Source: a virus. Taken from it: 64,000 nucleotides of DNA. The stretch is taken from positions 1-64,000 of IMG/VR virus record IMGVR_UViG_3300018080_000129. One strand, 5' to 3'. The notes beneath the pieces are model-generated. The model made no database searches. It saw only the letters and a list, made by a program, of their open reading frames with translations, and was not told where the DNA came from. The position numbers and the translations under genes were made by a program. The first letter of the stretch is position 1. Each line of letters starts with the position of its first letter. Below, in pieces: positions 1-64,000 of this stretch.

Positions 1-196
1 AACTTCGGGCACATCTCTCGAAGCAATTTCTCAACATCAGGATACTGGTTAATCTTGTCCTGCTCATTCATGCAACAAGCTTCGGCAGCATTCAAATCTC
101 CTCTGCGAAGACAAGCAATCACCGTTCGAACACAGGAAACTCCTCGGCCTTCGTTCTTCGAAGCCTGAAGCTGCTCCAGTTGGTCAATCTTATCCA
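1..196 (-). CDS. Small unknown protein, 3' end cut off by window edge
   Basis: An open frame starts at ATG 196 and runs off the left edge, so about 65 residues are visible and the C-terminus is missing. It begins MDKIDQLEQLQASKNEG, then has a helical, Cys-rich stretch (RRGDLNAAEACCMNEQDK). Its start overlaps the stop of the upstream HNH gene by seven bases, the tight packing seen throughout this region. No family is recognised. Confidence 0.6.
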
Positions 197-465
197 TGTT
201 TTCTTAGCCACTCCACAAACTTCCACACTTCAGGATGAGCCTTCAATGCTTCAAGAGTATTCAGTTCCCTTTCAAGCTGCTTCTCCGTAAACAACGCATG
301 AATCTGATTCTGACATGGCCTACACAACCATGCCACTCTCGTCCTAACCTCTTGCCTATCAAAGAGTTTCTTGTTCTTTTTGTTCTTGTGGCGCGTCTTG
401 GGAATCAGATGGTGTTTCGTTCGTTTATCAACTTCCCGACCACATAACTCGCAAATCTCTGCCAT
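190..465 (-). CDS. HNH endonuclease-like small protein
   Basis: A 91-residue protein. It has a Cys pair (C5, C8 in CELCGR), a His pair (HHLIPK, H18-H19), a second Cys pair (C48, C51 in CRPCQ) and H56 four residues later. That order, CxxC, HH, CxxC, H, is the zinc-stabilised beta-beta-alpha HNH fold. A longer frame reaches back to 504 but overlaps tRNA-Ile, so the ATG at 465 (MAEICELC) is preferred. Such HNH genes in phages are usually free-standing homing or DNA-processing nucleases. The exact role is inferred. Confidence 0.75.
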   Translation of the reverse strand: MAEICELCGREVDKRTKHHLIPKTRHKNKKNKKLFDRQEVRTRVAWLCRPCQNQIHALFTEKQLERELNTLEALKAHPEVWKFVEWLRKHG

Positions 466-477
466 GCCGCTTCCTTT

Positions 478-553
478 TGGTAGGCGCGGGTGGATTCGAA
501 CCACCGGCCTCCCGCGTATCAGACGGACGCTCTTCCTGCTGAGCTACGCGCCC
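478..553 (-). tRNA. tRNA-Ile (GAT)
   Basis: Full cloverleaf: acceptor GGGCGCG/CGCGCCT, D-arm GCTC..GAGC, anticodon loop CTGATAC, T-loop TTCGAAT and encoded CCA. It is the last tRNA of the array in transcription order and has a sigma-70-like promoter just upstream (571-598). Confidence 0.95.
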
Positions 554-570
554 ACAAATTTCTCTGCCCT

Positions 571-598
571 TCTATACGGCAACTGCGAAAAAATTCAA
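571..598 (-). promoter_or_regulatory. Promoter for tRNA-Ile and the HNH gene
   Basis: Minus strand reads TTGAAT, 16 bases, TATAGA, then GGGCAGAGA. The segment from TTGCCG through GGGCAGAGA is almost identical to the promoter at 23051-23079. Transcription would start about 10 bases before the tRNA. Confidence 0.65.
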
Positions 599-618
599 CA
601 CTAAAAATGAAAAAGAAA

Positions 619-692
619 TGGTAGCCCTGAGCGGAATTGAACCGCTATACCTCGCGTATCAGACGAGGACTCTACCGTTGAGATACAGGGCT
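619..692 (-). tRNA. tRNA-Ile (GAT), second copy
   Basis: Acceptor AGCCCTG/CAGGGCT with encoded CCA, T-stem AGCGG/CCGCT with loop TTCAATT, anticodon loop CTGATAC. The anticodon stem contains a G-T wobble and the D-stem has one T-T mismatch. The anticodon is the same as in the copy at 478-553 although the acceptor stems differ, so the two are not simple duplicates. Confidence 0.85.
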
Positions 693-890
693 ACAGCGCA
701 TTCTCATCGACAGGTTCTTCGTAGGCGGGATTTTGTTTTCCAACCCGTCATTCATCTTTGCCGCTACCCGCTCCCTCTTGCTGCTCACCCAATCCAAATG
801 GAGCCTATTCGCGTTGCATCCTCGGTAGTGCAAACGACCCAAAGTCTCCTACCTTAAGCAGTGATGTCCCGACCTTCCTATGAAAATGTT

Positions 891-1052
891 CTACACTTCG
901 AAGCTGTTTACAGCCTGTTCCAATTCGCCTTTCTTCGCAACCAGTATGGCCCCGCTGCAAAGAGGAAGGTCTGGAAAAAGCTTCACAAGGTGATGCAGAA
1001 ACCTGAACTTCCTTGGCTCATCTTCCATAATGGCTTTCAGCTTTTCTCTCAT
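891..1052 (-). CDS. Unknown 53-residue protein
   Basis: Starts at ATG 1052 (MREKLKAIMEDEPRKF) behind a good ribosome site (GAGGAGTG). An upstream in-frame start would overlap tRNA-Phe and is rejected. The protein is helical and mixed-charge. It lies directly downstream of tRNA-Phe. No family recognised. Confidence 0.6.
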   Translation of the reverse strand: MREKLKAIMEDEPRKFRFLHHLVKLFPDLPLCSGAILVAKKGELEQAVNSFEV

Positions 1053-1069
1053 CCTGCACTCCTCGAAAA

Positions 1070-1146
1070 TGGTGCCGAGGGTCGGAATCGAACCGACGAC
1101 GACCAAGCTCTTCAGGCTTGCGCTCTACCAACTGAGCTACCTCGGC
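1070..1146 (-). tRNA. tRNA-Phe (GAA)
   Basis: Acceptor GCCGAGG/CCTCGGC, D-arm GCTC..GAGC, anticodon stem CAAGC/GCTTG with loop CTGAAGA, T-loop TTCGATT, CCA encoded. Its first ten bases also carry the stop codon of the gene at 1137-1283. Confidence 0.97.
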
Positions 1147-1283
1147 AATTCTTCTTGTTCCTCTTTTTCAATATACTTTTCGGCACATTCTGGACAAAGC
1201 AAGTCGCCCATGAAATCATAGGCTCCAGTCTTGCCACACTCGTCACACTTGGCGTCCTTGTTGAAAGGAACATCCCTTGCCAT
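1137..1283 (-). CDS. Small zinc-ribbon protein (48 aa)
   Basis: Starts at ATG 1283 after a strong ribosome site (AAAGGAGGAATG). It has two CxxC knuckles, CDEC near residue 13 and CPEC near residue 32, followed by an acidic tail. This is a minimal zinc ribbon, usually a nucleic-acid or protein-binding module. The TAG stop is formed by bases U8-A9-G10 of tRNA-Phe, so gene and tRNA overlap by ten bases. Exact role unknown. Confidence 0.75.
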   Translation of the reverse strand: MARDVPFNKDAKCDECGKTGAYDFMGDLLCPECAEKYIEKEEQEELPR

Positions 1284-1286
1284 CAC

Positions 1287-1565
1287 TCATTCCTCCTTTT
1301 CTTCAGGCCAAGCATTCAAAGCTCCGCGCATCTCGAACTCTTCCCTTTTCTTATCCAGCTTTTCCTGTATGGCTTCGAGAATATCCTGCTTAACAAGCAA
1401 CTCTCCATACCATATCATCAAATTGTCCATGTCTTTGGCTGCTTCATCTGGATACTCACTCCAGTTGTTCATTACATCAAACACACAAGCAGCCAAATGA
1501 TTGGCATCATCGTATAATTCCTCGATGGCCTGAGCCTCCTCTTCGTTCAAGACCTCTTTATCCAT
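1287..1565 (-). CDS. Unknown acidic protein (92 aa)
   Basis: Starts at ATG 1565 and ends four bases before the zinc-ribbon gene. It is strongly acidic and helical, beginning MDKEVLNEEEAQAIEELYDD and ending in EEKEE. It overlaps the upstream gene by 19 bases, suggesting translational coupling. No family recognised. Confidence 0.7.
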   Translation of the reverse strand: MDKEVLNEEEAQAIEELYDDANHLAACVFDVMNNWSEYPDEAAKDMDNLMIWYGELLVKQDILEAIQEKLDKKREEFEMRGALNAWPEEKEE

Positions 1566-2044
1566 TGCTCAAACCTTCTACAAAAGGCATCAAACCTCTT
1601 GTCTTCATCTCTGCCATAAATCCACAGCATTATCTGTTTGGCAAAATCCTCGCACTCTCGCTCAACATTGTCCAAAATCTTCATCGGTGCATCCGGTTTC
1701 TGGTCAGAGTTATGATTACAATCAAAGCCAGCAATAATTCCGTTGCCGTCTTTTGTTCTTTCAAGAAAAGTCACCCCGCCATGAACAACAAACTTACTCC
1801 AAGGAGATTCGTAATAGTCCATGCACTTACTATGAAAAGGGTCTCTGGCAAGTATCACATACCCGCAGTACCAGTTCATGTTAAGATAGAATTTTTGCAT
1901 TTCGGAACTTATTTTCTTATACTTCTTCTCAAGGTCATTTTCCATCACAACCATTTCAACTCCATACTTTCTCCAGACCTTGACAATCAAACAGCTTTCC
2001 GAAGTATCAAATTCCGAATGTGTCAAGAAATTCGCATTTGCCAT
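1547..2044 (-). CDS. Conserved-type phage protein of unknown function (165 aa)
   Basis: Starts at ATG 2044, seven bases past tRNA-Met in transcription order. The core contains NWYCGYVILARDPFHSK, then VHGGVTFLER and AGFDCNHNSDQ. This resembles a family of phage proteins with a VHGGLTF..FGFDC pattern that I recall as common but uncharacterised. No catalytic role can be assigned. Confidence 0.75.
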   Translation of the reverse strand: MANANFLTHSEFDTSESCLIVKVWRKYGVEMVVMENDLEKKYKKISSEMQKFYLNMNWYCGYVILARDPFHSKCMDYYESPWSKFVVHGGVTFLERTKDGNGIIAGFDCNHNSDQKPDAPMKILDNVERECEDFAKQIMLWIYGRDEDKRFDAFCRRFEQWIKRS

Positions 2045-2050
2045 GATAGT

Positions 2051-2129
2051 TGGTGGCGAGAGTGGGATTTGAACCCACGCATGACACGGATTATGAGACC
2101 GCCGCTCTACCAGACTGAGCTACCCCGCC
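2051..2129 (-). tRNA. tRNA-Met (CAT)
   Basis: Acceptor GGCGGGG/TCTCGCC, D-arm GCTC..GAGC, anticodon loop CTCATAA, T-loop TTCAAAT, CCA encoded. G1-C72 is paired, which argues against a bacterial initiator. A CAT anticodon could also be an Ile2 tRNA if C34 is modified to lysidine, and sequence alone cannot separate these. Confidence 0.9.
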
Positions 2130-2137
2130 TTGTCTCC

Positions 2138-2734
2138 TCACTTCATCTTAGCCACATAAAGTGATTCCGGCACCCTGAACGATTCAATGGGCCTGAAAAA
2201 ACCGTCAATAAATGGATGAGTTACATCATTGATGTCATGCAATGCCAACCACGCTCCCTGTCCGAGCAATGACCGAATCGACATCAGATTCATCACTATC
2301 TCCAACTCCGTGTGGCAGCAATCAGCAAAAATGAAACCATACTTCTTCTTCGGAGCTACCTGCCGGAAATCACCTTCAAAGATACTCACTTTATTCAAGA
2401 ACCCATATCGTTCCAGATTCTCCTTGAGCATCCCAATGGCTCTGCCTTCTCTTTCGAGAATCGGTTTAATGTTTCTCTCGAAGTCTGCCAGAGAACCAAA
2501 ACCAACCGGCTGTCCATCCCCAATGCAACCCCCTACGGAGCCATCTTCCATCATTACATAGTCATCAAGACTCTGGTTGAACTCAACCGTGATAAACTCT
2601 TTCTCCTGCTGACTATCCACAATGCCATAAATAATGCACAGAGTAGACAACCCGCACCACGGGCCGATTTCCAATATTGGGCCTTCGCAGGTTCGAGCCA
2701 GAGCATAAAGCATCTGCCTCTCGCTTGGCTTCAT
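2138..2734 (-). CDS. Class I SAM methyltransferase-like protein
   Basis: 198 residues starting at ATG 2734. The glycine-rich SAM loop is EIGPWCGLST near residues 22-31. Later there is an acidic strand (ITVEFN) and FIFADCCHT, followed by a long helix, which fits the Rossmann-type methyltransferase fold of the Methyltransf_24 kind. Codons just upstream in the same frame read DGVWGW, which also looks family-like, but there is no ATG, GTG or TTG before the preceding in-frame stop. Substrate unknown; it may modify a small molecule, sugar or nucleotide. Confidence 0.75.
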   Translation of the reverse strand: MKPSERQMLYALARTCEGPILEIGPWCGLSTLCIIYGIVDSQQEKEFITVEFNQSLDDYVMMEDGSVGGCIGDGQPVGFGSLADFERNIKPILEREGRAIGMLKENLERYGFLNKVSIFEGDFRQVAPKKKYGFIFADCCHTELEIVMNLMSIRSLLGQGAWLALHDINDVTHPFIDGFFRPIESFRVPESLYVAKMK

Positions 2735-2799
2735 CCAGCCCCAAACACCATCTATCTCGTGCTCGAAGGAAATAGACTGAAGTTCTTCTCTTGTCGTCT

Positions 2800-3267
2800 C
2801 TATCTCAGTCCCTCCCGTTCCCTGAAAAGCAACAGGAACGCAAGTTCTTTTTGACCCTCTCTGCTATTCCAGTAATCTCCTCTCGCTTTCTCATTACGAT
2901 ACTCTGTGATTCTCAAACTCAGGTAACGACGCATCCGTGTCTCAGTTTCTTCCTGAGTCTCGTTTCTCTCTCCCCAAAGTTGCAACTGCCTTTCCGTATG
3001 GCCGAACTCGTCAATCTCCACATCGTTCATCTCAAGCCATAGTTTCTTGTATTTCTTTCCGTGTTGACGCTTAAGCTGCATCAACCTTTTCAGGATTGAC
3101 CCAAGCTCTATTTCCACATCGCTTCCACCAAGAAAATGAGCCAGCTTCTCTTGAACTTTTCTCGGCTTCGAAGACCATCTGGAAGTATCCTCAGCATCAT
3201 AGTGAGAATCCTTTCCTCTCACGTAGTCTTTGAAATCCTTTAGCTTCATCCTGTTTCTCTTCGGCAT
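2800..3267 (-). CDS. Unknown basic helical protein (155 aa)
   Basis: Starts at MPKRNRMKLKDFKDYV. It is highly charged, with a central helical region (ELGSILKRLMQLKRQHGKKY) and a C-terminus of mixed Arg and Glu. It ends before the methyltransferase gene. No domain recognised. Confidence 0.7.
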   Translation of the reverse strand: MPKRNRMKLKDFKDYVRGKDSHYDAEDTSRWSSKPRKVQEKLAHFLGGSDVEIELGSILKRLMQLKRQHGKKYKKLWLEMNDVEIDEFGHTERQLQLWGERNETQEETETRMRRYLSLRITEYRNEKARGDYWNSREGQKELAFLLLFREREGLR

Positions 3268-3278
3268 CGGTCTTCCTC

Positions 3279-4082
3279 CTATTTGCCCAATAGCAAACTC
3301 TTTGTAATGCGCCTTGGAATCTTTGCCCTGACTTTTGCCTCCATTGCCTTCATTGCTTTCTTGCCTTTCCCGCTCTTAAACCACTCAGAAAATTCCCTCA
3401 ACTCCTTCCAGAAATTTTCGACTTCCACAAGCTTTTTCCTCTTACTCCGCTGCATCCAAAGCCTGTCCTTTGCGATGCTTCTGACTCTCTGCCGCCGATT
3501 CGGTATGTACTTCAAAGCCTCCGCTGCGTGAACCACAGGATAATACTTCTCAGTACAATCGGCACCGTAACCATTCAAAGAAGGAACGGCACAATAATCG
3601 GGCAAAGCTTTGTCCCAATCACGACATCTTCTTTCCCAATCCTTCTCAGAAAGCTCATCAGGCTTATCCGTGTTATCCCAATAGCCGTATTCCTCAACAA
3701 ACCACTTGGAAAGCCAAAGCTTCCTGAAGTCCTCCTGCTCGGTAAAATACATTCCAAGCACCTTATCTTCAGAAAGAGGAAATATCGCAAGCTCGAAATC
3801 GAAATCGAAAATGGGATTTCTTTCCTGCGTCTTGTCAATTTTCCTTTTCTCCTCGTTCAGCTTACTCCAAGCACAAGCCAGCGGACAGTCACTTGAAGGC
3901 TCCTGAACTTTCATTCCCATTGCCAGCCGGTCGATACGATGAGTCGCCATCTCAGCCACCAACCGAGAACACTTTTCCAGCACCAGTGCTTTCAATTCCT
4001 TTCTGAATGCCTGAATCTGATGATGAATCACAAGAAGATGCGGGTTCCTGAACTTGAATCCTGTGTAGATTTTAGTGCTCAT
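3279..4082 (-). CDS. Unknown phage protein (267 aa)
   Basis: Starts at MSTKIYTGFKF and is coupled to the upstream gene by an ATGA overlap. It has a hydrophobic strand pair (FDFDFELAIFPL), an aromatic middle and a very basic C-terminal helix. The N-terminus resembles uncharacterised proteins of other large phages. No catalytic motif is visible. Confidence 0.75.
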   Translation of the reverse strand: MSTKIYTGFKFRNPHLLVIHHQIQAFRKELKALVLEKCSRLVAEMATHRIDRLAMGMKVQEPSSDCPLACAWSKLNEEKRKIDKTQERNPIFDFDFELAIFPLSEDKVLGMYFTEQEDFRKLWLSKWFVEEYGYWDNTDKPDELSEKDWERRCRDWDKALPDYCAVPSLNGYGADCTEKYYPVVHAAEALKYIPNRRQRVRSIAKDRLWMQRSKRKKLVEVENFWKELREFSEWFKSGKGKKAMKAMEAKVRAKIPRRITKSLLLGK

Positions 4083-4225
4083 CTCTGTCCTTTCGGCTGT
4101 CGGCGCGTATCATTGCCGCTCTCGATGTCCCTCAATTCGCGCTTGTACTGTTCATTATATGGCGAATTAGGAAAATTCTCAACCAAAAACTTCAGGAAGT
4201 CACTCCGTTTCTTCTTCTGCTTCAT
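4079..4225 (-). CDS. Unknown basic peptide (48 aa)
   Basis: The most likely start is the internal ATG at 4225 (MKQKKKRSDFLKFLVENF), because starting at 4267 would give a 68-base overlap with the upstream gene. It is Lys/Arg-rich and overlaps the next gene start as ATGA. Unknown function. Confidence 0.5.
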   Translation of the reverse strand: MKQKKKRSDFLKFLVENFPNSPYNEQYKRELRDIESGNDTRRQPKGQR

Positions 4226-4697
4226 CTTCCATAGCCTTTCGATTCGCTTCCTCTTGGTCAGGGTCAACTACCATGTGCTGAATTTCCACAGACTCATACT
4301 GATATTTGTCCCTGTCGCAAAGACACTCGTAGGCCATCTGACCGTCCTGCTTCTCCAGAGCCTGCTTCATACGCTCGTACCACTTGCAATAGTTCTGATA
4401 GTCGTGAAGGTCTATTGCAAGCGAACCAATCTCGCCCTGCATGAAATCGCGAATGTGCTCGTCTCTGACCTTCTCCTTGTCTTCCCTAAGTTCCTGAAGC
4501 TTTTCTTCGGTTGGAGGTTTCTTCCAAAGCTTCTTCGGCTCTGGATAGAAACCTTCCCTGAGCCGTTTCTCCAGCATCCAGAGACAGACCTTGAAGAATT
4601 TCTCCTTGGCCGGAACATGACAGATTATCTCACCATGCTTTTCCTTGAAGAAAAGGAGGCGGGAAGGGTTGTCTTCTTCAAGCCATTTCATTCTCAT
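4200..4697 (-). CDS. Unknown charged helical protein (165 aa)
   Basis: Starts MRMKWLEEDNPSRLLFF at 4697, shortly after tRNA-Tyr. The middle is rich in Lys/Glu helices (EEKLQELREDKEKVRDEH) and the last 20 residues are almost all acidic. No family recognised. Confidence 0.7.
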   Translation of the reverse strand: MRMKWLEEDNPSRLLFFKEKHGEIICHVPAKEKFFKVCLWMLEKRLREGFYPEPKKLWKKPPTEEKLQELREDKEKVRDEHIRDFMQGEIGSLAIDLHDYQNYCKWYERMKQALEKQDGQMAYECLCDRDKYQYESVEIQHMVVDPDQEEANRKAMEDEAEEETE

Positions 4698-4716
4698 GTC
4701 ATCATCTCCTTACGGA

Positions 4717-4803
4717 TGGTGGAAGGGGTGGGATTCGAACCCACGAAGGCGCAATGCCACCGGATTTACAGTCCGGCCCTTTTAACCACTCAGGCACCCT
4801 TCC
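4717..4803 (-). tRNA. tRNA-Tyr (GTA)
   Basis: Class II tRNA with a long variable arm. Acceptor GGAAGGG/CCCTTCC, anticodon stem CCGGA/TCCGG with loop CTGTAAA, T-loop TTCGAAT, CCA encoded. Its 5' part overlaps the end of the HNH gene at 4782-5426. Confidence 0.95.
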
Positions 4804-5426
4804 TTCTTGTCGCCTTTCTCGATATTGCAATCCGTACACATCGTCTGGTAATTCTTCAGACGATTCTTACCGCCTTTTGCCAAAGGAACAATATGGTCTT
4901 TCGTCATCAGCACTTCCTCTCCATCCTTTACGGCATAGAGATTCAAATGATAACCACTGTTTTCTGCAAAGTGTCGTTCGACTGCAAAGAATTTTCCTTC
5001 GATGCCACAATGCACACACTTGGTTCCATGCTTAGCAAAACAACGAAGGCGGTCGGAAGCCATCTTCACCCGCTGGCCGAAATACTCTTTTCTCTGGCTT
5101 CTCCTATCACGACAATCAAAAACCACGAAGGGAAGCACTTCTTCAAGCGGAACCGTTCCAAGTCGCTGATAGACCGGCCTGTTCTTTTTCGGCAGTATTT
5201 CCTTCTTTTCCTTCTGTGGCTCGTTGGCATCTTCCGGCCAACCTCTTGCACATTTCCAGCAACGCCTACGGTAAGCGTTCGTCTCTCCGTAGATGTCTGT
5301 CTTGATATTCAGCCAATGCCCGCACTCAAGAACTTCGACTATCACAGCACTATTTCTCGGATGGCAACGATGACCTGTTATCTTCCGCAGCGGAGCCTTC
5401 TTGATGTCGATTCTTTCTTCCATCAT
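4782..5426 (-). CDS. HNH endonuclease
   Basis: 214 residues. The C-terminal half has the full HNH signature: CVHCG near residue 137, DHIVPLAKGG with the catalytic His near 178, an Asn in KNRLKNYQ, and CTDCN near 198. The N-terminal half has another Cys set (C22, C35, CWKC near 57-60) that may be a DNA-binding zinc finger. The gene runs 22 bases into tRNA-Tyr, as expected of a nuclease gene settled at a tRNA locus. It is probably a free-standing homing endonuclease (inference). Confidence 0.88.
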   Translation of the reverse strand: MMEERIDIKKAPLRKITGHRCHPRNSAVIVEVLECGHWLNIKTDIYGETNAYRRRCWKCARGWPEDANEPQKEKKEILPKKNRPVYQRLGTVPLEEVLPFVVFDCRDRRSQRKEYFGQRVKMASDRLRCFAKHGTKCVHCGIEGKFFAVERHFAENSGYHLNLYAVKDGEEVLMTKDHIVPLAKGGKNRLKNYQTMCTDCNIEKGDKKEGCLSG

Positions 5427-5596
5427 TCCTCGCTTACCCGCACTTTGAACTTCTTGCCTCCAACTGCTATCTGGAAGTTATCATCCCATCCAGCCGTCAC
5501 AACCACCCTCTCCTTGTATTCTTTCACCATTGTATTACTGCCCTTAGCCAAAAGCCGGACTAAATCGTCAGCTATCGTCTCCTTCATTGGAATCAT
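5423..5596 (-). CDS. Unknown small protein (57 aa)
   Basis: Starts at ATG 5596 (MIPMKETIADDLVRLLAKG), overlapping the next start by four bases. The ribosome site AAGGA lies inside the last codons of the upstream gene, in a segment that is duplicated 200 bases upstream. The C-terminal half looks beta-rich (FQIAVGGKKFKVRVSEE). No family recognised. Confidence 0.6.
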   Translation of the reverse strand: MIPMKETIADDLVRLLAKGSNTMVKEYKERVVVTAGWDDNFQIAVGGKKFKVRVSEE

Positions 5597-5597
5597 C

Positions 5598-5804
5598 TCA
5601 CACGTCCTTGTAGTCTGCCGCCAATTTGTGCTCAAGTTCGTAAGGACATCTCTTCGGAAGATAATTGCCATCTTCAGAAAGCCATGCCTTGCCCTCCCCC
5701 ACCAACTTACAAGACCAAACCTTCACAGCCACTCGACCTGTGTTATTGTTCCTCACAACAATGTAAGAACTACACTGTTGACAAACCGCCTTGCTTTTCG
5801 GCAT
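5598..5804 (-). CDS. Small Cys-rich protein (68 aa)
   Basis: Starts at ATG 5804 (MPKSKAVCQQCSSYIVV). It has CxxC at residues 8-11 and two further Cys (KVWSCKL and KRCPYE), a possible four-Cys zinc site. It ends in DYKDV, the same five residues that end the RNA ligase just upstream, encoded by a near-identical base string. Function unknown. Confidence 0.65.
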   Translation of the reverse strand: MPKSKAVCQQCSSYIVVRNNNTGRVAVKVWSCKLVGEGKAWLSEDGNYLPKRCPYELEHKLAADYKDV

Positions 5805-5805
5805 T

Positions 5806-6906
5806 TCACACGTCCTTGTAGTCACTGTGCTTGCCAAGAGAATACTCAGTGCCGATGTACTTCAGCACCACCCTGCCGATTTTCACATGATTCCTCTCAT
5901 GCACCGGCTTCACAACCACGCCTTCCCGACAATGATTCGCATTCGGCATAATGCTCTGGCCGTCCGCGACCTCATTGATTTTCTCGAAGTAGAACGGCCC
6001 TCGATAAATCACAGGCACCTGCTCAATTCCGAATGCAGTGCAATAGCTGGCAAACCCGTCGTAATCCAGATACTTGCCGTTAATCTTCAGGTCAAAGGCC
6101 CTGTAACCGAATCCTTTGCCTTTCTCGTAGCCGTATCCCAAACTCTGAATGCTCCTGCCATAGACTTCGCCGTAAAGAATAACACTGCGACCGCCTTCGG
6201 CAAGAGTCAGAAGCAAACGTCGAACTTTTTCGATGCTCCAAGGACTCCAGTAAATATCGTGCTTGACCTTGTTGCTGTCCCATTCGCAGGGAATTTCCTT
6301 ATCGACTCCATGTGTGTCGATTTTCTCTCTCGGACGCTGCTTCCGAGTCGTATGAGAACCAGCCACGGGACAGCCATTGATGATGCCAACCCGCGAGTTG
6401 GTGCCATGAATCTTCTCGGTTGCTATGACCTCTTCTCCTTCTTCAAATATATCTATAAACAATTTTCCATTCTCGATGTCGGTGTACTCCTCGAAATATG
6501 GGTCGATGTTCCCGTCATACGCAGCCATGTTCTGAACACCCGGTCGAATCGGAGGCTCATATTTGGTTGCCCCGAAATAGTCCGCAACGTTGTCTCCAAG
6601 CTTCCAATCCTGCCCTTCGGGAATATCCACCACCAGCCCGAATGATGGCTCACCACGCAGCTTGATTTTGCCCACGCGGTCTTTGTTCTTACCCCTGAGA
6701 AAGTTCCTGACCTCGAACTTCTCAGCCCATTCAGCAGGCAGGAGAACGTCAGCGGGAAAATAAACCCCGACATCTCCGTCCTTGTACCTGCCCTTGGGAA
6801 CGCACATCTGATAGCCGAGCACGTCACAGATTTCCAGCTTGTCGGCATTCGGATGTGGCCTTACATTTTTGAGTTCCACAACAGGAACAACACAGCTACT
6901 TGCCAT
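5806..6906 (-). CDS. RNA ligase, DraRnl-type, with N-terminal OB domain
   Basis: 366 residues. Nucleotidyltransferase motifs are in order: motif I EKIHGTNSR with the adenylated Lys at 165, motif III ILYGEVYG (243-250), IIIa YRAFDLKI (268-275), IV EGVVVKP (328-334) and V VLKYIG (347-352). Residues 1-120 look like the OB-type domain of the DraRnl (Rnl5) group (VELKNVRPHPNADKLEI). These enzymes seal 3'-OH/5'-phosphate RNA ends. Beside a large tRNA array it could repair tRNAs cut by host anticodon nucleases (inference). The stop, ribosome site and start of the next gene lie within one short string. Confidence 0.93.
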   Translation of the reverse strand: MASSCVVPVVELKNVRPHPNADKLEICDVLGYQMCVPKGRYKDGDVGVYFPADVLLPAEWAEKFEVRNFLRGKNKDRVGKIKLRGEPSFGLVVDIPEGQDWKLGDNVADYFGATKYEPPIRPGVQNMAAYDGNIDPYFEEYTDIENGKLFIDIFEEGEEVIATEKIHGTNSRVGIINGCPVAGSHTTRKQRPREKIDTHGVDKEIPCEWDSNKVKHDIYWSPWSIEKVRRLLLTLAEGGRSVILYGEVYGRSIQSLGYGYEKGKGFGYRAFDLKINGKYLDYDGFASYCTAFGIEQVPVIYRGPFYFEKINEVADGQSIMPNANHCREGVVVKPVHERNHVKIGRVVLKYIGTEYSLGKHSDYKDV

Positions 6907-7243
6907 TTTTCTTTCTCCCTAAAAACTCTTCGATTGCGCTTCCATCACCCTTCATGCGCAGCCATTGATTCAAACTCGACCGAGACAGACTGGCGCGTTC
7001 AGCAAGCTCCTTCTTGCCATACAGAAGACTCAGAAAAAAGAACGCTTCTCCAATGACCACAAGCGATACAGCCCGCTTTCTCCTTTGTTTAGTCTGCGTC
7101 AGCACGATTGCCCAAAGAGCTTTCTCATTCTTCTTGGCAAAATCGACATACCAATCAACGGATTCCTTGATGATTCCGCAAAGCTCATCAAGCAATTCTT
7201 CTTCGGTCAGTTCCAACAATTGCTCTTCGGTCTTCTTATTCAT
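6896..7243 (-). CDS. Putative HTH protein with a hydrophobic segment (115 aa)
   Basis: ATG 7243 (MNKKTEEQLLELTEEEL) is preferred to the longer frame from 7297. A hydrophobic stretch (AVSLVVIGEAFFFLSLLYG) may be a membrane segment. It is followed by a helix-turn-helix-like region (KELAERASLSRSSLNQWL). Overlaps the RNA ligase start by 11 bases. Function unknown. Confidence 0.6.
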   Translation of the reverse strand: MNKKTEEQLLELTEEELLDELCGIIKESVDWYVDFAKKNEKALWAIVLTQTKQRRKRAVSLVVIGEAFFFLSLLYGKKELAERASLSRSSLNQWLRMKGDGSAIEEFLGRKKNGK

Positions 7244-7271
7244 CTCACACCCGCTTTTTTTGCCATGATTC

Positions 7272-7445
7272 TCAGCCTTTCGAAAGTGGTTTCTCATAAC
7301 ACGGACGGTTGAACCAAGGATGAATCAGCTTACCGTGTTTCGGCCCTTTGTTGGGTTCTTTCTCCATCCCAACAAACACCGCACCTTCAGGCAAATCAGT
7401 ATACCAAGGTTTACCGTTCAACACACACAAAGCATTGCCTGCCAT
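7272..7445 (-). CDS. Unknown small protein (57 aa)
   Basis: ATG 7445 follows a GAAAGG ribosome site 20 bases downstream of tRNA-Lys(CTT). The product begins MAGNALCVLNGKPWYTDLP and is rich in Pro, Gly and aromatic residues. It has no frame conflict with neighbours. Family not recognised. Confidence 0.55.
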   Translation of the reverse strand: MAGNALCVLNGKPWYTDLPEGAVFVGMEKEPNKGPKHGKLIHPWFNRPCYEKPLSKG

Positions 7446-7464
7446 GAGTCTTTGCCTTTCAAAA

Positions 7465-7540
7465 TGGTGGGAGCGGTGGGCTTTGCTCCCACGACCCTCC
7501 GGTTAAGAGCCGGACGCTCTACTAACTGAGCTACGCTCCC
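7465..7540 (-). tRNA. tRNA-Lys (CTT) with non-canonical T-loop
   Basis: Acceptor GGGAGCG/CGCTCCC, D-arm GCTC..GAGC, anticodon stem TCCGG/CCGGA with loop CTCTTAA, CCA encoded. The T-stem GTGGG/CCCAC is perfect, but its loop is AGCAAAG instead of TTCRANY: positions 54-55 are A-G while C56 and A58 are kept. The upstream gene ends on its U8-A9-G10. Confidence 0.92.
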
Positions 7541-8088
7541 TCTTCCTTTTCTGCATAAGCTATCCATTCCTGCTTCGTTTCTTTCTTCAACTTACCCTCA
7601 CACTCGAAAACCTTACATCCGCGAAAGGCAGTATAACTCGTGTCTCCCACAGCAAACCTCTGCGTGTCCATCAAATAATGAGTAGCAGGATAATAAGAGG
7701 TCGAACCTCTGCCGCTCCAACCCGTATATCCTGAGATAGACAAAACGAAAAACCTTCCCTTTTGCGAAACCCAACGCACATTAAACGCGCCCCCAAAGTC
7801 AACACCCTTCTTGAACTTCGTCAGCAAGTCCGAAATATGAGAGGGAATACTATCCTTTTTGTTCTGCTTTCTATCCCGCTCGGCCCGAAGAATCGCATCC
7901 CTGACATCTCCTATCTTGTTCAGGATAGCGTTGGGCTTATATTTCTTATGAGCCGCTTTGAGAGCCTTATCCCGCATCTCTGTCGCTTTCACAAATGCAG
8001 GGTCATTGCTAACTGCGTTCATAGCATTATCATATTGTTTCTCCAACACTTTCAACTCAGCCTTCAATTCTTTGATTTCCTTAGCCAT
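7531..8088 (-). CDS. Unknown protein (185 aa)
   Basis: Starts MAKEIKELKAELKVLEKQY, an N-terminal coiled coil of about 85 residues, followed by a beta-rich C-terminal half (FFVLSISGYTGWSGRGSTSYY). It ends EEGA with TAG supplied by the first bases of tRNA-Lys(CTT). Function unknown. Confidence 0.75.
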   Translation of the reverse strand: MAKEIKELKAELKVLEKQYDNAMNAVSNDPAFVKATEMRDKALKAAHKKYKPNAILNKIGDVRDAILRAERDRKQNKKDSIPSHISDLLTKFKKGVDFGGAFNVRWVSQKGRFFVLSISGYTGWSGRGSTSYYPATHYLMDTQRFAVGDTSYTAFRGCKVFECEGKLKKETKQEWIAYAEKEEGA

Positions 8089-8263
8089 ACGCGCCCACTC
8101 CCTTCAATGTATGTCGCTTGCGATTCATTCGAGGATGTTGCTTACTCGGACGCTTCCTCTTGGTCTGCTCGTGAACCGTCTTGCCGACCCACTCAGGCGG
8201 GATTTGCACTATTCTTCCCCGCCTGACCCGGTAAAAGCCCTCGCCTATCTGAATCCGTTTCAC
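8081..8263 (-). CDS. Unknown basic protein (60 aa)
   Basis: The likely start is GTG 8263 behind GGAAAGGAAA. The longer frame to 8404 would run through tRNA-Pro(CGG). The product is basic with many Arg/Lys (KRKRPSKQHPRMNRKRH) and overlaps the next gene by eight bases. Unknown function. Confidence 0.5.
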   Translation of the reverse strand: MKRIQIGEGFYRVRRGRIVQIPPEWVGKTVHEQTKRKRPSKQHPRMNRKRHTLKGVGAYG

Positions 8264-8333
8264 GAGACACTTTCCTTTCCGGCTTTCTATACGGAACCCT
8301 CGGAAATTTTTGGCAGGTTTTCTGAAAAAGATT

Positions 8334-8410
8334 TGGTCGGGGTGGCCGGATTTGAACCGGCGTTCTCCACGTCCCGAACGTGGCGGGATACCAGACTTCC
8401 CCACACCCCG
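8334..8410 (-). tRNA. tRNA-Pro (CGG)
   Basis: Acceptor CGGGGTG/CACCCCG, D-arm GGGA..TCCC, anticodon stem CCACG/CGTGG with loop TTCGGGA, T-loop TTCAAAT, CCA encoded. One of three Pro isoacceptors in the window. Confidence 0.96.
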
Positions 8411-8413
8411 ATA

Positions 8414-8668
8414 TTACCATGCGTGACAAGGCTTTAGACAACTTCCGAGCTTCTCGCGCCTGATTCTGATGTCCTGTTTATCATACTTCTCCACAGCTTG
8501 CATCTGCCCTTCTGCCTTGACATAATCAGCCAGCATGTACTGCATCGGGCCAAGCTGCGCTCCGCATTCGCACTTCGGCCCAAGCCGATACCCTCTCGGC
8601 CTTCGAGCAATTACGTTGCTCGTGTAACACTTACTGCAAGTTGTGAGATATATCGCGTAGGTCTTCAT
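8414..8668 (-). CDS. Zinc-ribbon protein (84 aa)
   Basis: ATG 8668 (MKTYAIYLTTCSKCY) is taken because the upstream frame is tRNA sequence. It has two Cys pairs, CSKC (residues 11-14) and CECG (residues 34-37), spaced as in a zinc ribbon, then a helical tail. It follows a tRNA 3' fragment by six bases and has no strong ribosome site. Function unknown. Confidence 0.65.
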   Translation of the reverse strand: MKTYAIYLTTCSKCYTSNVIARRPRGYRLGPKCECGAQLGPMQYMLADYVKAEGQMQAVEKYDKQDIRIRREKLGSCLKPCHAW

Positions 8669-8674
8669 AATAGT

Positions 8675-8716
8675 TGGTGGGCACGGACGGACTCGAACCG
8701 TCAACATCCTCCTTGT
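8675..8716 (-). pseudogene. 3' half of a disrupted tRNA gene
   Basis: Contains a variable-loop remnant, T-stem GACGG/CCGTC with loop TTCGAGT, acceptor strand CGTGCCC and ACCA. There is no 5' half next to it; tRNA-Val abuts directly. Its acceptor strand pairs fully with the GGGCGCG of the 5' fragment at 9546-9567, about 830 bases upstream. Confidence 0.8.
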
Positions 8717-8792
8717 TGGTAGGCGGTATCGGACTCGAACCGATGACCTCTTGAATGTAAGTCAAGCGTTCTCCCAACTGAACTAACCGCCT
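8717..8792 (-). tRNA. tRNA-Val (TAC)
   Basis: Acceptor AGGCGGT/ACCGCCT, D-arm GTTC..GAAC, anticodon stem CTTGA/TCAAG with loop CTTACAT, T-loop TTCGAGT, CCA encoded. It lies between the LAGLIDADG gene and the orphan tRNA 3' half, inside the segment that interrupts another tRNA. Confidence 0.96.
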
Positions 8793-9472
8793 ACGTTTAG
8801 AGACTTTTCCCTCAGATATTCTATACCCCCGTATACTTTTTGGATGAGTTCCGTGTTATTTACCGTTAATCTCGCAGTGCCATTCGGTTGCTTTCCAACC
8901 CTTTTTAATTGACTTGCTCTGTTCACTTTGTAACGTGAAAACTTACGAAACATATCATCTCGAAGAAAAGGAAGCTTACTTTTCCAAAAACTCTGCATCT
9001 CCTCATTTGAAGCCTTCGTTGTATCATGGCAGGCTAAGTAAAACGTAATTTTTTCTCCGTAACCTTCCTTGACAAGCCATCCTCCTACCAATCTAAGCAT
9101 GTCCTCGTCACAATTTGTAATAGAGAAACTGTTCTTGTCCTTTGTTCCATCAGCCCAATACAAAGCACAAATAACTCGAAAAAATACGTCTTTCTTCGCT
9201 TTTTTCTTACCTTGTTTCCTATAACGCAAATGTCTTTCAGCCGCTCTCTCCTTCAAATGTTGAGCGTGATTCAAACTATGCTTGTAAAAGTTTTTTCTGT
9301 TGTTTACGAGTTTCTCGTTGAGTCTTTCAATTTGGCTTTGAGATAATGTTATATCTCTAACCCATAGGGATACAGAACTTTTTGCAACAGATAATTTTCT
9401 CGCTATCTCCCTAATACTAAGACCTTGTTGCGAACGAAGTTGACAAGCTTTTTCCTGTTCTTTTTTCTTCAT
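8783..9472 (-). CDS. HTH-LAGLIDADG homing endonuclease-like protein
   Basis: 229 residues. Residues 12-45 form a helix-turn-helix (GLSIREIARKLSVAKSSVSLW). A single LAGLIDADG-type helix, VICALYWADGTK, lies near residues 98-109, with a second fold half after it (LRLVGGWLVKEGYGEKI). One motif per chain suggests a homodimer. The gene ends inside tRNA-Val and its promoter touches the 5' fragment of a broken tRNA, so it is the likely agent of that disruption. No intein splice motifs are present. Confidence 0.82.
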   Translation of the reverse strand: MKKKEQEKACQLRSQQGLSIREIARKLSVAKSSVSLWVRDITLSQSQIERLNEKLVNNRKNFYKHSLNHAQHLKERAAERHLRYRKQGKKKAKKDVFFRVICALYWADGTKDKNSFSITNCDEDMLRLVGGWLVKEGYGEKITFYLACHDTTKASNEEMQSFWKSKLPFLRDDMFRKFSRYKVNRASQLKRVGKQPNGTARLTVNNTELIQKVYGGIEYLREKSLNVGG

Positions 9473-9504
9473 TTTCGACCCTCCTTCTTGTTGTTACAAG
9501 AGTT

Positions 9505-9540
9505 CTTATAGAAGGGTCAAAATATAAAAGAATTATCAAA
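9505..9540 (-). promoter_or_regulatory. Phage-type promoter upstream of the LAGLIDADG gene
   Basis: Minus strand has TTGATA, then ATTCTTTTATATT, then TATAAG. The middle block is identical to those at 41365-41398, 54815-54846 and 63675-63710. The spacing between the two boxes is long (23 bases), so the functional -35 may be the AATTCTTTTATATT block itself. Confidence 0.6.
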
Positions 9541-9545
9541 CTTCT

Positions 9546-9567
9546 TCCATTTGAGCTACGCGCCCGA
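9546..9567 (-). pseudogene. 5' half of a disrupted tRNA gene
   Basis: Minus strand reads GGGCGCG, TA, GCTC, a D-loop with GG and GA, then breaks off into the promoter. The acceptor strand pairs 7 of 7 (one G-T) with the orphan 3' half at 8675-8716. The rest of the D-stem and the anticodon arm are missing. Confidence 0.75.
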
Positions 9568-9933
9568 ATCATCTCTCCGTGGTCTGAAATAAACCATGCC
9601 TTCAACATCATCGGCTGGCTTGAAAAACCATGTGCCACCGTGGTCAATCACTGCCTGCCACAGAAGCAGACCAAAAAAGAAACCTGCCTCTTGTTCGCTC
9701 TGACCACAAGCGTAGTAGATTTGGTCGAGAGGAGGAGGCCAAGGAGTATGGATGCTGCCCAAGTAACTCGATACCAGAATGTCATTTGTGGCGTTGTCCA
9801 GCGTCTCCTTAAAGAAAGCCATAATCGCCAGATAATCCCACGCGGATAACGTCCTCATCCGCGTCTCGTAACTTGCCTGCCGCTTCTTCGGAATCGACAG
9901 AATTCGTTGCCCACTGAGAGAGAGAAGCATCAT
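9556..9933 (-). CDS. Unknown protein (125 aa)
   Basis: Starts at ATG 9933 (MMLLSLSGQRILSIPKKRQ) behind AAGAGGAG. It is largely hydrophobic and aromatic (FFFGLLLWQAVIDHGGTW). It ends in GA-TAG, the stop being U8-A9-G10 of the broken tRNA, so the overlap predates or survived the disruption. Family not recognised. Confidence 0.65.
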   Translation of the reverse strand: MMLLSLSGQRILSIPKKRQASYETRMRTLSAWDYLAIMAFFKETLDNATNDILVSSYLGSIHTPWPPPLDQIYYACGQSEQEAGFFFGLLLWQAVIDHGGTWFFKPADDVEGMVYFRPRRDDSGA

Positions 9934-10169
9934 TCGTCTCCTCTTGTCCAATCGCCCATGACTGCCTTGAAATCCTGCCCAACAGCCTCCCAATCGGCCT
10001 TCAGAGCTTCATAATCGGCTTCTGAAGGCTTCATATCCTCATATCGAGTCAAATCCCTATAAGAGGTTCCTCCAATGTCCAGGACGCTTCCAAAACCGTT
10101 CCAGAATGAAGGGAGCTTCTTGAGCATCCTGAAGGTTGGGCTGTTCTCGATGTTCCAGAATCCGTTCAT
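9930..10169 (-). CDS. Unknown acidic protein (79 aa)
   Basis: Starts MNGFWNIENSPTFRML and is coupled to the next gene by an ATGA overlap. The C-terminal half is an acidic helix (DYEALKADWEAVGQDFK). It lies directly downstream of tRNA-Glu(CTC). Function unknown. Confidence 0.65.
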   Translation of the reverse strand: MNGFWNIENSPTFRMLKKLPSFWNGFGSVLDIGGTSYRDLTRYEDMKPSEADYEALKADWEAVGQDFKAVMGDWTRGDE

Positions 10170-10182
10170 TGTTTCATCCTTA

Positions 10183-10258
10183 TGGTAGCCCCAAGGAGAC
10201 TCGAACTCCTATCTCCAGATTGAGGGTCTGGTATCCTCGCCAGTTAGACGATGAGGCC
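10183..10258 (-). tRNA. tRNA-Glu (CTC) with C33
   Basis: Acceptor GGCCTCA/TGGGGCT, anticodon stem CCAGA/TCTGG, loop CCCTCAA, T-loop TTCGAGT, CCA encoded. Position 33, almost always U, is C here. It follows tRNA-Lys(TTT) after a two-base gap. Confidence 0.88.
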
Positions 10259-10260
10259 AC

Positions 10261-10336
10261 TGGTGGGTGCGGTGGGCTTCGCTCCCACGACCTCCCGGTT
10301 AAAAGCCGGATGCTCTACTTGCTGAGCTACGCACCC
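10261..10336 (-). tRNA. tRNA-Lys (TTT) with non-canonical T-loop
   Basis: Acceptor GGGTGCG/CGCACCC, D-arm GCTC..GAGC, anticodon loop CTTTTAA, CCA encoded. The T-stem GTGGG/CCCAC closes the loop AGCGAAG, the same departure from TTCRANY as in tRNA-Lys(CTT) at 7465-7540. Confidence 0.93.
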
Positions 10337-10476
10337 TATTCGTAATCAAAACCAACTTTTTTTCCACGCCTGCTCTGATTTTTGTGCCTGTCTCTCGTGT
10401 TGCCTTTCCAGCGGTCTGGCGTACACAAGGTACAGCGCACTTGGCGTCTGCATTTCTTCCGCTTGAAGTTCGCCAT
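10336..10476 (-). CDS. Small basic protein (46 aa)
   Basis: ATG 10476 follows a perfect AGGAG site. The product begins MANFKRKKCRRQVRCTLCT: Lys/Arg-rich with one CxxC. The TAG stop shares its G with position 1 of tRNA-Lys(TTT). Similar short basic CTLCTP proteins occur in other phages and prophages (from memory). RNA binding is plausible but unproven. Confidence 0.65.
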   Translation of the reverse strand: MANFKRKKCRRQVRCTLCTPDRWKGNTRDRHKNQSRRGKKVGFDYE

Positions 10477-10484
10477 GCTTTCTC

Positions 10485-10724
10485 CTAAGCTCTCTTGCAA
10501 ATCTCCTGCAATTCGGCTTCATCCATCTTCCTGCCGATGTGCCACTTCTCACAGAACGGACAAGGATAAGGCTCAAGCACTTTTGGAGCCACTTTCTTGT
10601 TCATGGCTTCCGCTGACTTGATAGCAGTTTCTTCCGTGTTATAACGAACCTTCTTACCACACGTATGGATTTCACCACAAACCCGTCCAGCAGTCAAGTG
10701 TAATTGCCGCAAACGGTCGTCCAT
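10485..10724 (-). CDS. Small zinc-finger-like protein (79 aa)
   Basis: Has Cys at 16 and 22 and a CPFCEKWHIGR motif near residues 55-65, giving a C..C..CxxC..H set. The central TEETAIKSAEAMNKK helix and this ending are typical of short uncharacterised phage zinc proteins. It lies between tRNA-Asp and the basic peptide. Nucleic-acid binding is inferred. Confidence 0.7.
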   Translation of the reverse strand: MDDRLRQLHLTAGRVCGEIHTCGKKVRYNTEETAIKSAEAMNKKVAPKVLEPYPCPFCEKWHIGRKMDEAELQEICKRA

Positions 10725-10741
10725 GTTCTGCTCCCTAAAAG

Positions 10742-10815
10742 CGGAGACGACGGGACTCGAACCCGCAACCCCCGAATCGACAGTCCGGTACTCTAACCAG
10801 TTGAGCTACGTCTCC
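10742..10815 (-). tRNA. tRNA-Asp (GTC)
   Basis: Acceptor GGAGACG/CGTCTCC, D-arm GCTC..GAGT, anticodon loop CTGTCGA, T-loop TTCGAGT, discriminator G. CCA is not encoded (CTT follows), unlike most tRNAs here. Confidence 0.95.
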
Positions 10816-10817
10816 AG

Positions 10818-11051
10818 TTATCCTTTCTTCCGCTTCATCGGCGCACGAGCAACATCTCCCTCTTTGTCGATGAAGTAAAGAAATCCTTTCTCTCTTGTCA
10901 CGCCAGCCGTCTTGATTTTCTCAGGAGGGTCAACGGGCTGTGTGTTGCCTTTCCTGACCATCTTTGCGCGAGAAACATCCCCTTCCTTGTCGAGGAAGTA
11001 AAGAAATCCCTTTTCCTTCACAATACCCAATTCAGCAACTTTCTCGGACAT
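10818..11051 (-). CDS. Small protein with an internal duplication (77 aa)
   Basis: ATG 11051 (MSEKVAELGIVKEKG) follows AGGAGACC. The protein consists of two copies of a 20-residue unit, EKGFLYFLDKEGDVSRAKM and EKGFLYFIDKEGDVARAPM, joined by a Pro-rich linker. Each unit looks like a beta-hairpin. Unknown function; possibly a small binding scaffold. Confidence 0.7.
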   Translation of the reverse strand: MSEKVAELGIVKEKGFLYFLDKEGDVSRAKMVRKGNTQPVDPPEKIKTAGVTREKGFLYFIDKEGDVARAPMKRKKG

Positions 11052-11061
11052 GTTTGGTCTC

Positions 11062-11307
11062 CTAATCAAGTTTGACTAAATCTGCCTCGATTTTCAATGA
11101 ACGGTAAACTTCACCTGTGTACTCCGTGTCATTCCAGTCAGCCAGCACACCATATACTGTGAACTTCTTTTTCTGACCCGTATCCTCAAGATACTTCTCC
11201 GCAGCATCCCGACTGTACCAGACAGCACCACCAATGGCTTTTCGAGGCTTTTCCTGCTCCTCGAAATAGCGTTCATACAGGGCTGTCTTTCCTACCGTGT
11301 ATAACAT
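11062..11307 (-). CDS. Unknown protein (81 aa)
   Basis: Starts MLYTVGKTALYERYF ten bases after tRNA-His. It contains AVWYSRDAAEKYLEDTG and a beta segment KFTVYGVLADW, a small alpha-beta protein. No family recognised. Confidence 0.7.
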   Translation of the reverse strand: MLYTVGKTALYERYFEEQEKPRKAIGGAVWYSRDAAEKYLEDTGQKKKFTVYGVLADWNDTEYTGEVYRSLKIEADLVKLD

Positions 11308-11317
11308 GGTTCAAAAA

Positions 11318-11395
11318 TGGGCCGTCTGGCCGGATTCGAACCGGCACTTACCTGAGTCACAGTCAGGTGCCTTCACCACTTTGGCTACAGACGGC
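11318..11395 (-). tRNA. tRNA-His (GTG)
   Basis: Eight-base-pair acceptor stem GCCGTCTG/CAGACGGC, the extra G-1:C73 pair that marks tRNA-His. Anticodon stem CCTGA/TCAGG with loop CTGTGAC, T-loop TTCGAAT, CCA encoded. Confidence 0.97.
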
Positions 11396-11401
11396 ATAAA
11401 A

Positions 11402-11490
11402 CGGGAGGAGTGGGATTCGAACCCACGGGAGACCGAAAGGCCTCCAACGGCTTAGCAAGCCGTCGCATTCAACCGCTCTGCCATCCCCCC
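11402..11490 (-). tRNA. tRNA-Ser (GCT)
   Basis: Class II tRNA with a long variable arm (GGAGGCC..GGTCTCC). Acceptor GGGGGGA/TCCTCCC, anticodon loop TTGCTAA, T-loop TTCGAAT, discriminator G, CCA not encoded. It is the only Ser tRNA in the window. Confidence 0.95.
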
Positions 11491-11517
11491 TCTTCTTTAC
11501 GGAAAATGCGGCGATTT

Positions 11518-12339
11518 TCAGTAATAAGAATCAAATTTTCTTTTGAAACCTCCCACTGAAATCTCATCCATGAAAAAAGGCCGCTTAAGTTCTTCTATTG
11601 GAAGGACATAGCAATCCATGTCCGCTATCAGTTCCCTTTCCTCGCCATTCTTGTCTTCATATTTATTCCCAAGCCGTTCACCCTTCTTCCTAAAAACTCC
11701 GTTCTGTTTCACATACTTCTTTGTCTGATAGCCAACACAATAGTATTTCAGTTCGCCTATGACTCTATCAGACAAGCGAAAGTTCAAATTTGCACAGAAC
11801 TCTTCGAACTCATCTTGAACATTCTTCGGACAGTGCAGTGAAAAAAAGCAGTAGTAATTCGGATAACCAAGCTCATCACTCCAATCATAGTTAGCAAACT
11901 CGACAGTAGCATCATAATGCAACAGAGGATGGTAGTTTCGTATTTTGGATTTCACATCTATCGTGGTTACATTTTGGCCGTGTGTCAAAAAATCATAAGG
12001 CCAAACTCCATCCCGAAAATGCGGAGAAAACACTCCCTCAAACAATTTCCCAAAGGCTGTTTCGCCGAGATGCCCATGATACGTGTGTGTCAGGGAATAG
12101 AAGCGACCTTGTTGCTCATTCTTTATTGAACGAGTCGCCTCACTCAGAGATTTTTCCCCTTTCAAAATCTTGAACATATACTTTCTGGTATGCTCCAGCA
12201 TCTCTCTGGACAAATATACTTCTATGTAACGTTCCTTCTCTCTGACATCATAGCCGTGAGTTTTCTCCCTCTGAAGACGCCTTCTCTCGTGAGAGAGTAG
12301 CTTTGTTCTGTACGGTGCTCCTGCCGAAATTCTACTCAT
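11518..12339 (-). CDS. PD-(D/E)XK nuclease-like protein coupled to a DNA methyltransferase
   Basis: 273 residues from ATG 12339, overlapping the methyltransferase stop as ATGA. The core matches a PD-(D/E)XK nuclease: E93 in HLGETAF, D116 in PYDF, and the D-x-K pair D128/K130 in TIDVKSK. After it come beta strands and a helical C-terminal part. Translational coupling to a DNA methyltransferase suggests a restriction-modification-like pair, but fold and function are inferred from motifs only. It could also be a phage recombination or degradation nuclease. Confidence 0.65.
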   Translation of the reverse strand: MSRISAGAPYRTKLLSHERRRLQREKTHGYDVREKERYIEVYLSREMLEHTRKYMFKILKGEKSLSEATRSIKNEQQGRFYSLTHTYHGHLGETAFGKLFEGVFSPHFRDGVWPYDFLTHGQNVTTIDVKSKIRNYHPLLHYDATVEFANYDWSDELGYPNYYCFFSLHCPKNVQDEFEEFCANLNFRLSDRVIGELKYYCVGYQTKKYVKQNGVFRKKGERLGNKYEDKNGEERELIADMDCYVLPIEELKRPFFMDEISVGGFKRKFDSYY

Positions 12340-13496
12340 GGTGTCATTCTTCCTTTCTTTCGCCAAATCATCAAAGGTTCTGCGAATACTCCTCCCTTGT
12401 CTGCCTTGCTCATCGGCCTCTTTGCCAATCTCAAACCCCAAGTTGAGATATACTTCATGCCTCGAATCGTAGAAGCGTATTCAAAGAGAGGGTCACACAA
12501 TCTGTTTATCGTGTGGTTGCAATAAACATCACTGAGATTGATGACTATGACGCCTCCCATTTTCAGAGAACAACATGCCTTGTGAAAAACAGGAAAAAGA
12601 AACTTTGAAAGCCAGTCTTCCACCTTTTTGTACCGCTGCCAAGATTGATTGTCTTCCTGCGTGTATCTTTCGATGATGAAGTAAGGCGGCGAAGTGAAAA
12701 CCACGTCAAACGCCCTTTTGGGAAAATCAACCTCTTCCGCAGGCGCATTGATAATCTCAATCTTCTTCCCGTGACCGAAGATTTTTTTCTGACGCTCATA
12801 ATCCGCAAAAAGGTTCTCATTCGGGTCGCAACCGAAATAGGACACTGTAGAAGATGTTGCCATGAAAGCCGTCAACCTATCGCCCCAACCCGTGCTGAAA
12901 TCCAGCACTTTCTTGGCATCAAAATGTTGATACACGGCCTTGGCCGCAGAAGGACGAAATTGCGCAGCAATGTACTTTCTCAGTCCGATAGCGGAACGAA
13001 AAACCTTCTTGTTTATGCTCTTGAATTTGAGAGTCCAAAGAGCATTAAGAAGAGACATCTGGAACTTCTTTATCGTCCATGAGCGATAAGGACTCGGACT
13101 GTTAATCGAATCACACCGCCAACGATTCTTCTGATGAAAGAAATCCGAACTCCTGTTCCCGACATTGTTGATGGCAATATATTTTGGGTGCATAGGAAAA
13201 CCGTAATCGTACCGCGTGAAATATTCACCTTTCTGAATCAACGGGATGCAATCCATGTTTCTCAACCTCTCAAAATCAAGAATGGCATCCTCAAGCAAAA
13301 TCTCCCTGTAAGGAAGAGGAACTCCATGCTCAAGAATCAAACGAGAAATCAACTCCTTAATAGTTTTTTTACTCAAAAACCTGTTAAGCTTTTTCCAGTG
13401 GTTCTCTTCAATTCGAATCTCTCCATTCTTCAGAAAATGCTTAGGAAACCAGAAAGAATCAAACTCCTCAAGGGCAATTACCGGAAGCCTCGTCAT
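12336..13496 (-). CDS. DNA amino-methyltransferase (TSPPY type)
   Basis: 386 residues. The SAM motif I is VLDFSTGWGDRL (about 197-208) and the catalytic motif IV is VFTSPPYF (about 266-273), typical of N6-adenine or N4-cytosine DNA methyltransferases. FRPSAAKAVY precedes motif I and is shared with the C-terminal domain of the fusion protein at 41419-43419. The first 170 residues are unassigned and may read the target. The next gene encodes a candidate nuclease overlapping by ATGA. The site modified is unknown. Confidence 0.85.
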   Translation of the reverse strand: MTRLPVIALEEFDSFWFPKHFLKNGEIRIEENHWKKLNRFLSKKTIKELISRLILEHGVPLPYREILLEDAILDFERLRNMDCIPLIQKGEYFTRYDYGFPMHPKYIAINNVGNRSSDFFHQKNRWRCDSINSPSPYRSWTIKKFQMSLLNALWTLKFKSINKKVFRSAIGLRKYIAAQFRPSAAKAVYQHFDAKKVLDFSTGWGDRLTAFMATSSTVSYFGCDPNENLFADYERQKKIFGHGKKIEIINAPAEEVDFPKRAFDVVFTSPPYFIIERYTQEDNQSWQRYKKVEDWLSKFLFPVFHKACCSLKMGGVIVINLSDVYCNHTINRLCDPLFEYASTIRGMKYISTWGLRLAKRPMSKADKGGVFAEPLMIWRKKGRMTP

Positions 13497-13498
13497 GG

Positions 13499-13963
13499 TT
13501 ACTTAATCTCGCTTTTGATTTGAGCCGCCAAATCCTCAAGACTGTAGTGAATCTTCAAAGAAGGAATCACCAACCTGCTTTGAATCTCGACCTCCTGCCT
13601 GCGTTTATAGTCTGCATCCATGCCCACGTAAACCTTCAAGGAAACATCCTGAAATTGCCTTCTTGCCAGATGCCTACCCAACTCGTAAAGCACTATCGGG
13701 CAAATCGTTTCCCTGCAAAACCAGAAGAGAATATGAGTCGCTTCGTTGAGCTTATGATACTCCCACGTAATCTGTTCTTTGGCGGCATTCGGGTCATGGA
13801 TGGGAAAGTTCTTGCGCCGAGGATTGAAAACCGTAACGGGCAAATCCTTCAGCATTCCGACCATCTCAGCCTGCCAATCCCTACACTCTGTTATACCACC
13901 AGCCAAGAAAATTTTCCTCGCAAATAAAGATTTTTTATCAGTTATCGCCTCTAAGTATTGCAT
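13499..13963 (-). CDS. Nucleoside 2-deoxyribosyltransferase-like protein
   Basis: 154 residues from ATG 13963 (MQYLEAITDKKSLFARK). The strand-loop IFLAGGITECRDWQ and the later FWFCRETICPIVLYELGRHL match the nucleoside deoxyribosyltransferase-like fold (Nuc_deoxyri_tr2 group), with the Glu of LYELG in the catalytic position. In phages this family may rework nucleotide pools or degrade nucleotides; substrate is not known. It overlaps the upstream gene by 13 bases and ends two bases before the methyltransferase start. Confidence 0.75.
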   Translation of the reverse strand: MQYLEAITDKKSLFARKIFLAGGITECRDWQAEMVGMLKDLPVTVFNPRRKNFPIHDPNAAKEQITWEYHKLNEATHILFWFCRETICPIVLYELGRHLARRQFQDVSLKVYVGMDADYKRRQEVEIQSRLVIPSLKIHYSLEDLAAQIKSEIK

Positions 13964-14580
13964 TTCCGAAGCTCCCTGATGTTGATGAAACCCAACACAC
14001 TTGCCATCTTGACACAAGAGAAACCGGCCTCTTCTATACACTCATCAAGAATGCCATGTATCTGGCCTCTCGTGTACTCGACAAGGTTGAATCGAAAAGG
14101 GAAAGACAATAGATACCCATACCACTTTGTCGGCCTGCCATAATCGGCCAATATGAGCCGCCCATCCTCCTTCAAGATTCTATGTGCTTCAAGTAAAGCA
14201 GCCAGCTTCAAATGATTCGGAAGATGATGAAAAACATAGCTGGAGAACATCAGGTCATAACTTTCATCGAAAAGAGCCATATCCTCGACCAGACCCTGTA
14301 TGAAAATGATTCCGTCAAAACCATTTCTGTTTCTGGCTTTTTGCACCATGTATTCCGTGGCATCCAAACCATGCACTATCGCGTCTGGACATCTCTCCTT
14401 CACCTTGACCGCTAATCTTCCAGTTCCACAGCCAGCGTCCAAAACCTTGTCCTGCGGCTGGATTCGCGCCATTTCAATCATAGTGTCGTAGATGTCTTCC
14501 AGTCTGCCCAAAGAAAGGACATACTCGTTGAAATCCACAAGGAAACCTCGCCGCTCCACGGTCAGACCTTCTGTTTTCAT
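13951..14580 (-). CDS. SAM-dependent methyltransferase (UbiE/small-molecule type)
   Basis: 209 residues. It has motif I VLDAGCGTGRLAV (about 46-58), the acidic GLDAT at the end of strand 2, and FSSYVFHHLP, a common motif of small-molecule methyltransferases. ILKEDGRLILADYG matches the post-IV strand. Substrate is unknown; a metabolite or lipid is more likely than DNA. It forms a tight run with the deoxyribosyltransferase-like and DNA methyltransferase genes. Confidence 0.85.
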   Translation of the reverse strand: MKTEGLTVERRGFLVDFNEYVLSLGRLEDIYDTMIEMARIQPQDKVLDAGCGTGRLAVKVKERCPDAIVHGLDATEYMVQKARNRNGFDGIIFIQGLVEDMALFDESYDLMFSSYVFHHLPNHLKLAALLEAHRILKEDGRLILADYGRPTKWYGYLLSFPFRFNLVEYTRGQIHGILDECIEEAGFSCVKMASVLGFINIRELRKCNT

Positions 14581-14596
14581 TTCATACTCTCAAGAA

Positions 14597-14833
14597 CTAA
14601 GGCTTGAAATCAGGATTCGCTATCAGAAAAACAGCCAATGCAATCGCCGCTTCACGATACCACCATGAACTCATGCCGAATTTCCTATCATCTGAACCAT
14701 TCCAAAGAACGAAACAATGGTCATCAATACCTATGACAGACTGGCCTCCCCATTCGTCAGCAAGAACCATCAAAGCTTTTCCATGCGCCCGCGAGTCCCA
14801 ATTCTTCGGCACCCAATCGACGACTTTATACAT
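14597..14833 (-). CDS. Unknown protein (78 aa)
   Basis: ATG 14833 (MYKVVDWVPKNWDSRAHG) follows GAAAGG. It contains ALMVLADEWGGQSVIGIDDH and a hydrophobic C-terminal helix (EAAIALAVFLIANPDF). Function unknown. Confidence 0.6.
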   Translation of the reverse strand: MYKVVDWVPKNWDSRAHGKALMVLADEWGGQSVIGIDDHCFVLWNGSDDRKFGMSSWWYREAAIALAVFLIANPDFKP

Positions 14834-14835
14834 GG

Positions 14836-14997
14836 CTAACCTTTCTTTACTGGTTTGAATTCTTCTATTCTCTCCTGAAGCCGTTCTATCGCTGCCTTGA
14901 TAACCCTTTTCGCAGTGTGAGCGTTGTAAAAAAGATGCGCCCAATTGATAAGCGAATCTGCCATCTGACGACCTGCTTCTTTGCCCTTACTCTTCAT
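14836..14997 (-). CDS. Unknown helical protein (53 aa)
   Basis: ATG 14997 (MKSKGKEAGRQMADSLINW) after AGGAAACGGG. A single amphipathic helix region (KRVIKAAIERLQERIEEF) makes up the C-terminal half. No family recognised. Confidence 0.55.
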   Translation of the reverse strand: MKSKGKEAGRQMADSLINWAHLFYNAHTAKRVIKAAIERLQERIEEFKPVKKG

Positions 14998-15157
14998 CCC
15001 GTTTCCTCGACATCGAATCTGCAAGAACCCAAAAACTCAATTGTTTGAGTTTCTCCGCTTCCTCTGCCAACTTGTCGAACTCTTTCTCGCTCTCTCTACA
15101 CAAGTAGTCAAAATAATCAGAAGTAGATGAGAAGCTCTTTTGACTCAAAAGCATATC
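14987..15157 (-). pseudogene. Possible frameshifted small gene after tRNA-Pro(GGG)
   Basis: A ribosome site and ATG (15154-15156) sit just after tRNA-Pro, but the frame they open is short and protein-unlike. One base out of phase there is a coherent acidic reading (SDYFDYLCRESEKEF, then DKLAEEAEKLKQL) that reaches the next gene but has no ATG or GTG. A one-base slip near the CTTTTG run would join them. It could be a real frameshift, a TTG start, or nothing. Confidence 0.3.
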
Positions 15158-15174
15158 ACTCTTCCTGAAAGTTG

Positions 15175-15249
15175 GTCGGGGTGACTGGATTCGAACCAGC
15201 GACCTTTTGACCCCCAGTCAAACGCGCTACCAGACTGCGCTACACCCCG
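15175..15249 (-). tRNA. tRNA-Pro (GGG)
   Basis: Acceptor CGGGGTG/CACCCCG, D-arm GCGC..GCGC, anticodon stem TTTGA/TCAAA with loop CTGGGGG, T-loop TTCGAAT, CCA encoded. Confidence 0.96.
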
Positions 15250-15253
15250 ACAA

Positions 15254-15328
15254 TGGAGCGGCCTACGGGAGTTGAACCCGTGACTGGAGGATGGAAGCCT
15301 CCTATGTTTCCAGTTACACCAAGGCCGC
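15254..15328 (-). tRNA. tRNA-Gly (TCC)
   Basis: Acceptor GCGGCCT/AGGCCGC, anticodon stem GGAGG/CCTCC with loop CTTCCAT, T-loop TTCAACT, discriminator T, CCA encoded. Four bases separate it from tRNA-Pro(GGG). Confidence 0.96.
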
Positions 15329-15330
15329 AT

Positions 15331-15876
15331 TCATCTTTCCGGCGTTACGTTCCTTGCGCTCGAATGCTTTTCCCACACTTCATAATCCAATTCTCTTGCC
15401 GTCTTACCTTGTTTGTCCGCTTCCTTCAGGAAAATCTCTTCAAGCTCTTTGTACCTCTTTGGATTCTGAGGAGTAGACTTCGGCGCATCATATCCAAGAC
15501 TGCGCAGATACTTCAAAATATGCGTGTCCAAAGCCGCATATCTGACTGATGGCCGAGTCCATAAAAGAAAAAACCTTGCCGTCTTTGGGCCAATTCCATG
15601 AACGGCTTCAAGCTCTTCAATTGTGCAGGTCTCTGCATCAAGTTCTATCAGTTTCGGTAAGCACTTCGAAAGCCTGCCATACGAGCCTGTTTTACACGTC
15701 TTGAGAGCATGTAAGAGCTTACCACGCCTGATGAGATTGCGAATGATTTCGAAGGGCATCTCGCCCGGATATTGAAGCAATTTCACTACGACATCATTAG
15801 CGAACTTGGCTGATTTACCTGCCACAATCGGCGCGTAAATCAGTCTCGCCTGTATTTCCCAAAGCGATTCAGCCAT
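15331..15876 (-). CDS. HhH-GPD DNA glycosylase (8-oxoguanine/EndoIII superfamily)
   Basis: 181 residues. The helix-hairpin-helix is AVHGIGPKTARFFL (about 89-103) and the catalytic Asp lies in YAALDTHILKYL near residue 117. The hairpin carries a Lys (GIGPK) at the position expected for a bifunctional glycosylase/lyase. There is no C-terminal Fe-S Cys cluster, so it resembles Ogg2-like enzymes more than Nth. It probably removes damaged bases from phage DNA. It lies between tRNA-Pro(TGG) and tRNA-Gly(TCC). Confidence 0.82.
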   Translation of the reverse strand: MAESLWEIQARLIYAPIVAGKSAKFANDVVVKLLQYPGEMPFEIIRNLIRRGKLLHALKTCKTGSYGRLSKCLPKLIELDAETCTIEELEAVHGIGPKTARFFLLWTRPSVRYAALDTHILKYLRSLGYDAPKSTPQNPKRYKELEEIFLKEADKQGKTARELDYEVWEKHSSARNVTPER

Positions 15877-15886
15877 CTTTCAAAGT

Positions 15887-15963
15887 TGGTCGGGGTGGCC
15901 GGATTCGAACCGGCGACCTCAACATCCCAAATGTTGCGGGATACCAGACTTCCCTACACCCCG
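15887..15963 (-). tRNA. tRNA-Pro (TGG)
   Basis: Acceptor CGGGGTG/CACCCCG, D-arm GGGA..TCCC, anticodon stem CAACA/TGTTG with loop TTTGGGA, T-loop TTCGAAT, CCA encoded. Its U8-A9-G10 is the stop codon of the upstream gene. Confidence 0.97.
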
Positions 15964-16427
15964 ATTTCCTCCACTGCAACCACATGAAATTTCCCGTAGA
16001 TTCCGCGCTTCCAGCCAAACGGAGAGATGCCAAAATAAGAACCCGCCATCTCCAGAATGGCTTTGAACTCATTCACAGGAAGACTCTCCGGCACCAAAAC
16101 CCGAACAATAATCTTGTCTTGCGGCAGAAAAGATTCATGCACCTTGAACGCCTTGACGCCTTTGAAATAGTACCAGCGTTTATAGAGCTTGACATCTCCC
16201 ACCACTTCAGGTCGCCACATCACCTTCCTGACCTGCTCGGAATAGTCTTTGTTCTTCGGATTTCTTTTGAAAGCCTCTACCGCTTTGAAAAGAAGTGTGT
16301 CCCACCAGATTTGTCTGAAAACCACTTGTTTGTCAGAATTGTAGAGCATCTTGTTCGGCAGTGGGTCATCAAATCTCTCGTTTCCAAGACATGGTTCGTC
16401 GAACTCCAGCGTGATTCTCAACTCCAT
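15954..16427 (-). CDS. Unknown protein (157 aa)
   Basis: Starts MELRITLEFDEPCLGNERF. It is beta-rich with a central basic patch (VKLYKRWYYFKGVKAFKVH) and a C-terminal GSYFGISPFGWKRGIYG. It ends EEIGV with TAG supplied by tRNA-Pro(TGG). The GISPFGW ending recalls conserved phage proteins of unknown role. Confidence 0.75.
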   Translation of the reverse strand: MELRITLEFDEPCLGNERFDDPLPNKMLYNSDKQVVFRQIWWDTLLFKAVEAFKRNPKNKDYSEQVRKVMWRPEVVGDVKLYKRWYYFKGVKAFKVHESFLPQDKIIVRVLVPESLPVNEFKAILEMAGSYFGISPFGWKRGIYGKFHVVAVEEIGV

Positions 16428-16450
16428 AGTGTCACCTTTTTCCTGTTAGG

Positions 16451-16528
16451 TGGTAGGCGAGGCGGGACTCGAACCCGCAAGCCTCTGATTTTAAGTCAGA
16501 GAGGTATACCAATTCCCATCACTCGCCC
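16451..16528 (-). tRNA. tRNA-Leu (TAA) with a short, class-I variable loop
   Basis: Acceptor GGGCGAG/CTCGCCT, anticodon stem TCTGA/TCAGA with loop CTTAAAA, T-loop TTCGAGT, CCA encoded. Only five bases (GGCTT) lie between anticodon and T stems, where bacterial tRNA-Leu normally has a long arm. The D-arm GG..AATTGGT..CC is Leu-like. Confidence 0.88.
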
Positions 16529-16675
16529 TCAAATCCCCTGTTTCCTCAACCACTCGTCAATCTCGGCAAGAAGCTCGTCATCCGTCCTCCCCGTTATGGG
16601 AATATGAACAATCTTATCCTGCTCCCTTTCCTCTTGTATTCTCTTCCTGAGTCTTTCCAGCTTTTCCTCGTCCAT
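16529..16675 (-). CDS. Small charged protein (48 aa)
   Basis: ATG 16675 overlaps the stop of the deoxyhypusine-synthase-like gene (TAATG), so it is translationally coupled. It begins MDEEKLERLRKRIQEEREQD, a charged helix, and ends EIDEWLRKQGI. Its TGA directly abuts tRNA-Leu(TAA). No family recognised. Confidence 0.65.
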   Translation of the reverse strand: MDEEKLERLRKRIQEEREQDKIVHIPITGRTDDELLAEIDEWLRKQGI

Positions 16676-17631
16676 TATTCTCCCAAGACATAAGCAAAAA
16701 TCAAAGGAGCCACAATGGAGGCATCCGAGTTAATCATGTACTTCGGCGTATCCACATCAAGCTTGTGCCACGTGATTTTCTCATTGGGAATCGCGCCGGA
16801 ATAAGAACCGTAAGAGGTCACGCTGTCGCCTATCTGAGCGAAATATGCCCAATACGGCGTATCTTTCTTCTTCACATCCTGAATAAGCATTGGAACCGCG
16901 CAGATTGGAAAATCGCCCGCTATTCCCCCACCTATCTGAAAGAAACCCACGGGAGTATTTTGTTGATACCATTCGGCAAACACCTGCATCTGCTCGGTTC
17001 CATATCGAACCGCCCCATGCCCCTTCAAAGTCTTATTCAAAACCTCCGCACAGTAACGATTGGCAAGAGTCGAATCTTCCCAACCCGGCGTGAGAATCAT
17101 CAGTTCCTTTTCCTTTGCTGCGTACACCCATGAATTCTGCGGGTCAATGTCAAACCGCTCCTGCATTTCCGGCTCATCCAGCAGCCTGTAGATGTATTCA
17201 TAAGGAAAATAGGACTCTTTTTTTTCAATCGCTTCCACCCACATCCTAAGTATCATTTCGCCAATATAGAACATAGCCGCTTCAGGAATGCAGGTATCTG
17301 TGACCCTATTGAAACCTCTATCTCTCAATCCTTTCTCATCTTCCAAAGAAAGGTCTCTGTACTTCGGGACAAACTCGTATTCGCTGTTACAGAGCAAGTT
17401 GAACACGTCCTCTTCAAGGTTGGCTCCCGTTGTGCAGATACAATGAACTTTGTCCTGTCGAATCATTTCGGCCAGAGAAATGCCAAGTTCTGCCGTGCTC
17501 ATGGCACCACCCATAGCCAAAAACATTTTGCCGCCGCCTTCCAGCAGGTCTTTCCATCCAATTGCCGCATCCAAAGTTTCACGGGCATTGAAATGCTTGA
17601 AGTGTTTCTCCATGAAATCTGAAACTTCCAT
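16675..17631 (-). CDS. Deoxyhypusine-synthase-like protein
   Basis: 318 residues from ATG 17631 after GGAGGACAAT; the longer frame enters tRNA-Leu(GAG). It matches the bacterial deoxyhypusine-synthase-like family: LAMGGAMSTAELGISLAEMI near the N-terminus, CTTGANLEEDVFNLL, IGGGIAGDFPI, and SYGSYSGAIPNEKITWHKL, where Lys 290 (WHK) aligns with the catalytic Lys of human enzyme (WGK). The family uses NAD and polyamines to transfer aminobutyl groups. Bacteria lack eIF5A, so homologues are thought to make polyamines such as homospermidine. A phage copy is unusual. See also the arginine decarboxylase at 19629-20192. Confidence 0.9.
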   Translation of the reverse strand: MEVSDFMEKHFKHFNARETLDAAIGWKDLLEGGGKMFLAMGGAMSTAELGISLAEMIRQDKVHCICTTGANLEEDVFNLLCNSEYEFVPKYRDLSLEDEKGLRDRGFNRVTDTCIPEAAMFYIGEMILRMWVEAIEKKESYFPYEYIYRLLDEPEMQERFDIDPQNSWVYAAKEKELMILTPGWEDSTLANRYCAEVLNKTLKGHGAVRYGTEQMQVFAEWYQQNTPVGFFQIGGGIAGDFPICAVPMLIQDVKKKDTPYWAYFAQIGDSVTSYGSYSGAIPNEKITWHKLDVDTPKYMINSDASIVAPLIFAYVLGE

Positions 17632-17649
17632 ATTGTCCTCCAAAGAGAT

Positions 17650-17739
17650 TGGTGCGCAAGAGAGGATTCGAACCTCCACGCTCTTGAAATGAGCATCAGG
17701 CCCTCAACCTGACGTGTCTACCGGTTCCACCACATCCGC
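17650..17739 (-). tRNA. tRNA-Leu (GAG), acceptor stem imperfect
   Basis: Class II with a long variable arm (TGCTC..GAGCG), anticodon stem TCAGG/CCTGA with loop TTGAGGG, T-loop TTCGAAT, CCA encoded. The acceptor GCGGATG/CTTGCGC has two mismatches (G4-G69 and T6-T67), the weakest acceptor stem among the intact tRNAs here. Confidence 0.85.
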
Positions 17740-17740
17740 A

Positions 17741-18268
17741 TTACTGCTTGCAATTGAAACATTCCCAATCGCCATCTGGATTACCTGCCTCCCATGTATC
17801 CACCATCTTGCTTCCACAAAAAGCGCATACAGGAGGGCCAAAACGCTTTGCCATGTCCTGTCTAAACTTGTGCCGGTACTCCGGCTCTGTCAAACCTGAT
17901 TCCTTCACCCGCTTTTGATAATCCGCTTCCATTATCTGCAAACGCTGCTCACTATACATCATCTTGTACCACTGCTCAGCACCAATGGAGGGTTTCCAAT
18001 AATGAGCGTAGCCACAAGTACAAATCCCGTCCGTGATTTGACAATTCTCCATAGCAGCGTAAAAGGTGCAATCCCCGTCATGCCTCGTCCTGACACGCTT
18101 GCCAGTGATATAGGCCACATTCTTGTCTACTTTGGCAGAGAAAATGTCAGGATGTTCCAGCAGATACTCAGCATCCTCTTCGCTGACTTTGACCCACCGG
18201 CAGATGTCTTCGTTCACGGAAATGCTGTAGAAAAAATCCGTGCAGTCCCGCCAGTTTCCTTCTGACAT
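17741..18268 (-). CDS. Zinc-ribbon-containing protein (175 aa)
   Basis: Starts MSEGNWRDCTDFFYSISV. The C-terminus has a clear zinc ribbon, CAFC (about 148-151) and CFNC (about 170-173). The middle has further Cys (CQITDGICTCGY). It ends one base before tRNA-Leu(GAG). A nucleic-acid-binding role is plausible; no named family. Confidence 0.7.
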   Translation of the reverse strand: MSEGNWRDCTDFFYSISVNEDICRWVKVSEEDAEYLLEHPDIFSAKVDKNVAYITGKRVRTRHDGDCTFYAAMENCQITDGICTCGYAHYWKPSIGAEQWYKMMYSEQRLQIMEADYQKRVKESGLTEPEYRHKFRQDMAKRFGPPVCAFCGSKMVDTWEAGNPDGDWECFNCKQ

Positions 18269-18286
18269 GACTTTCTCCTGAAAAGC

Positions 18287-18363
18287 TGGTGCTCAGGGAG
18301 GGATTCGAACCCTCAATAACTCGGTTCTAAGCCGAGCGCGTCTGCCAGTTGCGCCACCTGAGC
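18287..18363 (-). tRNA. tRNA-Leu (TAG) with a short, class-I variable loop
   Basis: Acceptor GCTCAGG/CCTGAGC, anticodon stem CTCGG/CCGAG with loop CTTAGAA, T-stem GAGGG/CCCTC with loop TTCGAAT, CCA encoded. The variable loop is only TTATT. Together with tRNA-Leu(TAA) it departs from the class II form that the other three Leu tRNAs keep. Confidence 0.9.
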
Positions 18364-18720
18364 TTAAATGTTGAGCTTTTTGAGATTCTTCAGATGAGCT
18401 ACTGCCTGCTTGTAACCTGCCGCCGCAGGCAATAACCGCTCGATAGCCCTTTCCAAAGCTCGACACAAACGTCTATGAACAATTCTCCTGAACTTCCTCG
18501 CTCCCAAGCCATACTCGTGCATTGTGAAACGAAATTGTTCCACCACGCCATGCTCACCATCTTTGTCCAAATCGACATCTACATCAAAAAGCACCGCTCT
18601 CTTCCAATGGTCAGGCGTGTCATCGTTGACCTGCACTCGATACACCTGCCCCGGAGGGTATCCAAGATTGCGAACGATGAATCTTACTCTCTCACCAAGT
18701 TGTTTCGTTGTCATTGCCAT
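18364..18720 (-). CDS. Unknown protein (118 aa)
   Basis: Starts MAMTTKQLGERVRFIVRN. The N-terminal half is beta-rich (YRVQVNDDTPDHW, VLFDVDVDLD) and the C-terminal half a basic helix (RRLCRALERAIERLLP). It abuts tRNA-Leu(TAG). Upstream, between it and tRNA-Leu(CAG), a strong AGGAG site precedes a ten-codon ORF that may be a leader. Confidence 0.7.
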   Translation of the reverse strand: MAMTTKQLGERVRFIVRNLGYPPGQVYRVQVNDDTPDHWKRAVLFDVDVDLDKDGEHGVVEQFRFTMHEYGLGARKFRRIVHRRLCRALERAIERLLPAAAGYKQAVAHLKNLKKLNI

Positions 18721-18795
18721 GATAAGGCTCCTTTCGTTAAGGCCCTACCCGACAATTCCTCCAGCGGTGGAAGTCATGGCTTTTCTCCTTGAAGT

Positions 18796-18883
18796 TGGTG
18801 GTCGAGGAGGGAGTTGAACCCTCACGCTCTTAATGAGCACGGAACCCTGAATCCCGCGTGTCTGCCGATTCCACCACTCGACC
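18796..18883 (-). tRNA. tRNA-Leu (CAG)
   Basis: Class II with variable arm TGCTC..GAGCG. Acceptor GGTCGAG/CTCGACC, anticodon loop TTCAGGG, T-loop TTCAACT, CCA encoded. Confidence 0.95.
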
Positions 18884-18884
18884 A

Positions 18885-19370
18885 TTAGAGTGCTTTCAAA
18901 AACCTGACATCATGCAACATGCTCACCACGGTCGTCTGAGGACGACGCTTGGCGAAGTCGAACCGATGATTGAACATCGGAAAGACATCATTGTATCCGT
19001 ATAGATGAGCGAAACAGGAATCGTGACAGACCAGATATTTCGCCTTATCCTTCAAGGCCCGTATCGAAGTCGCCCGATTCAGACTGTCCCCGTGGTCAAC
19101 CAGAACCACGTCCCATTCCTCTTCATACTCAGGAACGCTGCACCAGTCCTTGACATGATGAAATGTGTGGAATGAACTCGTCATCCAAGAAAACTGATTC
19201 AACCAGTTCATGTCTCCTTCCAAAGAGACCAATTTTCGATTCTGGATGGCGCAGATTCCATGAAGCCAAAGAGAACTCCCCCAACCGCAGCCAAGCTCCA
19301 ATATCGGGCCAGTTGTGGCTGTCACCACGGCGGCAAGTACAGGCTGATGAGAAAAATACTCAGGATTCAT
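18885..19370 (-). CDS. Class I SAM methyltransferase-like protein
   Basis: 161 residues starting MNPEYFSHQPVLAAVV. The SAM loop is ILELGCGWGSSLWL (about 23-36), followed by KLVSLEGD (end of strand 2) and DVVLVDHGDS (strand 4). It is short for the fold but keeps the main strands and resembles the protein at 2138-2734 in layout. Substrate unknown. Coupled to the upstream small gene by ATGA. Confidence 0.7.
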   Translation of the reverse strand: MNPEYFSHQPVLAAVVTATTGPILELGCGWGSSLWLHGICAIQNRKLVSLEGDMNWLNQFSWMTSSFHTFHHVKDWCSVPEYEEEWDVVLVDHGDSLNRATSIRALKDKAKYLVCHDSCFAHLYGYNDVFPMFNHRFDFAKRRPQTTVVSMLHDVRFLKAL

Positions 19371-19513
19371 CCGTAAAGCTCTGTCTCAATTTCCTTGCAA
19401 ATCTTCAGACAATCCTCGTTCGATACCTCGAAGGGCACGACAACGGAATAATGAGGGTCTTCAAAAGACTTGCGCATCTCCGTCCTCAAATGAATTTCTT
19501 GCTCTTCTGTCAT
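19367..19513 (-). CDS. Unknown small protein (48 aa)
   Basis: ATG 19513 (MTEEQEIHLRTEMRKSFED) follows AGAGAGGAAAAG. The longer frame would cross tRNA-Leu(CAA). It contains a strand (YSVVVPFEV) and a helix (EDCLKICKEIETELYG). Unknown function. Confidence 0.6.
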   Translation of the reverse strand: MTEEQEIHLRTEMRKSFEDPHYSVVVPFEVSNEDCLKICKEIETELYG

Positions 19514-19528
19514 CTTTTCCTCTCTTTG

Positions 19529-19617
19529 TGGTAGGAGCGGTGGGAGTCGAACCCACACGGAACTTGCGTTCCCCTGATTTTGAATCAGGTGTCTCTTGCC
19601 AGTTGGACTACGCTCCC
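19529..19617 (-). tRNA. tRNA-Leu (CAA)
   Basis: Class II with variable arm GGAAC..GTTCC. Acceptor GGGAGCG/CGCTCCT (G1-T72 wobble), anticodon stem CCTGA/TCAGG with loop TTCAAAA, T-loop TTCGACT, CCA encoded. Confidence 0.95.
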
Positions 19618-19628
19618 ACTTTTTCAAA

Positions 19629-20192
19629 CTACTCACGCACAGGATATAGATACGTCACAAAACAAATCGCCGCCAAGACCGTGCCGTATTCCTTATCGAC
19701 AATCAAGTCCTTGATGGCAAACTCGAAATCGAACACTTCCACCACGGCATTGTGATAACGCCTTTTAATAATGCCTTTCAGGTCGTTCTCCAGTATCTTC
19801 TTTGCCTTTTCAGAAGAAGCAAATCCTTCATACTCGGCAGCAAACCCACCGATAAACTCTCCCCCGACTTTCACCTTGCAGCGTCCTACTCCCGCACAAA
19901 TATGCTGACCCTGCTCACCGTTCATCTGAGCCATAATAGTTTCCAACACTGCTCCATGATGAAAGTATTCCTGAGCCTCTTCCAATGTGATTTCCTCGGC
20001 CTCAGGCGGCATGACACTGGTATATTTGACCACGTTGAAGTTCTCAATCTTGGCTTCCAGTAAAGCCAAATCGTAAGAACCCGTCTCGAAATGGTCGCTG
20101 CCTGCATCCTGCGTAATCTGCCCCGCTCCTGTTGTCACAAAGAAGTGATGAGGAATGCGATTGAATGTCTCGATGAGTCTTTTTTCTGCCAT
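19629..20192 (-). CDS. Pyruvoyl-dependent arginine decarboxylase
   Basis: 187 residues from ATG 20192 behind GGGGAG; the longer frame enters tRNA-Ala. It has the family core: FFVTTGAG, GSYDLALLEAKIENFNVVKY, then TSVMPPEAEEI with the predicted self-cleavage at T58-S59, where Ser becomes the pyruvoyl group. The archaeal enzyme has Ser-Ser there. GGFAAEYEG and VLAAICFVTYLY follow. It would convert arginine to agmatine, a polyamine precursor. With the deoxyhypusine-synthase-like gene 2 kb downstream it suggests a phage polyamine pathway (inference). Confidence 0.9.
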   Translation of the reverse strand: MAEKRLIETFNRIPHHFFVTTGAGQITQDAGSDHFETGSYDLALLEAKIENFNVVKYTSVMPPEAEEITLEEAQEYFHHGAVLETIMAQMNGEQGQHICAGVGRCKVKVGGEFIGGFAAEYEGFASSEKAKKILENDLKGIIKRRYHNAVVEVFDFEFAIKDLIVDKEYGTVLAAICFVTYLYPVRE

Positions 20193-20216
20193 ACATGTTC
20201 TCCCCTCTATGTAATA

Positions 20217-20292
20217 TGGTGGAGGTAGAGGGATTCGAACCCTCGGCCTCAAGCTTGCAAAGCTTGCGCTCTCCCAATTGAGCTATACCCCC
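20217..20292 (-). tRNA. tRNA-Ala (TGC)
   Basis: Acceptor GGGGGTA/TACCTCC, D-arm GCTC..GAGC, anticodon stem CAAGC/GCTTG with loop TTTGCAA, T-loop TTCGAAT, CCA encoded. Confidence 0.96.
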
Positions 20293-20308
20293 AATCTTGA
20301 AACCCATT

Positions 20309-20388
20309 GAGGGCCGGAGTCCCGCACCAGAACACGACTCCGGCCCTCCCGCTATTGCCGGAAGACCGTGCGCCGATTACAGGCGCAC
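20309..20388 (-). other. Two GC-rich hairpins upstream of tRNA-Ala
   Basis: A perfect 13-base-pair stem (20309-20321 with 20336-20348, 14-base loop) follows, in transcription order, a perfect 7-base-pair stem (20368-20374 with 20382-20388, 7-base loop). No T-run follows, so it is not a standard terminator. No ORF is seen in 20293-20443. Possible structured RNA, processing signal or terminator variant. Confidence 0.6.
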
Positions 20389-20443
20389 ATCGTTGCTGAT
20401 TGGGTTTTGTCTCTATTCTTTTGTCAAAGAACGACTTATGAAC

Positions 20444-20698
20444 TCAGCTTTTCTCGCGTAAAATACAAAGCATCTCGTTGAGTTTCCTTGGTGTCATTCC
20501 ATAGATGTCCTTCACGTCAAAGCTGAATCCATGACTGGCAAGTATTTTCACTAACTCAACATTGCCAGTGTAGACAGCGAAATGCAGCGGACTCCAGTGG
20601 TATCTTTTCCATGCGTAGATGCCGTTTGACTTGAGAATCCTTTTCTCGTCATAACGACCAAGCAGAACCTTCATCCGCTCTTTTTCGCCTTGTTGCAT
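20444..20698 (-). CDS. Ankyrin-repeat protein (84 aa)
   Basis: ATG 20698 after a GGAG site. Residues about 34-66 form an ankyrin repeat (HWSPLHFAVYTGNVELVKIL, then ASHGFSFDVKD) with the start of a second (YGMTPRKLNEML). Ankyrin repeats bind other proteins, so it may target a host factor. A TATAAT box lies about 30 bases upstream, suggesting its own promoter, although no clear -35 is seen. Confidence 0.8.
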   Translation of the reverse strand: MQQGEKERMKVLLGRYDEKRILKSNGIYAWKRYHWSPLHFAVYTGNVELVKILASHGFSFDVKDIYGMTPRKLNEMLCILREKS

Positions 20699-20770
20699 TT
20701 GGGTTTCTCCAATTACAACCTATAGGATTATACCCACTTACCGCCTTTCTTCGACGGTTTTCTTGAAAAA

Positions 20771-20846
20771 TGGCAGGCGGTGCAGGATTCGAACCTGCCT
20801 CTCCAGATTCGTAGTCTGGTGTTCTCTCCAGCTATACTAACCGCCC
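20771..20846 (-). tRNA. tRNA-Arg (ACG)
   Basis: Acceptor GGGCGGT/ACCGCCT, anticodon stem CCAGA/TCTGG with loop CTACGAA, T-loop TTCGAAT, discriminator G, CCA encoded. A34 would need deamination to inosine by TadA. Confidence 0.95.
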
Positions 20847-21053
20847 ACAAACCCTTTTTCTTTTGATACGAACAACCGTCATTTCCTGAACCGGCCAGCC
20901 TGCGGCCTTTTTTGCAGCCTTCAACGCAAGCTTCCTGTCGCAGTCCAAAATCTTTGAAGTCTTATAGGAGGCGGCAAGCACCCGCCCATCCCGAACGCAT
21001 TCCTCAATTTCGGGACGTGTCATTATCCAAAGAGCCATTTCTTTGTAATCCAT
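20832..21053 (-). CDS. Unknown protein (73 aa)
   Basis: ATG 21053 (MDYKEMALWIMTRPEIE) follows a strong AAAGGAGG. The longer frame enters tRNA-Gly. The C-terminal half is basic (KLALKAAKKAAGW). Its last codons and TAG lie in the first 15 bases of tRNA-Arg. Unknown function. Confidence 0.65.
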   Translation of the reverse strand: MDYKEMALWIMTRPEIEECVRDGRVLAASYKTSKILDCDRKLALKAAKKAAGWPVQEMTVVRIKRKRVCGRLV

Positions 21054-21072
21054 GACGACCTCCTTTCTTTTC

Positions 21073-21146
21073 TGGAGCGGCCTACGGGAATCGAACCCGT
21101 GCCTTAACCTTGGCAAGGTTACGTGCTACCTCTACACCAAGGCCGC
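21073..21146 (-). tRNA. tRNA-Gly (GCC)
   Basis: Acceptor GCGGCCT/AGGCCGC (same as tRNA-Gly(TCC)), anticodon stem TAACC/GGTTA with loop TTGCCAA, T-loop TTCGATT, CCA encoded. First of four tRNAs in tight tandem. Confidence 0.96.
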
Positions 21147-21149
21147 TTA

Positions 21150-21223
21150 TGGCTCCCCTGCCTCGATTCGAACGAGGAACACGAGGTTCAAAGCCTCGCA
21201 TGTTGCCGTTACACCACAGGGGA
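21150..21223 (-). tRNA. tRNA-Gln (TTG)
   Basis: Acceptor TCCCCTG/CAGGGGA, anticodon stem CGAGG/CCTCG with loop CTTTGAA, T-loop TTCGAAT, discriminator G, CCA encoded. Confidence 0.96.
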
Positions 21224-21226
21224 ATA

Positions 21227-21301
21227 TGGCTGGCCTGTCAGGACTTGAACCTGAAACTCTTGAGTCAGAGTCAAGTGTGATGCCAATTTCACCACAGGCC
21301 A
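21227..21301 (-). tRNA. tRNA-Gln (CTG)
   Basis: Acceptor TGGCCTG/CAGGCCA, anticodon stem CTTGA/TCAAG with loop CTCTGAC, T-loop TTCAAGT, discriminator G, CCA encoded. Confidence 0.96.
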
Positions 21302-21302
21302 A

Positions 21303-21378
21303 TGGCTCCACGGGCAGGTCTCGAACCTGCAACAACCCGGTTAACAGCCGGATGCTCTACCAATTGAGCTACCGTGGA
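21303..21378 (-). tRNA. tRNA-Asn (GTT)
   Basis: Acceptor TCCACGG/CCGTGGA, D-arm GCTC..GAGC, anticodon loop CTGTTAA, T-stem GCAGG/CCTGC with loop TTCGAGA, CCA encoded. Confidence 0.96.
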
Positions 21379-21387
21379 ACATGTTTT

Positions 21388-21732
21388 TCAAAGAACACTG
21401 AAAAGCAATGCCATCTCAGCCATCAACCGTTTCTCGCTCTTCTCTTCAAGACCTTTCAGAAACCTATCCAGAGCATCGGCGTCATGCTCTTCCGTCCTGA
21501 TGGTCTTACAGGGCAGGTCAATGACAAAAGCATTGAACCTGCCACGAGGAGTCTTGCCCTTTAATGCCTTTATGACGGAATCATTGCTGAAACCAAGCGG
21601 AACAGCCTTGCCGCCGATAACCGCATTGAGGTCATCTTCATAATGGCCCCAAGATGCGCCACAATGACAAGTCCTTTTCTCAAGAAGCAGCTTGAGAACA
21701 TCCTCGCATTTCGGACAAAAAATGAGCTTCAT
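21388..21732 (-). CDS. Zinc-ribbon protein (114 aa)
   Basis: Starts MKLIFCPKCEDVLKLLLEK. CPKC (6-9) and CHCG (22-25) form an N-terminal zinc ribbon. The following region (GFSNDSVIKALKGK, GRFNAFVIDLPCKTI) is alpha-beta and ends in a long charged helix. It lies between tRNA-Asn and the aberrant tRNA-Asp. Function unknown. Confidence 0.75.
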   Translation of the reverse strand: MKLIFCPKCEDVLKLLLEKRTCHCGASWGHYEDDLNAVIGGKAVPLGFSNDSVIKALKGKTPRGRFNAFVIDLPCKTIRTEEHDADALDRFLKGLEEKSEKRLMAEMALLFSVL

Positions 21733-21746
21733 TGCTCTTTCCTTTT

Positions 21747-21824
21747 TGGCGGGACTGACGAGACTCGCACTCGCTTTACTCTTCCGTGACAGGGAAGCGG
21801 CTCGACTCCTTCGCCCTCAGCCCC
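21747..21824 (-). tRNA. Aberrant tRNA-Asp (GTC), second copy
   Basis: Acceptor GGGGCTG/CAGTCCC, anticodon stem CTTCC/GGAAG with loop CTGTCAC, discriminator G, CCA encoded. Departures: A instead of U at position 8, an extended D-loop, and T-loop TGCGAGT with G55 instead of T. It may be a decaying or specialised copy; a normal tRNA-Asp is at 10742-10815. Confidence 0.7.
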
Positions 21825-21836
21825 AAAAATTCGGAG

Positions 21837-21953
21837 CTACTTTATCAGCACATTGACAGAGTGCCACCCTGCCCTGTTTGCGTCAATTTCACTCCCGGTT
21901 CCCGCTTTCTGAATGGCTGGTTCATACTCGCTAAAGAACCGTTTGGTTGTCAA
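21837..21953 (-). CDS. Candidate small protein with TTG start (38 aa)
   Basis: An open frame from TTG 21953 to TAG at 21837 reads KRFFSEYEPAIQKAGTG and ends RAGWHSVNVLIK, a protein-like composition that fills the gap between tRNA-Glu and the aberrant tRNA-Asp. No clear ribosome site precedes it, and another frame also opens with an ATG, so this is tentative. Confidence 0.35.
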   Translation of the reverse strand: MTTKRFFSEYEPAIQKAGTGSEIDANRAGWHSVNVLIK

Positions 21954-21955
21954 AG

Positions 21956-22029
21956 TGACCCTGACGGGACTCGAACCCGTAATTTCTACCTTGAAAGGGT
22001 AGTGAGTTAGCCTGTTACTCTACAGGGCC
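21956..22029 (-). tRNA. tRNA-Glu (TTC)
   Basis: Acceptor GGCCCTG/CAGGGTC, anticodon stem CTACC/GGTAG with loop CTTTCAA, T-loop TTCGAGT, discriminator A, CCA not encoded. Confidence 0.93.
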
Positions 22030-22033
22030 ATAA

Positions 22034-22171
22034 TCCAGTACCGAAAATCGCAGAGAGGACTGTAACGTCGCTCTACCACTAAGCTACCGCCCATCAAAGT
22101 TGGGCGGGTTGGAATCGAACCAACGTCTACGGCTCCCAAAGCGAAGTATCTCTCCACTGGAGCGTACTGGA
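22034..22171 (-). other. tRNA halves in permuted (3'-then-5') order
   Basis: In transcription order: outer strand TCCAGTAC, then TTTGGGA and a variable region, T-stem GTTGG/CCAAC with loop TTCGATT, acceptor 3' strand CCGCCCA, the 7-base spacer ACTTTGA, acceptor 5' strand TGGGCGG, TA, D-arm GCTT..GAGC, and finally outer strand GTACTGGA. The two acceptor strands pair 7 of 7 and the outer strands 8 of 8. A complete anticodon stem cannot be drawn with confidence (only ACG/CGT pairs), so the identity is open. It could be a permuted tRNA gene or a rearranged relic. Confidence 0.6.
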
Positions 22172-22172
22172 A
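22155..22172 (-). repeat. 18-base direct repeat, copy 1
   Basis: Identical to 22242-22259. It contains the outer strand of the permuted-tRNA locus. In each copy the CCAGTAC segment has a complementary partner downstream, suggesting two similar stem structures. Confidence 0.85.
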
Positions 22173-22180
22173 ACTATAAA

Positions 22181-22260
22181 CTTCCAATACCGATAAGCGC
22201 GACAGGACTCGGTTTTCCTTAACAGGGAAGAAGTAACCCGTCACTGGAGCGTACTGGAAG
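22181..22260 (-). other. tRNA-like stem structure with GTT-type loop
   Basis: Minus strand CTTCCAGTAC (22251-22260) pairs 10 of 10 with GTATTGGAAG (22181-22190), including one G-T. Inside are TTCC-CTGTTAA-GGAA, an Asn-type anticodon arm, and CCGA..TCGG, but no TTC T-loop. It looks like a degenerate or atypical tRNA. The end of the gene at 22241-22456 overlaps it. Confidence 0.45.
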
Positions 22261-22456
22261 TTTTTTGAGAAAGAACGTTTTCTGCTTCGGTCTCATACAC
22301 AATGCTGCCACCACTGGCCTCAATGGTCTCTCGTCTGACCATGTATTCAGCAATCATCAGATGGCTATTGTCTGCGTCCACCTGAATCACCAAAGCTTTC
22401 TTGCCCGTGGTCTCCGTGTATTTCTCGGCTATTGCCTTTGCTTCCTCGAACTTCAT
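22241..22456 (-). CDS. Unknown protein (71 aa)
   Basis: Starts MKFEEAKAIAEKYTETTG. It is alpha-beta with strands ALVIQVDAD and SIVYETEAE. Its 3' end covers the second 18-base repeat, so the last residues (SQKTSSTLQ) may be recent additions. Family not recognised. Confidence 0.6.
   Translation of the reverse strand: MKFEEAKAIAEKYTETTGKKALVIQVDADNSHLMIAEYMVRRETIEASGGSIVYETEAENVLSQKTSSTLQ
22242..22259 (-). repeat. 18-base direct repeat, copy 2
   Basis: Same 18 bases as 22155-22172. The copy spacing is 87 bases. Recombination between the copies would delete or duplicate the tRNA-like segment between them. Confidence 0.85.
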
Positions 22457-22691
22457 TGCGAATCTTTTCCTCTCTTACTGTATTGAATAGCGGGCTGCTA
22501 CATCCAGCCCCAAACGCGGGAGATGACCACGAATTCGGGTCTTTGATTATCTCCTCATACTTGCTACAAAGCTTTTCCTTTGTCAAAAATCTGCACTGCT
22601 TCTTTTCTACATCCCATTCGCCATAAGGACAGGCGCGTACTGTGCAGCAATAACCGCACTGAACACAGGGATATTTCTCGGCATACTCCAT
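22365..22691 (-). CDS. Cys-rich metal-binding protein (108 aa)
   Basis: ATG 22691 (MEYAEKYPCVQCGYCCTV); the longer frame enters tRNA-Trp. CVQCGYCC, then ACPYGEW, KKQCRFL, KLCSKY and GAGCSSPLFN match a Cys-rich phage/bacterial family with a probable metal site. The expected C-terminus is near LFNTVRE, but the frame continues 31 residues and overlaps the next gene by 92 bases with unnatural sequence, so a stop codon may have been lost. Confidence 0.7.
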   Translation of the reverse strand: MEYAEKYPCVQCGYCCTVRACPYGEWDVEKKQCRFLTKEKLCSKYEEIIKDPNSWSSPAFGAGCSSPLFNTVREEKIRNEVRGSKGNSREIHGDHGQESFGDSGGRRQ

Positions 22692-22711
22692 ATCATAATC
22701 TCCGGCATCGT

Positions 22712-22786
22712 TGGCAGGAGAGCCGGGACTCGAACCCGAATCCAAGGATTTGGAATCCTTGATGCTACCAATTACACCACTCTCCT
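22712..22786 (-). tRNA. tRNA-Trp (CCA)
   Basis: Acceptor AGGAGAG/CTCTCCT, anticodon stem AAGGA/TCCTT with loop TTCCAAA, T-loop TTCGAGT, discriminator G, CCA encoded. First tRNA of the array in transcription order. Confidence 0.96.
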
Positions 22787-22832
22787 ACATCTTCTACTTC
22801 GTCAAAACGCCAGAAATTCAATGAACAAAATC

Positions 22833-22864
22833 CAAAAAAAAGACCCGAATTTCTTCGGGTCTTC
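22833..22864 (-). terminator. Intrinsic terminator
   Basis: Minus strand hairpin AGACCCGAA..TTCGGGTCT followed by a run of eight T. It ends the mini-unit at 22894-23079 and separates the tail-fibre operons from the tRNA array. Confidence 0.92.
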
Positions 22865-22893
22865 TTCAGGCTTCACTTTGTTTGATTGATGTG

Positions 22894-23013
22894 TTACCTG
22901 AAGAAAACCCGCTGACTATCTCCGACTTGATTGGGATACAACGGGAGCAGTGATGGGAAGTGGCGTTCCCACCCGCATCTCGTTGTTTTACCTGCAATCA
23001 TCATCGAAGACAT
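22894..23013 (-). CDS. 39-residue protein in its own transcription unit
   Basis: ATG 23011-23013 lies seven bases after TCTGGAG and the frame closes with TAA. The product starts MSSMMIAGKTTRCGWERHF and ends QRVFFR; it is basic, with no transmembrane segment. It sits between a consensus promoter (23051-23079) and a strong terminator (22833-22864) with nothing else, so the unit exists to make this peptide, or the RNA itself. Unknown function. Confidence 0.6.
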   Translation of the reverse strand: MSSMMIAGKTTRCGWERHFPSLLPLYPNQVGDSQRVFFR

Positions 23014-23050
23014 CACGGTTTCTCCAGATAACGTTTCAACTCTCTGCCCT

Positions 23051-23079
23051 ATTATACGGCAATTTCACAAAAAGTTCAA
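23051..23079 (-). promoter_or_regulatory. Consensus sigma-70-like promoter
   Basis: TTGAAC, 17 bases, TATAAT on the minus strand, followed by AGGGCAGAGA. It is the best promoter match in the window apart from 43453-43481 and drives the 39-codon mini-unit. Confidence 0.85.
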
Positions 23080-23107
23080 GGAAAATCTTTGAGATTTTGA
23101 ACTTTTT

Positions 23108-23323
23108 TTACGGCTTACCTACATTGTCGCCCCAATACTGAGGCTTATCACTTGCAGCCTCGACAACGCCACGACGAGTCTTCGTGGGATTCACACCCGA
23201 ACCTGTGGGGTTGCCAACCTTTCTTGTCGTAGCATCTGTCCGCACAGGAATGCAGCTATGGGCGTAGAAAGCCTCCACGTCCTCAATCTGCTTGTCCGTG
23301 CTGTTCGCTCTGTACGTAGGCAT
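23108..23323 (-). CDS. Unknown small protein (71 aa)
   Basis: Starts MPTYRANSTDKQIEDVEAF. It contains AFYAHSCIPVRTDATTRKVG, then a Gly/Pro-rich tail. It ends just before the promoter of the mini-unit. Likely a small virion or tail-associated protein by position; no family recognised. Confidence 0.65.
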   Translation of the reverse strand: MPTYRANSTDKQIEDVEAFYAHSCIPVRTDATTRKVGNPTGSGVNPTKTRRGVVEAASDKPQYWGDNVGKP

Positions 23324-23338
23324 TTTCTTTCTCCTTAT

Positions 23339-23557
23339 TTATTGACCGTCAAAAGCATCCGGTGGCTTGACCACGTTTGCTACGCCAATGACATTATTTG
23401 GCTGCTCATACTGAAGCTTCGGAGTACGGTCTCCGACAGCATTTCTGAGCGTAGTTCTGCCCGTGGGAATTGCCACCGTATTTTCCTTGAAGAAGGCAAG
23501 CTCGGCATCCCGTCCGAGATTGCCCTGACCCTGCTGGTATTTCCTTGTGTAGGCCAT
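23339..23557 (-). CDS. Small paralogue of the protein at 51751-52002
   Basis: ATG 23557 follows AAAGGTG. The N-terminus MAYTRKYQQ and the segment DAELAFFKENTVAIP closely match MAYSRRYQQ and DELAFFKNNAVALP of the head-region gene at 51751-52002, although the two lie 28 kb apart. The rest is Pro/Asn-rich and probably extended. A small structural protein is likely (inference). Confidence 0.7.
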   Translation of the reverse strand: MAYTRKYQQGQGNLGRDAELAFFKENTVAIPTGRTTLRNAVGDRTPKLQYEQPNNVIGVANVVKPPDAFDGQ

Positions 23558-23573
23558 TTTTGGCACCTTTCAC

Positions 23574-23604
23574 CCTATAACAGGAATATCAAAAAATTGT
23601 TCAA
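23574..23604 (-). promoter_or_regulatory. Phage-type promoter
   Basis: TTGAAC, then AATTTTTTGATATT, then TATAGG (19-base spacing). The -35 box overlaps the end of the upstream gene at 23601. It would serve the two small genes downstream. Confidence 0.6.
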
Positions 23605-24434
23605 AGTAGACCCTTCTCGAAACAGGAATCAACATTGACATTGAATTTGCTGTGCTCCTTATCCCTCAACTCGACCTCTGTGTAAAAATCCTCAGCTTCC
23701 GGCGTTTCCTTGTATCCCTTGCCCCCACACTTCTTCCCTGCGTTCTTACCTGTCGTGAACTCAATGACGTTGTTCCCCTCATAACCATGCAGAACGCTGT
23801 CCTGATTGTATTTTTTCCCCATCTCTGCCAGCTTCTTGTGCATGTCCTTTCTTTGGTTCTTCTTGTAGCGAACCATGAATCCCTTTTGAGACTTTTTCAT
23901 CTTCTTGGGAAGCTCAAGGTCGTCATGGACAACTAAAAAGCTCGGCTCTTTTCCTCCATAATGGCCGACTACCTGAGTATAAGGCACTCCAAGGGATTCC
24001 AGTTCATCCTGCAACTGTTCATGTCGCTTGTGAAAGAACTCGTCATCCGGCTCCTTCTCCGCTTCTTCAGGGTTGTTCGGATTTCTACCAGCCGAGATGA
24101 CCGTGTATTGGCCTTTCTTCAGAGTATCCTGCAACTCCTGCTTGGTCATCCGAACGTGATTCTTGTATTCCTTCTTTTTCGGAGCTTCTTCAAGCTTCTT
24201 TTTCTTGACCTTCTCTTTAAGCTTTTGCTTGACTGTATGCTTGATGTGCTCCTTGACGACTTCTGCATGTTCTTCAGGAGTGTCAGGATGAATCGTATGA
24301 CGCTTTGGATTTGCCGCTGGATGCTCTTGCTTGTACTGTTTCCACTCCGTCAGACTCATCTCGAAAGCAAGAATTTCCGAGAATGCCACGCGCATGGCGA
24401 TGCGGCGAATATCGGATTTTGCGTATCGAGACAC
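23601..24434 (-). CDS. Unknown charged protein (277 aa)
   Basis: Starts MSRYAKSDIRRIAMRVAF. A short motif, EWKQYKQEHP, is shared with the protein at 52656-53738 (EWKKYKKEHP). Residues about 35-105 are a Lys/Glu-rich linker. The C-terminal domain (YTVISAGRNP, GVPYTQVVGHYGG, PSFLVVHDD) recalls DUF3293-like proteins. It carries the RIA.RVA-type helix seen at many virion-gene N-termini. Possible virion component; role unknown. Confidence 0.65.
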   Translation of the reverse strand: MSRYAKSDIRRIAMRVAFSEILAFEMSLTEWKQYKQEHPAANPKRHTIHPDTPEEHAEVVKEHIKHTVKQKLKEKVKKKKLEEAPKKKEYKNHVRMTKQELQDTLKKGQYTVISAGRNPNNPEEAEKEPDDEFFHKRHEQLQDELESLGVPYTQVVGHYGGKEPSFLVVHDDLELPKKMKKSQKGFMVRYKKNQRKDMHKKLAEMGKKYNQDSVLHGYEGNNVIEFTTGKNAGKKCGGKGYKETPEAEDFYTEVELRDKEHSKFNVNVDSCFEKGLL

Positions 24435-24446
24435 ATCATTCCCTTT

Positions 24447-25202
24447 CTACAGTCTCAGCGTATAACCCTTAACAAAAATCGAGCATCGACAATCTGAATC
24501 GCCCGTATAATAATAGACACGCATGGTGCTGTCATAAAACATTCCAATGTCCGCTTCATTCGTTTGTCGGAACCTATACCACCATGAACCAGCATAAAGA
24601 CCAGCCCTTGTGTAATGATATGTACTGCCGCTCAACCCTTCAAGATAGACTGCACTGTTACCGAAATCATTGTTCCAATTCGACATGAACAAAAGCCGAG
24701 CAGACTGACCATACGTATCAGGAACATAGTTGCTTATATCAATCTGAGTTCGACTTGTACTCCCGCCGCCAGAAAGAACCGTTTGAGGGCCGGGATAAAA
24801 CACTCGACAATTATACTGCTTGAAGTTCAAAAAATCAGCCGTAAAATAACGCAGCACACTTACAAGCCGCTTTTTCGTATATCCTGAAGGCATCGTGGGA
24901 GCAGTATCACTCAAAGAGAAAAGTCCAGCAACCGTTCCACTCGTTGGGTTCAGAATCAAGAATAAGTAATACCAAGTATCATTGCTGACTGAACCTGTAT
25001 CCAATCCGTTTGCGCCATTGCCTGAAATGTCCACATCAATGTTCGATGTGACTTCCATCAAAGCTTCGCCGTCATCCGTTCCCACAATACCTTCCGTGAT
25101 TCGAACAACATCCGTACTCAGATATTCTATACCAAGACGGTCTAACTTCCTCTTGGTGAGAAGCTGCTTGATGCGTTTAATGTCAACGGCTAACTCTGCC
25201 AT
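24447..25202 (-). CDS. Tail-fibre paralogue 1 (251 aa)
   Basis: Starts MAELAVDIKRIKQLLTKR (N-terminal coiled helix), then the shared core: GIVGTDDGEALMEVTS, GLDTGSVSNDTWYYLFL, AGLFS..PTMPSGYTKKRLV, and a variable C-terminal beta region ending in a YYYTG..I.G..LRL strand. The ATG overlaps the stop of the preceding paralogue (TAATG). These look like short trimeric receptor-binding or collar proteins derived from the C-terminal domain of the 27505-30237 fibre. Confidence 0.8.
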   Translation of the reverse strand: MAELAVDIKRIKQLLTKRKLDRLGIEYLSTDVVRITEGIVGTDDGEALMEVTSNIDVDISGNGANGLDTGSVSNDTWYYLFLILNPTSGTVAGLFSLSDTAPTMPSGYTKKRLVSVLRYFTADFLNFKQYNCRVFYPGPQTVLSGGGSTSRTQIDISNYVPDTYGQSARLLFMSNWNNDFGNSAVYLEGLSGSTYHYTRAGLYAGSWWYRFRQTNEADIGMFYDSTMRVYYYTGDSDCRCSIFVKGYTLRL

Positions 25203-25954
25203 TATAACCTCAATCGAAAAGCCTGAATCAGAGCATCACAATCCACTTCTGAATCAGACACGTAGTAATAAATCCGTGCTGTCGAATAGTAATTTGGCAT
25301 CCATGCGCTTTGAGTACCACGTTCCATGAAAGACATTGGAGTTGCTACGTTGTCATAAGAAGCATACATCAGCATGTAACCGCTTCCACTTTCACACTCA
25401 ATTTGCGCATTGCCTGTTCCATGAAAGCTTGATGAAGTAGCATTGGCAAAAACCTGAAAAGCTTCAGCATGTTCATCAGGAACATAATTCGAACAACTGA
25501 TTTGAACACGGCTTGTTGAACTTCCATTACTCAAAACGCCAATATAGCCAGCATAATGGATTTCTTCATTCCATTGCGTAAAAGCAAGCAAAGCCGTTGT
25601 TCTTCTTGTTGCGCCTATCCATCTTTTCTTCGTATAACCAGAAGGCATTGTTGGGCTGCTTTGACTCGTCGAAAGCAATCCTGCAACCGTATTAGTAGTC
25701 GGGTTGAAAATCAGAAACAGATAATACCAAGTATTGTCCGCTGGAGAACCTGTGTCCAATCCGTTTGCGCCTGAAGAAGTGATGTCTACATTCAAAGTAG
25801 ACGTAACTTCCATCACTACATCGCCCTCGTCGGAACCCACAATGCCTGAATAGATGCTGACAACACTTCCATCCGTGCTTTTGACACGAAGGCTGTTGAC
25901 TTTCTCCAGCAAAGCAGACTGAATTCGTTCTGTAAGTACGACTGTCTCAGCCAT
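25202..25954 (-). CDS. Tail-fibre paralogue 2 (250 aa)
   Basis: Same architecture as its neighbours: GIVGSDEGDVVMEVTS, GLDTGSPADNTWYYLFL, PTMPSGYTKKRW, and a diverged distal half (SSSFHGTGNAQIECESGSGY) ending ALIQAFRLRL. Coupled to both neighbours by one-base or TAATG overlaps. The conserved proximal and variable distal halves fit an adaptor-plus-receptor-binding design (inference). Confidence 0.8.
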   Translation of the reverse strand: MAETVVLTERIQSALLEKVNSLRVKSTDGSVVSIYSGIVGSDEGDVVMEVTSTLNVDITSSGANGLDTGSPADNTWYYLFLIFNPTTNTVAGLLSTSQSSPTMPSGYTKKRWIGATRRTTALLAFTQWNEEIHYAGYIGVLSNGSSTSRVQISCSNYVPDEHAEAFQVFANATSSSFHGTGNAQIECESGSGYMLMYASYDNVATPMSFMERGTQSAWMPNYYSTARIYYYVSDSEVDCDALIQAFRLRL

Positions 25955-26712
25955 TACAAACCCTTCAACTTGTATCCTGTAACGTAGATAGTGCTATCTG
26001 CACCACTGCCGCTATGATAGTAATAAAGCCGTGTTGGACTCGTATAATACATTGGCAATTCAAAATGACACTCTTGACGATACAGATAAACCGTAGTGGC
26101 TGTTTCGTCATTGCCCATATAAGCCCACTGATTGGTAGTTCCACTCAGTCCTTCAACATAACCTGTTCGACTCGCTTCAATATCTGAACCAGTAGATTCC
26201 AGCCGCCATCGAATGTCCGCACTGAAAGCTTCATCGGGAACATAATTACTCAGATTGATTTGTGTTCTTGATGTTGCACTTCCTGCTGAAAGAACCGTGT
26301 AATTTTGAGCAATATTCACATAGTTATTGTACTGCCGAAAGTATGGAAAAGCAGCAGTGTAATAGCGCAACTTGCTCACTGCTCGTTTCTTGACATATCC
26401 ACTCGGCATTGTTGGATTCGAAGCACTGAGCGAAAACAATCCTGCAACTGTTGTGTAGTTGCTGATGACGTAAAGATAGTACCAAGTGTCGTTGCTTACT
26501 GAACCTGTATCCAGACCATTCAAGCCTGAGTTTGTAATATCAACGGTTATTGTTGAAGGAATCTCCATGATTTCATCGCCGTCGTCAGAACCAACAACAC
26601 CATCACGGAGATAGACAACGCTGGTTCCGTTGCAATCGGCACGAAAACTCTGGAGCATTGTTTTGGTCAACAACGGGTCAATGCGTCCAGCTTTGATTTC
26701 GGTTTCAGGCAT
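25954..26712 (-). CDS. Tail-fibre paralogue 3 (252 aa)
   Basis: Starts MPETEIKAGRIDPLLTKT. Core motifs GVVGSDDGDEIMEIPS, GLDTGSVSNDTWYYLYV and PTMPSGYVKKRAV are kept, and the distal half is again unique (GYVEGLSGTTNQWAYMG). It ends in STIYVTGYKLKGL. Part of the four-gene tandem array. Confidence 0.8.
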   Translation of the reverse strand: MPETEIKAGRIDPLLTKTMLQSFRADCNGTSVVYLRDGVVGSDDGDEIMEIPSTITVDITNSGLNGLDTGSVSNDTWYYLYVISNYTTVAGLFSLSASNPTMPSGYVKKRAVSKLRYYTAAFPYFRQYNNYVNIAQNYTVLSAGSATSRTQINLSNYVPDEAFSADIRWRLESTGSDIEASRTGYVEGLSGTTNQWAYMGNDETATTVYLYRQECHFELPMYYTSPTRLYYYHSGSGADSTIYVTGYKLKGL

Positions 26713-26723
26713 TTATAATCTCT

Positions 26724-27479
26724 TTACAAATTCAAACAAAAACCGTTCACACCAATATAACAAGATTGACCACTAAATTCGACACTGTAATAGAAACGAA
26801 TTGGCGAAACTGTGAAAATAGGCGCACTAAATTGCATTGCCGAATCTGCTATGTATGATGCAGTATAATGCGAACTCATCGCTGTCCAGAGATTTGTTCC
26901 ATCTGTGGAAAAAAGTACATTGCCACGCCCACCTATATTACTCTGAGGAATATCAATAAGGTTGACAGAACCAAAATCTGCAATAGGAGGTACGTAATTC
27001 GAAAAATCCACAGAAGCATAAGAAGTAGACGTTCCATTCGACAGAACAAGTTTGCGTAGCAAGTAGGAATAATCGTTATTGATTTGTTTGAAAGAATAAA
27101 AATCACTACTACCATCATTTCTTACTGCGCCCACAAGACGCTTCTTTGTGTAACCTGAAGGCATTGTAGGACTGCTACTGGAAGTCGAAAACAATCCTGC
27201 TGTAGTTCCAGTCGTAGGATTGAAAATTAGATAGATGTAATACCACGTATTGGCAGCTTCACTTCCAGTATCCAGACCATTTGCTCCGCTTGCTGTAATA
27301 TCTACCGTAATGGGCGACGAAACTTCCATCAGTCTGGAGCCATCATCGGCACCTGCAATGCCGCTATTGATGTCCACCTGATAAGTCGGATTGCTTGCGT
27401 TGCTTTGGATTTCCAGATACTCCAAGTGCCTCTTTATCGCCAGCGTGGTAAGCTGAGTCGCATTTAGCGTCGTGACCAT
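26724..27479 (-). CDS. Tail-fibre paralogue 4 (251 aa)
   Basis: Starts MVTTLNATQLTTLAIKRHL. The segment QSNASNPTYQVDINSGI is closer to the parental fibre C-terminus (NQTNPTYQVDIKKGL) than the other paralogues are, suggesting it is the nearest duplicate. Core motifs GLDTGSEAANTWYYIYL and PTMPSGYTKKRLVG are present. First gene of the array after the large fibre. Confidence 0.8.
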   Translation of the reverse strand: MVTTLNATQLTTLAIKRHLEYLEIQSNASNPTYQVDINSGIAGADDGSRLMEVSSPITVDITASGANGLDTGSEAANTWYYIYLIFNPTTGTTAGLFSTSSSSPTMPSGYTKKRLVGAVRNDGSSDFYSFKQINNDYSYLLRKLVLSNGTSTSYASVDFSNYVPPIADFGSVNLIDIPQSNIGGRGNVLFSTDGTNLWTAMSSHYTASYIADSAMQFSAPIFTVSPIRFYYSVEFSGQSCYIGVNGFCLNL

Positions 27480-27504
27480 TTCATCTATCTCCTTGTTCGA
27501 GACC

Positions 27505-30237
27505 TTACAATCTCAAGCGGAAACTCCTGATGTAAACATTCAATGCGCCACCGGCACCCGTCTGATAATAGTAGAAATTGGTAGCTACGAAAATCGGAAA
27601 TCTGACACTCAAAAATATCAAGTAAGCAGCACTACCTACCAATCGAACAATTTCTGTTCCAGCAGATTTTGTACGAATGTAAGCAGTCACAGAACTCGAA
27701 TTGATTTCTTCACATCCAAGTTCAGTTTCTGTAGCCATAGAAGGAACGAAATTACTCATGTCAACAGCCGTAACTCCCGTTGCGCTTCCTGCTCCTAAGA
27801 CAAGCCACCAACGCTGATAATTCACTCTGTCCCCGTCTTGACGAAATTCATACAGATTGCTGCCAGAATCATTGTAAACTGTCCCAATCAAACGTTTCTT
27901 GGTATATCCGCTTGGCATTGTAGGTGAAGTAGCTGATGTAGAAAACAATCCTGCAACTGCTCCAGAAGTTGGATTCTTGATGACCCAAATGTAATACCAT
28001 GTCGAGCTTGCTTCAGAACCCGTATCCAATCCATTGGCACCGCTTGCTGTGATGTCCACAGTCAAATTGCTCGTTGTCTTGATTGTTCCATCCAAGTCAT
28101 CGTTGATACAAATAAGACCTTTCTTGATGTCCACCTGATACGTTGGATTTGTCTGGTTGCTGAAAATCTCAAGCCCAAAGAATGAACCAAAGAACGAACC
28201 TTCAGCACCAAAATCAGACAACAAAGCAAAACGGTTCGCAGCATCAGCACCTTCATCTTGAGCCGCTACAAATGCGTCGGCACCATCATTGGTAACATCG
28301 CTGTGATAACTCAAATCATGTGCCGTAAGCTCCGTGTCTCCATTCATCACCCTGAAGATGAGCTTGTCGTTCAGATTTGCTCCGACCGCCAACGTCACTG
28401 TTGTGGAATTTGTTTCGGTATAGTCATCGCCCACTTCAAGCAAGACACCATTCTTGAAAACAAGCAAACAATGAGTGCCGACAATGTAGGTTCCGCTCAG
28501 ATTGAAAACCGTCTGACCACCCGTCGCCGTATGCTTCTCATAAAGCCCAACCACTCCTGCATCGTTGGCTCCGACCGTCAAAACGGTAACACGCTCATTC
28601 AAAGCCCTTCCTGAATTGAATGTGATGGTATCAGAGTCTGTCTCCACATAGTCATTGCCGCCGCCAACCGTCTGCAAAATACCACCCGAATAGACAAGGA
28701 TGTCATCATAGCCCGGACGATACGTGAAATTCAGATTGTAAACCGTCTGTCCTGCCGTGGATGTGAAATCCTGTCTCGCCGTAATGACGTTCTTGGCACC
28801 ACCTGAGAACTGCATGAAAACAACTTCATCACCCGCGCCCAATCCGGCATTGAAAGTGACCGTATCCGAATCAGTCTCCTGATAATCGTTCGAAGCCCCT
28901 ATCGTCTGCCTGTTCCCGTTTCGATAAACCTGCAAAGCATTTTTGCCAATATCGTAAACACTCGAAAGGTCAAAAACCGTCTGGCCTGCCGTCGCTACAT
29001 GACGCTCATAAATCGTTGGTGCGCCAGTGCCTACACAACAAACCTCTATCCAGCTTGTACCATTGTCCACGAAAAGATGCTGCGTGTCCGTAGTACGATA
29101 CCACAAGCCTGAAAGAGAAGAAGCTGGTCTGTTCGTCAAAAGACCTTCACTGTAATGGCCGTGGTCATCCAACGTTTCAAGAGCTTTTTGAACCGTATTA
29201 TCAGCGGCTGAAAGGAGATGGTCAAAATTGCTTGTATTCGTCGATATATTAGCCGCCGTGCCCGTCACACCAGCCTCGGTATCTCCAAAGGGAACCCGAA
29301 AAATCAGGACATCCCCCGCATCCGCTCCAGCCGTCAGCGTAACTCTCTGATTGTTCGTTTCCGCATAGTCATCCGTGATGGTGAGAAGCTGTCCATTCTT
29401 GAAAACAAGAAGCACATGAGTGCCCGACACGTAAGCTCCAGCCAAATCAAAGACTGTCTGGCCCTGAGTGGCAACATGCTTTTCGTAGAGAGCCACCGTT
29501 CCAGCATCATTGGCTCCTACTCTCAAGACGGCAATCTGCTCGTTCAAAGCACGACCAGAATTGAACGTGATTGTATCCGCATCCGTCTCTACGTAGTCAT
29601 AGCTGGCACCTACTCTCTGAAGGACGCCAGACGAGTAAACCAAAATGTCATTATAGCCGGTACGATAGGTAAAGTTCAAATCGAATGCTGTCTGACCACC
29701 CGTTGCCGTGAAATCCTGTCTGGCTGTCACGACGTTTTTCGAGCCACCCGAAAACTGGATGAAAATGACTTCATCGCCCACGTCCAAGCCGTTAGCAAAC
29801 GTGACAACCAATGTGCTCGTTTCAGTGTATTCCTGATTGACCGTCTGCCTGTTGCCATTACGATAGACCTGGAGAGCATCTTCATCTTTGTTGTAATGGC
29901 TGGACAGGGTGAAAACAGTCTGATTCGCAGTCGCCACATGCCGCTCATAGATGACTGGAGCACCCGTGCCGATAGCGCAAACTTCCACCCACTGCGAACC
30001 ATTGTCCACAAAAAGTTGCTCGGTATCCGTGCAACGATACCAGAAGCCATCATTGCCGTAAGCGGGCCGGTTCGTCAGCAAACCTTCAGAATAACGAGCA
30101 CCAAGCGCAATATCAATTCCCTTCAAATGCGCACTTACCTTGTTGGATGCTTCCAATCCAACAGGCGAAGGCGTATAGTATGAAGGAGAGTAGTCGTAGC
30201 CTACTTTGGTTGCTCGATTAGAACCTCTCAGTCCCAT
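27505..30237 (-). CDS. Large repetitive tail fibre (910 aa)
   Basis: Residues about 45-350 and 355-680 are two copies of one long unit. Each begins with a YSEGLLTNRPA..TDT..LFVDNG module and continues with beta repeats of the type TVFDL..Y..G..ALQVYRNG, YVETD and DTITFNSGRALNE. The last 220 residues are the domain found alone in the four downstream paralogues. Such beta-rich repeats form elongated trimeric fibres. It probably anchors the receptor-binding complex (inference). Confidence 0.85.
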   Translation of the reverse strand: MGLRGSNRATKVGYDYSPSYYTPSPVGLEASNKVSAHLKGIDIALGARYSEGLLTNRPAYGNDGFWYRCTDTEQLFVDNGSQWVEVCAIGTGAPVIYERHVATANQTVFTLSSHYNKDEDALQVYRNGNRQTVNQEYTETSTLVVTFANGLDVGDEVIFIQFSGGSKNVVTARQDFTATGGQTAFDLNFTYRTGYNDILVYSSGVLQRVGASYDYVETDADTITFNSGRALNEQIAVLRVGANDAGTVALYEKHVATQGQTVFDLAGAYVSGTHVLLVFKNGQLLTITDDYAETNNQRVTLTAGADAGDVLIFRVPFGDTEAGVTGTAANISTNTSNFDHLLSAADNTVQKALETLDDHGHYSEGLLTNRPASSLSGLWYRTTDTQHLFVDNGTSWIEVCCVGTGAPTIYERHVATAGQTVFDLSSVYDIGKNALQVYRNGNRQTIGASNDYQETDSDTVTFNAGLGAGDEVVFMQFSGGAKNVITARQDFTSTAGQTVYNLNFTYRPGYDDILVYSGGILQTVGGGNDYVETDSDTITFNSGRALNERVTVLTVGANDAGVVGLYEKHTATGGQTVFNLSGTYIVGTHCLLVFKNGVLLEVGDDYTETNSTTVTLAVGANLNDKLIFRVMNGDTELTAHDLSYHSDVTNDGADAFVAAQDEGADAANRFALLSDFGAEGSFFGSFFGLEIFSNQTNPTYQVDIKKGLICINDDLDGTIKTTSNLTVDITASGANGLDTGSEASSTWYYIWVIKNPTSGAVAGLFSTSATSPTMPSGYTKKRLIGTVYNDSGSNLYEFRQDGDRVNYQRWWLVLGAGSATGVTAVDMSNFVPSMATETELGCEEINSSSVTAYIRTKSAGTEIVRLVGSAAYLIFLSVRFPIFVATNFYYYQTGAGGALNVYIRSFRLRL

Positions 30238-30265
30238 GATAAGCTCTCCTCGTCTTTGAAATCAA

Positions 30266-31741
30266 CTATTCTTTCGCTGCTGCATTTACGAGTTCATATT
30301 CTCCATCCTGTGGGACTTCTTCTTCAGTCGTGTACTCATAAGCTTCGCCCAAAATCGCTTCTTCCCAATCATGTACGACCTGCTTGATGTCAAATCTCTC
30401 GTTGACCGTCTTTACAGCCCCTTCGACAAGCTGACTACATTTATCTGGATTGTCAAGCAAGGCTATAATCTGCTCGTACCATTCATCTTCTGAATCCACA
30501 AGAATGCCATTCTGCCCGCTTACGATGTCTTCCATAAATGGACTCACATTGCTGGCAATCGTCGGCACTCCGGCAGCCGTATACTCCAGCCACTTGATAT
30601 TACTCTTGGCCGCGTTGAAGTTTGTACCGGCAAGCGGAGCCACGCCGCATTCCGCTTTTGTCTCTTTCGTCATTTCAACATAGGTCTCGACTTCCTTGAA
30701 ATCCATGAACTCAATGCGACCCTTCCACCATACCTTCAGCGGGTCTGCAAGATGCCGTTTGATGATGGTCGGCATGTTTCCGTAGATAAGAAGCCGCACA
30801 TCTTCGCGCTCCTGAAGAACCCTGTCGATGGCTCCCACACATTCCATCCAGTCTCTGTCATGGGTGCCGCTCCCCATCCACAGAATCCGCTTGAAATTGT
30901 CATCACTACCCTGAAACTTCGCAGGGTAGCCGTCATTCAAATCAATGGCGTTCGGAATCACAAGCGTCTTATCAGGACATTTCAATCGCGTCTTGAGAAT
31001 CTCCGTAGTCGTTGTCACCACATCACAGAGCCTCATGGTTCCCGCAGCCGCCTTGTACTGGTCGGCGCGGATATACCGAGCCGCAGGATTATCATCGGGC
31101 AAGTCAAAGATGTCATCGTCGATGTCATAGACAATCCGCTTTCCGCTTCTCTTGAGCCGTTCTATCGTGTAATACTCGCGCCAGTTGCAGAGTCGCTGGA
31201 CAACAAGTATGTCATATTCTTCAAGGAACTCGTAGACAAGCTCTGATTCAGCTATGTCGATGTAGAGCGCATCCTGATTCATGTATCGAGAAGGCACGGT
31301 CATGCGCCAGTATCCGCATCCGCTCCTGTCCTTGAGGAACATCAGCTTCTTCCTGCCGCCTGAAACGTCATTGATAGCTCTCTCGATGATTTCGGTAGCC
31401 ATGCGATGCAGCGTGAAGCCGACAGGAAGCGTTCCAACAGAAGCTTGCAAGCTCTTTTCCTTGACCTGCTCCTGAAAAAGTTTCTTGGCAACCTTGTCGG
31501 CCAACTTGTAATCCTCTTCGTTCAGAACCTGTATCCCGTTATCCCAAATGATTCCGTAAATGCCTTTTCTCATCTTGTAGTTTTCAATTATCCTTGCGCC
31601 CGTCAACAGCTTGATAACGACGTAAGGCAACTGCTGTATCTTTGCGGCAGGAGGCATTGGGGCCGATGTTCCATGAATCCTGCTCTCATGTTTCTCTCGC
31701 TTCCTGCGCTTGTTCTTTCTGCCTTTACTCTTGCTGCTCAT
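30266..31741 (-). CDS. Glycosyltransferase, GT4-like (491 aa)
   Basis: ATG 31741 (MSSKSKGRKNKRRKREK) is favoured by AAGGAG eight bases upstream. After a very basic N-terminal tail the protein has GT-B features: RIVYDIDDDIFDLPDDNP, VIPNAIDL, KRILWMGSGTHDRDW, and a donor-site region KWLEYTAAGVPTIASNVSPF with the E-x7-E pattern partly kept. Lying among fibre genes, it may glycosylate phage fibres or host receptors. Sugar unknown. Confidence 0.85.
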   Translation of the reverse strand: MSSKSKGRKNKRRKREKHESRIHGTSAPMPPAAKIQQLPYVVIKLLTGARIIENYKMRKGIYGIIWDNGIQVLNEEDYKLADKVAKKLFQEQVKEKSLQASVGTLPVGFTLHRMATEIIERAINDVSGGRKKLMFLKDRSGCGYWRMTVPSRYMNQDALYIDIAESELVYEFLEEYDILVVQRLCNWREYYTIERLKRSGKRIVYDIDDDIFDLPDDNPAARYIRADQYKAAAGTMRLCDVVTTTTEILKTRLKCPDKTLVIPNAIDLNDGYPAKFQGSDDNFKRILWMGSGTHDRDWMECVGAIDRVLQEREDVRLLIYGNMPTIIKRHLADPLKVWWKGRIEFMDFKEVETYVEMTKETKAECGVAPLAGTNFNAAKSNIKWLEYTAAGVPTIASNVSPFMEDIVSGQNGILVDSEDEWYEQIIALLDNPDKCSQLVEGAVKTVNERFDIKQVVHDWEEAILGEAYEYTTEEEVPQDGEYELVNAAAKE

Positions 31742-31782
31742 TTCATATTCTCCTTCCATAAGGAAGTATAGTTCGTCAACAG

Positions 31783-32016
31783 TTACTCCGTCTTTGCGGC
31801 AGCCAAATCAATTGCCTCGACAGAACCGCCAGAAACAGGATAGTAACTGACAGCATTGCAAGAACCGTTGGAACAAGGAACAACAATCACATCGTTGTTC
31901 GGGCCACCATAAGATAACTCCGTATTCACATTCACATCCTGCTGAAAAGTATCACAAGCATCACAACAAAAATCAGCAAGATGCGATTCTATCCGAATGT
32001 TTTCTGCTCTGACCAT
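31783..32016 (-). CDS. Small Cys-containing protein (77 aa)
   Basis: Starts MVRAENIRIESHLADFCCDACDTF. It has CCDAC, then two later Cys (PCSNGSCN), enough for a metal site. It has a beta-rich Gly/Asn composition like tail proteins. It lies between a tail protein and the glycosyltransferase. Function unknown. Confidence 0.65.
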   Translation of the reverse strand: MVRAENIRIESHLADFCCDACDTFQQDVNVNTELSYGGPNNDVIVVPCSNGSCNAVSYYPVSGGSVEAIDLAAAKTE

Positions 32017-32028
32017 CTGATTCTCTCC

Positions 32029-33048
32029 TTAATACTCAGCATCAAGCTCAACATTATCCGCGTTGGCCTGTGTTACACCTGTTGCACTTGCTTGTTGTTG
32101 CTGAATGATTGATTGTGGGTCTTTTCCAATAACAGCGTAATTGCTTACTTGTACGAGACCCGACCAACCTCCAACAGTAACCGTAGGCGTTGCTCTCATT
32201 GGATGAATAAGCATACAATGATAAGCCCAATTGTTAATCAAGTTATACGAGCTTTTCTGAAGCTGCAAATATTCCTGATAGTACCTGAAACACAAAGTCT
32301 TTTCTTGGTCAATATGCCGCTGGTCAAATTCCGTTGCGATTTCTCCCTCTTCGACTTGAACCTGAGAAATATCCGTATTCCCCGTGCCCCCCCAAGCAAA
32401 ACCACCAGACTGTCCAAGACGAGCATCGAAACCAGCACCAGCTTGAAAGAAAATATCCAGCCACAATACACTGTCATTGTTGGTGCCCAATGTCTTTCCT
32501 GAAATCGAAGGGACAGATACGTTCTCAAGGGTACATTTTTGCCATGAAGTGGTCAAAGTAAATTCTTTGTAGCCAAAACCACTGACGATGCTCGAAGGAG
32601 AACCACCTGTACCAAAATACTGAGCCAACTCAACCACTATTTTCTTGCTTCCAATTGTTGACCTTGCATAGAATGAAAAACTCGCCGTTCTACCTGCAAG
32701 CGTCCTTACATCTTCCATACTCTGCCGAAGCTGATGATAGGAATTGACTCCCAAAGAAGCTCCTGCGGTTGAGTTCGCCATCCTCCAAAAATAGGTCGGC
32801 TCGTTTGGAACATCTGTCTGACCTACTGTAAAAGCCTGACGAGAAATAGTACCAGCAGCACTTGTTCCTCCGTGCGCATAGGCCCAATAAACATATCTGT
32901 CTGCATTATACACCGTGTTGTTAGCACCACCGGCAACCGCAAAACTTGTGTCACGCTGCCAAATGTCAAAATCACCATTGATAATCCGATTCTTGAAATT
33001 CAACAAAGCTGATGGTCTAACTTGGTCAGCAGCAAGCGAATGTGCCAT
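32029..33048 (-). CDS. Tail protein with carbohydrate-binding-type domain (339 aa)
   Basis: ATG 33048 (MAHSLAADQVRPSALLNF). The N-terminal NRIINGDFDIWQRDTSF, then YNADRYVY..., is the usual start of a jelly-roll carbohydrate-binding domain in phage and prophage tail proteins (about 20-220). QVQVEEGEIATEFDQRH closes the domain. The last 80 residues are distinct. Probably binds a surface glycan. Confidence 0.8.
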   Translation of the reverse strand: MAHSLAADQVRPSALLNFKNRIINGDFDIWQRDTSFAVAGGANNTVYNADRYVYWAYAHGGTSAAGTISRQAFTVGQTDVPNEPTYFWRMANSTAGASLGVNSYHQLRQSMEDVRTLAGRTASFSFYARSTIGSKKIVVELAQYFGTGGSPSSIVSGFGYKEFTLTTSWQKCTLENVSVPSISGKTLGTNNDSVLWLDIFFQAGAGFDARLGQSGGFAWGGTGNTDISQVQVEEGEIATEFDQRHIDQEKTLCFRYYQEYLQLQKSSYNLINNWAYHCMLIHPMRATPTVTVGGWSGLVQVSNYAVIGKDPQSIIQQQQASATGVTQANADNVELDAEY

Positions 33049-33140
33049 TCTTGTTTCTCCTTGCACCTAATCACACGGATACCCTAAAGATTCCCGTCAA
33101 AACAAACCTTCAAACGGGAACCTGTCTCCGTCCGCAACGA

Positions 33141-33362
33141 TTACAACTGCTCAATTTCGTGCGTACTCGTATTGTATTTGTAGTTCGGGTTGCCGTCGAT
33201 GTCCATCAGGTCATTCGGAATCTCGCTGTCGAACCCGACCGTGACATCCATACCCGACATAGCATCCCAACGAGCACGTTCCGTCTCATCCACAAAACCG
33301 GCTTCAAGAATCTTGTCATTGTCGCCAGTGTCATAACGAGCATACCATTGTGCCATTGTCAC
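33141..33362 (-). CDS. Unknown protein (73 aa)
   Basis: Starts MTMAQWYARYDTGDNDKIL; a second Met three codons in is also possible. AGGAGGAAAG precedes it. It contains DVTVGFDSEIPNDLMDIDG. Small acidic tail-region protein with no recognised family. Confidence 0.65.
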   Translation of the reverse strand: MTMAQWYARYDTGDNDKILEAGFVDETERARWDAMSGMDVTVGFDSEIPNDLMDIDGNPNYKYNTSTHEIEQL

Positions 33363-33463
33363 TTTCCTCCTGCTCTAAAAATGTGAGATATAAGACCGCT
33401 TGGGTGGGAGTCTTGAGATAGACCGTGGGTGTGCTGATAAACAACCATGCCAACATCCGTCAT
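33359..33463 (-). CDS. Candidate small protein (34 aa)
   Basis: ATG 33463 follows GGGAGACTTGG. The product MTDVGMVVYQHTHGLSQDS ends AGGK, with the stop overlapping the next gene start and supplying its ribosome site. A hairpin GAGTCAG..CTGACTC lies just upstream. It fills an otherwise empty gap, so a coupled leader or a real peptide is plausible. Confidence 0.45.
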   Translation of the reverse strand: MTDVGMVVYQHTHGLSQDSHPSGLISHIFRAGGK

Positions 33464-33540
33464 TCCAAGTCTCCCTACGGCAGAGTCAGAAAAACCTGAC
33501 TCGCCCTGCTCCCGAAAGAAGCAAAGCTACCGCACATTAC

Positions 33541-34656
33541 TCAAAGGGCCTCTGCCAATCCTTTCTCGATTTTCTCAACACAACACTTGAGAGAGAAACA
33601 ATCCCTCTCAACCAACTCCCTCGACTTCTTCCTGAACTCTTCTGTTTTCCCTCCTTTCATCTCATCGTATATTTTCCTGAGCATCCTGTCCACATCCTCA
33701 GGGTCTTCCATCCGGCAGTGGAACAAGGCTCCATTTGTACCTTCTCTCGCCAGAACCGGACATCCACAAGCCGAAGCCTCCAAAACCGTCCTCGTATCGT
33801 CACAAGATGGCGTTACCAGCAAATCTGCCGCCCGATGCACCGAAGCAATATCGCTGTGGACGGTGTGGAAATCGCCAATCGTATGACGCAACTCATTGCT
33901 GACCCCATGCACAATGGAATTCCAAGGATGCCGCAAATCCGTCACTTCCTCCCGTGGAATTGCATACATGTGTATCCTTGAGCCAGTATCCATGCAAAAC
34001 TTTCTCGCGCCGTGAAGTATCTGAAACGGGTCTTTGAAAGCCGTATAACGCCAATGGTCGGCAAAGGTGATGTTCAACCCTCCCTTGTCCGCTGGCTTCA
34101 GATACTTGGCTTTGTCTCCCTCTGGCACAAACTTCTCTAAGTCGCAGAAGTGATTGCCGAGGATAACGTTCCTGAAATACGGTTCCCAATAGGGCTGATG
34201 CCGTTTCCAGAGCGTTATGGCAGCCTTCAGCCACGAGCGTGTTGCAATCTGGACTATGAGTCCCCAAGAGCCAAAGAACGGATTCGCTGCTTCCAGCTTC
34301 TGCTTTCTAATCTCTTCGCTTGCCGAAACCTCTCTCATTATCTGAGAGTACAGCGTATATTCCGGCATTCCGTGGGCGAAATAAACTGTCGGTCTCGAAC
34401 CTTCTATCTGCCCCGGTATTCCCGTGTGAAGAAAGTGGATGTCCGCTCTTGCCGCCCACTTCAAATCGGCTAACGGAATTCCCCTTTCTTCCTTATCCTT
34501 CGTCGGTTCCCCTGAGCCGGTCACAATGCCCGTGACATCTATCATGCGGGCGTCCCAACTCAGGTACTCAATCTGACCCTTGCAAATCTCTCTGGTCGTT
34601 TCGTACAAGCCGCTACGATGCTTCGCTACCTGAACAAAGTGAGCGATTTTCAACAT
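33541..34656 (-). CDS. Glycosyltransferase, GT-B fold (371 aa)
   Basis: Starts MLKIAHFVQVAKHRSGLYE, a typical GT4 first strand and loop. It contains YFAHGMPEYTL and INITFADHWRYTAFKDPF-like segments, and the C-terminal donor region ADLLVTPSCDDTRTVLEASACGCPVLA with the family Glu in TVLEASA. It differs clearly from the glycosyltransferase at 30266-31741. Probably sugar transfer in the phage or host envelope; substrate unknown. Confidence 0.85.
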   Translation of the reverse strand: MLKIAHFVQVAKHRSGLYETTREICKGQIEYLSWDARMIDVTGIVTGSGEPTKDKEERGIPLADLKWAARADIHFLHTGIPGQIEGSRPTVYFAHGMPEYTLYSQIMREVSASEEIRKQKLEAANPFFGSWGLIVQIATRSWLKAAITLWKRHQPYWEPYFRNVILGNHFCDLEKFVPEGDKAKYLKPADKGGLNITFADHWRYTAFKDPFQILHGARKFCMDTGSRIHMYAIPREEVTDLRHPWNSIVHGVSNELRHTIGDFHTVHSDIASVHRAADLLVTPSCDDTRTVLEASACGCPVLAREGTNGALFHCRMEDPEDVDRMLRKIYDEMKGGKTEEFRKKSRELVERDCFSLKCCVEKIEKGLAEAL

Positions 34657-34657
34657 C

Positions 34658-34993
34658 TCATTTTCCTTTCATATTCATACTGTCCGGCAGTTCTCCTACC
34701 GGAAAATCCTCACCCTCTACTATTATACGCTTTGCAGGCCATCCTTGAGCTTTTAATTTCTCAATTACTGCCGTCGGCTCAATTTTCAAGGAGGGTCTAA
34801 AGACAACGGCATATTTCCCTGTCTTGACAAGCTCCTTTTTTTCCGCGTTGAAAAAATCAATCGCTATTATCGGCTTGCGGCTCGTCCTTAAAAAACGCAC
34901 AGTCAAAATCTTCTGCCGCGCTTCCGCTTGACCGATAATGCAATACTCCTGCCTGAATCTCTGCTCCTTTTCCTTCGTGTCATCTTCTTTCAT
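34658..34993 (-). CDS. Unknown protein (111 aa)
   Basis: Starts MKEDDTKEKEQRFRQEY. The body is alpha-beta (ILTVRFLRTSRKPIIAIDF, KYAVVFRPSLKIEP). It ends one base before the glycosyltransferase start. No family recognised. Confidence 0.65.
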   Translation of the reverse strand: MKEDDTKEKEQRFRQEYCIIGQAEARQKILTVRFLRTSRKPIIAIDFFNAEKKELVKTGKYAVVFRPSLKIEPTAVIEKLKAQGWPAKRIIVEGEDFPVGELPDSMNMKGK

Positions 34994-35001
34994 TTTCTTT
35001 C

Positions 35002-35087
35002 ATCCCACACACTCATGCAGAGTGTGAAATTTCATAATGTAGTTCTTAGGGAGGACTATATTTCAAGTCCTCCCTAAGCTCTTTCCT
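35002..35087 (-). other. Two hairpins between fibre gene and next gene
   Basis: A perfect 13-base-pair stem CTTAGGGAGGACT/AGTCCTCCCTAAG (8-base loop) lies immediately after the long fibre gene, then a smaller stem CACACTC/GAGTGTG. There is no T-run, so it may be an RNA-stabilising or rho-type 3' end rather than an intrinsic terminator. Confidence 0.6.
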
Positions 35088-35096
35088 ACACGACGG

Positions 35097-37769
35097 TTAT
35101 ACCTCGTAGCACACAGCAACCGTCGAACCAAGCAGACCGTGGACGGTCAGGGTATCCGCGCCGTTATCCACCTTGCCAAGCAGCATGAGGGTAAACGGCA
35201 GCGTTCCCATCTCGTTGGCATTCTTGTACTGTCCTGAACGCCAACGGGTCGCCAGAGACGTGCTTTCGGAAACGGTTGTGCCCGGAATGTCCTCGGCACT
35301 CGTAACCGTAGCAGAACCGCCCGTGACGACCATCCACTTCGACTCGCCGGTATTCGCGTCCATCTGCCCGTCCCAACCCAAGTCAAGCTCGACATCCTTG
35401 ACCGTCTTGGTGTTGGGTTCAGGCGCATTGACGACCAAAGAGGCCAGAATCGCAGCGTCCACATAGCTCGTTTCCTGAGTCTGGAGCGCACTGGTCTGCG
35501 TGTAATCGTTGGCACCGTCAATGAGGTTGGCAGTCGCATTCGTCCAGATGTAGGCGGTGAATTCACCCTTCTGGAGCGAAGTGGCCTGCAAGGTAGCCAG
35601 CGAATCAATCTTGCTGTCCGTGGTGCTGTGGGCCGTCGATACATCTGTCCCACCGAAACCACTATCCACCTTGCTGACGACCGTGGAGACCTGAGTCCCA
35701 ACGGAGCCGATTTGCGTTCCGAGGGAGTCAGCCTGCGACCCAACACTCTGAACCTCGGCCTCTACGCTGTCAACCTTGCTGTCAACTGTGGAAATCGCAC
35801 TGCTCTGAACGATGATGCGGGAATCGACCGTCGAAACCTGCGTCCCGACCGACCCAACATCCGTTCCGACCGAATCCACAGCCGTTCCAACGGAGTCCAC
35901 TGCGGAGTCCGTTGTACTGTGAGCCGTCGAAATTTGGGTTCCAAGGGAGTCAGCCTGCGACCCAACACTCTGAACCTCGGCTTCCACGCTATCGACCTTG
36001 CTGTCAACCGTCGATACTTGGATGCCCACCGAAGTGACCATCGACTGCGTGGTCGATTCTCCACCACCACCAGCACCCAACGAATCAATCTTGCTGTTAG
36101 TGATAGACAGGTCGGTTCCAGCAAAGCCACTATCGACCTTACTCGTGACGGTCGAAATCGCAGTGCTCTGGACGATGATTCGAGAGTCAACCGTCGAGAC
36201 TTGCGTCCCAACACTCTGAACCTCGGCTTCAACACTGTCAACCTTGCTATCAACCGTGGAGACCTGAACACCCACAGACGCCAATGCGGAGTCCGTCGTG
36301 CTGTGAGCCGTCGAAATCTGAGTCCCAAGGGAGTCAGCCTGCGACCCAACACTCTGAACTTCAGCTTCCACGCTGTCAATCTTGCTGTCCACCGTGGAAA
36401 TCGCACTGCTCTGGACAATGATACGCGAATCGACAGTCGAAACCTGCGTCCCAACGGAAGTAACCTGCGTTCCGACCGACGAAACCTGCGTCCCGACCGA
36501 CGAAACCTGCGTACCAACACTGTCCACTGCCGAGGAAATATCAGGGTCGGTGTCCACGACTTCGGTGTACCTGCTCTGGTAAACCGTCGAGCCGGTAAGG
36601 TCGTAGTCAACAATAACCTGATAAGCCTCAAGCGACTGACCCGTGGCAACTGTCCAGTCCCTGTAGTACCGACCTTGGTCGTTCCGAGTCATCAAACCAC
36701 GAGCAAGCTCGACTGCCCCTGCCTCGTCCAAAATCTGCAAGTATGCCTGATTCGAGTCGGGGTCTTTCATCAGGCCTTCGGCATCGTAGATGTATGTCCA
36801 AATCCTGATGGTGCGGGCAGCAGCCTCATCGCGAACAATGACTGCCGGAACAATGACCTTAGCCAAAACATTGTTATCCAACGCATCGACCATGCCAGTC
36901 AACGTGCTGATAGCCGAGCTTTGGACAACCACGCGGGAATCGACCGTCGAAACCTGCGTTCCTACAGAACCGACCTGCGTTCCAACAGAGCCGACACCCG
37001 TTCCAACCGAATCCACCTTGCTGTCATCGGTCGAAACCTGCGTCCCAACGGAAGTAACTTGCGTTCCAACGGAACCGACTTGCGTCCCAACGGAAGTAAC
37101 CTGCGTCCCAACGGAAGTAACCTGCGTCCCAACGGAAGTAACCTGCGTCCCAACACTCTGAACCTCAACCTGAACGCTGTCCACCTTGCTGTCAACTGTG
37201 GAGACCTGCAAACCAACACTATCGACCTTGGACTGCGTGGTCGATTCTCCACCGCCTCCAGAACCCAACGAATCAATCTTGCTGTTGGTGACAGACAGGT
37301 CAGTTCCAGCAAAACCACTATCCACCTTGCTGGTGACTGTCGAAATTGCACTGCTCTGGACGATGATTCGAGAGTCAACCGTCGAAACTTGTGTCCCGAC
37401 ACTCTGCACTTCCGCTTCAACACTGTCTACTTTGCTATCGACGGTAGAAACCTGTGTCCCCACAGATGCTACAGCGGAATCCGTCGTACTGTGAGCCGTC
37501 GAGACTTGAGTCCCAAGCGAATCAGCTTGCGACCCGACACTCTGCACTTCCGCTTCTACGCTATCGACCTTGCTATCCACCGTCGAAATAGCAGAAGACT
37601 GGACAATGATACGTGAGTCTATGCCTGACTCAAGCGCACCAAGACTGTCCACTTTGCTTGTGACGGTCGATATTGCGGTCGATTGCACAATGACACGAGA
37701 ATCAACCGTGGAGACTTGTACTCCAACGCTATCAACCCGTGACCCAATCAACCTTTCTCTGAAACTCAT
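35097..37769 (-). CDS. Long heptad-repeat fibre protein (890 aa)
   Basis: ATG 37769 follows AAGGAGGG. About 600 residues are variations of 7-residue units such as SVGTQVT, TVDSKVD and SVEAEVQ, i.e. a long trimeric coiled-coil or stalk. Near residues 305-400 a globular insertion (VIVRDEAAARTIRIWTYIYD, then GRYYRDWTVATGQSLEAY) interrupts the stalk. Longer blocks (for example QSVGSQADSLGTQISTAHS) recur several times. The last 165 residues are a separate C-terminal domain. Probably a tail fibre or whisker. Confidence 0.85.
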   Translation of the reverse strand: MSFRERLIGSRVDSVGVQVSTVDSRVIVQSTAISTVTSKVDSLGALESGIDSRIIVQSSAISTVDSKVDSVEAEVQSVGSQADSLGTQVSTAHSTTDSAVASVGTQVSTVDSKVDSVEAEVQSVGTQVSTVDSRIIVQSSAISTVTSKVDSGFAGTDLSVTNSKIDSLGSGGGGESTTQSKVDSVGLQVSTVDSKVDSVQVEVQSVGTQVTSVGTQVTSVGTQVTSVGTQVGSVGTQVTSVGTQVSTDDSKVDSVGTGVGSVGTQVGSVGTQVSTVDSRVVVQSSAISTLTGMVDALDNNVLAKVIVPAVIVRDEAAARTIRIWTYIYDAEGLMKDPDSNQAYLQILDEAGAVELARGLMTRNDQGRYYRDWTVATGQSLEAYQVIVDYDLTGSTVYQSRYTEVVDTDPDISSAVDSVGTQVSSVGTQVSSVGTQVTSVGTQVSTVDSRIIVQSSAISTVDSKIDSVEAEVQSVGSQADSLGTQISTAHSTTDSALASVGVQVSTVDSKVDSVEAEVQSVGTQVSTVDSRIIVQSTAISTVTSKVDSGFAGTDLSITNSKIDSLGAGGGGESTTQSMVTSVGIQVSTVDSKVDSVEAEVQSVGSQADSLGTQISTAHSTTDSAVDSVGTAVDSVGTDVGSVGTQVSTVDSRIIVQSSAISTVDSKVDSVEAEVQSVGSQADSLGTQIGSVGTQVSTVVSKVDSGFGGTDVSTAHSTTDSKIDSLATLQATSLQKGEFTAYIWTNATANLIDGANDYTQTSALQTQETSYVDAAILASLVVNAPEPNTKTVKDVELDLGWDGQMDANTGESKWMVVTGGSATVTSAEDIPGTTVSESTSLATRWRSGQYKNANEMGTLPFTLMLLGKVDNGADTLTVHGLLGSTVAVCYEV

Positions 37770-37791
37770 TGCTTAGACCCTCCTTGCTTCT

Positions 37792-38763
37792 TTAATTGGT
37801 CACTAAAAGTTGTTTGAGAATGAAATCACCTGTATGCGTATCAGAACCATTCGTTCCCAATCGGGATAGCCTGCACTCCACTTCGACTGTGTTTGCCGTA
37901 ACGTTGCCTGCGGGAATCGAAATGGTAGTAAGCGCGGTTAAGTTGCTGTCATTTGGGGTAGCTGTAATGTAAGTGCTTCCATAGACCGTTCCTCCATTAT
38001 AAGCCTCTCCCTTGTCATGCACCGTGTAATCCAGTCTTAAAACGACATTTTTGCTCGACTCTGCCGTGGACATGAAGTAAATGAGAACCATTGTAGCACC
38101 ATTGGCGTCAATGTTTCCCAATTGCGAAGCCAACTTGAAAATGACATCCATATCATCGCCATGTATGAATGATGCCGCATCCTGAAAATCATAGTTGTCC
38201 GCATCAGCCCGATAGGGTGAATTGTTCCCGTCGTAATAATCCAAGTCACGGTTGAGGCTAATTCCTGTGCCACCCCCCGTGACCAAAGCCCATGCCGTTC
38301 CTGTATCGACAAAGAACTGTGCCGTGTCCGTCGCGTAAAAAAGTGCTCCCTGATTTCCAAAAGCAGGACGGTTCGCCAGAATGTCCACCGTGCAACCACC
38401 ACTGGCCGCAGCCGCCTCTAACGCCTCCTTGACCGTCAAACCCGCTACCGATGAATCATTGTTGACATCACTGGCATCCAACTGGTAATCGCCGCCAATG
38501 ATGTCATCCGTCTCAGGGATATTCCGAACAAACTGAAGCTGAGAATGCGGAAGAAGTACAACCCTCTCGAACCAAGCCGTGATGTCTTGGCCTTCATAAT
38601 TGTAACTCGTCAACCGCAAATTGTACTTATTGTCCGTCGAAGGAAAATTCTTCAGCGTGATTTCAGCGCGTTCTCCCGAAATGAACACGTCCGTGTTCAC
38701 CGGAATGTATCGCTTCAACGGTTCGCAAAAGAAACGGGAAATGCACTTGTATTGTCTTTTCAT
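37792..38763 (-). CDS. Tail/fibre-associated protein (323 aa)
   Basis: Starts MKRQYKCISRFFCEPLKRY. It has the module ILANRPAFGNQGALFYATDT followed by AQFFVDTGTAW, the same unit that opens each half of the 27505-30237 fibre. The C-terminal domain is beta-rich with a lectin-like look (VEVECRLSRLGTNGSD). A baseplate or fibre component is likely. Confidence 0.75.
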   Translation of the reverse strand: MKRQYKCISRFFCEPLKRYIPVNTDVFISGERAEITLKNFPSTDNKYNLRLTSYNYEGQDITAWFERVVLLPHSQLQFVRNIPETDDIIGGDYQLDASDVNNDSSVAGLTVKEALEAAAASGGCTVDILANRPAFGNQGALFYATDTAQFFVDTGTAWALVTGGGTGISLNRDLDYYDGNNSPYRADADNYDFQDAASFIHGDDMDVIFKLASQLGNIDANGATMVLIYFMSTAESSKNVVLRLDYTVHDKGEAYNGGTVYGSTYITATPNDSNLTALTTISIPAGNVTANTVEVECRLSRLGTNGSDTHTGDFILKQLLVTN

Positions 38764-38806
38764 TGCGAATCTCCGTTGGTTACTGCAATTAAGAAGAGAT
38801 TCTCAA

Positions 38807-39946
38807 TCATAATTTCGATGCCACCCTGTTGACTGCCGCTCTCAATTTTCGCTGCAAATCCTTGGCATCCGTGAAAGTGAACTCAGCATCCGCTACCACG
38901 ATGCTTTTACTCATTCGATGATAAGGCGCATCGAAATTGAAATAGGCAAAAACGTACATCTCATTCTTGCCTTTTCCTGGGCCGCGTTCAGGGCCATCGT
39001 AGAAAGCACTGACACCATACATAATGCTGTCATCTTCGAACCAAGCCGTCTCGACGTTATCATATTCGCTCGTCAAACCCGCTTCCTCGGCTTCATTGTA
39101 GCCCACATGTTTGACATCCTTGAACTGCTCAGGGAAATCCTGCTTCATCTGCTTGGAGATTTCCTCATAATTGTAATCCACAATGCGGTCATATTCCCTT
39201 TTGGCTTTCGGTGGCAAACTATCGCCATAACCGCTGCCTTCAAGGTATCGGACATCCGTGAAAGCCTGAATCATCCAGCCGCCATCGTGATAAGGAATGA
39301 AACCGCTTCGAGCCTTGCTTTCAATCTCCTCTATTTCCGTTTTCCAAGGCTCGTATTCCTCAACCTTATGCTCGATACTCTGAATCGCCTTCTCAATGAT
39401 GTCGGAGTATTCCTTCTCATAGGCATCCTCATTGAAGCTCATAAAGCTCCGAGCGACTCTTCGAGCAATCCTTGATTCGTCCATTGCCGCTTTCCCTTTC
39501 TTCGGAACCACTGCCAGCGTTATATGAAAATCGTGGTCTCCGTGTACCAAAGGCGTCAATCCGTACTTCTTTCTCAACGCCTCAAGCTCTGGACTCTTAC
39601 ACTGGACAAATACGACCTTTTCCATCTCGTCCCAACCTTCAGGGTCGCAAGACTCGATGTTGCCCAATGTGAACCCGAATTCCTGACCATCTTCCTCAAT
39701 GTTCTCCTTGCCTACCTCTTCAAGCTCCTCGTCCGTCATCACTGAAATATGAGGAGCATCGTCCGGCTTCTGCATCCCATCTTCCTGAATCGCCTTGTAA
39801 ATCGGCTCTACAAAGCCCTCAGGAACCTCCAGAATGGCATACGAACCACCCTTCTGGTTGCAGGTGAACTTCCCTTTCATAGGAATATTCTTATGTTCTA
39901 TAATAGTATCGCCAGCTAAGCGTAGGGCAAGCTCATTGACGTTCAT
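38807..39946 (-). CDS. 2H-phosphoesterase-like domain fused to a virion-type protein (379 aa)
   Basis: Residues 1-152 carry two H-x-(S/T) motifs, PHISVM (H66, S68) and FHITLA (H141, T143), 75 residues apart, the mark of 2H phosphoesterases (LigT/CPDase/Acb1 superfamily). From Met155 the sequence MDESRIARRVARSFMSF looks like the start of a separate virion-type protein, so the gene may be a fusion. The C-terminal 220 residues are unassigned. Phage 2H enzymes can destroy cyclic-nucleotide defence signals; that role here is speculative. Confidence 0.65.
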   Translation of the reverse strand: MNVNELALRLAGDTIIEHKNIPMKGKFTCNQKGGSYAILEVPEGFVEPIYKAIQEDGMQKPDDAPHISVMTDEELEEVGKENIEEDGQEFGFTLGNIESCDPEGWDEMEKVVFVQCKSPELEALRKKYGLTPLVHGDHDFHITLAVVPKKGKAAMDESRIARRVARSFMSFNEDAYEKEYSDIIEKAIQSIEHKVEEYEPWKTEIEEIESKARSGFIPYHDGGWMIQAFTDVRYLEGSGYGDSLPPKAKREYDRIVDYNYEEISKQMKQDFPEQFKDVKHVGYNEAEEAGLTSEYDNVETAWFEDDSIMYGVSAFYDGPERGPGKGKNEMYVFAYFNFDAPYHRMSKSIVVADAEFTFTDAKDLQRKLRAAVNRVASKL

Positions 39947-40401
39947 TTCCGTCTCTCAGCATTTTCCTGAACAATGCCAATATAATCCTCAATCAGTTCT
40001 TCCATATCCTTAGCAATGACCTTGGAAGTCCTGTCGGGATTCTTCATCAGCATCTTCTCGTGATAAGTATGGTCGCCATGACCCGCCGTCGAAACGGAAA
40101 GGAAATACTCACCATCGTCATCCGTAATGTAGCCACCGGACGCCCGAAGCACTAACGGAATCGTCCCGCCGCCACCATAAGGATTTGGAATGTCCAAAAT
40201 GAACTCGACAACACCCGTGTTCTTATCCACGCTGCCTCTGCCTCTCAATTTGGCAGGCTTGAACTTTCTGACAGCAGCAGCCAAGTCTTTGCGAAAATGA
40301 GGCAAAATTTCCTTAACAAAGTAATCAGCCGTGCTCCCTGCCTCCACCTTGGCAAGAAGAACACTGGCCGCTACCCGACGAGCTATTTTTGCTTCGTTCA
40401 T
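39943..40401 (-). CDS. Virion-type protein with N-terminal amphipathic helix (152 aa)
   Basis: ATG 40401 (MNEAKIARRVAASVLLAK) overlaps the upstream stop. The N-terminal helix resembles those of several neighbours. The middle is beta-rich (GVVEFILDIPNPYGGGG, YFLSVSTAGHGDHTYHE). Overlaps the next gene by ATGA. Unknown function. Confidence 0.65.
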   Translation of the reverse strand: MNEAKIARRVAASVLLAKVEAGSTADYFVKEILPHFRKDLAAAVRKFKPAKLRGRGSVDKNTGVVEFILDIPNPYGGGGTIPLVLRASGGYITDDDGEYFLSVSTAGHGDHTYHEKMLMKNPDRTSKVIAKDMEELIEDYIGIVQENAERRK

Positions 40402-40781
40402 TAGATGACTCCCATTACCAACATCCATGAAGGTGAACCATCAGGGCCAAAACCATCCGGCTCCGTCCTCTTGCCGGTAATCGTTTTTGCAATAGCATCG
40501 TTCGACCACTTCTCCATCGTGCGAACCGACGGCGGTTTCGTAAACCCGCGAAGCTTCTTGTAAGCTCCCGACGGATTCAATGAAAGCGTCCTGCCCAATC
40601 CTTCAATGTCCAAAGTCAAAAAGTAAGGATACTTCTCGGAAAAGTCAACCTGTACCCTCGCACCTTTCGGAATCACCGTGCCGTCCTTCAAAGTGCTTTC
40701 CTTGATGGTCGTGGTGCTCTTCCTCGCCAAAAGCCGCTTAGCCCAAACGGAAACGCACTTGGCTATTCTGGCTTCGTTCAC
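40401..40781 (-). CDS. Virion-type protein with N-terminal amphipathic helix (126 aa)
   Basis: The likely start is GTG 40781 (NEARIAKCVSVWAKRLL), overlapping the upstream stop as GTGA. It ends GPDGSPSWMLVMGVI, an ending I recall in conserved small proteins of large myoviruses. Unknown function, probably structural. Confidence 0.65.
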   Translation of the reverse strand: MNEARIAKCVSVWAKRLLARKSTTTIKESTLKDGTVIPKGARVQVDFSEKYPYFLTLDIEGLGRTLSLNPSGAYKKLRGFTKPPSVRTMEKWSNDAIAKTITGKRTEPDGFGPDGSPSWMLVMGVI

Positions 40782-41323
40782 TCGTACTCCCCCTTCTGTT
40801 GCTGCTGCTCTGCCCACTCGTAAAAATCTCCCCATGTCGTGAACAGAAACTTCTCATTCGCCGTGTCGTAAACAATCGTGGCATCATACGTGTCGCCCAT
40901 GTTCACAAAAGTGCCCACGGCGTCCTGCCAGAACCTGTCAACATAAGCACCCTCAAGCGTGATTGCCTCGACACCAAAACCGCCAATCAACTTGTCAATC
41001 TCGTGCATAATTCTCTCGGCCCGATTGCGACTGGCCCGACGAGACATCAACTTGAAAACCTGCTTGGCAACATCTTCATCAATTTGAAACTCGCGCATCA
41101 TCTCTTTGATGCTGACACGAGCGAAAACCACCTTCGCCCAAAGCTCGACGTTCGCAACTATGTCTCTCATGTTCTTCTTCTCTCTTTTCCGCATGGGACA
41201 CAAGCCAAGCTTCGTACAAAAATCACCAAGATAATGCCGTCTCCTTTTCGGAACTTTCGTCCCCGTCCCCGGCGTGGGAACTGGAATCACAGCAGTTGGA
41301 GCGGCTTCATCTTGAGCTTTCAT
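40778..41323 (-). CDS. Virion-type protein (181 aa or 130 aa)
   Basis: The frame opens at 41323 without a good ribosome site. The Met at 41170 (MRDIVANVELWAKVVFAR) has GAGAGAAG upstream and matches the helix at the N-termini of its neighbours, so the shorter form is likely. The C-terminal part (TFVNMGDTYDATIVYD, TTWGDFYEWAE) resembles conserved large-phage proteins. Unknown function. Confidence 0.65.
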   Translation of the reverse strand: MKAQDEAAPTAVIPVPTPGTGTKVPKRRRHYLGDFCTKLGLCPMRKREKKNMRDIVANVELWAKVVFARVSIKEMMREFQIDEDVAKQVFKLMSRRASRNRAERIMHEIDKLIGGFGVEAITLEGAYVDRFWQDAVGTFVNMGDTYDATIVYDTANEKFLFTTWGDFYEWAEQQQQKGEYE

Positions 41324-41364
41324 TTTCAGACACTTTTAGCCACAAAATTACAGTACAATCCATC

Positions 41365-41398
41365 TACACTATAAAGAGAATATAAAAGAATTGTGAAT
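41365..41398 (-). promoter_or_regulatory. Phage-type promoter
   Basis: TTCACA, then ATTCTTTTATATT, then TATAGT with 18-base spacing. It restarts transcription right after the nuclease-methyltransferase gene and serves 40778-41323 and the genes beyond. Confidence 0.65.
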
Positions 41399-41418
41399 GC
41401 AAGGAAGGAAAGAAAATG

Positions 41419-43419
41419 CTACTTCCGAAAGACGTGAATCGGCTCGTGTTTGAAAGACTTTGAGTAAGGAGATGAAAGTTTCATAAGATGAGTACAAAAA
41501 AGCTGTAAACCTATACCTTTAATGTATTTAAGGAGGTCATCAGAGATTGGATAATGCTTTTTGTCTATTCTGATGTTTGCCACGTTGAGAACCAGATAAG
41601 CACCCTTCCTGAGCAGGTCAAAAGATTTTCTTACCAGCACGAAAAAGAACTTCTCCAACCATTCTTCGTAAGTCTCATATCGCACATCACTGAGCTTCTC
41701 ATCCGTGCCATAAATCTCTTTGCAAAAATACGGAGGAGAAGTAAATACGAGGTCAAATTCCTGCTCCTTTTTCCAGTCTTCAAAGGAGGCATAGACTATC
41801 TTTGCATCTTTCCCTTCGATGTCCCTGCTTAGGATATTCCTCATGTGCTTCAGACCAGCAACAGTATCCGCGTTGGCATCTATACCTACATACGATTTGG
41901 CTTTCTCTGATACAAAGAAGCCAAGCAATCTTCCTCCATAACCACTGCAAGGGTCAAGCACACTGCCGCCATCCGTACAATAAGTATCATAGACTGCCTT
42001 CGCAATTGCAGGACGAAAGGTATGAACTCCCCCACAAATTTGGAGTTCCGCTCTCAAGGCAGCATCCGAAACCGATTGTCTATATTTGATGCAATCTTTG
42101 ATGATGTGTTTCAATCTATTACGATTTCGAAAGACCTGATATGGACTCTGCCCACCCTTCCTCCTTGCCTTCCAAAACTCCGAAAAGTTCGAAACACAGT
42201 AACTGCTTCCCTGCGTATGACCGACTGGCACTTCATCCTCCAGTTTCAGAACTGAACTCTTCAAGGCTCCTATTTCCTTCAATCGTTTCTTTTTCTTGTA
42301 GACAGGATATGGAAAACCCGCTATCTGCCAGTAATCCACAAGGTCATCAATCTGTTTCTCCTTTTCTTCTTCACTCAAAAGAACATGCCTGCTAACGCTA
42401 AAATCCTTCAACACTGTAGCCAATGCCGGTCGAGAAAAGTGAGGAAGCCCAAAACGCAAGCTCAATGGAATTTTGTATGACATGGAAGGATGAACATGTT
42501 TTCCGATAACGGAAAAAAATCTGTCTTTGTTGTGAATCCAGAGAATCGTTATGTTATCTTCTGGTCTTGGACGACATTCAATATCCAGAGAGAAACGCTC
42601 GTTTAGCACATCGGCAATGGCTTCATAATCAGTAAAACATGTAGCCAACGTGAAAACTCCATCCAATGTTGCGTCAGCAAGATGTCCATCGTCCATATAC
42701 CAGACAGCCAAAGAAAGAGGAGTAAGTGTTTCTATCAAGCCTTCCGGTAGTTTCTTTTTGCCATCAGAGTAAAAGGAATGATAGAGTGCTACAAAGACAG
42801 GATGAAAATGGCAACGCAGAGACACACCCTTGGCTACTCGACCATCCTTCAAAATCTTTCCTTCTCTGCCAATCTTTCTTGAGAAAGGATGAAGAACCGA
42901 CTGTTTCCAGCAAAGATACTCTCTTTGCTCCGTAGAATGCGATTCTGAATATCGAGCGGAATCACCTGCCTTGTTCAAAGAAATGCACCCATCTCCCAAA
43001 AGAGAACCCATCAAAACTTCTTTCTGCGCCTGCGTCAGTTCAGAAGGCAGTGATGACCGTTGTCTTGAAGCTTTGCTTATTGGAGCAATTCCAAAATCCT
43101 GTCTCATTCGCCTAATCAGTATTTTACTGCATCCGAACAACTTCGCAAGTTTTCTTTCTCCATCCTTTCGATAAAGCTCCCCAAATTCCTCTGCTGACAC
43201 TTCTCTGATGTCTCTTAAACCCTTCAGCTTTGCTCGTCCTGCAACTCTATCCACAGACTTCATCGTCTGGATACCATACTTCTTCCTGAAATAAGCTACG
43301 CCCTCGCCAGTCAAGCCAAATCTCTTGCCAATCTCGCTGTCACTGAGGAAAAGCTCCAGATAGAGATGCCGAATGGTCTCTTCGTCCAGTCCATGTTCCT
43401 TGTGCGTCAACCTGCCCAT
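41419..43419 (-). CDS. HTH-LAGLIDADG endonuclease fused to a DNA methyltransferase (666 aa)
   Basis: Two helix-turn-helix-like segments (about 10-50 and 76-112) precede a two-motif LAGLIDADG endonuclease: VLMGSLLGDG (135-144) and LAVWYMDDG (237-245), spaced as in a monomeric enzyme. Residues about 356-666 are a DNA amino-methyltransferase: VDYWQIAGFPYPVY, FRPAIAKAVY, motif I VLDPCSGYGGRLLG and motif IV VFTSPPYF (558-565). There are no intein splice blocks, so this looks like one multidomain protein. It is a paralogue of the methyltransferase at 12336-13496. It has its own promoter and sits between two head/tail operons, like a moron. Confidence 0.9.
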   Translation of the reverse strand: MGRLTHKEHGLDEETIRHLYLELFLSDSEIGKRFGLTGEGVAYFRKKYGIQTMKSVDRVAGRAKLKGLRDIREVSAEEFGELYRKDGERKLAKLFGCSKILIRRMRQDFGIAPISKASRQRSSLPSELTQAQKEVLMGSLLGDGCISLNKAGDSARYSESHSTEQREYLCWKQSVLHPFSRKIGREGKILKDGRVAKGVSLRCHFHPVFVALYHSFYSDGKKKLPEGLIETLTPLSLAVWYMDDGHLADATLDGVFTLATCFTDYEAIADVLNERFSLDIECRPRPEDNITILWIHNKDRFFSVIGKHVHPSMSYKIPLSLRFGLPHFSRPALATVLKDFSVSRHVLLSEEEKEKQIDDLVDYWQIAGFPYPVYKKKKRLKEIGALKSSVLKLEDEVPVGHTQGSSYCVSNFSEFWKARRKGGQSPYQVFRNRNRLKHIIKDCIKYRQSVSDAALRAELQICGGVHTFRPAIAKAVYDTYCTDGGSVLDPCSGYGGRLLGFFVSEKAKSYVGIDANADTVAGLKHMRNILSRDIEGKDAKIVYASFEDWKKEQEFDLVFTSPPYFCKEIYGTDEKLSDVRYETYEEWLEKFFFVLVRKSFDLLRKGAYLVLNVANIRIDKKHYPISDDLLKYIKGIGLQLFCTHLMKLSSPYSKSFKHEPIHVFRK

Positions 43420-43452
43420 AATTGACCTTTCCTGAATATGTTACGCTATCAT

Positions 43453-43481
43453 ATTATACTCTGAAACCATAGAAAAGTCAA
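43453..43481 (-). promoter_or_regulatory. Consensus sigma-70 promoter for the nuclease-methyltransferase gene
   Basis: TTGACT, 17 bases, TATAAT on the minus strand. It lacks the AATTCTTTTATATT block of the other phage promoters. It lies after the capsid terminator and 34 bases before the ATG of 41419-43419. Confidence 0.88.
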
Positions 43482-43539
43482 GTGGTTTTTCTACAAAAAA
43501 CCAAAAATAGTATTTACCCAAAGAACTGACAAGTTAGAC

Positions 43540-43577
43540 AAAAAAAGAACTCCCCAAGATTTCTCTTGAGGAGTTCT
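43540..43577 (-). terminator. Intrinsic terminator after the major capsid gene
   Basis: Minus strand stem AGAACTCCTCAAGA../..TCTTGGGGAGTTCT followed by a run of T. Ends the head operon. Confidence 0.93.
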
Positions 43578-43632
43578 AAACTGACGTGAGCTTCTGCTCT
43601 ACAAAGCTTAGTTATTACTCGTCATAAGTATC

Positions 43633-44487
43633 TTATACGCGAGTAATTACAAGTCTCTGAAGAGCGTATGGGTTGTACGCCCCAATCCCAAGATTCTCAA
43701 AGATTGAGAACCCGATGAGACGGTTTTTCGGGTCATCCGCAGACAGAACCGTAAGCTCGGTTCTGACAGGAATGCGTCCGAAGAATTCCGGCTCACCGCA
43801 GACGTACACGGTTCCCTCAGTGACGATACGCGAAACAATGAGCTTCGCGCCCCACAGAGTTGCCATCAAGCCAGTTTTCAGCAAGCTGGCCTGCGTCTCG
43901 ATGTCCAAGGTATCTCTGTCCCACTTACGCAGGTCAGCATAGTCCTTGGCATTCATAAAGACGTTGGCGACTCTCATGTCAGTGCGCTCGACGTTCGCGA
44001 AAGCGTCGGCCAGCGCATTGGCCGTGAGGTTGCCCGTTACCGGAATGTCGGGATTCGGGTTAGTGGGGTCAGCCGCCAGTGCATCCATGACGGCAAAAAC
44101 CTTGCGGTCTTCTTCAGCCTGAATTTCGCTCTTAGCAAGGTCAACGCTTCTCTCGATGAGGTCGAACCGACGAGCCTTGATTTCCGTCAACTGGATTTCA
44201 GGGTTCGAGGCAACTTCAAAGAGCGGGAACAGAACTCTCTTTGGCTTTGCGACTGCGACAATGTTTTCACCCTCTTCACCGACCACATAGGCCGTGATGT
44301 TCGGGTCTTTGTCGTAAATCGGCAGTGCGCCATCGGGAAGCTGTTCGACGTAGAACGCTTTGCGTCCTACGGAAGTGTAGTCCCTGCGCCGACGCAAAGG
44401 CTGAATCATGGAGGCCGCAAGACGCTGCCTACCAGCGGCAGTCTTGATGAACTGACTGATAATCTCCTGCTTCGTCTGATTATCCAT
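43633..44487 (-). CDS. Probable major capsid protein (284 aa)
   Basis: Starts MDNQTKQEIISQFIKTAAG. It contains RRRRDYTSVGRKAFYVEQLP, VEVASNPEIQLTEIKARRFD-like spine-helix sequence, and the C-terminal AYNPYALQRLVITRV. Length, position last in the head operon before a strong terminator, and preceding scaffold-like and decoration-like genes fit an HK97-fold major capsid protein, of a type seen in several large phages. The start is set by the capsid-type N-terminus and spacing. Confidence 0.8.
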   Translation of the reverse strand: MDNQTKQEIISQFIKTAAGRQRLAASMIQPLRRRRDYTSVGRKAFYVEQLPDGALPIYDKDPNITAYVVGEEGENIVAVAKPKRVLFPLFEVASNPEIQLTEIKARRFDLIERSVDLAKSEIQAEEDRKVFAVMDALAADPTNPNPDIPVTGNLTANALADAFANVERTDMRVANVFMNAKDYADLRKWDRDTLDIETQASLLKTGLMATLWGAKLIVSRIVTEGTVYVCGEPEFFGRIPVRTELTVLSADDPKNRLIGFSIFENLGIGAYNPYALQRLVITRV

Positions 44488-44558
44488 TACTCTTTACCTC
44501 CTTTTTCCAGTTTGCATCTTCTTTCTTCTGTTTCACTGCATTCTTACACACACCTGAC

Positions 44559-45053
44559 TTAGATGCGCATATCCAATCCGAGGGTCGGCGACGTAACGGT
44601 CGGAGCCTTCGTGCAGATACCGATAACGACTTGGCTGGTGCTCACTTCGTTCGTCAGGAAGCCCTGAGCGGACGAGTAGAGTTTCTCACCGACTGCATAG
44701 GTGAGGTCGCCGCTATCATCGTTTTTACGGGTTTCGTACACATCGACTTCAACAGACGCATGCGCCTTCATCACAGTCACCTTGCCAGAAACCACGGCGG
44801 GAGCATTTTCAAAAGCGGCTCCAGCGGCATCATTAACAAAGAGACCGACCGGCATGAGAGTCATGTTACACGGCACGACGGTGTAGTCGTTTCCAGCCGA
44901 CACAGCCGCCACAGAGCCGCCCAACACGCCTCTCGGAGTGTTGACACTCAACGTCGTATTCGTATTGACGCCATAGTTTGCTTTGGTGTAGCAGACATCG
45001 GCCAATACCGGAATCGCGTTGAGATGTCCACGAATAAGAATCGTTAGAGCCAT
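44559..45053 (-). CDS. Probable head decoration protein (164 aa)
   Basis: Starts MALTILIRGHLNAIPVLAD. It is Ala/Val/Thr-rich and beta-dominated, with VGEKLYSSAQGFLTNE, a motif echoed in the protein at 57768-58379 (PGDKLYVSENGLLTSE). Its place directly before the capsid gene fits a decoration protein or auxiliary capsid subunit (inference). Confidence 0.6.
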   Translation of the reverse strand: MALTILIRGHLNAIPVLADVCYTKANYGVNTNTTLSVNTPRGVLGGSVAAVSAGNDYTVVPCNMTLMPVGLFVNDAAGAAFENAPAVVSGKVTVMKAHASVEVDVYETRKNDDSGDLTYAVGEKLYSSAQGFLTNEVSTSQVVIGICTKAPTVTSPTLGLDMRI

Positions 45054-45088
45054 CTCAAAACCTCCTTTGTTCGAGAAAACCGTTCACC

Positions 45089-46210
45089 TTACTTGAAGAC
45101 CGAACTCACGTCAGGAGCATCATCCCAAATCTTGCTAATGTCATTGGTGGACATATCGCTGGCAACCTTGACCTGCCCGCCGAGTGACTTAACGCCTTGT
45201 TTCTTTGCAGCCTTTTTGGACTTCTTGGAAGACATTTTGGTATTCTGGTTTTCGTCCTGCGCCTTTTCTTCTTCCTCATCCTGCGCCTTTTCTTCTTCCT
45301 CGTCCTGAGCCGTTTCTTCCTCTTCATCCTGCGAGAAGAGCTTGCCCAAGAGTTTTTCGGATTCGCTGCTGATTTCCTCGCTGCCTTCGGTGATGGAGTT
45401 AAGCTCGATGTCCATATCTACGCTGCTTTTCTTTTCTTCCTCTTCCTGAGCTTCTTCCCCAACATCCTCGTCCTTTTCAACAGCTTCGTCTTCGTCCTGA
45501 GACTTCTTCTTGGACGCTTCCTTCTTCTCTTCTTCGTCCTGAGCAGTCTCTTCTTCCTTCTTCTCTTCTTCATCCTGCGCGGTTTCTTCCTTCTTCTCTT
45601 CTTCGTCCTGAGCAGTCTCTTCTTCCTTCTTCTCTTCTTCGTCCTGAGACTTCTTGGACTTCACGCAGGCTTCTTCATCCTTATCTTCTTCATCTTGAGC
45701 GGTCTCTTCCTTCTTTTCCTCTTCGTCCTGCGCGGTTTCTTCCTTCTTCTCTTCTTCGTCCTGAGCAGTCTCTTCTTCCTTCTTCTCTTCTTCGTCCTGA
45801 GCCGTCTCTTCCTCTTCATCCTGCGAGTAGACGGTTTCGGTTTCAGAGAAGCGTTCCAGCGACTCATTCAGGCCTTTGTTGCCAAGCTTCATAAAGGTAC
45901 GGGCTTGGGCTTCGATAACGTCCTCATCCACCTTATCGCCAAGCAGCAGCACAGCCAGACGTACAGCCTTGGAAGCCGCAGCGCGAATGCTGGCGACGGT
46001 CGGAATACCAAAGCCGATTTCGTCGCGCTTTTCATTCTTCCACTCGTGACGCATGTCGGGGAGCGGATGATTCACGACTTCTTCCCAATTGTCATATTGG
46101 TCACGTTTTTTGAATTTGCGACCGGGCTGATTAACAGTGCCGGGATAAGGAGTGTCGTCTTCGACGGCTCTTCTACGCCGTCTCTGTGTCAGTCTGACTC
46201 TTCTTCCCAT
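45089..46210 (-). CDS. Acidic QDE-repeat protein, probable scaffold/prohead core (373 aa)
   Basis: ATG 46210 (MGRRVRLTQRRRRRAVEDD). The basic N-terminus and a short ordered segment (about 50-125) are followed by roughly 150 residues of tandem TAQDEEEKKEE units with about 14 QDE cores, then a second acidic stretch and a Lys-rich C-terminus. Extreme charge, low complexity and position beside the capsid gene fit a scaffold. Each QDE is preceded by Ala or Ser, similar to the small-x-Glu cleavage motif of phiKZ-type prohead proteases (inference). Confidence 0.7.
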   Translation of the reverse strand: MGRRVRLTQRRRRRAVEDDTPYPGTVNQPGRKFKKRDQYDNWEEVVNHPLPDMRHEWKNEKRDEIGFGIPTVASIRAAASKAVRLAVLLLGDKVDEDVIEAQARTFMKLGNKGLNESLERFSETETVYSQDEEEETAQDEEEKKEEETAQDEEEKKEETAQDEEEKKEETAQDEEDKDEEACVKSKKSQDEEEKKEEETAQDEEEKKEETAQDEEEKKEEETAQDEEEKKEASKKKSQDEDEAVEKDEDVGEEAQEEEEKKSSVDMDIELNSITEGSEEISSESEKLLGKLFSQDEEEETAQDEEEEKAQDEEEEKAQDENQNTKMSSKKSKKAAKKQGVKSLGGQVKVASDMSTNDISKIWDDAPDVSSVFK

Positions 46211-46242
46211 TATCCAATCTCCTTTCACAAGAAACGAGTGTC

Positions 46243-46887
46243 CTACTTCCTCAGGCCGATACTCTTATCCAGAGCATCCGACAGTCTATCAATACGCAAA
46301 GCCAGCCGCTTGTCGCCTTTCTTCTCAAGATAGTCGGCAACTCTGTCCAGCCGTTGCGTGGCAACTTTGACACGGGCCACGAAAGCGTTTTTCGGCTCAA
46401 CGGTTTTCACCTTGGAGCCTGCCGCTTCTTCAACCTCATCGAGATAATCTTGAGTGATTTGGTCTTCAACACCGGGGGATTTTTCGCTGCTGCGCGTCTT
46501 GCGACGTTTTGCGGCTCTGTTCCGTGCGCTACTGATGATGTCTTCAGCTTCTTCCTCATCCTCGACTTCTTCAAGCTCTTGGCTAAGCTCTTCAATCTGA
46601 GAAACCAAGTCTTCGTCCTGACCGACTTCAATCTCTTCCTCTTCTTCGAATTCTTCGTCCTGCGCCTTGATTTCTTCCTCTTCGTCTTGGCCTAATTCGA
46701 TTTCGTCTTCCTCTTCTTCAAGTTCTTCGTCCTGTGCCGTGATTTCTTCCTCTTCTTCTTCTTGAGCCTCAAGTTCTTCTTCTTCGTCGTCTTGTGAGAG
46801 CCTTTTTTCCATTGCCTTGATTTCATGCAGCAGGGAGTCACGCTCATCTTCGTAACTCTCGGTGCTTCTCCGTCTTCTCGGTCTCAT
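46243..46887 (-). CDS. Acidic QDE-repeat protein 2, probable scaffold (214 aa)
   Basis: Starts MRPRRRRSTESYEDERDSLL. It has a basic head, an acidic middle with SQDD, TAQDEE, GQDEEE, KAQDEE and GQDEDL, then an ordered, helical C-terminal domain (AFVARVKVATQRLDRVADYL). Same design as the next gene, so the two are probably paralogues or partners in the prohead core. First gene after a phage-type promoter. Confidence 0.7.
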   Translation of the reverse strand: MRPRRRRSTESYEDERDSLLHEIKAMEKRLSQDDEEEELEAQEEEEEEITAQDEELEEEEDEIELGQDEEEEIKAQDEEFEEEEEIEVGQDEDLVSQIEELSQELEEVEDEEEAEDIISSARNRAAKRRKTRSSEKSPGVEDQITQDYLDEVEEAAGSKVKTVEPKNAFVARVKVATQRLDRVADYLEKKGDKRLALRIDRLSDALDKSIGLRK

Positions 46888-46961
46888 TAAACTACCTCCT
46901 TTTGAACTGCGACAAACAAGAAAGAGACGAATATATTCCGTGTGGAGAAACTACGCTACCC

Positions 46962-46995
46962 AATATAATAATGAAATGATAAAAAAATTGTTCAA
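46962..46995 (-). promoter_or_regulatory. Phage-type promoter
   Basis: TTGAAC, then AATTTTTTTATCATT, then a TATTAT/TATATT box. Upstream of the scaffold-decoration-capsid operon. The flanking 46996-47087 is AT-rich with an imperfect hairpin and no gene. Confidence 0.65.
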
Positions 46996-47087
46996 AATAA
47001 ATCACAGTGTAAAATACAATGTAAGTTGGTGTGAATAAACACTTTAATGTGTGGAAACCTGCCAAAAATTATCGGTGGCTGGTTTTT

Positions 47088-47546
47088 TTATTTGCAAATT
47101 TTCCTACGGCATCTTCGGCCTGTAAGTTCGTGCAGTTTCACGCCTTCCTGTGCTTCGTTCCACAGGAAGGCACGGTATCCCTCCTCAAGAATCAGCCGCA
47201 GGCCGCTACGAGTGTAGCCTTTTGCAATGGCGACACCTTCCACGTTGTTCCAATGTTTGGTTTGCTTTCCAACTGTCTTCAAAACCTCCACTGCTTTCTT
47301 GATTTGTCCGAGAACGATATGGTCAGCTTCCTCATGGCTCTTGAGTTCGAGAACATAGAGAGTCGTATCCTTCTCAGGACAGGCAAGATTCATCTTATCT
47401 TGGAAGACCAAATCCACACGGTCATCGGAGACAGGACAGACGGGATATTCTGTGCCGCGAATAAATATAGAATTCAACTTAAGAGCGTTTTGAAGAATGT
47501 GAGGATTGCGCCACAGGAGTGTGAGCATTCGCTCATGCTCGGTCAT
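47088..47546 (-). CDS. PD-(D/E)XK nuclease-like protein (152 aa)
   Basis: Starts MTEHERMLTLLWRNPHILQ. DRVDLVFQD (D43/D45 region) followed by YVLELKSHEEADHIVLGQI gives the D..E-x-K core of PD-(D/E)XK nucleases, with a downstream helix (QIKKAVEVLK) as expected. It resembles NucS/EndoMS or RecB-type nuclease domains. The upstream gene ends at its start codon (one-base overlap). Substrate unknown. Confidence 0.75.
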   Translation of the reverse strand: MTEHERMLTLLWRNPHILQNALKLNSIFIRGTEYPVCPVSDDRVDLVFQDKMNLACPEKDTTLYVLELKSHEEADHIVLGQIKKAVEVLKTVGKQTKHWNNVEGVAIAKGYTRSGLRLILEEGYRAFLWNEAQEGVKLHELTGRRCRRKICK

Positions 47547-47779
47547 TACAAACCAATCTCCTTAGGGTTAATTTTGAAACGAGCCATCGACTTCTTGATT
47601 GATTTCATCATGTCCGCATAAACATCCGGCATCGTCTTATGAATGTTGTATTTTTTGGCATCTTCCAACCATTTCTTTATGCCGCGAACATGCCCTTCTT
47701 TCGTGTCATAAGGGTCTGACACTGCTATCAATTCCTTTGCAATCCTCAATAATTCTCTTGCTACTTGCTTATTATTCAT
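47546..47779 (-). CDS. Small protein with N-terminal amphipathic helix (77 aa)
   Basis: Starts MNNKQVARELLRIAKELIAV, then a charged region. The N-terminal helix closely matches those at 50401-51129 and 52068-52331. Probably virion-associated. Unknown function. Confidence 0.65.
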   Translation of the reverse strand: MNNKQVARELLRIAKELIAVSDPYDTKEGHVRGIKKWLEDAKKYNIHKTMPDVYADMMKSIKKSMARFKINPKEIGL

Positions 47780-47790
47780 TGTTTTCTCCT

Positions 47791-48102
47791 CTATACATCC
47801 TCCGCACCATCGAACTCATCCAGCTTCTTCAATTCGGTATAGACAAAGTTCCGGTAATGCACATCCGTCTCGTCAATGGCATAAGAGAAATCGCCAAATG
47901 CGATGAACTCGTTCTGCCCGAACTGGTAATTCTTTACCGTTAGCGGCCTCTTACCGTTCTGCCGAGCGGCTGCATTGTGGTAAACCGCCACCATTATCAT
48001 TCCCTTGGCGTCTGTGTAAATCTGATTGGTTCCAATTATACGCCAGTAAGCTTCGGAATGAGTCACACCAAAATCGTCATCGTAAGAAAGCTGCAAAGCC
48101 AT
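47791..48102 (-). CDS. Structural-type protein (103 aa)
   Basis: Starts MALQLSYDDDFGVTHSEAY. Beta-rich (GMIMVAVYHNAAARQNGK, EFIAFGDFSYAIDE), with the look of small tail-completion or baseplate proteins of large phages. It lies between the protease-like gene and small virion genes. Confidence 0.6.
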   Translation of the reverse strand: MALQLSYDDDFGVTHSEAYWRIIGTNQIYTDAKGMIMVAVYHNAAARQNGKRPLTVKNYQFGQNEFIAFGDFSYAIDETDVHYRNFVYTELKKLDEFDGAEDV

Positions 48103-48115
48103 GTCCTTGTCTCCT

Positions 48116-50404
48116 CTAATAATGTCCGTAAAAGTCTGCGGCTACCCGTTTCGCCATTGCCTGCCTGCGAAGCCGTTTCATTTCCTTCAACGTCACGCGC
48201 AACGCAAGCATTCCACTTTTATCCGCTACTCTCATGTGCTCCAGATTCTCGAATATTTCCTCAATCGTCCTATTTGGAATTGCAAGAATGCTGGCAGCCT
48301 TTTTCTCGTCCTCAAGCTGGCTCACAAAATGATTCAGCACCGCTCCCTTGAAAGCTGGTTTGGCTACCCAGGAAGCTTCAATGAATCTGAGAGACTCAGG
48401 GTCGCCTACCAGTTTGCCAGTCGAATCCTTATACGTCCTGCCGCAAAGCTCCGCAACAATGCGCTTCTTGCCGTCCTTGTCCGTGTAATAAGAAAGAAGC
48501 TCCGTCTTCAAATGGATACAGGTATCATCGTTGTCGGTAAACTCTTTGCCACACTTCGAGCACGTCACAATATGGGCAAGGCAGTTTTCGGCTCCAATAC
48601 CGCCACCAACTGTCAGACTGTGTTCTTCTTCTACTTCAAGACAATACACATACATCTTCTCGTTTACATCACTTATAGGTCGAACCTGTTCCACCTTTTT
48701 GATTCGACACATTACAAAATCATCCGATAATTGTTTGTGGAAACGTTTGTGTATTTTCCTTGGGTCGCCATCTGCCCAACGAGTCGTATATGGCGTTACT
48801 TTGCAAACAACCGAAGAAGGCACCGTGATATAATGTGCGGCTCTGTGCGCAACAATTATATCGCCCTGTTTTGTTTCGTGTGCTTCGTTGACCTTCCAAG
48901 AATGATACACACCTATCCGAGTAAGCATTAAACTCAATTGGCTGGCAAGTTTTGGACTTACAGTGGCACCAACAAGCCGTCCACGATTCTTCTTATCCAA
49001 ACAACCATCGCCATCAAACCAAGCACCTACAAGCGCACGAATAGCTGGAAGAGGCCACGAAACTACATCTTCAGTAACTTCTTTACCCCAAGAATAATGA
49101 CCACCATGATTCTTAAACCAATTCACAACATCTTCATTCCAGGCCGTTCGAATTTGACATTGTTTTGATTTTTTCCGCACATACAAAGAAGCGTTGACGT
49201 TAAATTCCTCCTTCAACAATTTTTGCGTTTCTCTTGCAAGCGTTTCTCTTTCGTCAATACTATAAGAAAATTCAACACAACGATATTTTCCCTTCTGTTT
49301 TACAAGATTTCCTTCGGCAAGATATAATCCCAAAAGCCTTGCTTTACCTGTCGAAATACTCTCCGAAGAAATCTCGTACTTACAAGGCATTGTAAGAAAA
49401 TCGCCTTTTTCAAGTTTACATGCTTCTTTCCAACTGAATTTTGGTTTTAATGCTTCTTTTAATGCTGCTTGACGTTGTTGCTTTTTCTCTGGACTATATG
49501 TAATCATAGGATTAAGAATACGAAGTTGATGTCCAGAAAGAAATGCCGCTTGAATAGTTCTACGAGATTTTTCTGCATTGTCCTCTAAGGGCAAGCCACA
49601 ACCACAACTACATTCATCTCGTCTTGTCAACGCCCAAAACTTATGATTTCCAGTACAAATAATTGGGTCAGGCCTTCCATCTATCCAAATCTTATAAATA
49701 TCACCGAACCAATGCGTTTTAATAGGACGTGTTACTTCACGAGCAAAACCACGATGCGTAATGACCTTCTCGCCCTTTTCAACCGTCTCAATAGACTTTT
49801 GAGTTCCATCAGACATTGTAACTAATGTGCCTCTTTGAAAACAACCCATCGAAAGCGTGTCCATCTCGCTGGACTCTATCCTTCTTATGAGGTCAGAATG
49901 CCTGCGATTCGTAGCGACAAGAATGTCTACATACTTGACATTCGCCTTCTTGCCATTCTTACCGACATAGATAACAGGCCGGACAACGGCATCCAGAATT
50001 TTTCCCTTGGAAAGTTCTGGAACCTGAATATGTTCTTCATAGTTTTCCGCACCAATGAAAGAGCGAAAAGTGGCAAGAAGAACAGGCTCCGTCCAGCCAT
50101 TGCCATTGTTATTGATAAGCTCATCACAGGGAGGAATAATGCGATAGCCGTCATCTTCGACGTTGACCGAACTGATAATCGAACAATGAGTGAAAAGATA
50201 ATCGCTAAGATTATACTTGCTCCAGTCAACTTCTATCTTCCTATCGCTGGCAATGCGCATATTGCCTCTGGTGAGCGCAAGCCAGTCTCTTTCAGGATGC
50301 CGAAGAACCTGAACCACGGGCGCATTGATGTCAAAGGCCCGCGATTTCTGACTGGCAATCAGAAGACATTGGTTGGAAGTGCAGCGTCTTTGCATGTTAT
50401 TCAT
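48116..50404 (-). CDS. Prohead-protease-like protein with intein (762 aa precursor)
   Basis: Exteins total 342 residues. N-extein: THCSIISSVNV, TFRSFIGAENYEEHIQVPEL with H125, and DTLSMG with S185, giving His and Ser where prohead serine proteases carry them. C-extein: a zinc-binding stretch CSKCGK..CIHL and FIEASWVAKPAFKGA. The C-terminal AMAKRVAADFYGHY resembles the shared helix. The intein (188-607) is inserted three residues after the putative catalytic Ser. It would mature the capsid by cleaving scaffold. The protease call is inference; the intein is clear. Confidence 0.78.
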   Translation of the reverse strand: MNNMQRRCTSNQCLLIASQKSRAFDINAPVVQVLRHPERDWLALTRGNMRIASDRKIEVDWSKYNLSDYLFTHCSIISSVNVEDDGYRIIPPCDELINNNGNGWTEPVLLATFRSFIGAENYEEHIQVPELSKGKILDAVVRPVIYVGKNGKKANVKYVDILVATNRRHSDLIRRIESSEMDTLSMGCFQRGTLVTMSDGTQKSIETVEKGEKVITHRGFAREVTRPIKTHWFGDIYKIWIDGRPDPIICTGNHKFWALTRRDECSCGCGLPLEDNAEKSRRTIQAAFLSGHQLRILNPMITYSPEKKQQRQAALKEALKPKFSWKEACKLEKGDFLTMPCKYEISSESISTGKARLLGLYLAEGNLVKQKGKYRCVEFSYSIDERETLARETQKLLKEEFNVNASLYVRKKSKQCQIRTAWNEDVVNWFKNHGGHYSWGKEVTEDVVSWPLPAIRALVGAWFDGDGCLDKKNRGRLVGATVSPKLASQLSLMLTRIGVYHSWKVNEAHETKQGDIIVAHRAAHYITVPSSVVCKVTPYTTRWADGDPRKIHKRFHKQLSDDFVMCRIKKVEQVRPISDVNEKMYVYCLEVEEEHSLTVGGGIGAENCLAHIVTCSKCGKEFTDNDDTCIHLKTELLSYYTDKDGKKRIVAELCGRTYKDSTGKLVGDPESLRFIEASWVAKPAFKGAVLNHFVSQLEDEKKAASILAIPNRTIEEIFENLEHMRVADKSGMLALRVTLKEMKRLRRQAMAKRVAADFYGHY
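48584..49843 (-). mobile_element. Intein with LAGLIDADG endonuclease in the protease-like gene
   Basis: 420 residues. It begins CFQRGTLVTMSDGT (block A), has TGNHKFWAL (block B), LAGLIDADG helices LLGLYLAEGN (357-366) and LVGAWFDGDG (458-467), and ends HSLTVGGGIGAEN before Cys608. The usual penultimate His is Glu (AEN), a known but less common variant. The homing domain keeps acidic residues in both motifs, so it may be active. Confidence 0.93.
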
Positions 50405-51129
50405 CCCACATAAGCCACTACGTCATAACGAGATAGAGGCTCATCTATCGAACCCGCTCCTCCCGCCACGACCGTTCCATAAAGCTTGTTCTCCCTACCT
50501 CTATTATTCAGAAAGGGAATCTCGAATGTCCAGACCTTTCCGTTCGGCACACCTTGGTCATTGTGTCGGTACTCCGCGCTGGTTACGTAGGAAGGAATGT
50601 CGGCCTTCTCAAGAGCCTTCCAGACTCTTTGGATGCCTTGCCACGACTCATCACTGAAAATACCTCTGGAAACGCTACCAATGAGCCTGTTGACGATGCG
50701 TTTCGCCGTCTGCTTGCTTTTCCCATCAAGAGGATTCGGATTTTCTGCTGCTTTTTTCTGATACTTCTTGGGCAGAAGATGCTCGTACTTTCCTTCTTCC
50801 GCTTCCTCTTCAAATCTGCTTACGAGGTCTTTGGCAAGTTCTGTTCGCGTAGCCTTATCTGCCAATTCATGCCATTTCTGGCCTCTGATTTTGTTCTCTT
50901 CGACGTATTGTTTCGCAGCACGTTCGGTCAGATACATCATCAACTGGACGGCTCTTCTGGAGTCATAAACACCACGGGCCATCTTCGTGATGAGATTCTT
51001 GGCATACTCTTCCCACACCCTCTTGGGCATCTTTCCCCGAATGAAAGCATCGAGTTCGCCTACCATCGGCTTATCAACAGCCAAGATTTCTCGCGCTATC
51101 CTCAGCAGTTCACGCACGTGAAAATTCAT
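50401..51129 (-). CDS. Virion-type protein with N-terminal amphipathic helix (242 aa)
   Basis: ATG 51129 (MNFHVRELLRIAREILAV). After the shared helix come a charged helical part and a C-terminal beta domain (KVWTFEIPFLNNRGRENKLY, GTVVAGGAGS). Coupled by ATGA to the protease-like gene. Structural role inferred from position. Confidence 0.65.
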   Translation of the reverse strand: MNFHVRELLRIAREILAVDKPMVGELDAFIRGKMPKRVWEEYAKNLITKMARGVYDSRRAVQLMMYLTERAAKQYVEENKIRGQKWHELADKATRTELAKDLVSRFEEEAEEGKYEHLLPKKYQKKAAENPNPLDGKSKQTAKRIVNRLIGSVSRGIFSDESWQGIQRVWKALEKADIPSYVTSAEYRHNDQGVPNGKVWTFEIPFLNNRGRENKLYGTVVAGGAGSIDEPLSRYDVVAYVG

Positions 51130-51145
51130 GTTCGAACTCCCGCTT

Positions 51146-51502
51146 TTAGGGCTGAAAAACATTGGCGGCAACCATATTGCTCATGTTGCCGTATTTTCTG
51201 TTGCCCGTGGCTGTAAAGAGCGTATCACAATAGCCTTTTTCGCAGGCATCTTGAACTGGAATCTTCATCAGGTCGCGTCCGATAATCGAAATCTGTTCCC
51301 CGATGAGTTCGACATTGTTCAGGGTGCCATTGTTCTGGCTGTTACGGGTAAGCGGTTCCTGCAACCAAGTGCGGCTGGTAAGCATGTTCGTCTTGAACGT
51401 GTTTGCCGCTGTCAGTTCAGCACCTGTTGCGGGATTGTAGCGCAGGGAACGGCCAACCGCATACACCCATCTGGCGTATTCCCAATTATCAATGCCCGTC
51501 AT
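51146..51502 (-). CDS. Unknown structural-type protein (118 aa)
   Basis: Starts MTGIDNWEYARWVYAVGRSL. Asn/Thr-rich middle (TAANTFKTNMLTSRTWLQ) and C-terminal GNRKYGNMSNMVAANVF. Overlaps the membrane-protein gene by four bases. No family recognised. Confidence 0.6.
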   Translation of the reverse strand: MTGIDNWEYARWVYAVGRSLRYNPATGAELTAANTFKTNMLTSRTWLQEPLTRNSQNNGTLNNVELIGEQISIIGRDLMKIPVQDACEKGYCDTLFTATGNRKYGNMSNMVAANVFQP

Positions 51503-51714
51503 TGAGACTCCTCCTTGTGATTTCCATTCGTTGCTTCAATCTTCTTTTCAAGCTTTTTCACACCCGAACGCAGTGACATTGCCGTGCCGCCGCCGAGAAT
51601 GACCAGCAGCGTTTGAAAAGTCGCATCGTCGATAATCCCGAAATGTTTCAAAACCGCCGCGACTATTACCAGCAATGCCAGAATGTAGGTTCGATAGCCT
51701 GAGAGCTTGTCCAT
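51499..51714 (-). CDS. Small membrane protein, holin-like (71 aa)
   Basis: ATG 51714 (MDKLSGYRTYILALLVIVA). Two hydrophobic segments (about 7-25 and 33-50) are followed by LRSGVKKLEKKIEATNG, a charged tail. The pattern GYRTYI...LRSG is common in small phage membrane proteins annotated as holins. No lysin is seen nearby, so lysis function is uncertain. Confidence 0.6.
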   Translation of the reverse strand: MDKLSGYRTYILALLVIVAAVLKHFGIIDDATFQTLLVILGGGTAMSLRSGVKKLEKKIEATNGNHKEESQ

Positions 51715-51750
51715 GTTACACTCTCCCCACATCTTCGTGAGATGTGATTA

Positions 51751-52002
51751 CTAAGAACCAATCTTCGAGTTGTTGGAACCCGGATTGAACGCGCCGAGAA
51801 CGGGAACATTCCGGTTCGTGTTCTTGCCGACGTTTTCTGTTCCGAGATAGTCCTTGTCAATCGTCGGCTGCTTTCTGGCGGCTGCCGGATAAGTCGTAAA
51901 GACATTAGGCGGCAGTGCCACTGCGTTGTTTTTGAAGAATGCCAGTTCGTCTTCACGAACGCGACCGGCAATCACTTGCTGATACCTTCTGCTGTAAGCC
52001 AT
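51751..52002 (-). CDS. Small structural-type protein, paralogue of 23339-23557 (83 aa)
   Basis: ATG 52002 after AAAGGAGC. MAYSRRYQQ and DELAFFKNNAVALP match the protein at 23339-23557. The C-terminus is Asn/Gly/Pro-rich. The two copies lie in the head and tail-fibre regions. Possible virion cement or internal protein; unproven. Confidence 0.65.
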   Translation of the reverse strand: MAYSRRYQQVIAGRVREDELAFFKNNAVALPPNVFTTYPAAARKQPTIDKDYLGTENVGKNTNRNVPVLGAFNPGSNNSKIGS

Positions 52003-52067
52003 TTTCAAGCTCCTTTCACGTAATCAGAGAAAGAACAATATCACGCTTCATATTGTCCCAACTTACT

Positions 52068-52331
52068 TTAGTTAGGAACACCTTCCTTACGTTTCTTGAT
52101 ATAACCACACATCCGATGCGCGTTTTCCTGAGGAAAACCTTTTTCCTTCATAAAGTAGTTCACGCAGCCACCGAACTTGCTTGGCTTGCCTACGCCCGGA
52201 GCATTCTGGCTCTTGAACTCTTCGGGGCTTTTCATGTATCGCTTGTCAAACGCACCCTTGAGTTCTCTGGCTACGAGCAAATCCTTCGCGATAGCCAGAA
52301 GTGCTCTCGCCACTTTCACCCTGTCCATTGT
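52068..52331 (-). CDS. Small protein with N-terminal amphipathic helix (87 aa)
   Basis: ATG 52331 after AGGAGG. MDRVKVARALLAIAKDLLV is the shared helix. The C-terminus GGCVNYFMKEKGFPQENAH, then RMCGYIKKRKEG, has two Cys and a helix. Unknown function. Confidence 0.65.
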   Translation of the reverse strand, partial: TMDRVKVARALLAIAKDLLVARELKGAFDKRYMKSPEEFKSQNAPGVGKPSKFGGCVNYFMKEKGFPQENAHRMCGYIKKRKEGVPN

Positions 52332-52339
52332 GCTTCCTC

Positions 52340-52648
52340 CTAATCTATTGAATCTACAGAACCTCTTCGGGTTTTGCACTCTGCTGTTACAACCAGCAGC
52401 TTATCTGTCGTTATCTTCCAGCCGCATTTGGGACAGATGTAGATTTTGTTCTTGCGCGTATAGGGCTGCAAATCCATTTCTTTCTTGCATCGGGGACAGT
52501 TCATAACACCAAGCTCATTCTCCGAGCGAGTTGTCCTGTAGATTCTGTCCCGCTCCGCATGATAAACAGCCCTGCGAGTGCGGAGACTGGCAAAACGGCC
52601 ACCAGAAAGCCTGTTGGTAAGTCTCTGAATTATTTCTCTCTCGTTCAT
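52340..52648 (-). CDS. Zinc-ribbon protein (102 aa)
   Basis: ATG 52648 (MNEREIIQRLTNRLSGG). CPRC (about 51-54) and CPKC (about 73-76) form a classic zinc ribbon after a basic helix (RTRRAVYHAERDRIYRT). A nucleic-acid-binding virion or regulatory role is possible. Confidence 0.7.
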   Translation of the reverse strand: MNEREIIQRLTNRLSGGRFASLRTRRAVYHAERDRIYRTTRSENELGVMNCPRCKKEMDLQPYTRKNKIYICPKCGWKITTDKLLVVTAECKTRRGSVDSID

Positions 52649-52655
52649 AAAGTCA

Positions 52656-53738
52656 TCAGCCAATATCTTCTGGCGGGTAGTCAAGAGCCTGCTTCACAGT
52701 AGAAAAGAACTCACTTACTTGGCTTACCGGCCCTTTTTTACTTTCGAATTGACCGAATTCTCCCTTGAATTCACCTGACTTCATTTTATCCATAAAACCT
52801 TTTATCTTCGATGTCCAAGGTGCCTTAACGTTCTTGAGGGCCTCGCCAAATTTCTCGAAATTCTTCTTTGTGGGAGACATCTTGGAAATACTCAAAAGCT
52901 TCTTGACATTCGGGTCTTTGTCTACTGTCGCATGTTCTTTCTTACGATGACCAAGAATGCTATCAAAGAAATCATCAGAAGCATCACTGAATTTTTCCTT
53001 CTTTTCAGGAGCCTTCTTTTCTTTTACCTTTTCCTTGACCTTCTCTTTCACCTTCTCCTTGGTCTCTCCCTCTCCTTTTGCGGGAGCTTCTGTCTTCCTG
53101 AACTTCGGCTTTATCTGAGTGCCAGGATGTTCCTTCTTGTATTTCTTCCACTCCTCTTGAGACCACTCATAATCAGGACTGTGCTCCTTCTGAGCATCCC
53201 TTCGGCTCTTCAAAGTTGCGAAACAAGAGCCTGTCTTGGGTTCCTGAACTCCAGCCTCTTCATAACTCTCATCATGCAGGTCATCTGCTAAATCCTGCAT
53301 GATGGAAAAGCCGCCGCCTCTCGGCTCATCCATTCCATGTGTCTCAGGGTCTCCCACATACTCATCCGTTGGAGCACCTTCTTCTTTTTCCTCCGTAGCC
53401 GCCAAAAACTTGCGTCCTCGGCCTGCCATGCGACGATTTCTGTAACCGTAAGTATCTTCAGTTCCGGCAGTCAATCTCTCTTGCAATTCCTTTCTAATTT
53501 CATCTTCGATGTCCAAGGCCAAAAGAACTTCTTCGGGGTCATGTTGTACGACAGGCCCGCCTCCCCACGCAACATAAACCTTGTTCTCTTTCGGTTCGAT
53601 TCTCCTGACGATTCCGTAGAAACTCGAATCGCCTTTGGAGGAAGCGACGAAAGGCTTTACTATATCATCTACTCTAAACGAGTAAATGATGCCAGAAGCC
53701 TCAGAACGAGAGTAACTGCTTCCTCGACGTATTCTCAT
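52656..53738 (-). CDS. Charged virion-type protein (360 aa)
   Basis: ATG 53738 (MRIRRGSSYSRSEASGI) after AAGGAGAAGG. N-terminal domain with a beta core (IIYSFRVDDIVKPF, FYGIVRRIEPKENKVYVAWGG), then a low-complexity Lys/Glu segment with KEKVKEKVKEKVKEK repeats and the EWKKYKKEHP motif shared with 23601-24434. The C-terminal 90 residues are helical. Position suggests a head protein. Confidence 0.65.
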   Translation of the reverse strand: MRIRRGSSYSRSEASGIIYSFRVDDIVKPFVASSKGDSSFYGIVRRIEPKENKVYVAWGGGPVVQHDPEEVLLALDIEDEIRKELQERLTAGTEDTYGYRNRRMAGRGRKFLAATEEKEEGAPTDEYVGDPETHGMDEPRGGGFSIMQDLADDLHDESYEEAGVQEPKTGSCFATLKSRRDAQKEHSPDYEWSQEEWKKYKKEHPGTQIKPKFRKTEAPAKGEGETKEKVKEKVKEKVKEKKAPEKKEKFSDASDDFFDSILGHRKKEHATVDKDPNVKKLLSISKMSPTKKNFEKFGEALKNVKAPWTSKIKGFMDKMKSGEFKGEFGQFESKKGPVSQVSEFFSTVKQALDYPPEDIG

Positions 53739-53768
53739 TTTCCTTCTCCTTGACAAATGCTTTCATAC

Positions 53769-53797
53769 CATATAAGGCATTTATCAAAAAATTATCA
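53769..53797 (-). promoter_or_regulatory. Phage-type promoter (weaker match)
   Basis: GTGATAATTTTTTGATAAA, then TATATG. It keeps the AATT-T-run core of the family but with a poorer -10. Upstream of 52656-53738. Confidence 0.45.
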
Positions 53798-53801
53798 CTC
53801 C

Positions 53802-54212
53802 TCAGGTAATTTCAACCGGATACTTCAGAACAGGATATTTCCTGTCTGTAATAGCTACATTCCTGATATTCCTCAATGCAAAACTCTTCACATGACGAGC
53901 CTTAACATCCTGAGCGTACAGCATTTTTCTCCTGCCAACCTTGAGCTTCCGATACCTCCAACTCATCGGAGCCACAATGTACTTTTTCAACTCTCCCGTG
54001 GTTGTCTTAACGTACTTGATGATAATCTGTCTTTCCCTGAGAGCCGCTTCGCGTATCGCCAGACGCTTATTGCGCATGGCATAAAGAGTGCCACGAACCT
54101 TTACTGGCCTCGTTCTGACTGGCTTTCTTCGAGCAGCTTTTGCTTCCTGTTGCTTGATGAAATCTGCCCGACTAATTCCTGTCTTGATGAATTCCTTGAT
54201 GTCGCGAGGCAT
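53802..54212 (-). CDS. WYL-like small protein (136 aa)
   Basis: Starts MPRDIKEFIKTGISRADFI. After a basic helix, residues about 60-136 (IIIKYVKTTTGELKKYIVAP, YRKLKVGRRKMLYAQD, SFALRNIRNVAITDRKY, PVEIT) follow the strand order of WYL ligand-sensing domains, without the HTH of cellular WYL regulators. Stand-alone WYL-like proteins occur in other large phages. Function unknown. Confidence 0.6.
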   Translation of the reverse strand: MPRDIKEFIKTGISRADFIKQQEAKAARRKPVRTRPVKVRGTLYAMRNKRLAIREAALRERQIIIKYVKTTTGELKKYIVAPMSWRYRKLKVGRRKMLYAQDVKARHVKSFALRNIRNVAITDRKYPVLKYPVEIT

Positions 54213-54232
54213 CTAAAACCCCATCTCATATT

Positions 54233-54535
54233 CTACGAGTCGTGACGATTTGCGTAAGCAGAAGCCATTGGCATTCCAACCTCCACCAGAATCTCCTCTT
54301 CGTTCATCCGCGTGTTTTCCTGATAATCATTCGCGTTCGGATTGGGAATCATGTCGGCAGTATTGGTAGACCATGATGCGCATTGCGTTCCGACATTCGT
54401 GTTCGGCCAATTATTATCCCAACGCATGAACCAGTAAAGTGCTCGGCAGTAACCTTTGTGAACGCAAGTGGTGCAGCCTTGCCCTTGCGGACGTTTCGTT
54501 GTTCCCGTCTCAGGGTAGGGAAATTCGAAGGTCAT
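54233..54535 (-). CDS. Conserved-type Cys-containing phage protein (100 aa)
   Basis: Starts MTFEFPYPETGTTKRPQGQ. GCTTCVHKGYCRALYWFMRW and GTQCASWS give four Cys that could bind metal. I recall this motif set from other large-phage structural regions, but no function is known. Coupled to the upstream gene by ATGA. Confidence 0.65.
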   Translation of the reverse strand: MTFEFPYPETGTTKRPQGQGCTTCVHKGYCRALYWFMRWDNNWPNTNVGTQCASWSTNTADMIPNPNANDYQENTRMNEEEILVEVGMPMASAYANRHDS

Positions 54536-54783
54536 TCCTCAAACGCCTCCAAAGCCTTGGCTACGTCTGCGATGTAAGGAGCAATTGCTGTCTCCATCAA
54601 ATCCTTGACTTTTTCCAAGGCCTGCTTCTCCAATTCGTTTTCCGGCTTGACAAGAGACAGAGACTCATCAATCGCCAAAACAGATGCGATGATGTTATCG
54701 ACCGCTTCATCGACAATCACAAGCGGTTCTTTCTCCTCCTGCGCCAGTTCCGTCGCAATTTTCTCGGCATTATCTGCATCCAT
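54532..54783 (-). CDS. Acidic helical protein (83 aa)
   Basis: Starts MDADNAEKIATELAQEEKE. Strongly acidic and helical throughout, ending VAKALEAFEE. First gene after a phage-type promoter. Possibly a head-assembly accessory protein; unproven. Confidence 0.65.
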   Translation of the reverse strand: MDADNAEKIATELAQEEKEPLVIVDEAVDNIIASVLAIDESLSLVKPENELEKQALEKVKDLMETAIAPYIADVAKALEAFEE

Positions 54784-54814
54784 AATATTCCCTTTCGTAG
54801 ACTTTCAAGAGCCT

Positions 54815-54846
54815 ACAATATAATGGGAATATAAAAGAATTATCAC
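54815..54846 (-). promoter_or_regulatory. Phage-type promoter
   Basis: TGATAATTCTTTTATATT, then TATATT with TGTAG after it. Directly follows a terminator, so it restarts transcription for the small virion genes. Confidence 0.7.
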
Positions 54847-54874
54847 AAAAAAAGCCCTTGCAAAAGCAAGGGCT
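54847..54874 (-). terminator. Intrinsic terminator after the TerL-portal operon
   Basis: Minus strand AGCCCTTGC, TTTT, GCAAGGGCT, then seven T. A textbook terminator. Confidence 0.95.
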
Positions 54875-54907
54875 ACCGACAAACGACTACACCCGCAACA
54901 CGAGGGG

Positions 54908-55147
54908 CTAATCAGGCCTGTCGTCGGGGTCTTTCTCTGTATCTAAATCCCTATCTTTTGGGGTTTTACGCTTTGTCCTGTACCGTTCCTTGACATCATC
55001 TCTTGGAGGTTTGAATTCAGGTTCGCGGTCTCTGCCTTTGGAAGCTCCTCCCGTGTCGGACATCAGGTCTTTGTCCTTGCGCTTGACCTGAAGCCCTCTG
55101 ACTGCCCAACGGAGAACTTTCGCTACTATCCTTTTTTCATCTACCAT
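54908..55147 (-). CDS. Small highly charged protein (79 aa)
   Basis: Starts MVDEKRIVAKVLRWAVRGL, the shared N-terminal helix, followed by a disordered Lys/Asp/Arg-rich tail (KRKTPKDRDLDTEKDPDDRPD-like). Last gene of the terminase-portal operon. Unknown function. Confidence 0.65.
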   Translation of the reverse strand: MVDEKRIVAKVLRWAVRGLQVKRKDKDLMSDTGGASKGRDREPEFKPPRDDVKERYRTKRKTPKDRDLDTEKDPDDRPD

Positions 55148-55156
55148 GACATGTCC

Positions 55157-57280
55157 TTAGCTGAATGCAACGTCTTCTGTTTCCTCATCCACTTCTTCTT
55201 CTGCTGGCTTTTCTTCTTCGGCGGCTGATTCTTCCTCCTCTTCTGGAGGCGTCTCTTCCTTACTTTCTTCTTCGGCGGCTGCTTCTTCGCCTTCTCCTTC
55301 AGCCGGAGCCTGCTCACTCATTTTCTCTTCAATAGCTTGGTCAATTTGTTCATCTGTGGCATCTTCAGGAAGTTCCTCGGCGACTTCTTCGGCTATTTGT
55401 TCCTCATCTGCTGCCGGTTCTTCACCAAAGCCTCCACCGAAACCGCCTCCCATACCTTCTTCTCCCTCAGCAGCTTTGAGTTCCAGCTTGAGATACTTGG
55501 CTGTCTTCTCAACAAGATTACTGCGTTCGCCAAGCTGTGCGCCAACCGCGTCATTCATGGTTTCAACGGCACGATTGAAAGTCGGGTCTTTGACGGTGAA
55601 CAAGTCGTCATAAATCTGGTCATGGATGGCTTCGGTATTGAGATTGAACAACTCATAGATGATGTCGATGGGCAAACTGCCCTTCTGGTAAAGCTGGAAG
55701 AGACTGTCAAAGACTTCCTGATTGTCCCTGATGGTGAGCCTGTTGAACCCAAGCTTCGGATACCAATACTGCTTGATTCCATTGGCGTCTTCCTCATACC
55801 AACCCTTCTTCTCGGCAACAGGCTCGAAGAGATATTTCTCCACAAATCGCTGTAACTGTTCGCGGGTAATCAGGAACATCGTGTTCAGGATTTCCACGGT
55901 AATCTTGTTGCCGCTAAACGTTCCTTCTCCCGTCAGCAATTCCCGCGTTACCCCCAAAGCGGCAAAAACCTGATTCTCGATATTCTCGTATTCGGCAGAA
56001 AGGTCGAGCAGTCTTCCTTCCGCGCCGATTTGTTCCCAATCCCACTCATAGTTCGTAACAATGGAATAATCAGGGTCAAGATAGGAGAGGTCAAGCTGTG
56101 CTCTCAAATCATCAAGCTGGTCGTTCGTCAGCAGCGGAGCCTGCACCTTGTTTTTTGGCGTCATGTTTCGACTCGCCAAGCTCAACTGCGTATAACGATA
56201 ATGCTCCTTCTGAAGCATCGGAACCAGAATTCTTTCAAGAACAGAAGCTCCTAAATCAAGATAAGGAGAACGTCTACGGCCCATGTGATAGACATACGAA
56301 CCAGTAGAAGGGTCGCTGTCCATGACAATACAGCCATGCTTTCTGACCATATCCTTAATCTCTTTTGGGATATGCTCCACAATCTCCGAATAAATGCTGT
56401 TATCGCTGCAAAGGTCTGGATAGCCCTGTCCATTGAAATAATTCTGAATAAGCTGAATAAGTCGTTCCGGTCTGTATTCCACTCTTGCAATTTCAGAGAA
56501 CGGGTACTGAAAAATATCGACTTCTTCAGGCGGCAAAATGGTAATCTTCGACCACATTTCCATCTTGTCGTCCCACTCAATAAAAGCAAATACGTTTCCA
56601 ATCATGTTGTGTTCCCACAACATTTCCTGCAAGCGCGAAAAAAGGTCAATCCGGTCAACCATGTACCGATAGAAATCGTAAATCTGTTGCTTCTTTTTCT
56701 TGCCAATCTTTTCAAGCTTGGGCATATTGAGTGTAATTCTGCTCATCGGCAGGTCAGTCAAAAGCTCCAATGCTCTTCCCACATAAGCGTCAGAACGTGC
56801 CCAATAACGATACCATGAATACTTCTCTTTCAGCGTGACAGGCCAGTACAACACGCCTCCATTTTGCTGATTCATCATCACAAAATAGGGAGGAATATCA
56901 GCCGTGCCTGAAGTCTGATTCAAACCATCTGCATAAGAGGTTCTGTAAGAAGACAAGTAGCCGGTCTGATTATAGCTGGAAAGAGGAGCATTCTGCAACA
57001 TCATGCCTGCGCTTCTCTGCCTGAATCCGAAGCCGCCTGCTCCAGTAGTGATAAACTCTTGCTTCCTCGCCATTATTGTTTTTGTTGTATCCACTTTTCC
57101 CGTAGTGACGCGAGGCCTCTTGACGCCGCCCTTTATAATATCGTTTTGCGTAACAGGCATACGTTGAATAGAAGCCGTTCTCTGACGTTGAACAGGAGCC
57201 GTTTTCTGCCGTTGAACGGAAGCCGTTTTCCGACGGCCTTTCGCAGAAGACTTCTTTTGAGCCGCTTTCTTCTTAGCCAT
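55157..57280 (-). CDS. Portal protein (707 aa)
   Basis: ATG 57280 (MAKKKAAQKKSSAKGRRK) is taken. The first 60 residues are very basic with repeated VQRQ(K/R)TA units. Portal core: YSWYRYWARSDAYVGRALEL (wing), WDDKMEMWSKITILPPEEVD, then the clip/stem (LGASVLERILVPMLQKEHYR) and crown helices. The last 110 residues are Glu/Ala/Pro-rich and probably disordered. It is the ring at the DNA entry vertex, next to TerL as expected. Confidence 0.92.
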   Translation of the reverse strand: MAKKKAAQKKSSAKGRRKTASVQRQKTAPVQRQRTASIQRMPVTQNDIIKGGVKRPRVTTGKVDTTKTIMARKQEFITTGAGGFGFRQRSAGMMLQNAPLSSYNQTGYLSSYRTSYADGLNQTSGTADIPPYFVMMNQQNGGVLYWPVTLKEKYSWYRYWARSDAYVGRALELLTDLPMSRITLNMPKLEKIGKKKKQQIYDFYRYMVDRIDLFSRLQEMLWEHNMIGNVFAFIEWDDKMEMWSKITILPPEEVDIFQYPFSEIARVEYRPERLIQLIQNYFNGQGYPDLCSDNSIYSEIVEHIPKEIKDMVRKHGCIVMDSDPSTGSYVYHMGRRRSPYLDLGASVLERILVPMLQKEHYRYTQLSLASRNMTPKNKVQAPLLTNDQLDDLRAQLDLSYLDPDYSIVTNYEWDWEQIGAEGRLLDLSAEYENIENQVFAALGVTRELLTGEGTFSGNKITVEILNTMFLITREQLQRFVEKYLFEPVAEKKGWYEEDANGIKQYWYPKLGFNRLTIRDNQEVFDSLFQLYQKGSLPIDIIYELFNLNTEAIHDQIYDDLFTVKDPTFNRAVETMNDAVGAQLGERSNLVEKTAKYLKLELKAAEGEEGMGGGFGGGFGEEPAADEEQIAEEVAEELPEDATDEQIDQAIEEKMSEQAPAEGEGEEAAAEEESKEETPPEEEEESAAEEEKPAEEEVDEETEDVAFS

Positions 57281-57746
57281 TATCAAATCCTTCGTATTGT
57301 TCAACGTGTCTGCTGTTCAGCTTCGTTTCCAGAAGACCCCTATGAAAGGCCATCATCATGCGTTCAAGCCGCCCTATTCGCGTTCTGACATAGGGATGCT
57401 CTTTGAACTCCGTTTTTATCTTCTCGGTCTCCTGAGCCAACTTGACAACGCCTTGCGCCATTTCGTCCAGACGCTTATTGAGAGAAAGGGCCAGTTCCAT
57501 TTTCTTTTTTAGCTCTTCTTCTTTTTGTTGCTCTTCCGCAGCCTTTTTCCTACTTTTCTTTTTTGACTTCTTTTTGGTTTTTTGTTTTTCTTGTAGTTGT
57601 TTGGCAAGTTCCATCCTTCTTTTGGCTTGCTCGTTGGCAATCAAAATAGGATGACCAGGAGGCAAATCAGGCTCTTTCTTCTCGTTCTCGGCCAGCATTT
57701 CCTCCGCTTGCTTGATGCTCTTGAGCAAATTAACGTCTACTTTCAT
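57273..57746 (-). CDS. Coiled-coil protein (157 aa)
   Basis: Starts MKVDVNLLKSIKQAEEML. Residues about 40-115 form a Lys/Glu coiled coil with a poly-Lys/Ser patch (KTKKKSKKKSRKK). The C-terminus (RIGRLERMMMAFHRGLLE) is helical. Between portal and the next structural gene; possibly portal-associated. Confidence 0.65.
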   Translation of the reverse strand: MKVDVNLLKSIKQAEEMLAENEKKEPDLPPGHPILIANEQAKRRMELAKQLQEKQKTKKKSKKKSRKKAAEEQQKEEELKKKMELALSLNKRLDEMAQGVVKLAQETEKIKTEFKEHPYVRTRIGRLERMMMAFHRGLLETKLNSRHVEQYEGFDNG

Positions 57747-57767
57747 TCGACTATTCCCTTCATATTA

Positions 57768-58379
57768 TCATGTCACTGCCGCACAGCAAATGATGTAGTT
57801 TCCTTCGTCATCCGAGGAATATCGAGCGACAACGTAATTTGTCCATGTATGGCTCACGGTTTCCTTTTCTGAAGTCAAAAGACCATTCTCGCTTACGTAG
57901 AGTTTATCTCCCGGATTATAGACTAATGCGGCTCCAGTCCCAGGATTATGTCTCTCTTGCTTATTATACACTTCAAAGACATAAAACTTGAAAAAACCTG
58001 TAGGAGGCACACACATCGTACAGACGCGACTGCCTATCTTTTGAACAAGACCCTGCTGGTCAAACTCCAAAGACAAGCCCGCGTCCATACCTGTCCAATC
58101 AAAATGAAAATCTCCTCCCGCCCTTTGAAGCTTATCCAACCTCCACATATCGCTCTGAAGTTCTATAGCCTGCTTATGTTGCGGGCCATAAAGCAAGAAA
58201 CCCGCAATCACACCCGTTCCATCGCTTCTTTCGACAGATGCAATGACACCTGTAAAAGTGGGAGCAGTAGAGGAATATTTCACCCATGTTCCTGCAAGCC
58301 ATCCTTGCGCAAAATCGCTTCCGACAGGCTCAACGGGTATATCCTCACCGGACTTGAGAAGATAAACTTGGTCGCCCAT
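57768..58379 (-). CDS. Probable structural protein (203 aa)
   Basis: Starts MGDQVYLLKSGEDIPVEPV. Beta-rich with GTGAALVYNPGDKLYVSENG and LLTSEKETVSHTW, sharing the GxKLYxSxxGxLTxE pattern with the decoration candidate at 44559-45053. Ends one base before TerL begins. A head-surface or connector protein is plausible. Confidence 0.6.
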   Translation of the reverse strand: MGDQVYLLKSGEDIPVEPVGSDFAQGWLAGTWVKYSSTAPTFTGVIASVERSDGTGVIAGFLLYGPQHKQAIELQSDMWRLDKLQRAGGDFHFDWTGMDAGLSLEFDQQGLVQKIGSRVCTMCVPPTGFFKFYVFEVYNKQERHNPGTGAALVYNPGDKLYVSENGLLTSEKETVSHTWTNYVVARYSSDDEGNYIICCAAVT

Positions 58380-61300
58380 TTATCTGCTAATCCTAACTCT
58401 GCTTCTTGCCAAATGTTTGATTTTATCGGGAATCTTTCTCTTCTCGATTTCTCCATGTTTTCTCATCCTGTCCATTCGGAAAGTGCTCATGGTCGCGTTT
58501 TTAGCCGTCGCACCCATGCCACCATACGTCGAGCCATCCCTGCTGATTCCCAAGCTGACGTACTCAGGCCTTTCTCTTGTGGTGTTGTAGACTTCATAGA
58601 CGGCTCTGACAAAAGCATCCGATATATCGTCATGTGCTCCCCGCTTGTTGGGAGCGCGAACGAGAATTTTGTTTCGACTTTTTTTCTCTGCTTCCAGAGA
58701 GAGCAATTCTGGAACCAGAACAGGATGGTCAAATAGTTCAACCAGACCATCCATGTAAAGCATTTTGACAATCTGGTACATGTCATTGTTCAGCTTGTCC
58801 GTCACGCTCTCCATGCGGAATTGCTTCAAATTCATATTGTGAAGAATCTCAAGCAAACTGTAGCCGTTCCACTGGTCGAACCAACCGCTCTTGCAGGGCC
58901 ACCATTTGCAAAGCTCTTGAATCTCTTTGGCAACTTCCTCGACGCTCAGAATGTCCCTGTTGGACATCCTGCCACAATCTTTGTAGAGAGTTCTTTCGCT
59001 GTCCCAAACATCCGAAGAGGCCGAGTAAAAAACCTCCGCATAGTCTAAAATGACTTTCTTGCTTTTCCTGTCTCGATGAACGATGGTGATTGCCGTGCCG
59101 TCATTCTTCAATCCCATGTCAATGCCCATGAAATATTCTGTACCCGGCACTCCTCTGGTGGGAGGGTTCTTGATAGTGATGCACTTCCTGAAAGCATCCT
59201 CGTCCTCAATCCAAGCAACAATGTTATCGCTGAATTCGCCGCCATACTCGCACATGAACTGATGATTATTTCGCCTTCTCTCGGTCTTCAACAATACGGA
59301 ATCGACCTCTGGATTCATCAGAGCCGAGTAAAATTTCATCATCAGTGTGACATCTGTCTCTTCATAGCTTTGAACGTATCTATCCCAAAACGCGCCATAT
59401 TTCGCGTAAGGAGAAGAAATGCAGATAACCTTGCCGTCCTGCCTGAAAGTAGCCGTAGAAGGCGTCAAAGCCTTGTAAATCTCCTGCCCCGAAAACCGCC
59501 CCGCGTTGCTAATGAAGAACGCCATCTCGTCCATGATAACACAAATGGCGTTATGACCACGTAAACCATTGGAAGCGCAGCCTCCAGCAATGGCAACAAG
59601 GCTGGCTGGCTTCTTAGCTTTAGTTGATTTCAGGTCGGCATCTGTTTGCAGATTGAAATACTGCTGCGTAGCGTTTTTGATACGCCCTCTAAAAAAGCTG
59701 CAAGATGTAGCTGCATTTTGAGCCATACCAAAAAGAATCTGCGCCTGCTCATCCGTAGGAGCGACATTCATCACGGCAATTTTGCTTTCAGGCTGGAAAC
59801 CATAGTATTTTGAAGGGTCTCCACGCTTGAGCAGCTTATAAAGCTCATAATCACTAATCCATGAGCAAAGCGAACTATTATGAGACAACAAATCTCCACC
59901 AATAATATGCGTTCCTTTCACGTTCAAATCAATAGTTGGCAGTTCACCCACGTCTTCTATCTTTTTAACCTTGTCCCAATATACATCGGAAGTTCCAAAT
60001 GAGTAAACAAACTTGTCTCCTAAATTCTGTCCGTACATCGCCACTTTTCTTCTACTCGGTGAATATCCAAGTCTCAACTTTTCCTGCTGATAATGTCCAT
60101 GAAAACCATGCACATCGGCATTCGTTAAGCCTTTTCTTTTTTGAACTTTCTTGATATATTTCCATATTCCTCTTGGCACTGAAAAAAACTCATTCTTAGA
60201 TAACACACGCTTGGAAACAACAGAAAGAACCTTCTGCAAAGCCTTCTCTTTCGTGTAAATACCAATCTCTCGCGCAAAGGTGATTATTGAATCAGAAGAT
60301 TGAATCTCCAAAAAATAACTGTCGAAACTCTTACCATTGCACTTGGTCTTTTTCGGTCTGAGTATAGAATGAATTCCAAATTTCAAAAGCAAATGCCTGA
60401 CATCATCTATGAGCCGGTATGAAGATGAACAATAACCTACACTGACTTTTGAAAGAGAATGACTCTTCCGAGCAACTTTTTCCACGGTAGCCCATCCATC
60501 ACAAGCAAATAAACGCGAAAGAAATGCAGAAATCTCTCCACGACTACCTCTCAAAATACATTTAGGAACTCTTTTCTCCACAGCTTTATGACCATGACAA
60601 TCATGCCTTTTAAGCCATTTTACAAAAAGGTTATCTCTGCTGCCGTCCTGAGCTTTCTTACCTGAATCTTTCACTACCTGATAATGATTGCAGTAGTTTT
60701 TTCTATTGTAAATCTTCAGATGATATTTCGGGAAATTAACAGTAATGAGCTTACCAAATTCCGCAGCCTGTCTCTTACTCGCGCTAACAAATGTTGCCGA
60801 TTCAGTAGTAGCTCCATCTCCCTGTAAATATCCAAGTAATTTTGCTTTGTCGATACCAACATTGCCTTCTCCGAACAAGGAGTTTTCCTTTGCAACCGCT
60901 ATTTTATCGCCAATTTTGACATCAGACAGCTTAACAAATTGAGGTTCTTCCCAATCATCACGCCAAACAAGATAAGGATGATTCAGAGAAGATATTTCCG
61001 CAATGCCTCTCTTTGTTTGAATGCGTCGGCAGGCTCTAATTCCATTGTGCCATATTGAGAAGTCATAGGTAATATTTCGTTTCAGATAACGAGGGTCATA
61101 GGTAATTATTCCAACTCTCTCATTCTTTTGTTTCCTACACAGAAGTTCTCCAAACTCCATAGAACCTTTAGTTGTGGCAACAATATCTTTCTCGTATCGG
61201 CACTTCCCACCGCGCCTGCCCGCTACGAGAATAAGCTGTCTGAAGTTCTTTCCCGACAATTCCGTTGTATTGATTCTGCCTTCATTCCAAAGCCAGTCCA

Positions 61301-61553
61301 AAAACTCGGTTTCAGTGAAACGATAGAGAACCTTGTCATTGACAACATTGGGTACGACAATCGTTTTGTTTTTGTCATCTAACTCCAGACCATAGAATGC
61401 CTTCACAACGAATCCCTGGACTGGACGAGGAGTGACATTCAACCCCCAAGGAGAAGTAATAAAAGTCATCGCATCGACAACATCTTCCGTATTGCCGGAG
61501 AGAAACGACTCGGCAAGCTGTTTCAAGGAATCGTCTTTTTTGGCCGTTACCAT
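58380..61553 (-). CDS. terL: Large terminase subunit with intein in the Walker A loop (1057 aa precursor)
   Basis: Exteins total 615 residues. N-extein ends LILVAGRRGGK, and the C-extein resumes SSLCSWISDYE, together forming the Walker A GRRGGK-S-S. Walker B is ICVIMDEMAFF. The nuclease domain has YFMGIDMGLKNDGT and the late acidic motif AHDDISDAF. It packages DNA through the portal. Precursor splicing is required for ATPase activity because the intein splits the P-loop. The downstream small gene overlaps by one base. Confidence 0.97.
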   Translation of the reverse strand: MVTAKKDDSLKQLAESFLSGNTEDVVDAMTFITSPWGLNVTPRPVQGFVVKAFYGLELDDKNKTIVVPNVVNDKVLYRFTETEFLDWLWNEGRINTTELSGKNFRQLILVAGRRGGKCRYEKDIVATTKGSMEFGELLCRKQKNERVGIITYDPRYLKRNITYDFSIWHNGIRACRRIQTKRGIAEISSLNHPYLVWRDDWEEPQFVKLSDVKIGDKIAVAKENSLFGEGNVGIDKAKLLGYLQGDGATTESATFVSASKRQAAEFGKLITVNFPKYHLKIYNRKNYCNHYQVVKDSGKKAQDGSRDNLFVKWLKRHDCHGHKAVEKRVPKCILRGSRGEISAFLSRLFACDGWATVEKVARKSHSLSKVSVGYCSSSYRLIDDVRHLLLKFGIHSILRPKKTKCNGKSFDSYFLEIQSSDSIITFAREIGIYTKEKALQKVLSVVSKRVLSKNEFFSVPRGIWKYIKKVQKRKGLTNADVHGFHGHYQQEKLRLGYSPSRRKVAMYGQNLGDKFVYSFGTSDVYWDKVKKIEDVGELPTIDLNVKGTHIIGGDLLSHNSSLCSWISDYELYKLLKRGDPSKYYGFQPESKIAVMNVAPTDEQAQILFGMAQNAATSCSFFRGRIKNATQQYFNLQTDADLKSTKAKKPASLVAIAGGCASNGLRGHNAICVIMDEMAFFISNAGRFSGQEIYKALTPSTATFRQDGKVICISSPYAKYGAFWDRYVQSYEETDVTLMMKFYSALMNPEVDSVLLKTERRRNNHQFMCEYGGEFSDNIVAWIEDEDAFRKCITIKNPPTRGVPGTEYFMGIDMGLKNDGTAITIVHRDRKSKKVILDYAEVFYSASSDVWDSERTLYKDCGRMSNRDILSVEEVAKEIQELCKWWPCKSGWFDQWNGYSLLEILHNMNLKQFRMESVTDKLNNDMYQIVKMLYMDGLVELFDHPVLVPELLSLEAEKKSRNKILVRAPNKRGAHDDISDAFVRAVYEVYNTTRERPEYVSLGISRDGSTYGGMGATAKNATMSTFRMDRMRKHGEIEKRKIPDKIKHLARSRVRISR
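59877..61202 (-). mobile_element. Intein with LAGLIDADG endonuclease in terL
   Basis: 442 residues (118-559). It starts CRYEKDIVATTKGS, has SSLNHPYLVW as block B, LAGLIDADG helices LLGYLQGDGA (239-248) and FLSRLFACDGW (344-354), and ends IIGGDLLSHN before Ser560. The classic His-Asn end and +1 Ser are all present. It sits in the most conserved site of the gene. Confidence 0.96.
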
Positions 61554-62134
61554 TAGCTGCCTACTTTCAAGGCATGTTCAATTTCTTCCTTGACCTCGCG
61601 CTTCCAATCAATCAGTTCATCCCCAAGCATTCGAAAAAACACATCACGCTGCTCGTCTGAATACTTCAAGTGAAAAAGAACTTTTTGCGCTTTTTCCATG
61701 AAGTATTTGAAAATGACAAGCATCGAAGGAGACTCAACATTGACACCGCTCTGGTGCTCTTCCGTTTGTTTCGATTGAACGGTCTTGAAGACCCTCTCAA
61801 GAACCTCGGCTCTTTTGGACGAGATGATAGTCGCATCCCTGAGTGCGCCATTTCTCGTGGCAATAAGCTCATTGCCAAGAAGATTATCTGTCTCCTTAAT
61901 AACCTCTTCGATAATTACTCGGAGGAGACTATTATAATCCTCTTTTCCCTGTTTGTGGAGCCGCTCGATGAGACCTTCGGCTCCCTCATGGTAGTCTCTG
62001 ATGAGCTTTCTTCGATGCTCCAGCATGTTTTCAACAGGGGCGGGCACATTATTGCTCGGCCCTTCTGCCGTAGCGTCCACCTTGACCACATCGAACGTCT
62101 CGTCTGCGTCTACAAATTCATCTTCTTCGGGCAT
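61553..62134 (-). CDS. Unknown helical protein before TerL (193 aa)
   Basis: ATG 62134 (MPEEDEFVDADETFDVVKV) after GAGGAATC. The acidic N-terminus is followed by long helices (LEHRRKLIRDYHEGAEGLIE, DEQRDVFFRMLGDELIDW). Its position immediately before terL suits a small terminase subunit, but no HTH is evident, so this is only a possibility. Confidence 0.65.
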   Translation of the reverse strand: MPEEDEFVDADETFDVVKVDATAEGPSNNVPAPVENMLEHRRKLIRDYHEGAEGLIERLHKQGKEDYNSLLRVIIEEVIKETDNLLGNELIATRNGALRDATIISSKRAEVLERVFKTVQSKQTEEHQSGVNVESPSMLVIFKYFMEKAQKVLFHLKYSDEQRDVFFRMLGDELIDWKREVKEEIEHALKVGS

Positions 62135-62144
62135 GGGAGATTCC

Positions 62145-63365
62145 TCATTCAAAATCAAAGCTTGAGGTTATATCCACGTCAACCTCTTTCTGCTTCGCTT
62201 TTTTCTCTTCAAGCCTGAGTTGGTCACTGCCTTCGAATTCTTTTTCCACGAAGACATGAGGTTCAATATCCAAATATTTGCTCGTTTTGGCTGTTTCGTT
62301 CATCTCCTCGTTCGGAATAGTACCAGGCTCGAAGTCCTCGAAATCAAGGTCTTCTTGCGAACCAAAAGTAATGTTTTCATCAGCTACTTGTGGAGCACCC
62401 TCAAACGAATCGAAACCAGATTCTTGCTTGGCTGGAAGCTTGTCCACGTCTTTCAACTGCGATTCCATATCAGCATCCGAAAGCGCAACTTTCACTTCCT
62501 CTTTCTTCTTCCTTGGTGCGTCCAAATCGACACTCATCTCGGACTTGATATGGAATTTCGACGAATCCACCTGTTGCACAACAGGCTTCACTTCAAACTG
62601 TTTCTTATGTATCAACCGAAAAGCTTGGCGCACTTTTTCATAAGCATTCTTGTTTCGTAGAGAACGAACCACCTTCGCTTCTTCTTCCGTAAGCTTGCCG
62701 GTTGTCACCAAGTCCACAAGCGTCTCGTCCATTTCATCATCATGCAAATCTTGCTGGCCGGAAAGCAAGGGTCTTCCAAGCCGGACACAGAACGGACGAA
62801 ACTCTTTCTTCGGGCCTTCATCTGCGAAGAACCCATCAATAGAGGCCGTTTTCATCTCGGACTCGGTATTGATAGCCGTTTTCCCAAGAAAGCTGCAATC
62901 CGCACATCGAGTGTGCATCAGAACAAACTTCAGAAAACGCTTATTCTCCGAAGAAGCGACAACCTTTTTAACCTCACGGCAATCCTTCAAATCGCGACAA
63001 TCCAACGCAACGCAGCCCGTAATGCCTTCCTCGTCAAGCAAGGGCTTCAGTTTGGAAACGGCAGCCTTAATGCTTTGCCTGTCAAATTGTTGAAAGAGCC
63101 GTTTGACAAGTTGCCTCCCCATGTGTCCTTGATTCATCAAGAAACGCGCTGCGACAACAATCGCTGTCGAGGGGTCTTCCTTGGCTTCTTTGAGTATTTC
63201 CTCGTTGTATTTTGGCTCGATGTCTCCATAGCCAAATTCCAATTCGAGGTCATCCTTCTTGTTCCAGTCCTTGCCTGTTGGCTCAAACGTTTCTATGTCA
63301 TCCAGCCAAGTATGGTTGGACACAGAGCCATCTCTCAGCATATCCGTGAGGTTCATGCCGTCCAT
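62145..63365 (-). CDS. Conserved-type large-phage protein with Cys clusters (406 aa)
   Basis: Starts MDGMNLTDMLRDGSVSNHT. Residues about 55-200 include a helical domain and Cys in GCVALDCRDLKDCREVKKV and TRCADCSFLGK, a likely metal site. The second half is low-complexity and acidic (about 260-406). It lies upstream of TerL. Function unknown. Confidence 0.65.
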   Translation of the reverse strand: MDGMNLTDMLRDGSVSNHTWLDDIETFEPTGKDWNKKDDLELEFGYGDIEPKYNEEILKEAKEDPSTAIVVAARFLMNQGHMGRQLVKRLFQQFDRQSIKAAVSKLKPLLDEEGITGCVALDCRDLKDCREVKKVVASSENKRFLKFVLMHTRCADCSFLGKTAINTESEMKTASIDGFFADEGPKKEFRPFCVRLGRPLLSGQQDLHDDEMDETLVDLVTTGKLTEEEAKVVRSLRNKNAYEKVRQAFRLIHKKQFEVKPVVQQVDSSKFHIKSEMSVDLDAPRKKKEEVKVALSDADMESQLKDVDKLPAKQESGFDSFEGAPQVADENITFGSQEDLDFEDFEPGTIPNEEMNETAKTSKYLDIEPHVFVEKEFEGSDQLRLEEKKAKQKEVDVDITSSFDFE

Positions 63366-63374
63366 TTTACTCTC

Positions 63375-63629
63375 CTATTCTTCCAAGTCTTCCTCGGTCA
63401 AAATGTCGCTTCCAAACACCGGCTCGATGGATTTTTCATCCTCCGATATTTTCCAGAGAGCTTGAGTCGCTTTATGAACAAGAAGGTTCTCGCCTGCGGT
63501 AATGAACATGGTTCTGGCCTTCTTGTTATTTGGAAGGCGAGTGACGAATCGTTTGTGATGCTTAATCGTCTCGTCAATTCCAATAGAGCTATGCCACTGA
63601 ATATCATTGAGATTGAAGCCATCAGCCAT
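63375..63629 (-). CDS. Unknown acidic protein (84 aa)
   Basis: Starts MADGFNLNDIQWHSSIGID. Contains KHHKRFVTRLPNNKKARTMF and an acidic end (SDILTEEDLEE). First gene after a phage-type promoter and head of the TerL-portal operon. No family recognised. Confidence 0.65.
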   Translation of the reverse strand: MADGFNLNDIQWHSSIGIDETIKHHKRFVTRLPNNKKARTMFITAGENLLVHKATQALWKISEDEKSIEPVFGSDILTEEDLEE

Positions 63630-63674
63630 GAGTATTCTCCCTGTTTCTATGTTCTCGATATAGTATCTATGCTT

Positions 63675-63710
63675 CTACATAATAATGGCAAATATAAAAG
63701 AATTGTTGAA
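63675..63710 (-). promoter_or_regulatory. Phage-type promoter for the TerL-portal operon
   Basis: TTCAACAATTCTTTTATATT, then TATTATGTAG. Shares the 13-base core with those at 9505, 41365 and 54815. Confidence 0.7.
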
Positions 63711-63725
63711 AAAGAAGAGGGAGGC

Positions 63726-64000
63726 TCAGGCCTCATAGATGCGCCTGACAATATTGAGATTTTTTCGAATCGCTCTGAATATTTCATAGACATCCCAATG
63801 CCCCAAGGTTTCCATGCGCTTCAAAATCTTCTCAAACCTATATCTGACACGGAGTTGTGGACATTTCAACACGATGGCAGTTTGCGTAAGCGACGTTGTG
63901 TAGAACATGGCCGTCATAATCTCAAGACTATGGGCGTCGTAGTGCTCCGATTTCGTAAGAAGAAAATCCAAGAAAATGTCCGAGACGGAGTGCAGGTAAT
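63726..64000 (-). CDS. 5'-truncated protein of unknown function
   Basis: The frame is open to the right edge, so the start lies outside the window. About 91 residues are visible: LHSVSDIFLDFLLTKSEH, then helical sequence ending RAIRKNLNIVRRIYEA. A small hairpin (GAGGC..GCCTC) with a T-rich tail overlaps its stop and may be a weak terminator. No family recognised. Confidence 0.6.
   Translation of the reverse strand, partial: YLHSVSDIFLDFLLTKSEHYDAHSLEIMTAMFYTTSLTQTAIVLKCPQLRVRYRFEKILKRMETLGHWDVYEIFRAIRKNLNIVRRIYEA

What the first reader, a model, noticed from the sequence alone, without database searches (positions are those of the whole stretch)
41419..43481. Single protein joining a LAGLIDADG endonuclease to a DNA methyltransferase, in a moron-like cassette
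The 666-residue product has HTH segments, two intact LAGLIDADG motifs with acidic catalytic residues (DG in both) and, in the same chain, a complete amino-methyltransferase (motif I DPCSGYGGRL, motif IV TSPPYF). No intein blocks are seen. The gene has its own TTGACT-17-TATAAT promoter, lies after a strong terminator, and a phage-type promoter follows it. Established: homing endonucleases spread by cutting unmarked sites; methyltransferases can protect sites. Inference: it could act as a self-protecting cutter that homes into, or restricts, rival phage DNA.
Basis: partly seen in the sequence, partly recalled or inferred. Interest (0 to 1): 0.85.

Follow-up and report, generated by a model that had tools for sequence, protein, structure and literature searches.

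The report
Capsid-gene-linked homing nuclease fused to methyltransferase
This phage gene makes one protein that joins a DNA-cutting "homing" enzyme to a DNA-marking enzyme, and about fifty different versions, plus versions with unrelated cutting domains, sit directly behind an essential phage structural gene, which suggests a selfish gene that marks its own DNA so that it cuts only rivals lacking the mark.

Summary
One intact 666-codon gene (41419-43419, minus strand) encodes HTH modules, an I-SceI-like LAGLIDADG nuclease and a class-I amino-methyltransferase, each with its active-site motifs. It has its own promoter-like sequence behind a terminator. It is not a frameshift artefact or an intein.

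The gene belongs to a large, unnamed phage family. I found 50 distinct single-chain LAGLIDADG-methyltransferase fusions; 47 start within 500 bp downstream of a major capsid protein (MCP) gene, although the search did not ask for one. Both active sites are conserved, and dN/dS is 0.03-0.13. At the same site the same methyltransferase family is also fused to EDxHD-type and PD-(D/E)XK-like nucleases. Elsewhere it is fused to a PD-(D/E)XK homing nuclease behind tail-sheath genes, and to HNH. Methyltransferase trees reject a single origin. Cassettes turn over quickly: MCPs 98% identical carry fusions 29% identical.

Best reading: self-protecting free-standing homing endonucleases. The nuclease targets the neighbouring structural gene or its flank in unmarked genomes, and the fused methyltransferase protects the element's own copy, which insertion does not destroy. 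Domain identity, conservation and location are shown. Cleavage, methylation, a shared target and homing are inferred. The open papers searched describe no LAGLIDADG-methyltransferase fusion.

The parts
41419..43419 (-). LAGLIDADG nuclease - methyltransferase fusion gene, 666 aa
43240..43401 (-). first HTH module (residues 7-60), 50-62% identical to the C-terminal HTH of four EDxHD elements (L024, L046, L048, L072) and to an internal HTH of L080, all at the same site
43057..43194 (-). second HTH module (residues 76-121)
42451..43050 (-). LAGLIDADG (I-SceI-like) nuclease domain, residues 124-323; D143 and D243/D244 invariant in 36 aligned fusions
41980..42402 (-). helical N-terminal part of the methyltransferase module (residues 340-480), conserved in stand-alone and fused relatives
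41500..42093 (-). class-I amino-methyltransferase domain (residues 443-640), DPCSGYGGR and TSPPYF
43453..43481 (-). promoter-like site TTGACT-17-TATAAT of the fusion gene
   Evidence: consensus match only
43546..43577 (-). terminator-like hairpin between the capsid gene and the fusion gene
43633..44487 (-). major capsid protein gene, the conserved neighbour and presumed target locus
   Evidence: phrog_2522, E 1.4e-53

Best explanation
The gene is a free-standing homing element specialised for the position behind the major capsid gene. The HTH modules and the LAGLIDADG domain recognise a long site in or beside the capsid gene. In a co-infecting related genome that lacks the element and its mark, the nuclease cuts there, and repair copies the element (or at least the capsid locus) from the cutter's genome. 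The element lies beside its target and does not interrupt it, so its own genome would keep the cut site. The fused methyltransferase (TSPPY motif, probably N4-cytosine) modifies that site, and the mark travels in packaged DNA. Shown here: domain identity, intact and constrained active sites, fixed location, rapid turnover at that location, and repeated independent nuclease-methyltransferase pairings. Inferred: target sequence, cleavage, methylation, protection and homing.
For: 1) A scan with the fusion alone gave 50 distinct LAGLIDADG-methyltransferase ORFs; 47 start within 500 bp behind an MCP gene on the same strand and one at 1155 bp. 2) Positional control in an MCP-chosen sample: nuclease/methyltransferase domains occupy the first kb downstream in 22/56 loci, against 0/34 to 2/71 per kb upstream. 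3) 24 of 44 distinct MCP loci carry such an element, of several domain make-ups, and 20 carry none. State changes on the MCP tree number 29, with at least 9 forced for this class. 4) MCPs 98% and 96% identical carry fusions 29% identical (L189/L214, L192/L237). 5) Motif I and the LAGLIDADG acidic residues are invariant in 36 fusions and TSPPY is at least 90% conserved; dN/dS is 0.03-0.13 in both domains. 6) The same methyltransferase family is fused to EDxHD (rank-1 structural match I-Bth0305I), PD-(D/E)XK-like and HNH nucleases, and one origin of the LAGLIDADG-fused methyltransferases is rejected (AU p 7e-7). 7) The window's HTH module is 58-62% identical to the C-terminal HTH of EDxHD elements at the same site. 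8) The MCP gene is itself a homing target: in L075 it is split by group I intron sequence with LAGLIDADG ORFs and no methyltransferase. 9) A second class sits 44-107 bp behind tail-sheath-like genes in all eight loci checked.
Against: Many EDxHD-only (10 of 44) and some LAGLIDADG-only elements persist at the same site without a methyltransferase, so methylation is not indispensable. The one near-clean occupied/empty pair (L048/L050) looks like loss by deletion, because the empty genome keeps the tail of a gene lying inside the occupied stretch. No clean empty site was found for the LAGLIDADG-methyltransferase class. Fusion and MCP identities correlate partly (r 0.36), so part of the descent is vertical. 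No separate target-recognition domain was identified, so a shared target of the two activities is assumed.
Confidence: 0.58

Rival explanations
1. Interference weapon. The fusion cuts the capsid gene of co-infecting rival phages and eliminates them, as the intron endonuclease gp210 of phage PhiPA3 does to PhiKZ, and the methyltransferase only protects self. Homing is incidental or absent.
For: An essential structural gene as the presumed target, strong constraint on both activities, and the precedent of interference competition by a homing endonuclease in jumbo phages (PMC11620839).
Against: Rapid replacement at one fixed site, nested or tandem elements (L070, L002) and repeated swaps between nearly identical MCP backgrounds point to mobility of the cassette itself.
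Confidence: 0.2
2. A phage-borne Type IIC/IIG-like restriction-modification enzyme with a short recognition site, acting on any unmodified invading or host DNA.
For: N-terminal nuclease plus C-terminal amino-methyltransferase in one chain, the Type IIC layout (PMC4081073).
Against: LAGLIDADG and HTH modules suit long rare sites. General restriction does not explain the fixed place behind MCP genes or tail-sheath genes. No Type II target-recognition domain was recognised.
Confidence: 0.1
3. The LAGLIDADG part serves only to guide the methyltransferase, a targeted epigenetic regulator of late genes.
For: LAGLIDADG proteins can lose cleavage and keep DNA binding (own knowledge); location beside a late structural gene.
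Against: Both catalytic acidic motifs are kept in nearly all of 50 fusions, and the nuclease is exchanged for unrelated nucleases, not for plain DNA-binding domains.
Confidence: 0.06
4. An ordinary vertically inherited phage gene with a role linked to the capsid, with frequent loss.
For: Constant synteny with MCP and partial correlation of fusion and MCP identity (r 0.36).
Against: Polyphyletic methyltransferases, 29%-identical fusions beside 98%-identical MCPs, and different nuclease types at the site on closely related MCP backgrounds.
Confidence: 0.06

Closest known systems
I-SceI and free-standing phage LAGLIDADG homing endonucleases (LAGLIDADG_2, PF03161; phrog_11023)
   Same: Same fold, two-motif single-chain LAGLIDADG with both acidic residues; free-standing gene beside a conserved phage gene.
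   Different: A DNA methyltransferase is fused to the C-terminus and HTH modules to the N-terminus.
Type IIC/IIG restriction-modification enzymes (MmeI, Eco57I, BpuSI; PMC4081073, PMC3817140)
   Same: N-terminal nuclease and C-terminal amino-methyltransferase with motif I before motif IV in one chain.
   Different: LAGLIDADG in place of PD-(D/E)XK in this class, TSPPY in place of NPPY, no recognised C-terminal target-recognition domain, and a fixed place behind one phage gene.
GIY-YIG nuclease fused to COG4123 methyltransferase in Lactobacillales (PMC1564403)
   Same: A nuclease of a type used by homing endonucleases, joined to an N-methyltransferase and proposed to act like restriction-modification.
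   Different: Other nuclease fold (Slx1-like), methyltransferase at the N-terminus, cellular genomes, no hotspot.
ShiLan element and inteins inside actinophage methylase genes (PMC11855218, PMC9957025)
   Same: A homing endonuclease and a phage DNA methylase occur in one locus.
   Different: There the methylase is the invaded gene. Here the nuclease lies N-terminal to an uninterrupted methyltransferase, and the locus is that of the capsid gene.
gp210 intron endonuclease of jumbo phage PhiPA3 (PMC11620839)
   Same: Homing nuclease that gives one phage an advantage in co-infection.
   Different: Intron-borne, no methyltransferase.

Membership tests
LAGLIDADG homing endonuclease | two LAGLIDADG motifs with catalytic acidic residues in the LAGLIDADG fold | tested here: met
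LAGLIDADG homing endonuclease | cuts a long DNA site in alleles that lack the element, leading to its copying | not testable with these tools
   only indirect: location and turnover
Type IIC/IIG restriction-modification enzyme | nuclease and DNA-methyltransferase domains in one chain | tested here: met
Type IIC/IIG restriction-modification enzyme | PD-(D/E)XK nuclease domain (majority layout) | tested here: not met
   the nuclease is LAGLIDADG
[quoted passage not shown]
   motif order I then IV as in gamma, but TSPPY in place of NPPY and no C-terminal recognition domain seen
Type IIC/IIG restriction-modification enzyme | shared short recognition site, cleavage stimulated by AdoMet | not testable with these tools
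   needs biochemistry
Intein | Hint splicing blocks around the endonuclease, inserted inside a host protein | tested here: not met
   no Hint or intein family hit in Pfam or NCBIfam at E up to 1; nuclease lies N-terminal to a methyltransferase that aligns uninterrupted with differently fused relatives
Group I intron-encoded endonuclease | gene inside a group I intron | tested here: not met
   Rfam finds only tRNAs in the window; the MCP is uninterrupted here; introns do occur in the MCP of L075

The most novel reading that the evidence does not exclude
A general class of self-marking homing elements: one methyltransferase family has been joined several times to unrelated homing nucleases (LAGLIDADG, EDxHD, two PD-(D/E)XK-like kinds, HNH), with most of these kinds bound to the 3' side of one essential virion gene (capsid or tail sheath). 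This would join restriction-modification and homing into a single type of selfish gene.
Probability: 0.5. Interest if true: 0.9.

Novelty: new variant of a known kind. Interest (0 to 1): 0.8.

Why it matters
Free-standing homing endonucleases that sit beside their target face a self-cutting problem, usually thought to be solved by target divergence. A fused methyltransferase would be a second solution, and would be a direct evolutionary bridge between homing endonucleases and single-chain restriction-modification enzymes. The family gives natural experiments: the same site with and without methyltransferase, one methyltransferase family with several nucleases, near-identical capsid genes with unrelated elements. 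These make the question testable at once. Site-specific marked cutters could also explain part of the exclusion between co-infecting large phages.

Tried and rejected
Frameshift or two proteins: rejected, single ORF in about 50 homologues. Intein: rejected. Intron inside the window: none. LAGLIDADG remnant without catalytic residues: rejected for the window, where both acidic motifs are intact; the extra N-terminal LAGLIDADG unit of L013 does lack the first catalytic Asp. Single origin of the fusion: rejected for the methyltransferase part, with the caveat that methyltransferase swapping after one fusion gives the same picture. Sequence search of the EDxHD domain against PDB: nothing; the fold match to I-Bth0305I ranks first but only at E 0.07. 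Search for a conserved target-like block in MCP DNA: no run of 8 or more columns 90% identical, so no target proposed. Rfam at gathering threshold did not call the L072/L075 introns; a weaker but significant group I match appeared when the stretch was searched alone. Scan for more HNH-methyltransferase fusions: only the known one. Scan for more EDxHD-methyltransferase fusions: the same five plus pieces. Literature: no LAGLIDADG-methyltransferase fusion in the open library; subscription papers were not searched.

Full report
WHAT IS THERE. The window is bases 1-64000 of a 103.5-kb virus record. The ORF 41419-43419 on the minus strand is intact and encodes 666 residues. Two HTH modules (residues 7-121) are followed by a LAGLIDADG_2 domain (133-283, E 8.5e-27), related in sequence to I-SceI over 106-321, and a methyltransferase module (about 340-666). 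The methyltransferase hits phrog_12517 (E 9e-21) and more weakly DNA methyltransferase families. The AlphaFold model made with 36 relatives has mean pLDDT 91.6. Foldseek finds I-SceI first (TM on target 0.77-0.79) and then class-I methyltransferases. Among predicted viral proteins the best methyltransferase matches include giant-virus proteins labelled cytosine-N4 methyltransferases, and no listed match is named as holding both domains. The gene lies 213 bp behind the major capsid gene (phrog_2522). A 14-pair terminator-like hairpin lies between them, and an 11-of-12 sigma-70-like promoter precedes the gene. Its G+C is 43.5%, against 53.6% for the capsid gene.

IT IS A FAMILY, AND IT IS BOUND TO ONE SITE. 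The best relatives (44-50% identical) and a 1229-residue version in a 485-kb phage record all lie directly behind the homologous MCP gene. A scan with an alignment of six fusions, with no reference to the MCP, gave most of the 50 distinct single-ORF LAGLIDADG-methyltransferase fusions. Of these, 47 start within 500 bp downstream of an MCP gene on the same strand, one at 1155 bp, and two have no recognised MCP on the fetched piece. In the converse sample, chosen by MCP alone, nuclease or methyltransferase domains fill the first kilobase downstream of MCP in 22 of 56 loci, the second in 19 of 50, and upstream bins in 0/34, 0/38, 0/50, 2/58 and 2/71. Among 44 distinct such loci, 20 have no element, 10 have an EDxHD-type nuclease, 5 the LAGLIDADG-methyltransferase fusion, 5 an EDxHD-methyltransferase fusion, 2 a LAGLIDADG nuclease alone, 1 a PD-(D/E)XK-like fusion and 1 a methyltransferase fragment.

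BOTH ACTIVITIES ARE UNDER SELECTION. Across 36 fusions with a mean column identity of 31%, invariant columns include the LLGD aspartate (D143), the DDG of the second motif (D243-G245) and DPC.G.GGR of motif I; TSPPY is at least 90% conserved. dN/dS for two closely related pairs is 0.065 and 0.11 in the nuclease and 0.03 and 0.08 in the methyltransferase.

THE METHYLTRANSFERASE HAS BEEN PAIRED WITH UNRELATED NUCLEASES. At the same MCP site the methyltransferase is fused to an EDxHD-like nuclease (L015, L024, L035, L046, L080). The assignment rests on its motif, on a PHROG homing-endonuclease match and on a rank-1 but weak fold match to I-Bth0305I. In L092, L163 and L264, also behind the MCP, it follows zinc-ribbon and PD-(D/E)XK-like segments (by motif only). 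Elsewhere it is fused to another PD-(D/E)XK-like nuclease that matches phrog_9084 'homing endonuclease'. In all eight loci checked that form lies 44-107 bp behind homologous genes, one of which hits the tail-sheath family. In L100 it is fused to an HNH endonuclease (phrog_374, E 4.5e-105). A tree of the methyltransferase domains rejects a single clade of LAGLIDADG-fused members (AU p 7e-7). Repeated fusion, or swapping of the methyltransferase between elements, both fit. Many relatives in phages and genomes are not fused to a recognised nuclease, including a second copy in this phage at 12336-13496.

CASSETTES TURN OVER. On the MCP tree the content of the site changes at least 29 times. MCPs 98% (L189/L214) and 96% (L192/L237) identical carry fusions only 29% identical, while overall fusion and MCP identity correlate modestly (r 0.36). 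L070 carries this type followed directly by an EDxHD-methyltransferase gene. L002 carries it followed by a remnant 73% identical to the EDxHD-methyltransferase protein of L035. L217 has lost the methyltransferase. The HTH module at the start of the window protein is 58-62% identical to the C-terminal HTH of EDxHD elements L024, L046, L048 and L072, as expected if elements with different cutters share a target. The MCP gene is also a homing target in the classical sense: in L075 it is split by group I intron sequence with LAGLIDADG ORFs and no methyltransferase.

MECHANISM. The economical explanation is a homing endonuclease that sits beside its target. An intron or intein destroys the recognition site by inserting in it; a gene lying beside its target does not. 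A fused methyltransferase would remove the need for the target to diverge, and modified DNA would be packaged, so that an infecting genome is already marked. The anatomy is shown; the reactions are inferred. The layout resembles Type IIC/IIG restriction enzymes (PMC4081073), but the nuclease is LAGLIDADG, the motif is TSPPY (typical of N4-cytosine enzymes, from general knowledge), no separate recognition domain is seen, and the site-bound distribution is that of a homing element. Interference with rivals, shown for an intron-borne nuclease of a jumbo phage (PMC11620839), may be an added or alternative benefit.

LIMITS. Elements without methyltransferase persist at the same site, so the methyltransferase is not indispensable. 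The only near-clean occupied/empty pair (L048/L050) concerns an EDxHD element and looks like deletion. No target sequence could be proposed. All loci come from metagenomic or deposited contigs, and the loci fetched by fusion similarity are not an unbiased sample of prevalence.

NOVELTY. The open-access searches found no description of LAGLIDADG-methyltransferase fusions. The nearest are a GIY-YIG-methyltransferase fusion proposed as a restriction system (PMC1564403) and homing elements that insert into methylase genes (PMC11855218, PMC9957025; abstracts seen). Only one of 50,697 phage records covers the fusion at 80% or more, and it is unannotated. I file it as a new variant of homing endonuclease, with a real chance that the wider set deserves a class of its own.

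Noticed in passing
window 12336-13496 (-): A stand-alone methyltransferase of the same family as the fused one, 33% identical to it; its nearest relatives are phage stand-alone enzymes.
   Followed up: partly
window 478-22786 (-): 29 tRNA genes covering most amino acids lie in the first 23 kb.
   Followed up: no
window 45089-46887 (-): Two neighbouring ORFs upstream of the capsid gene are rich in repeated acidic segments (AQDEEEEK-like).
   Followed up: no
L075:3790-5990 and L072:1490-2612: The capsid gene is split after residue 27 by insert(s) with LAGLIDADG ORFs; one L075 insert matches the group I intron model (E 2.4e-6) below the curated cut-off.
   Followed up: partly
L098, L140, L150, L234, L236, L242, L244, L246: HTH/zinc-finger + PD-(D/E)XK-like homing nuclease + the same methyltransferase, always 44-107 bp behind homologous tail-sheath-like genes.
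   Followed up: partly
L100:3849-5996: HNH endonuclease fused to the same methyltransferase family; only example found.
   Followed up: partly
L089:6972-8630: LAGLIDADG nuclease fused to HTH and ParB N-terminal domain, also directly behind the capsid gene.
   Followed up: no
L080:6996-10166: 1056-residue chimera: EDxHD domain, a degenerate first methyltransferase, zinc and HTH segments, then an intact second methyltransferase of the window type.
   Followed up: no
L013:5140-8829 and L184:4839-8639: Fusions with two LAGLIDADG units in one chain; in L013 the first unit has lost its first catalytic Asp.
   Followed up: no
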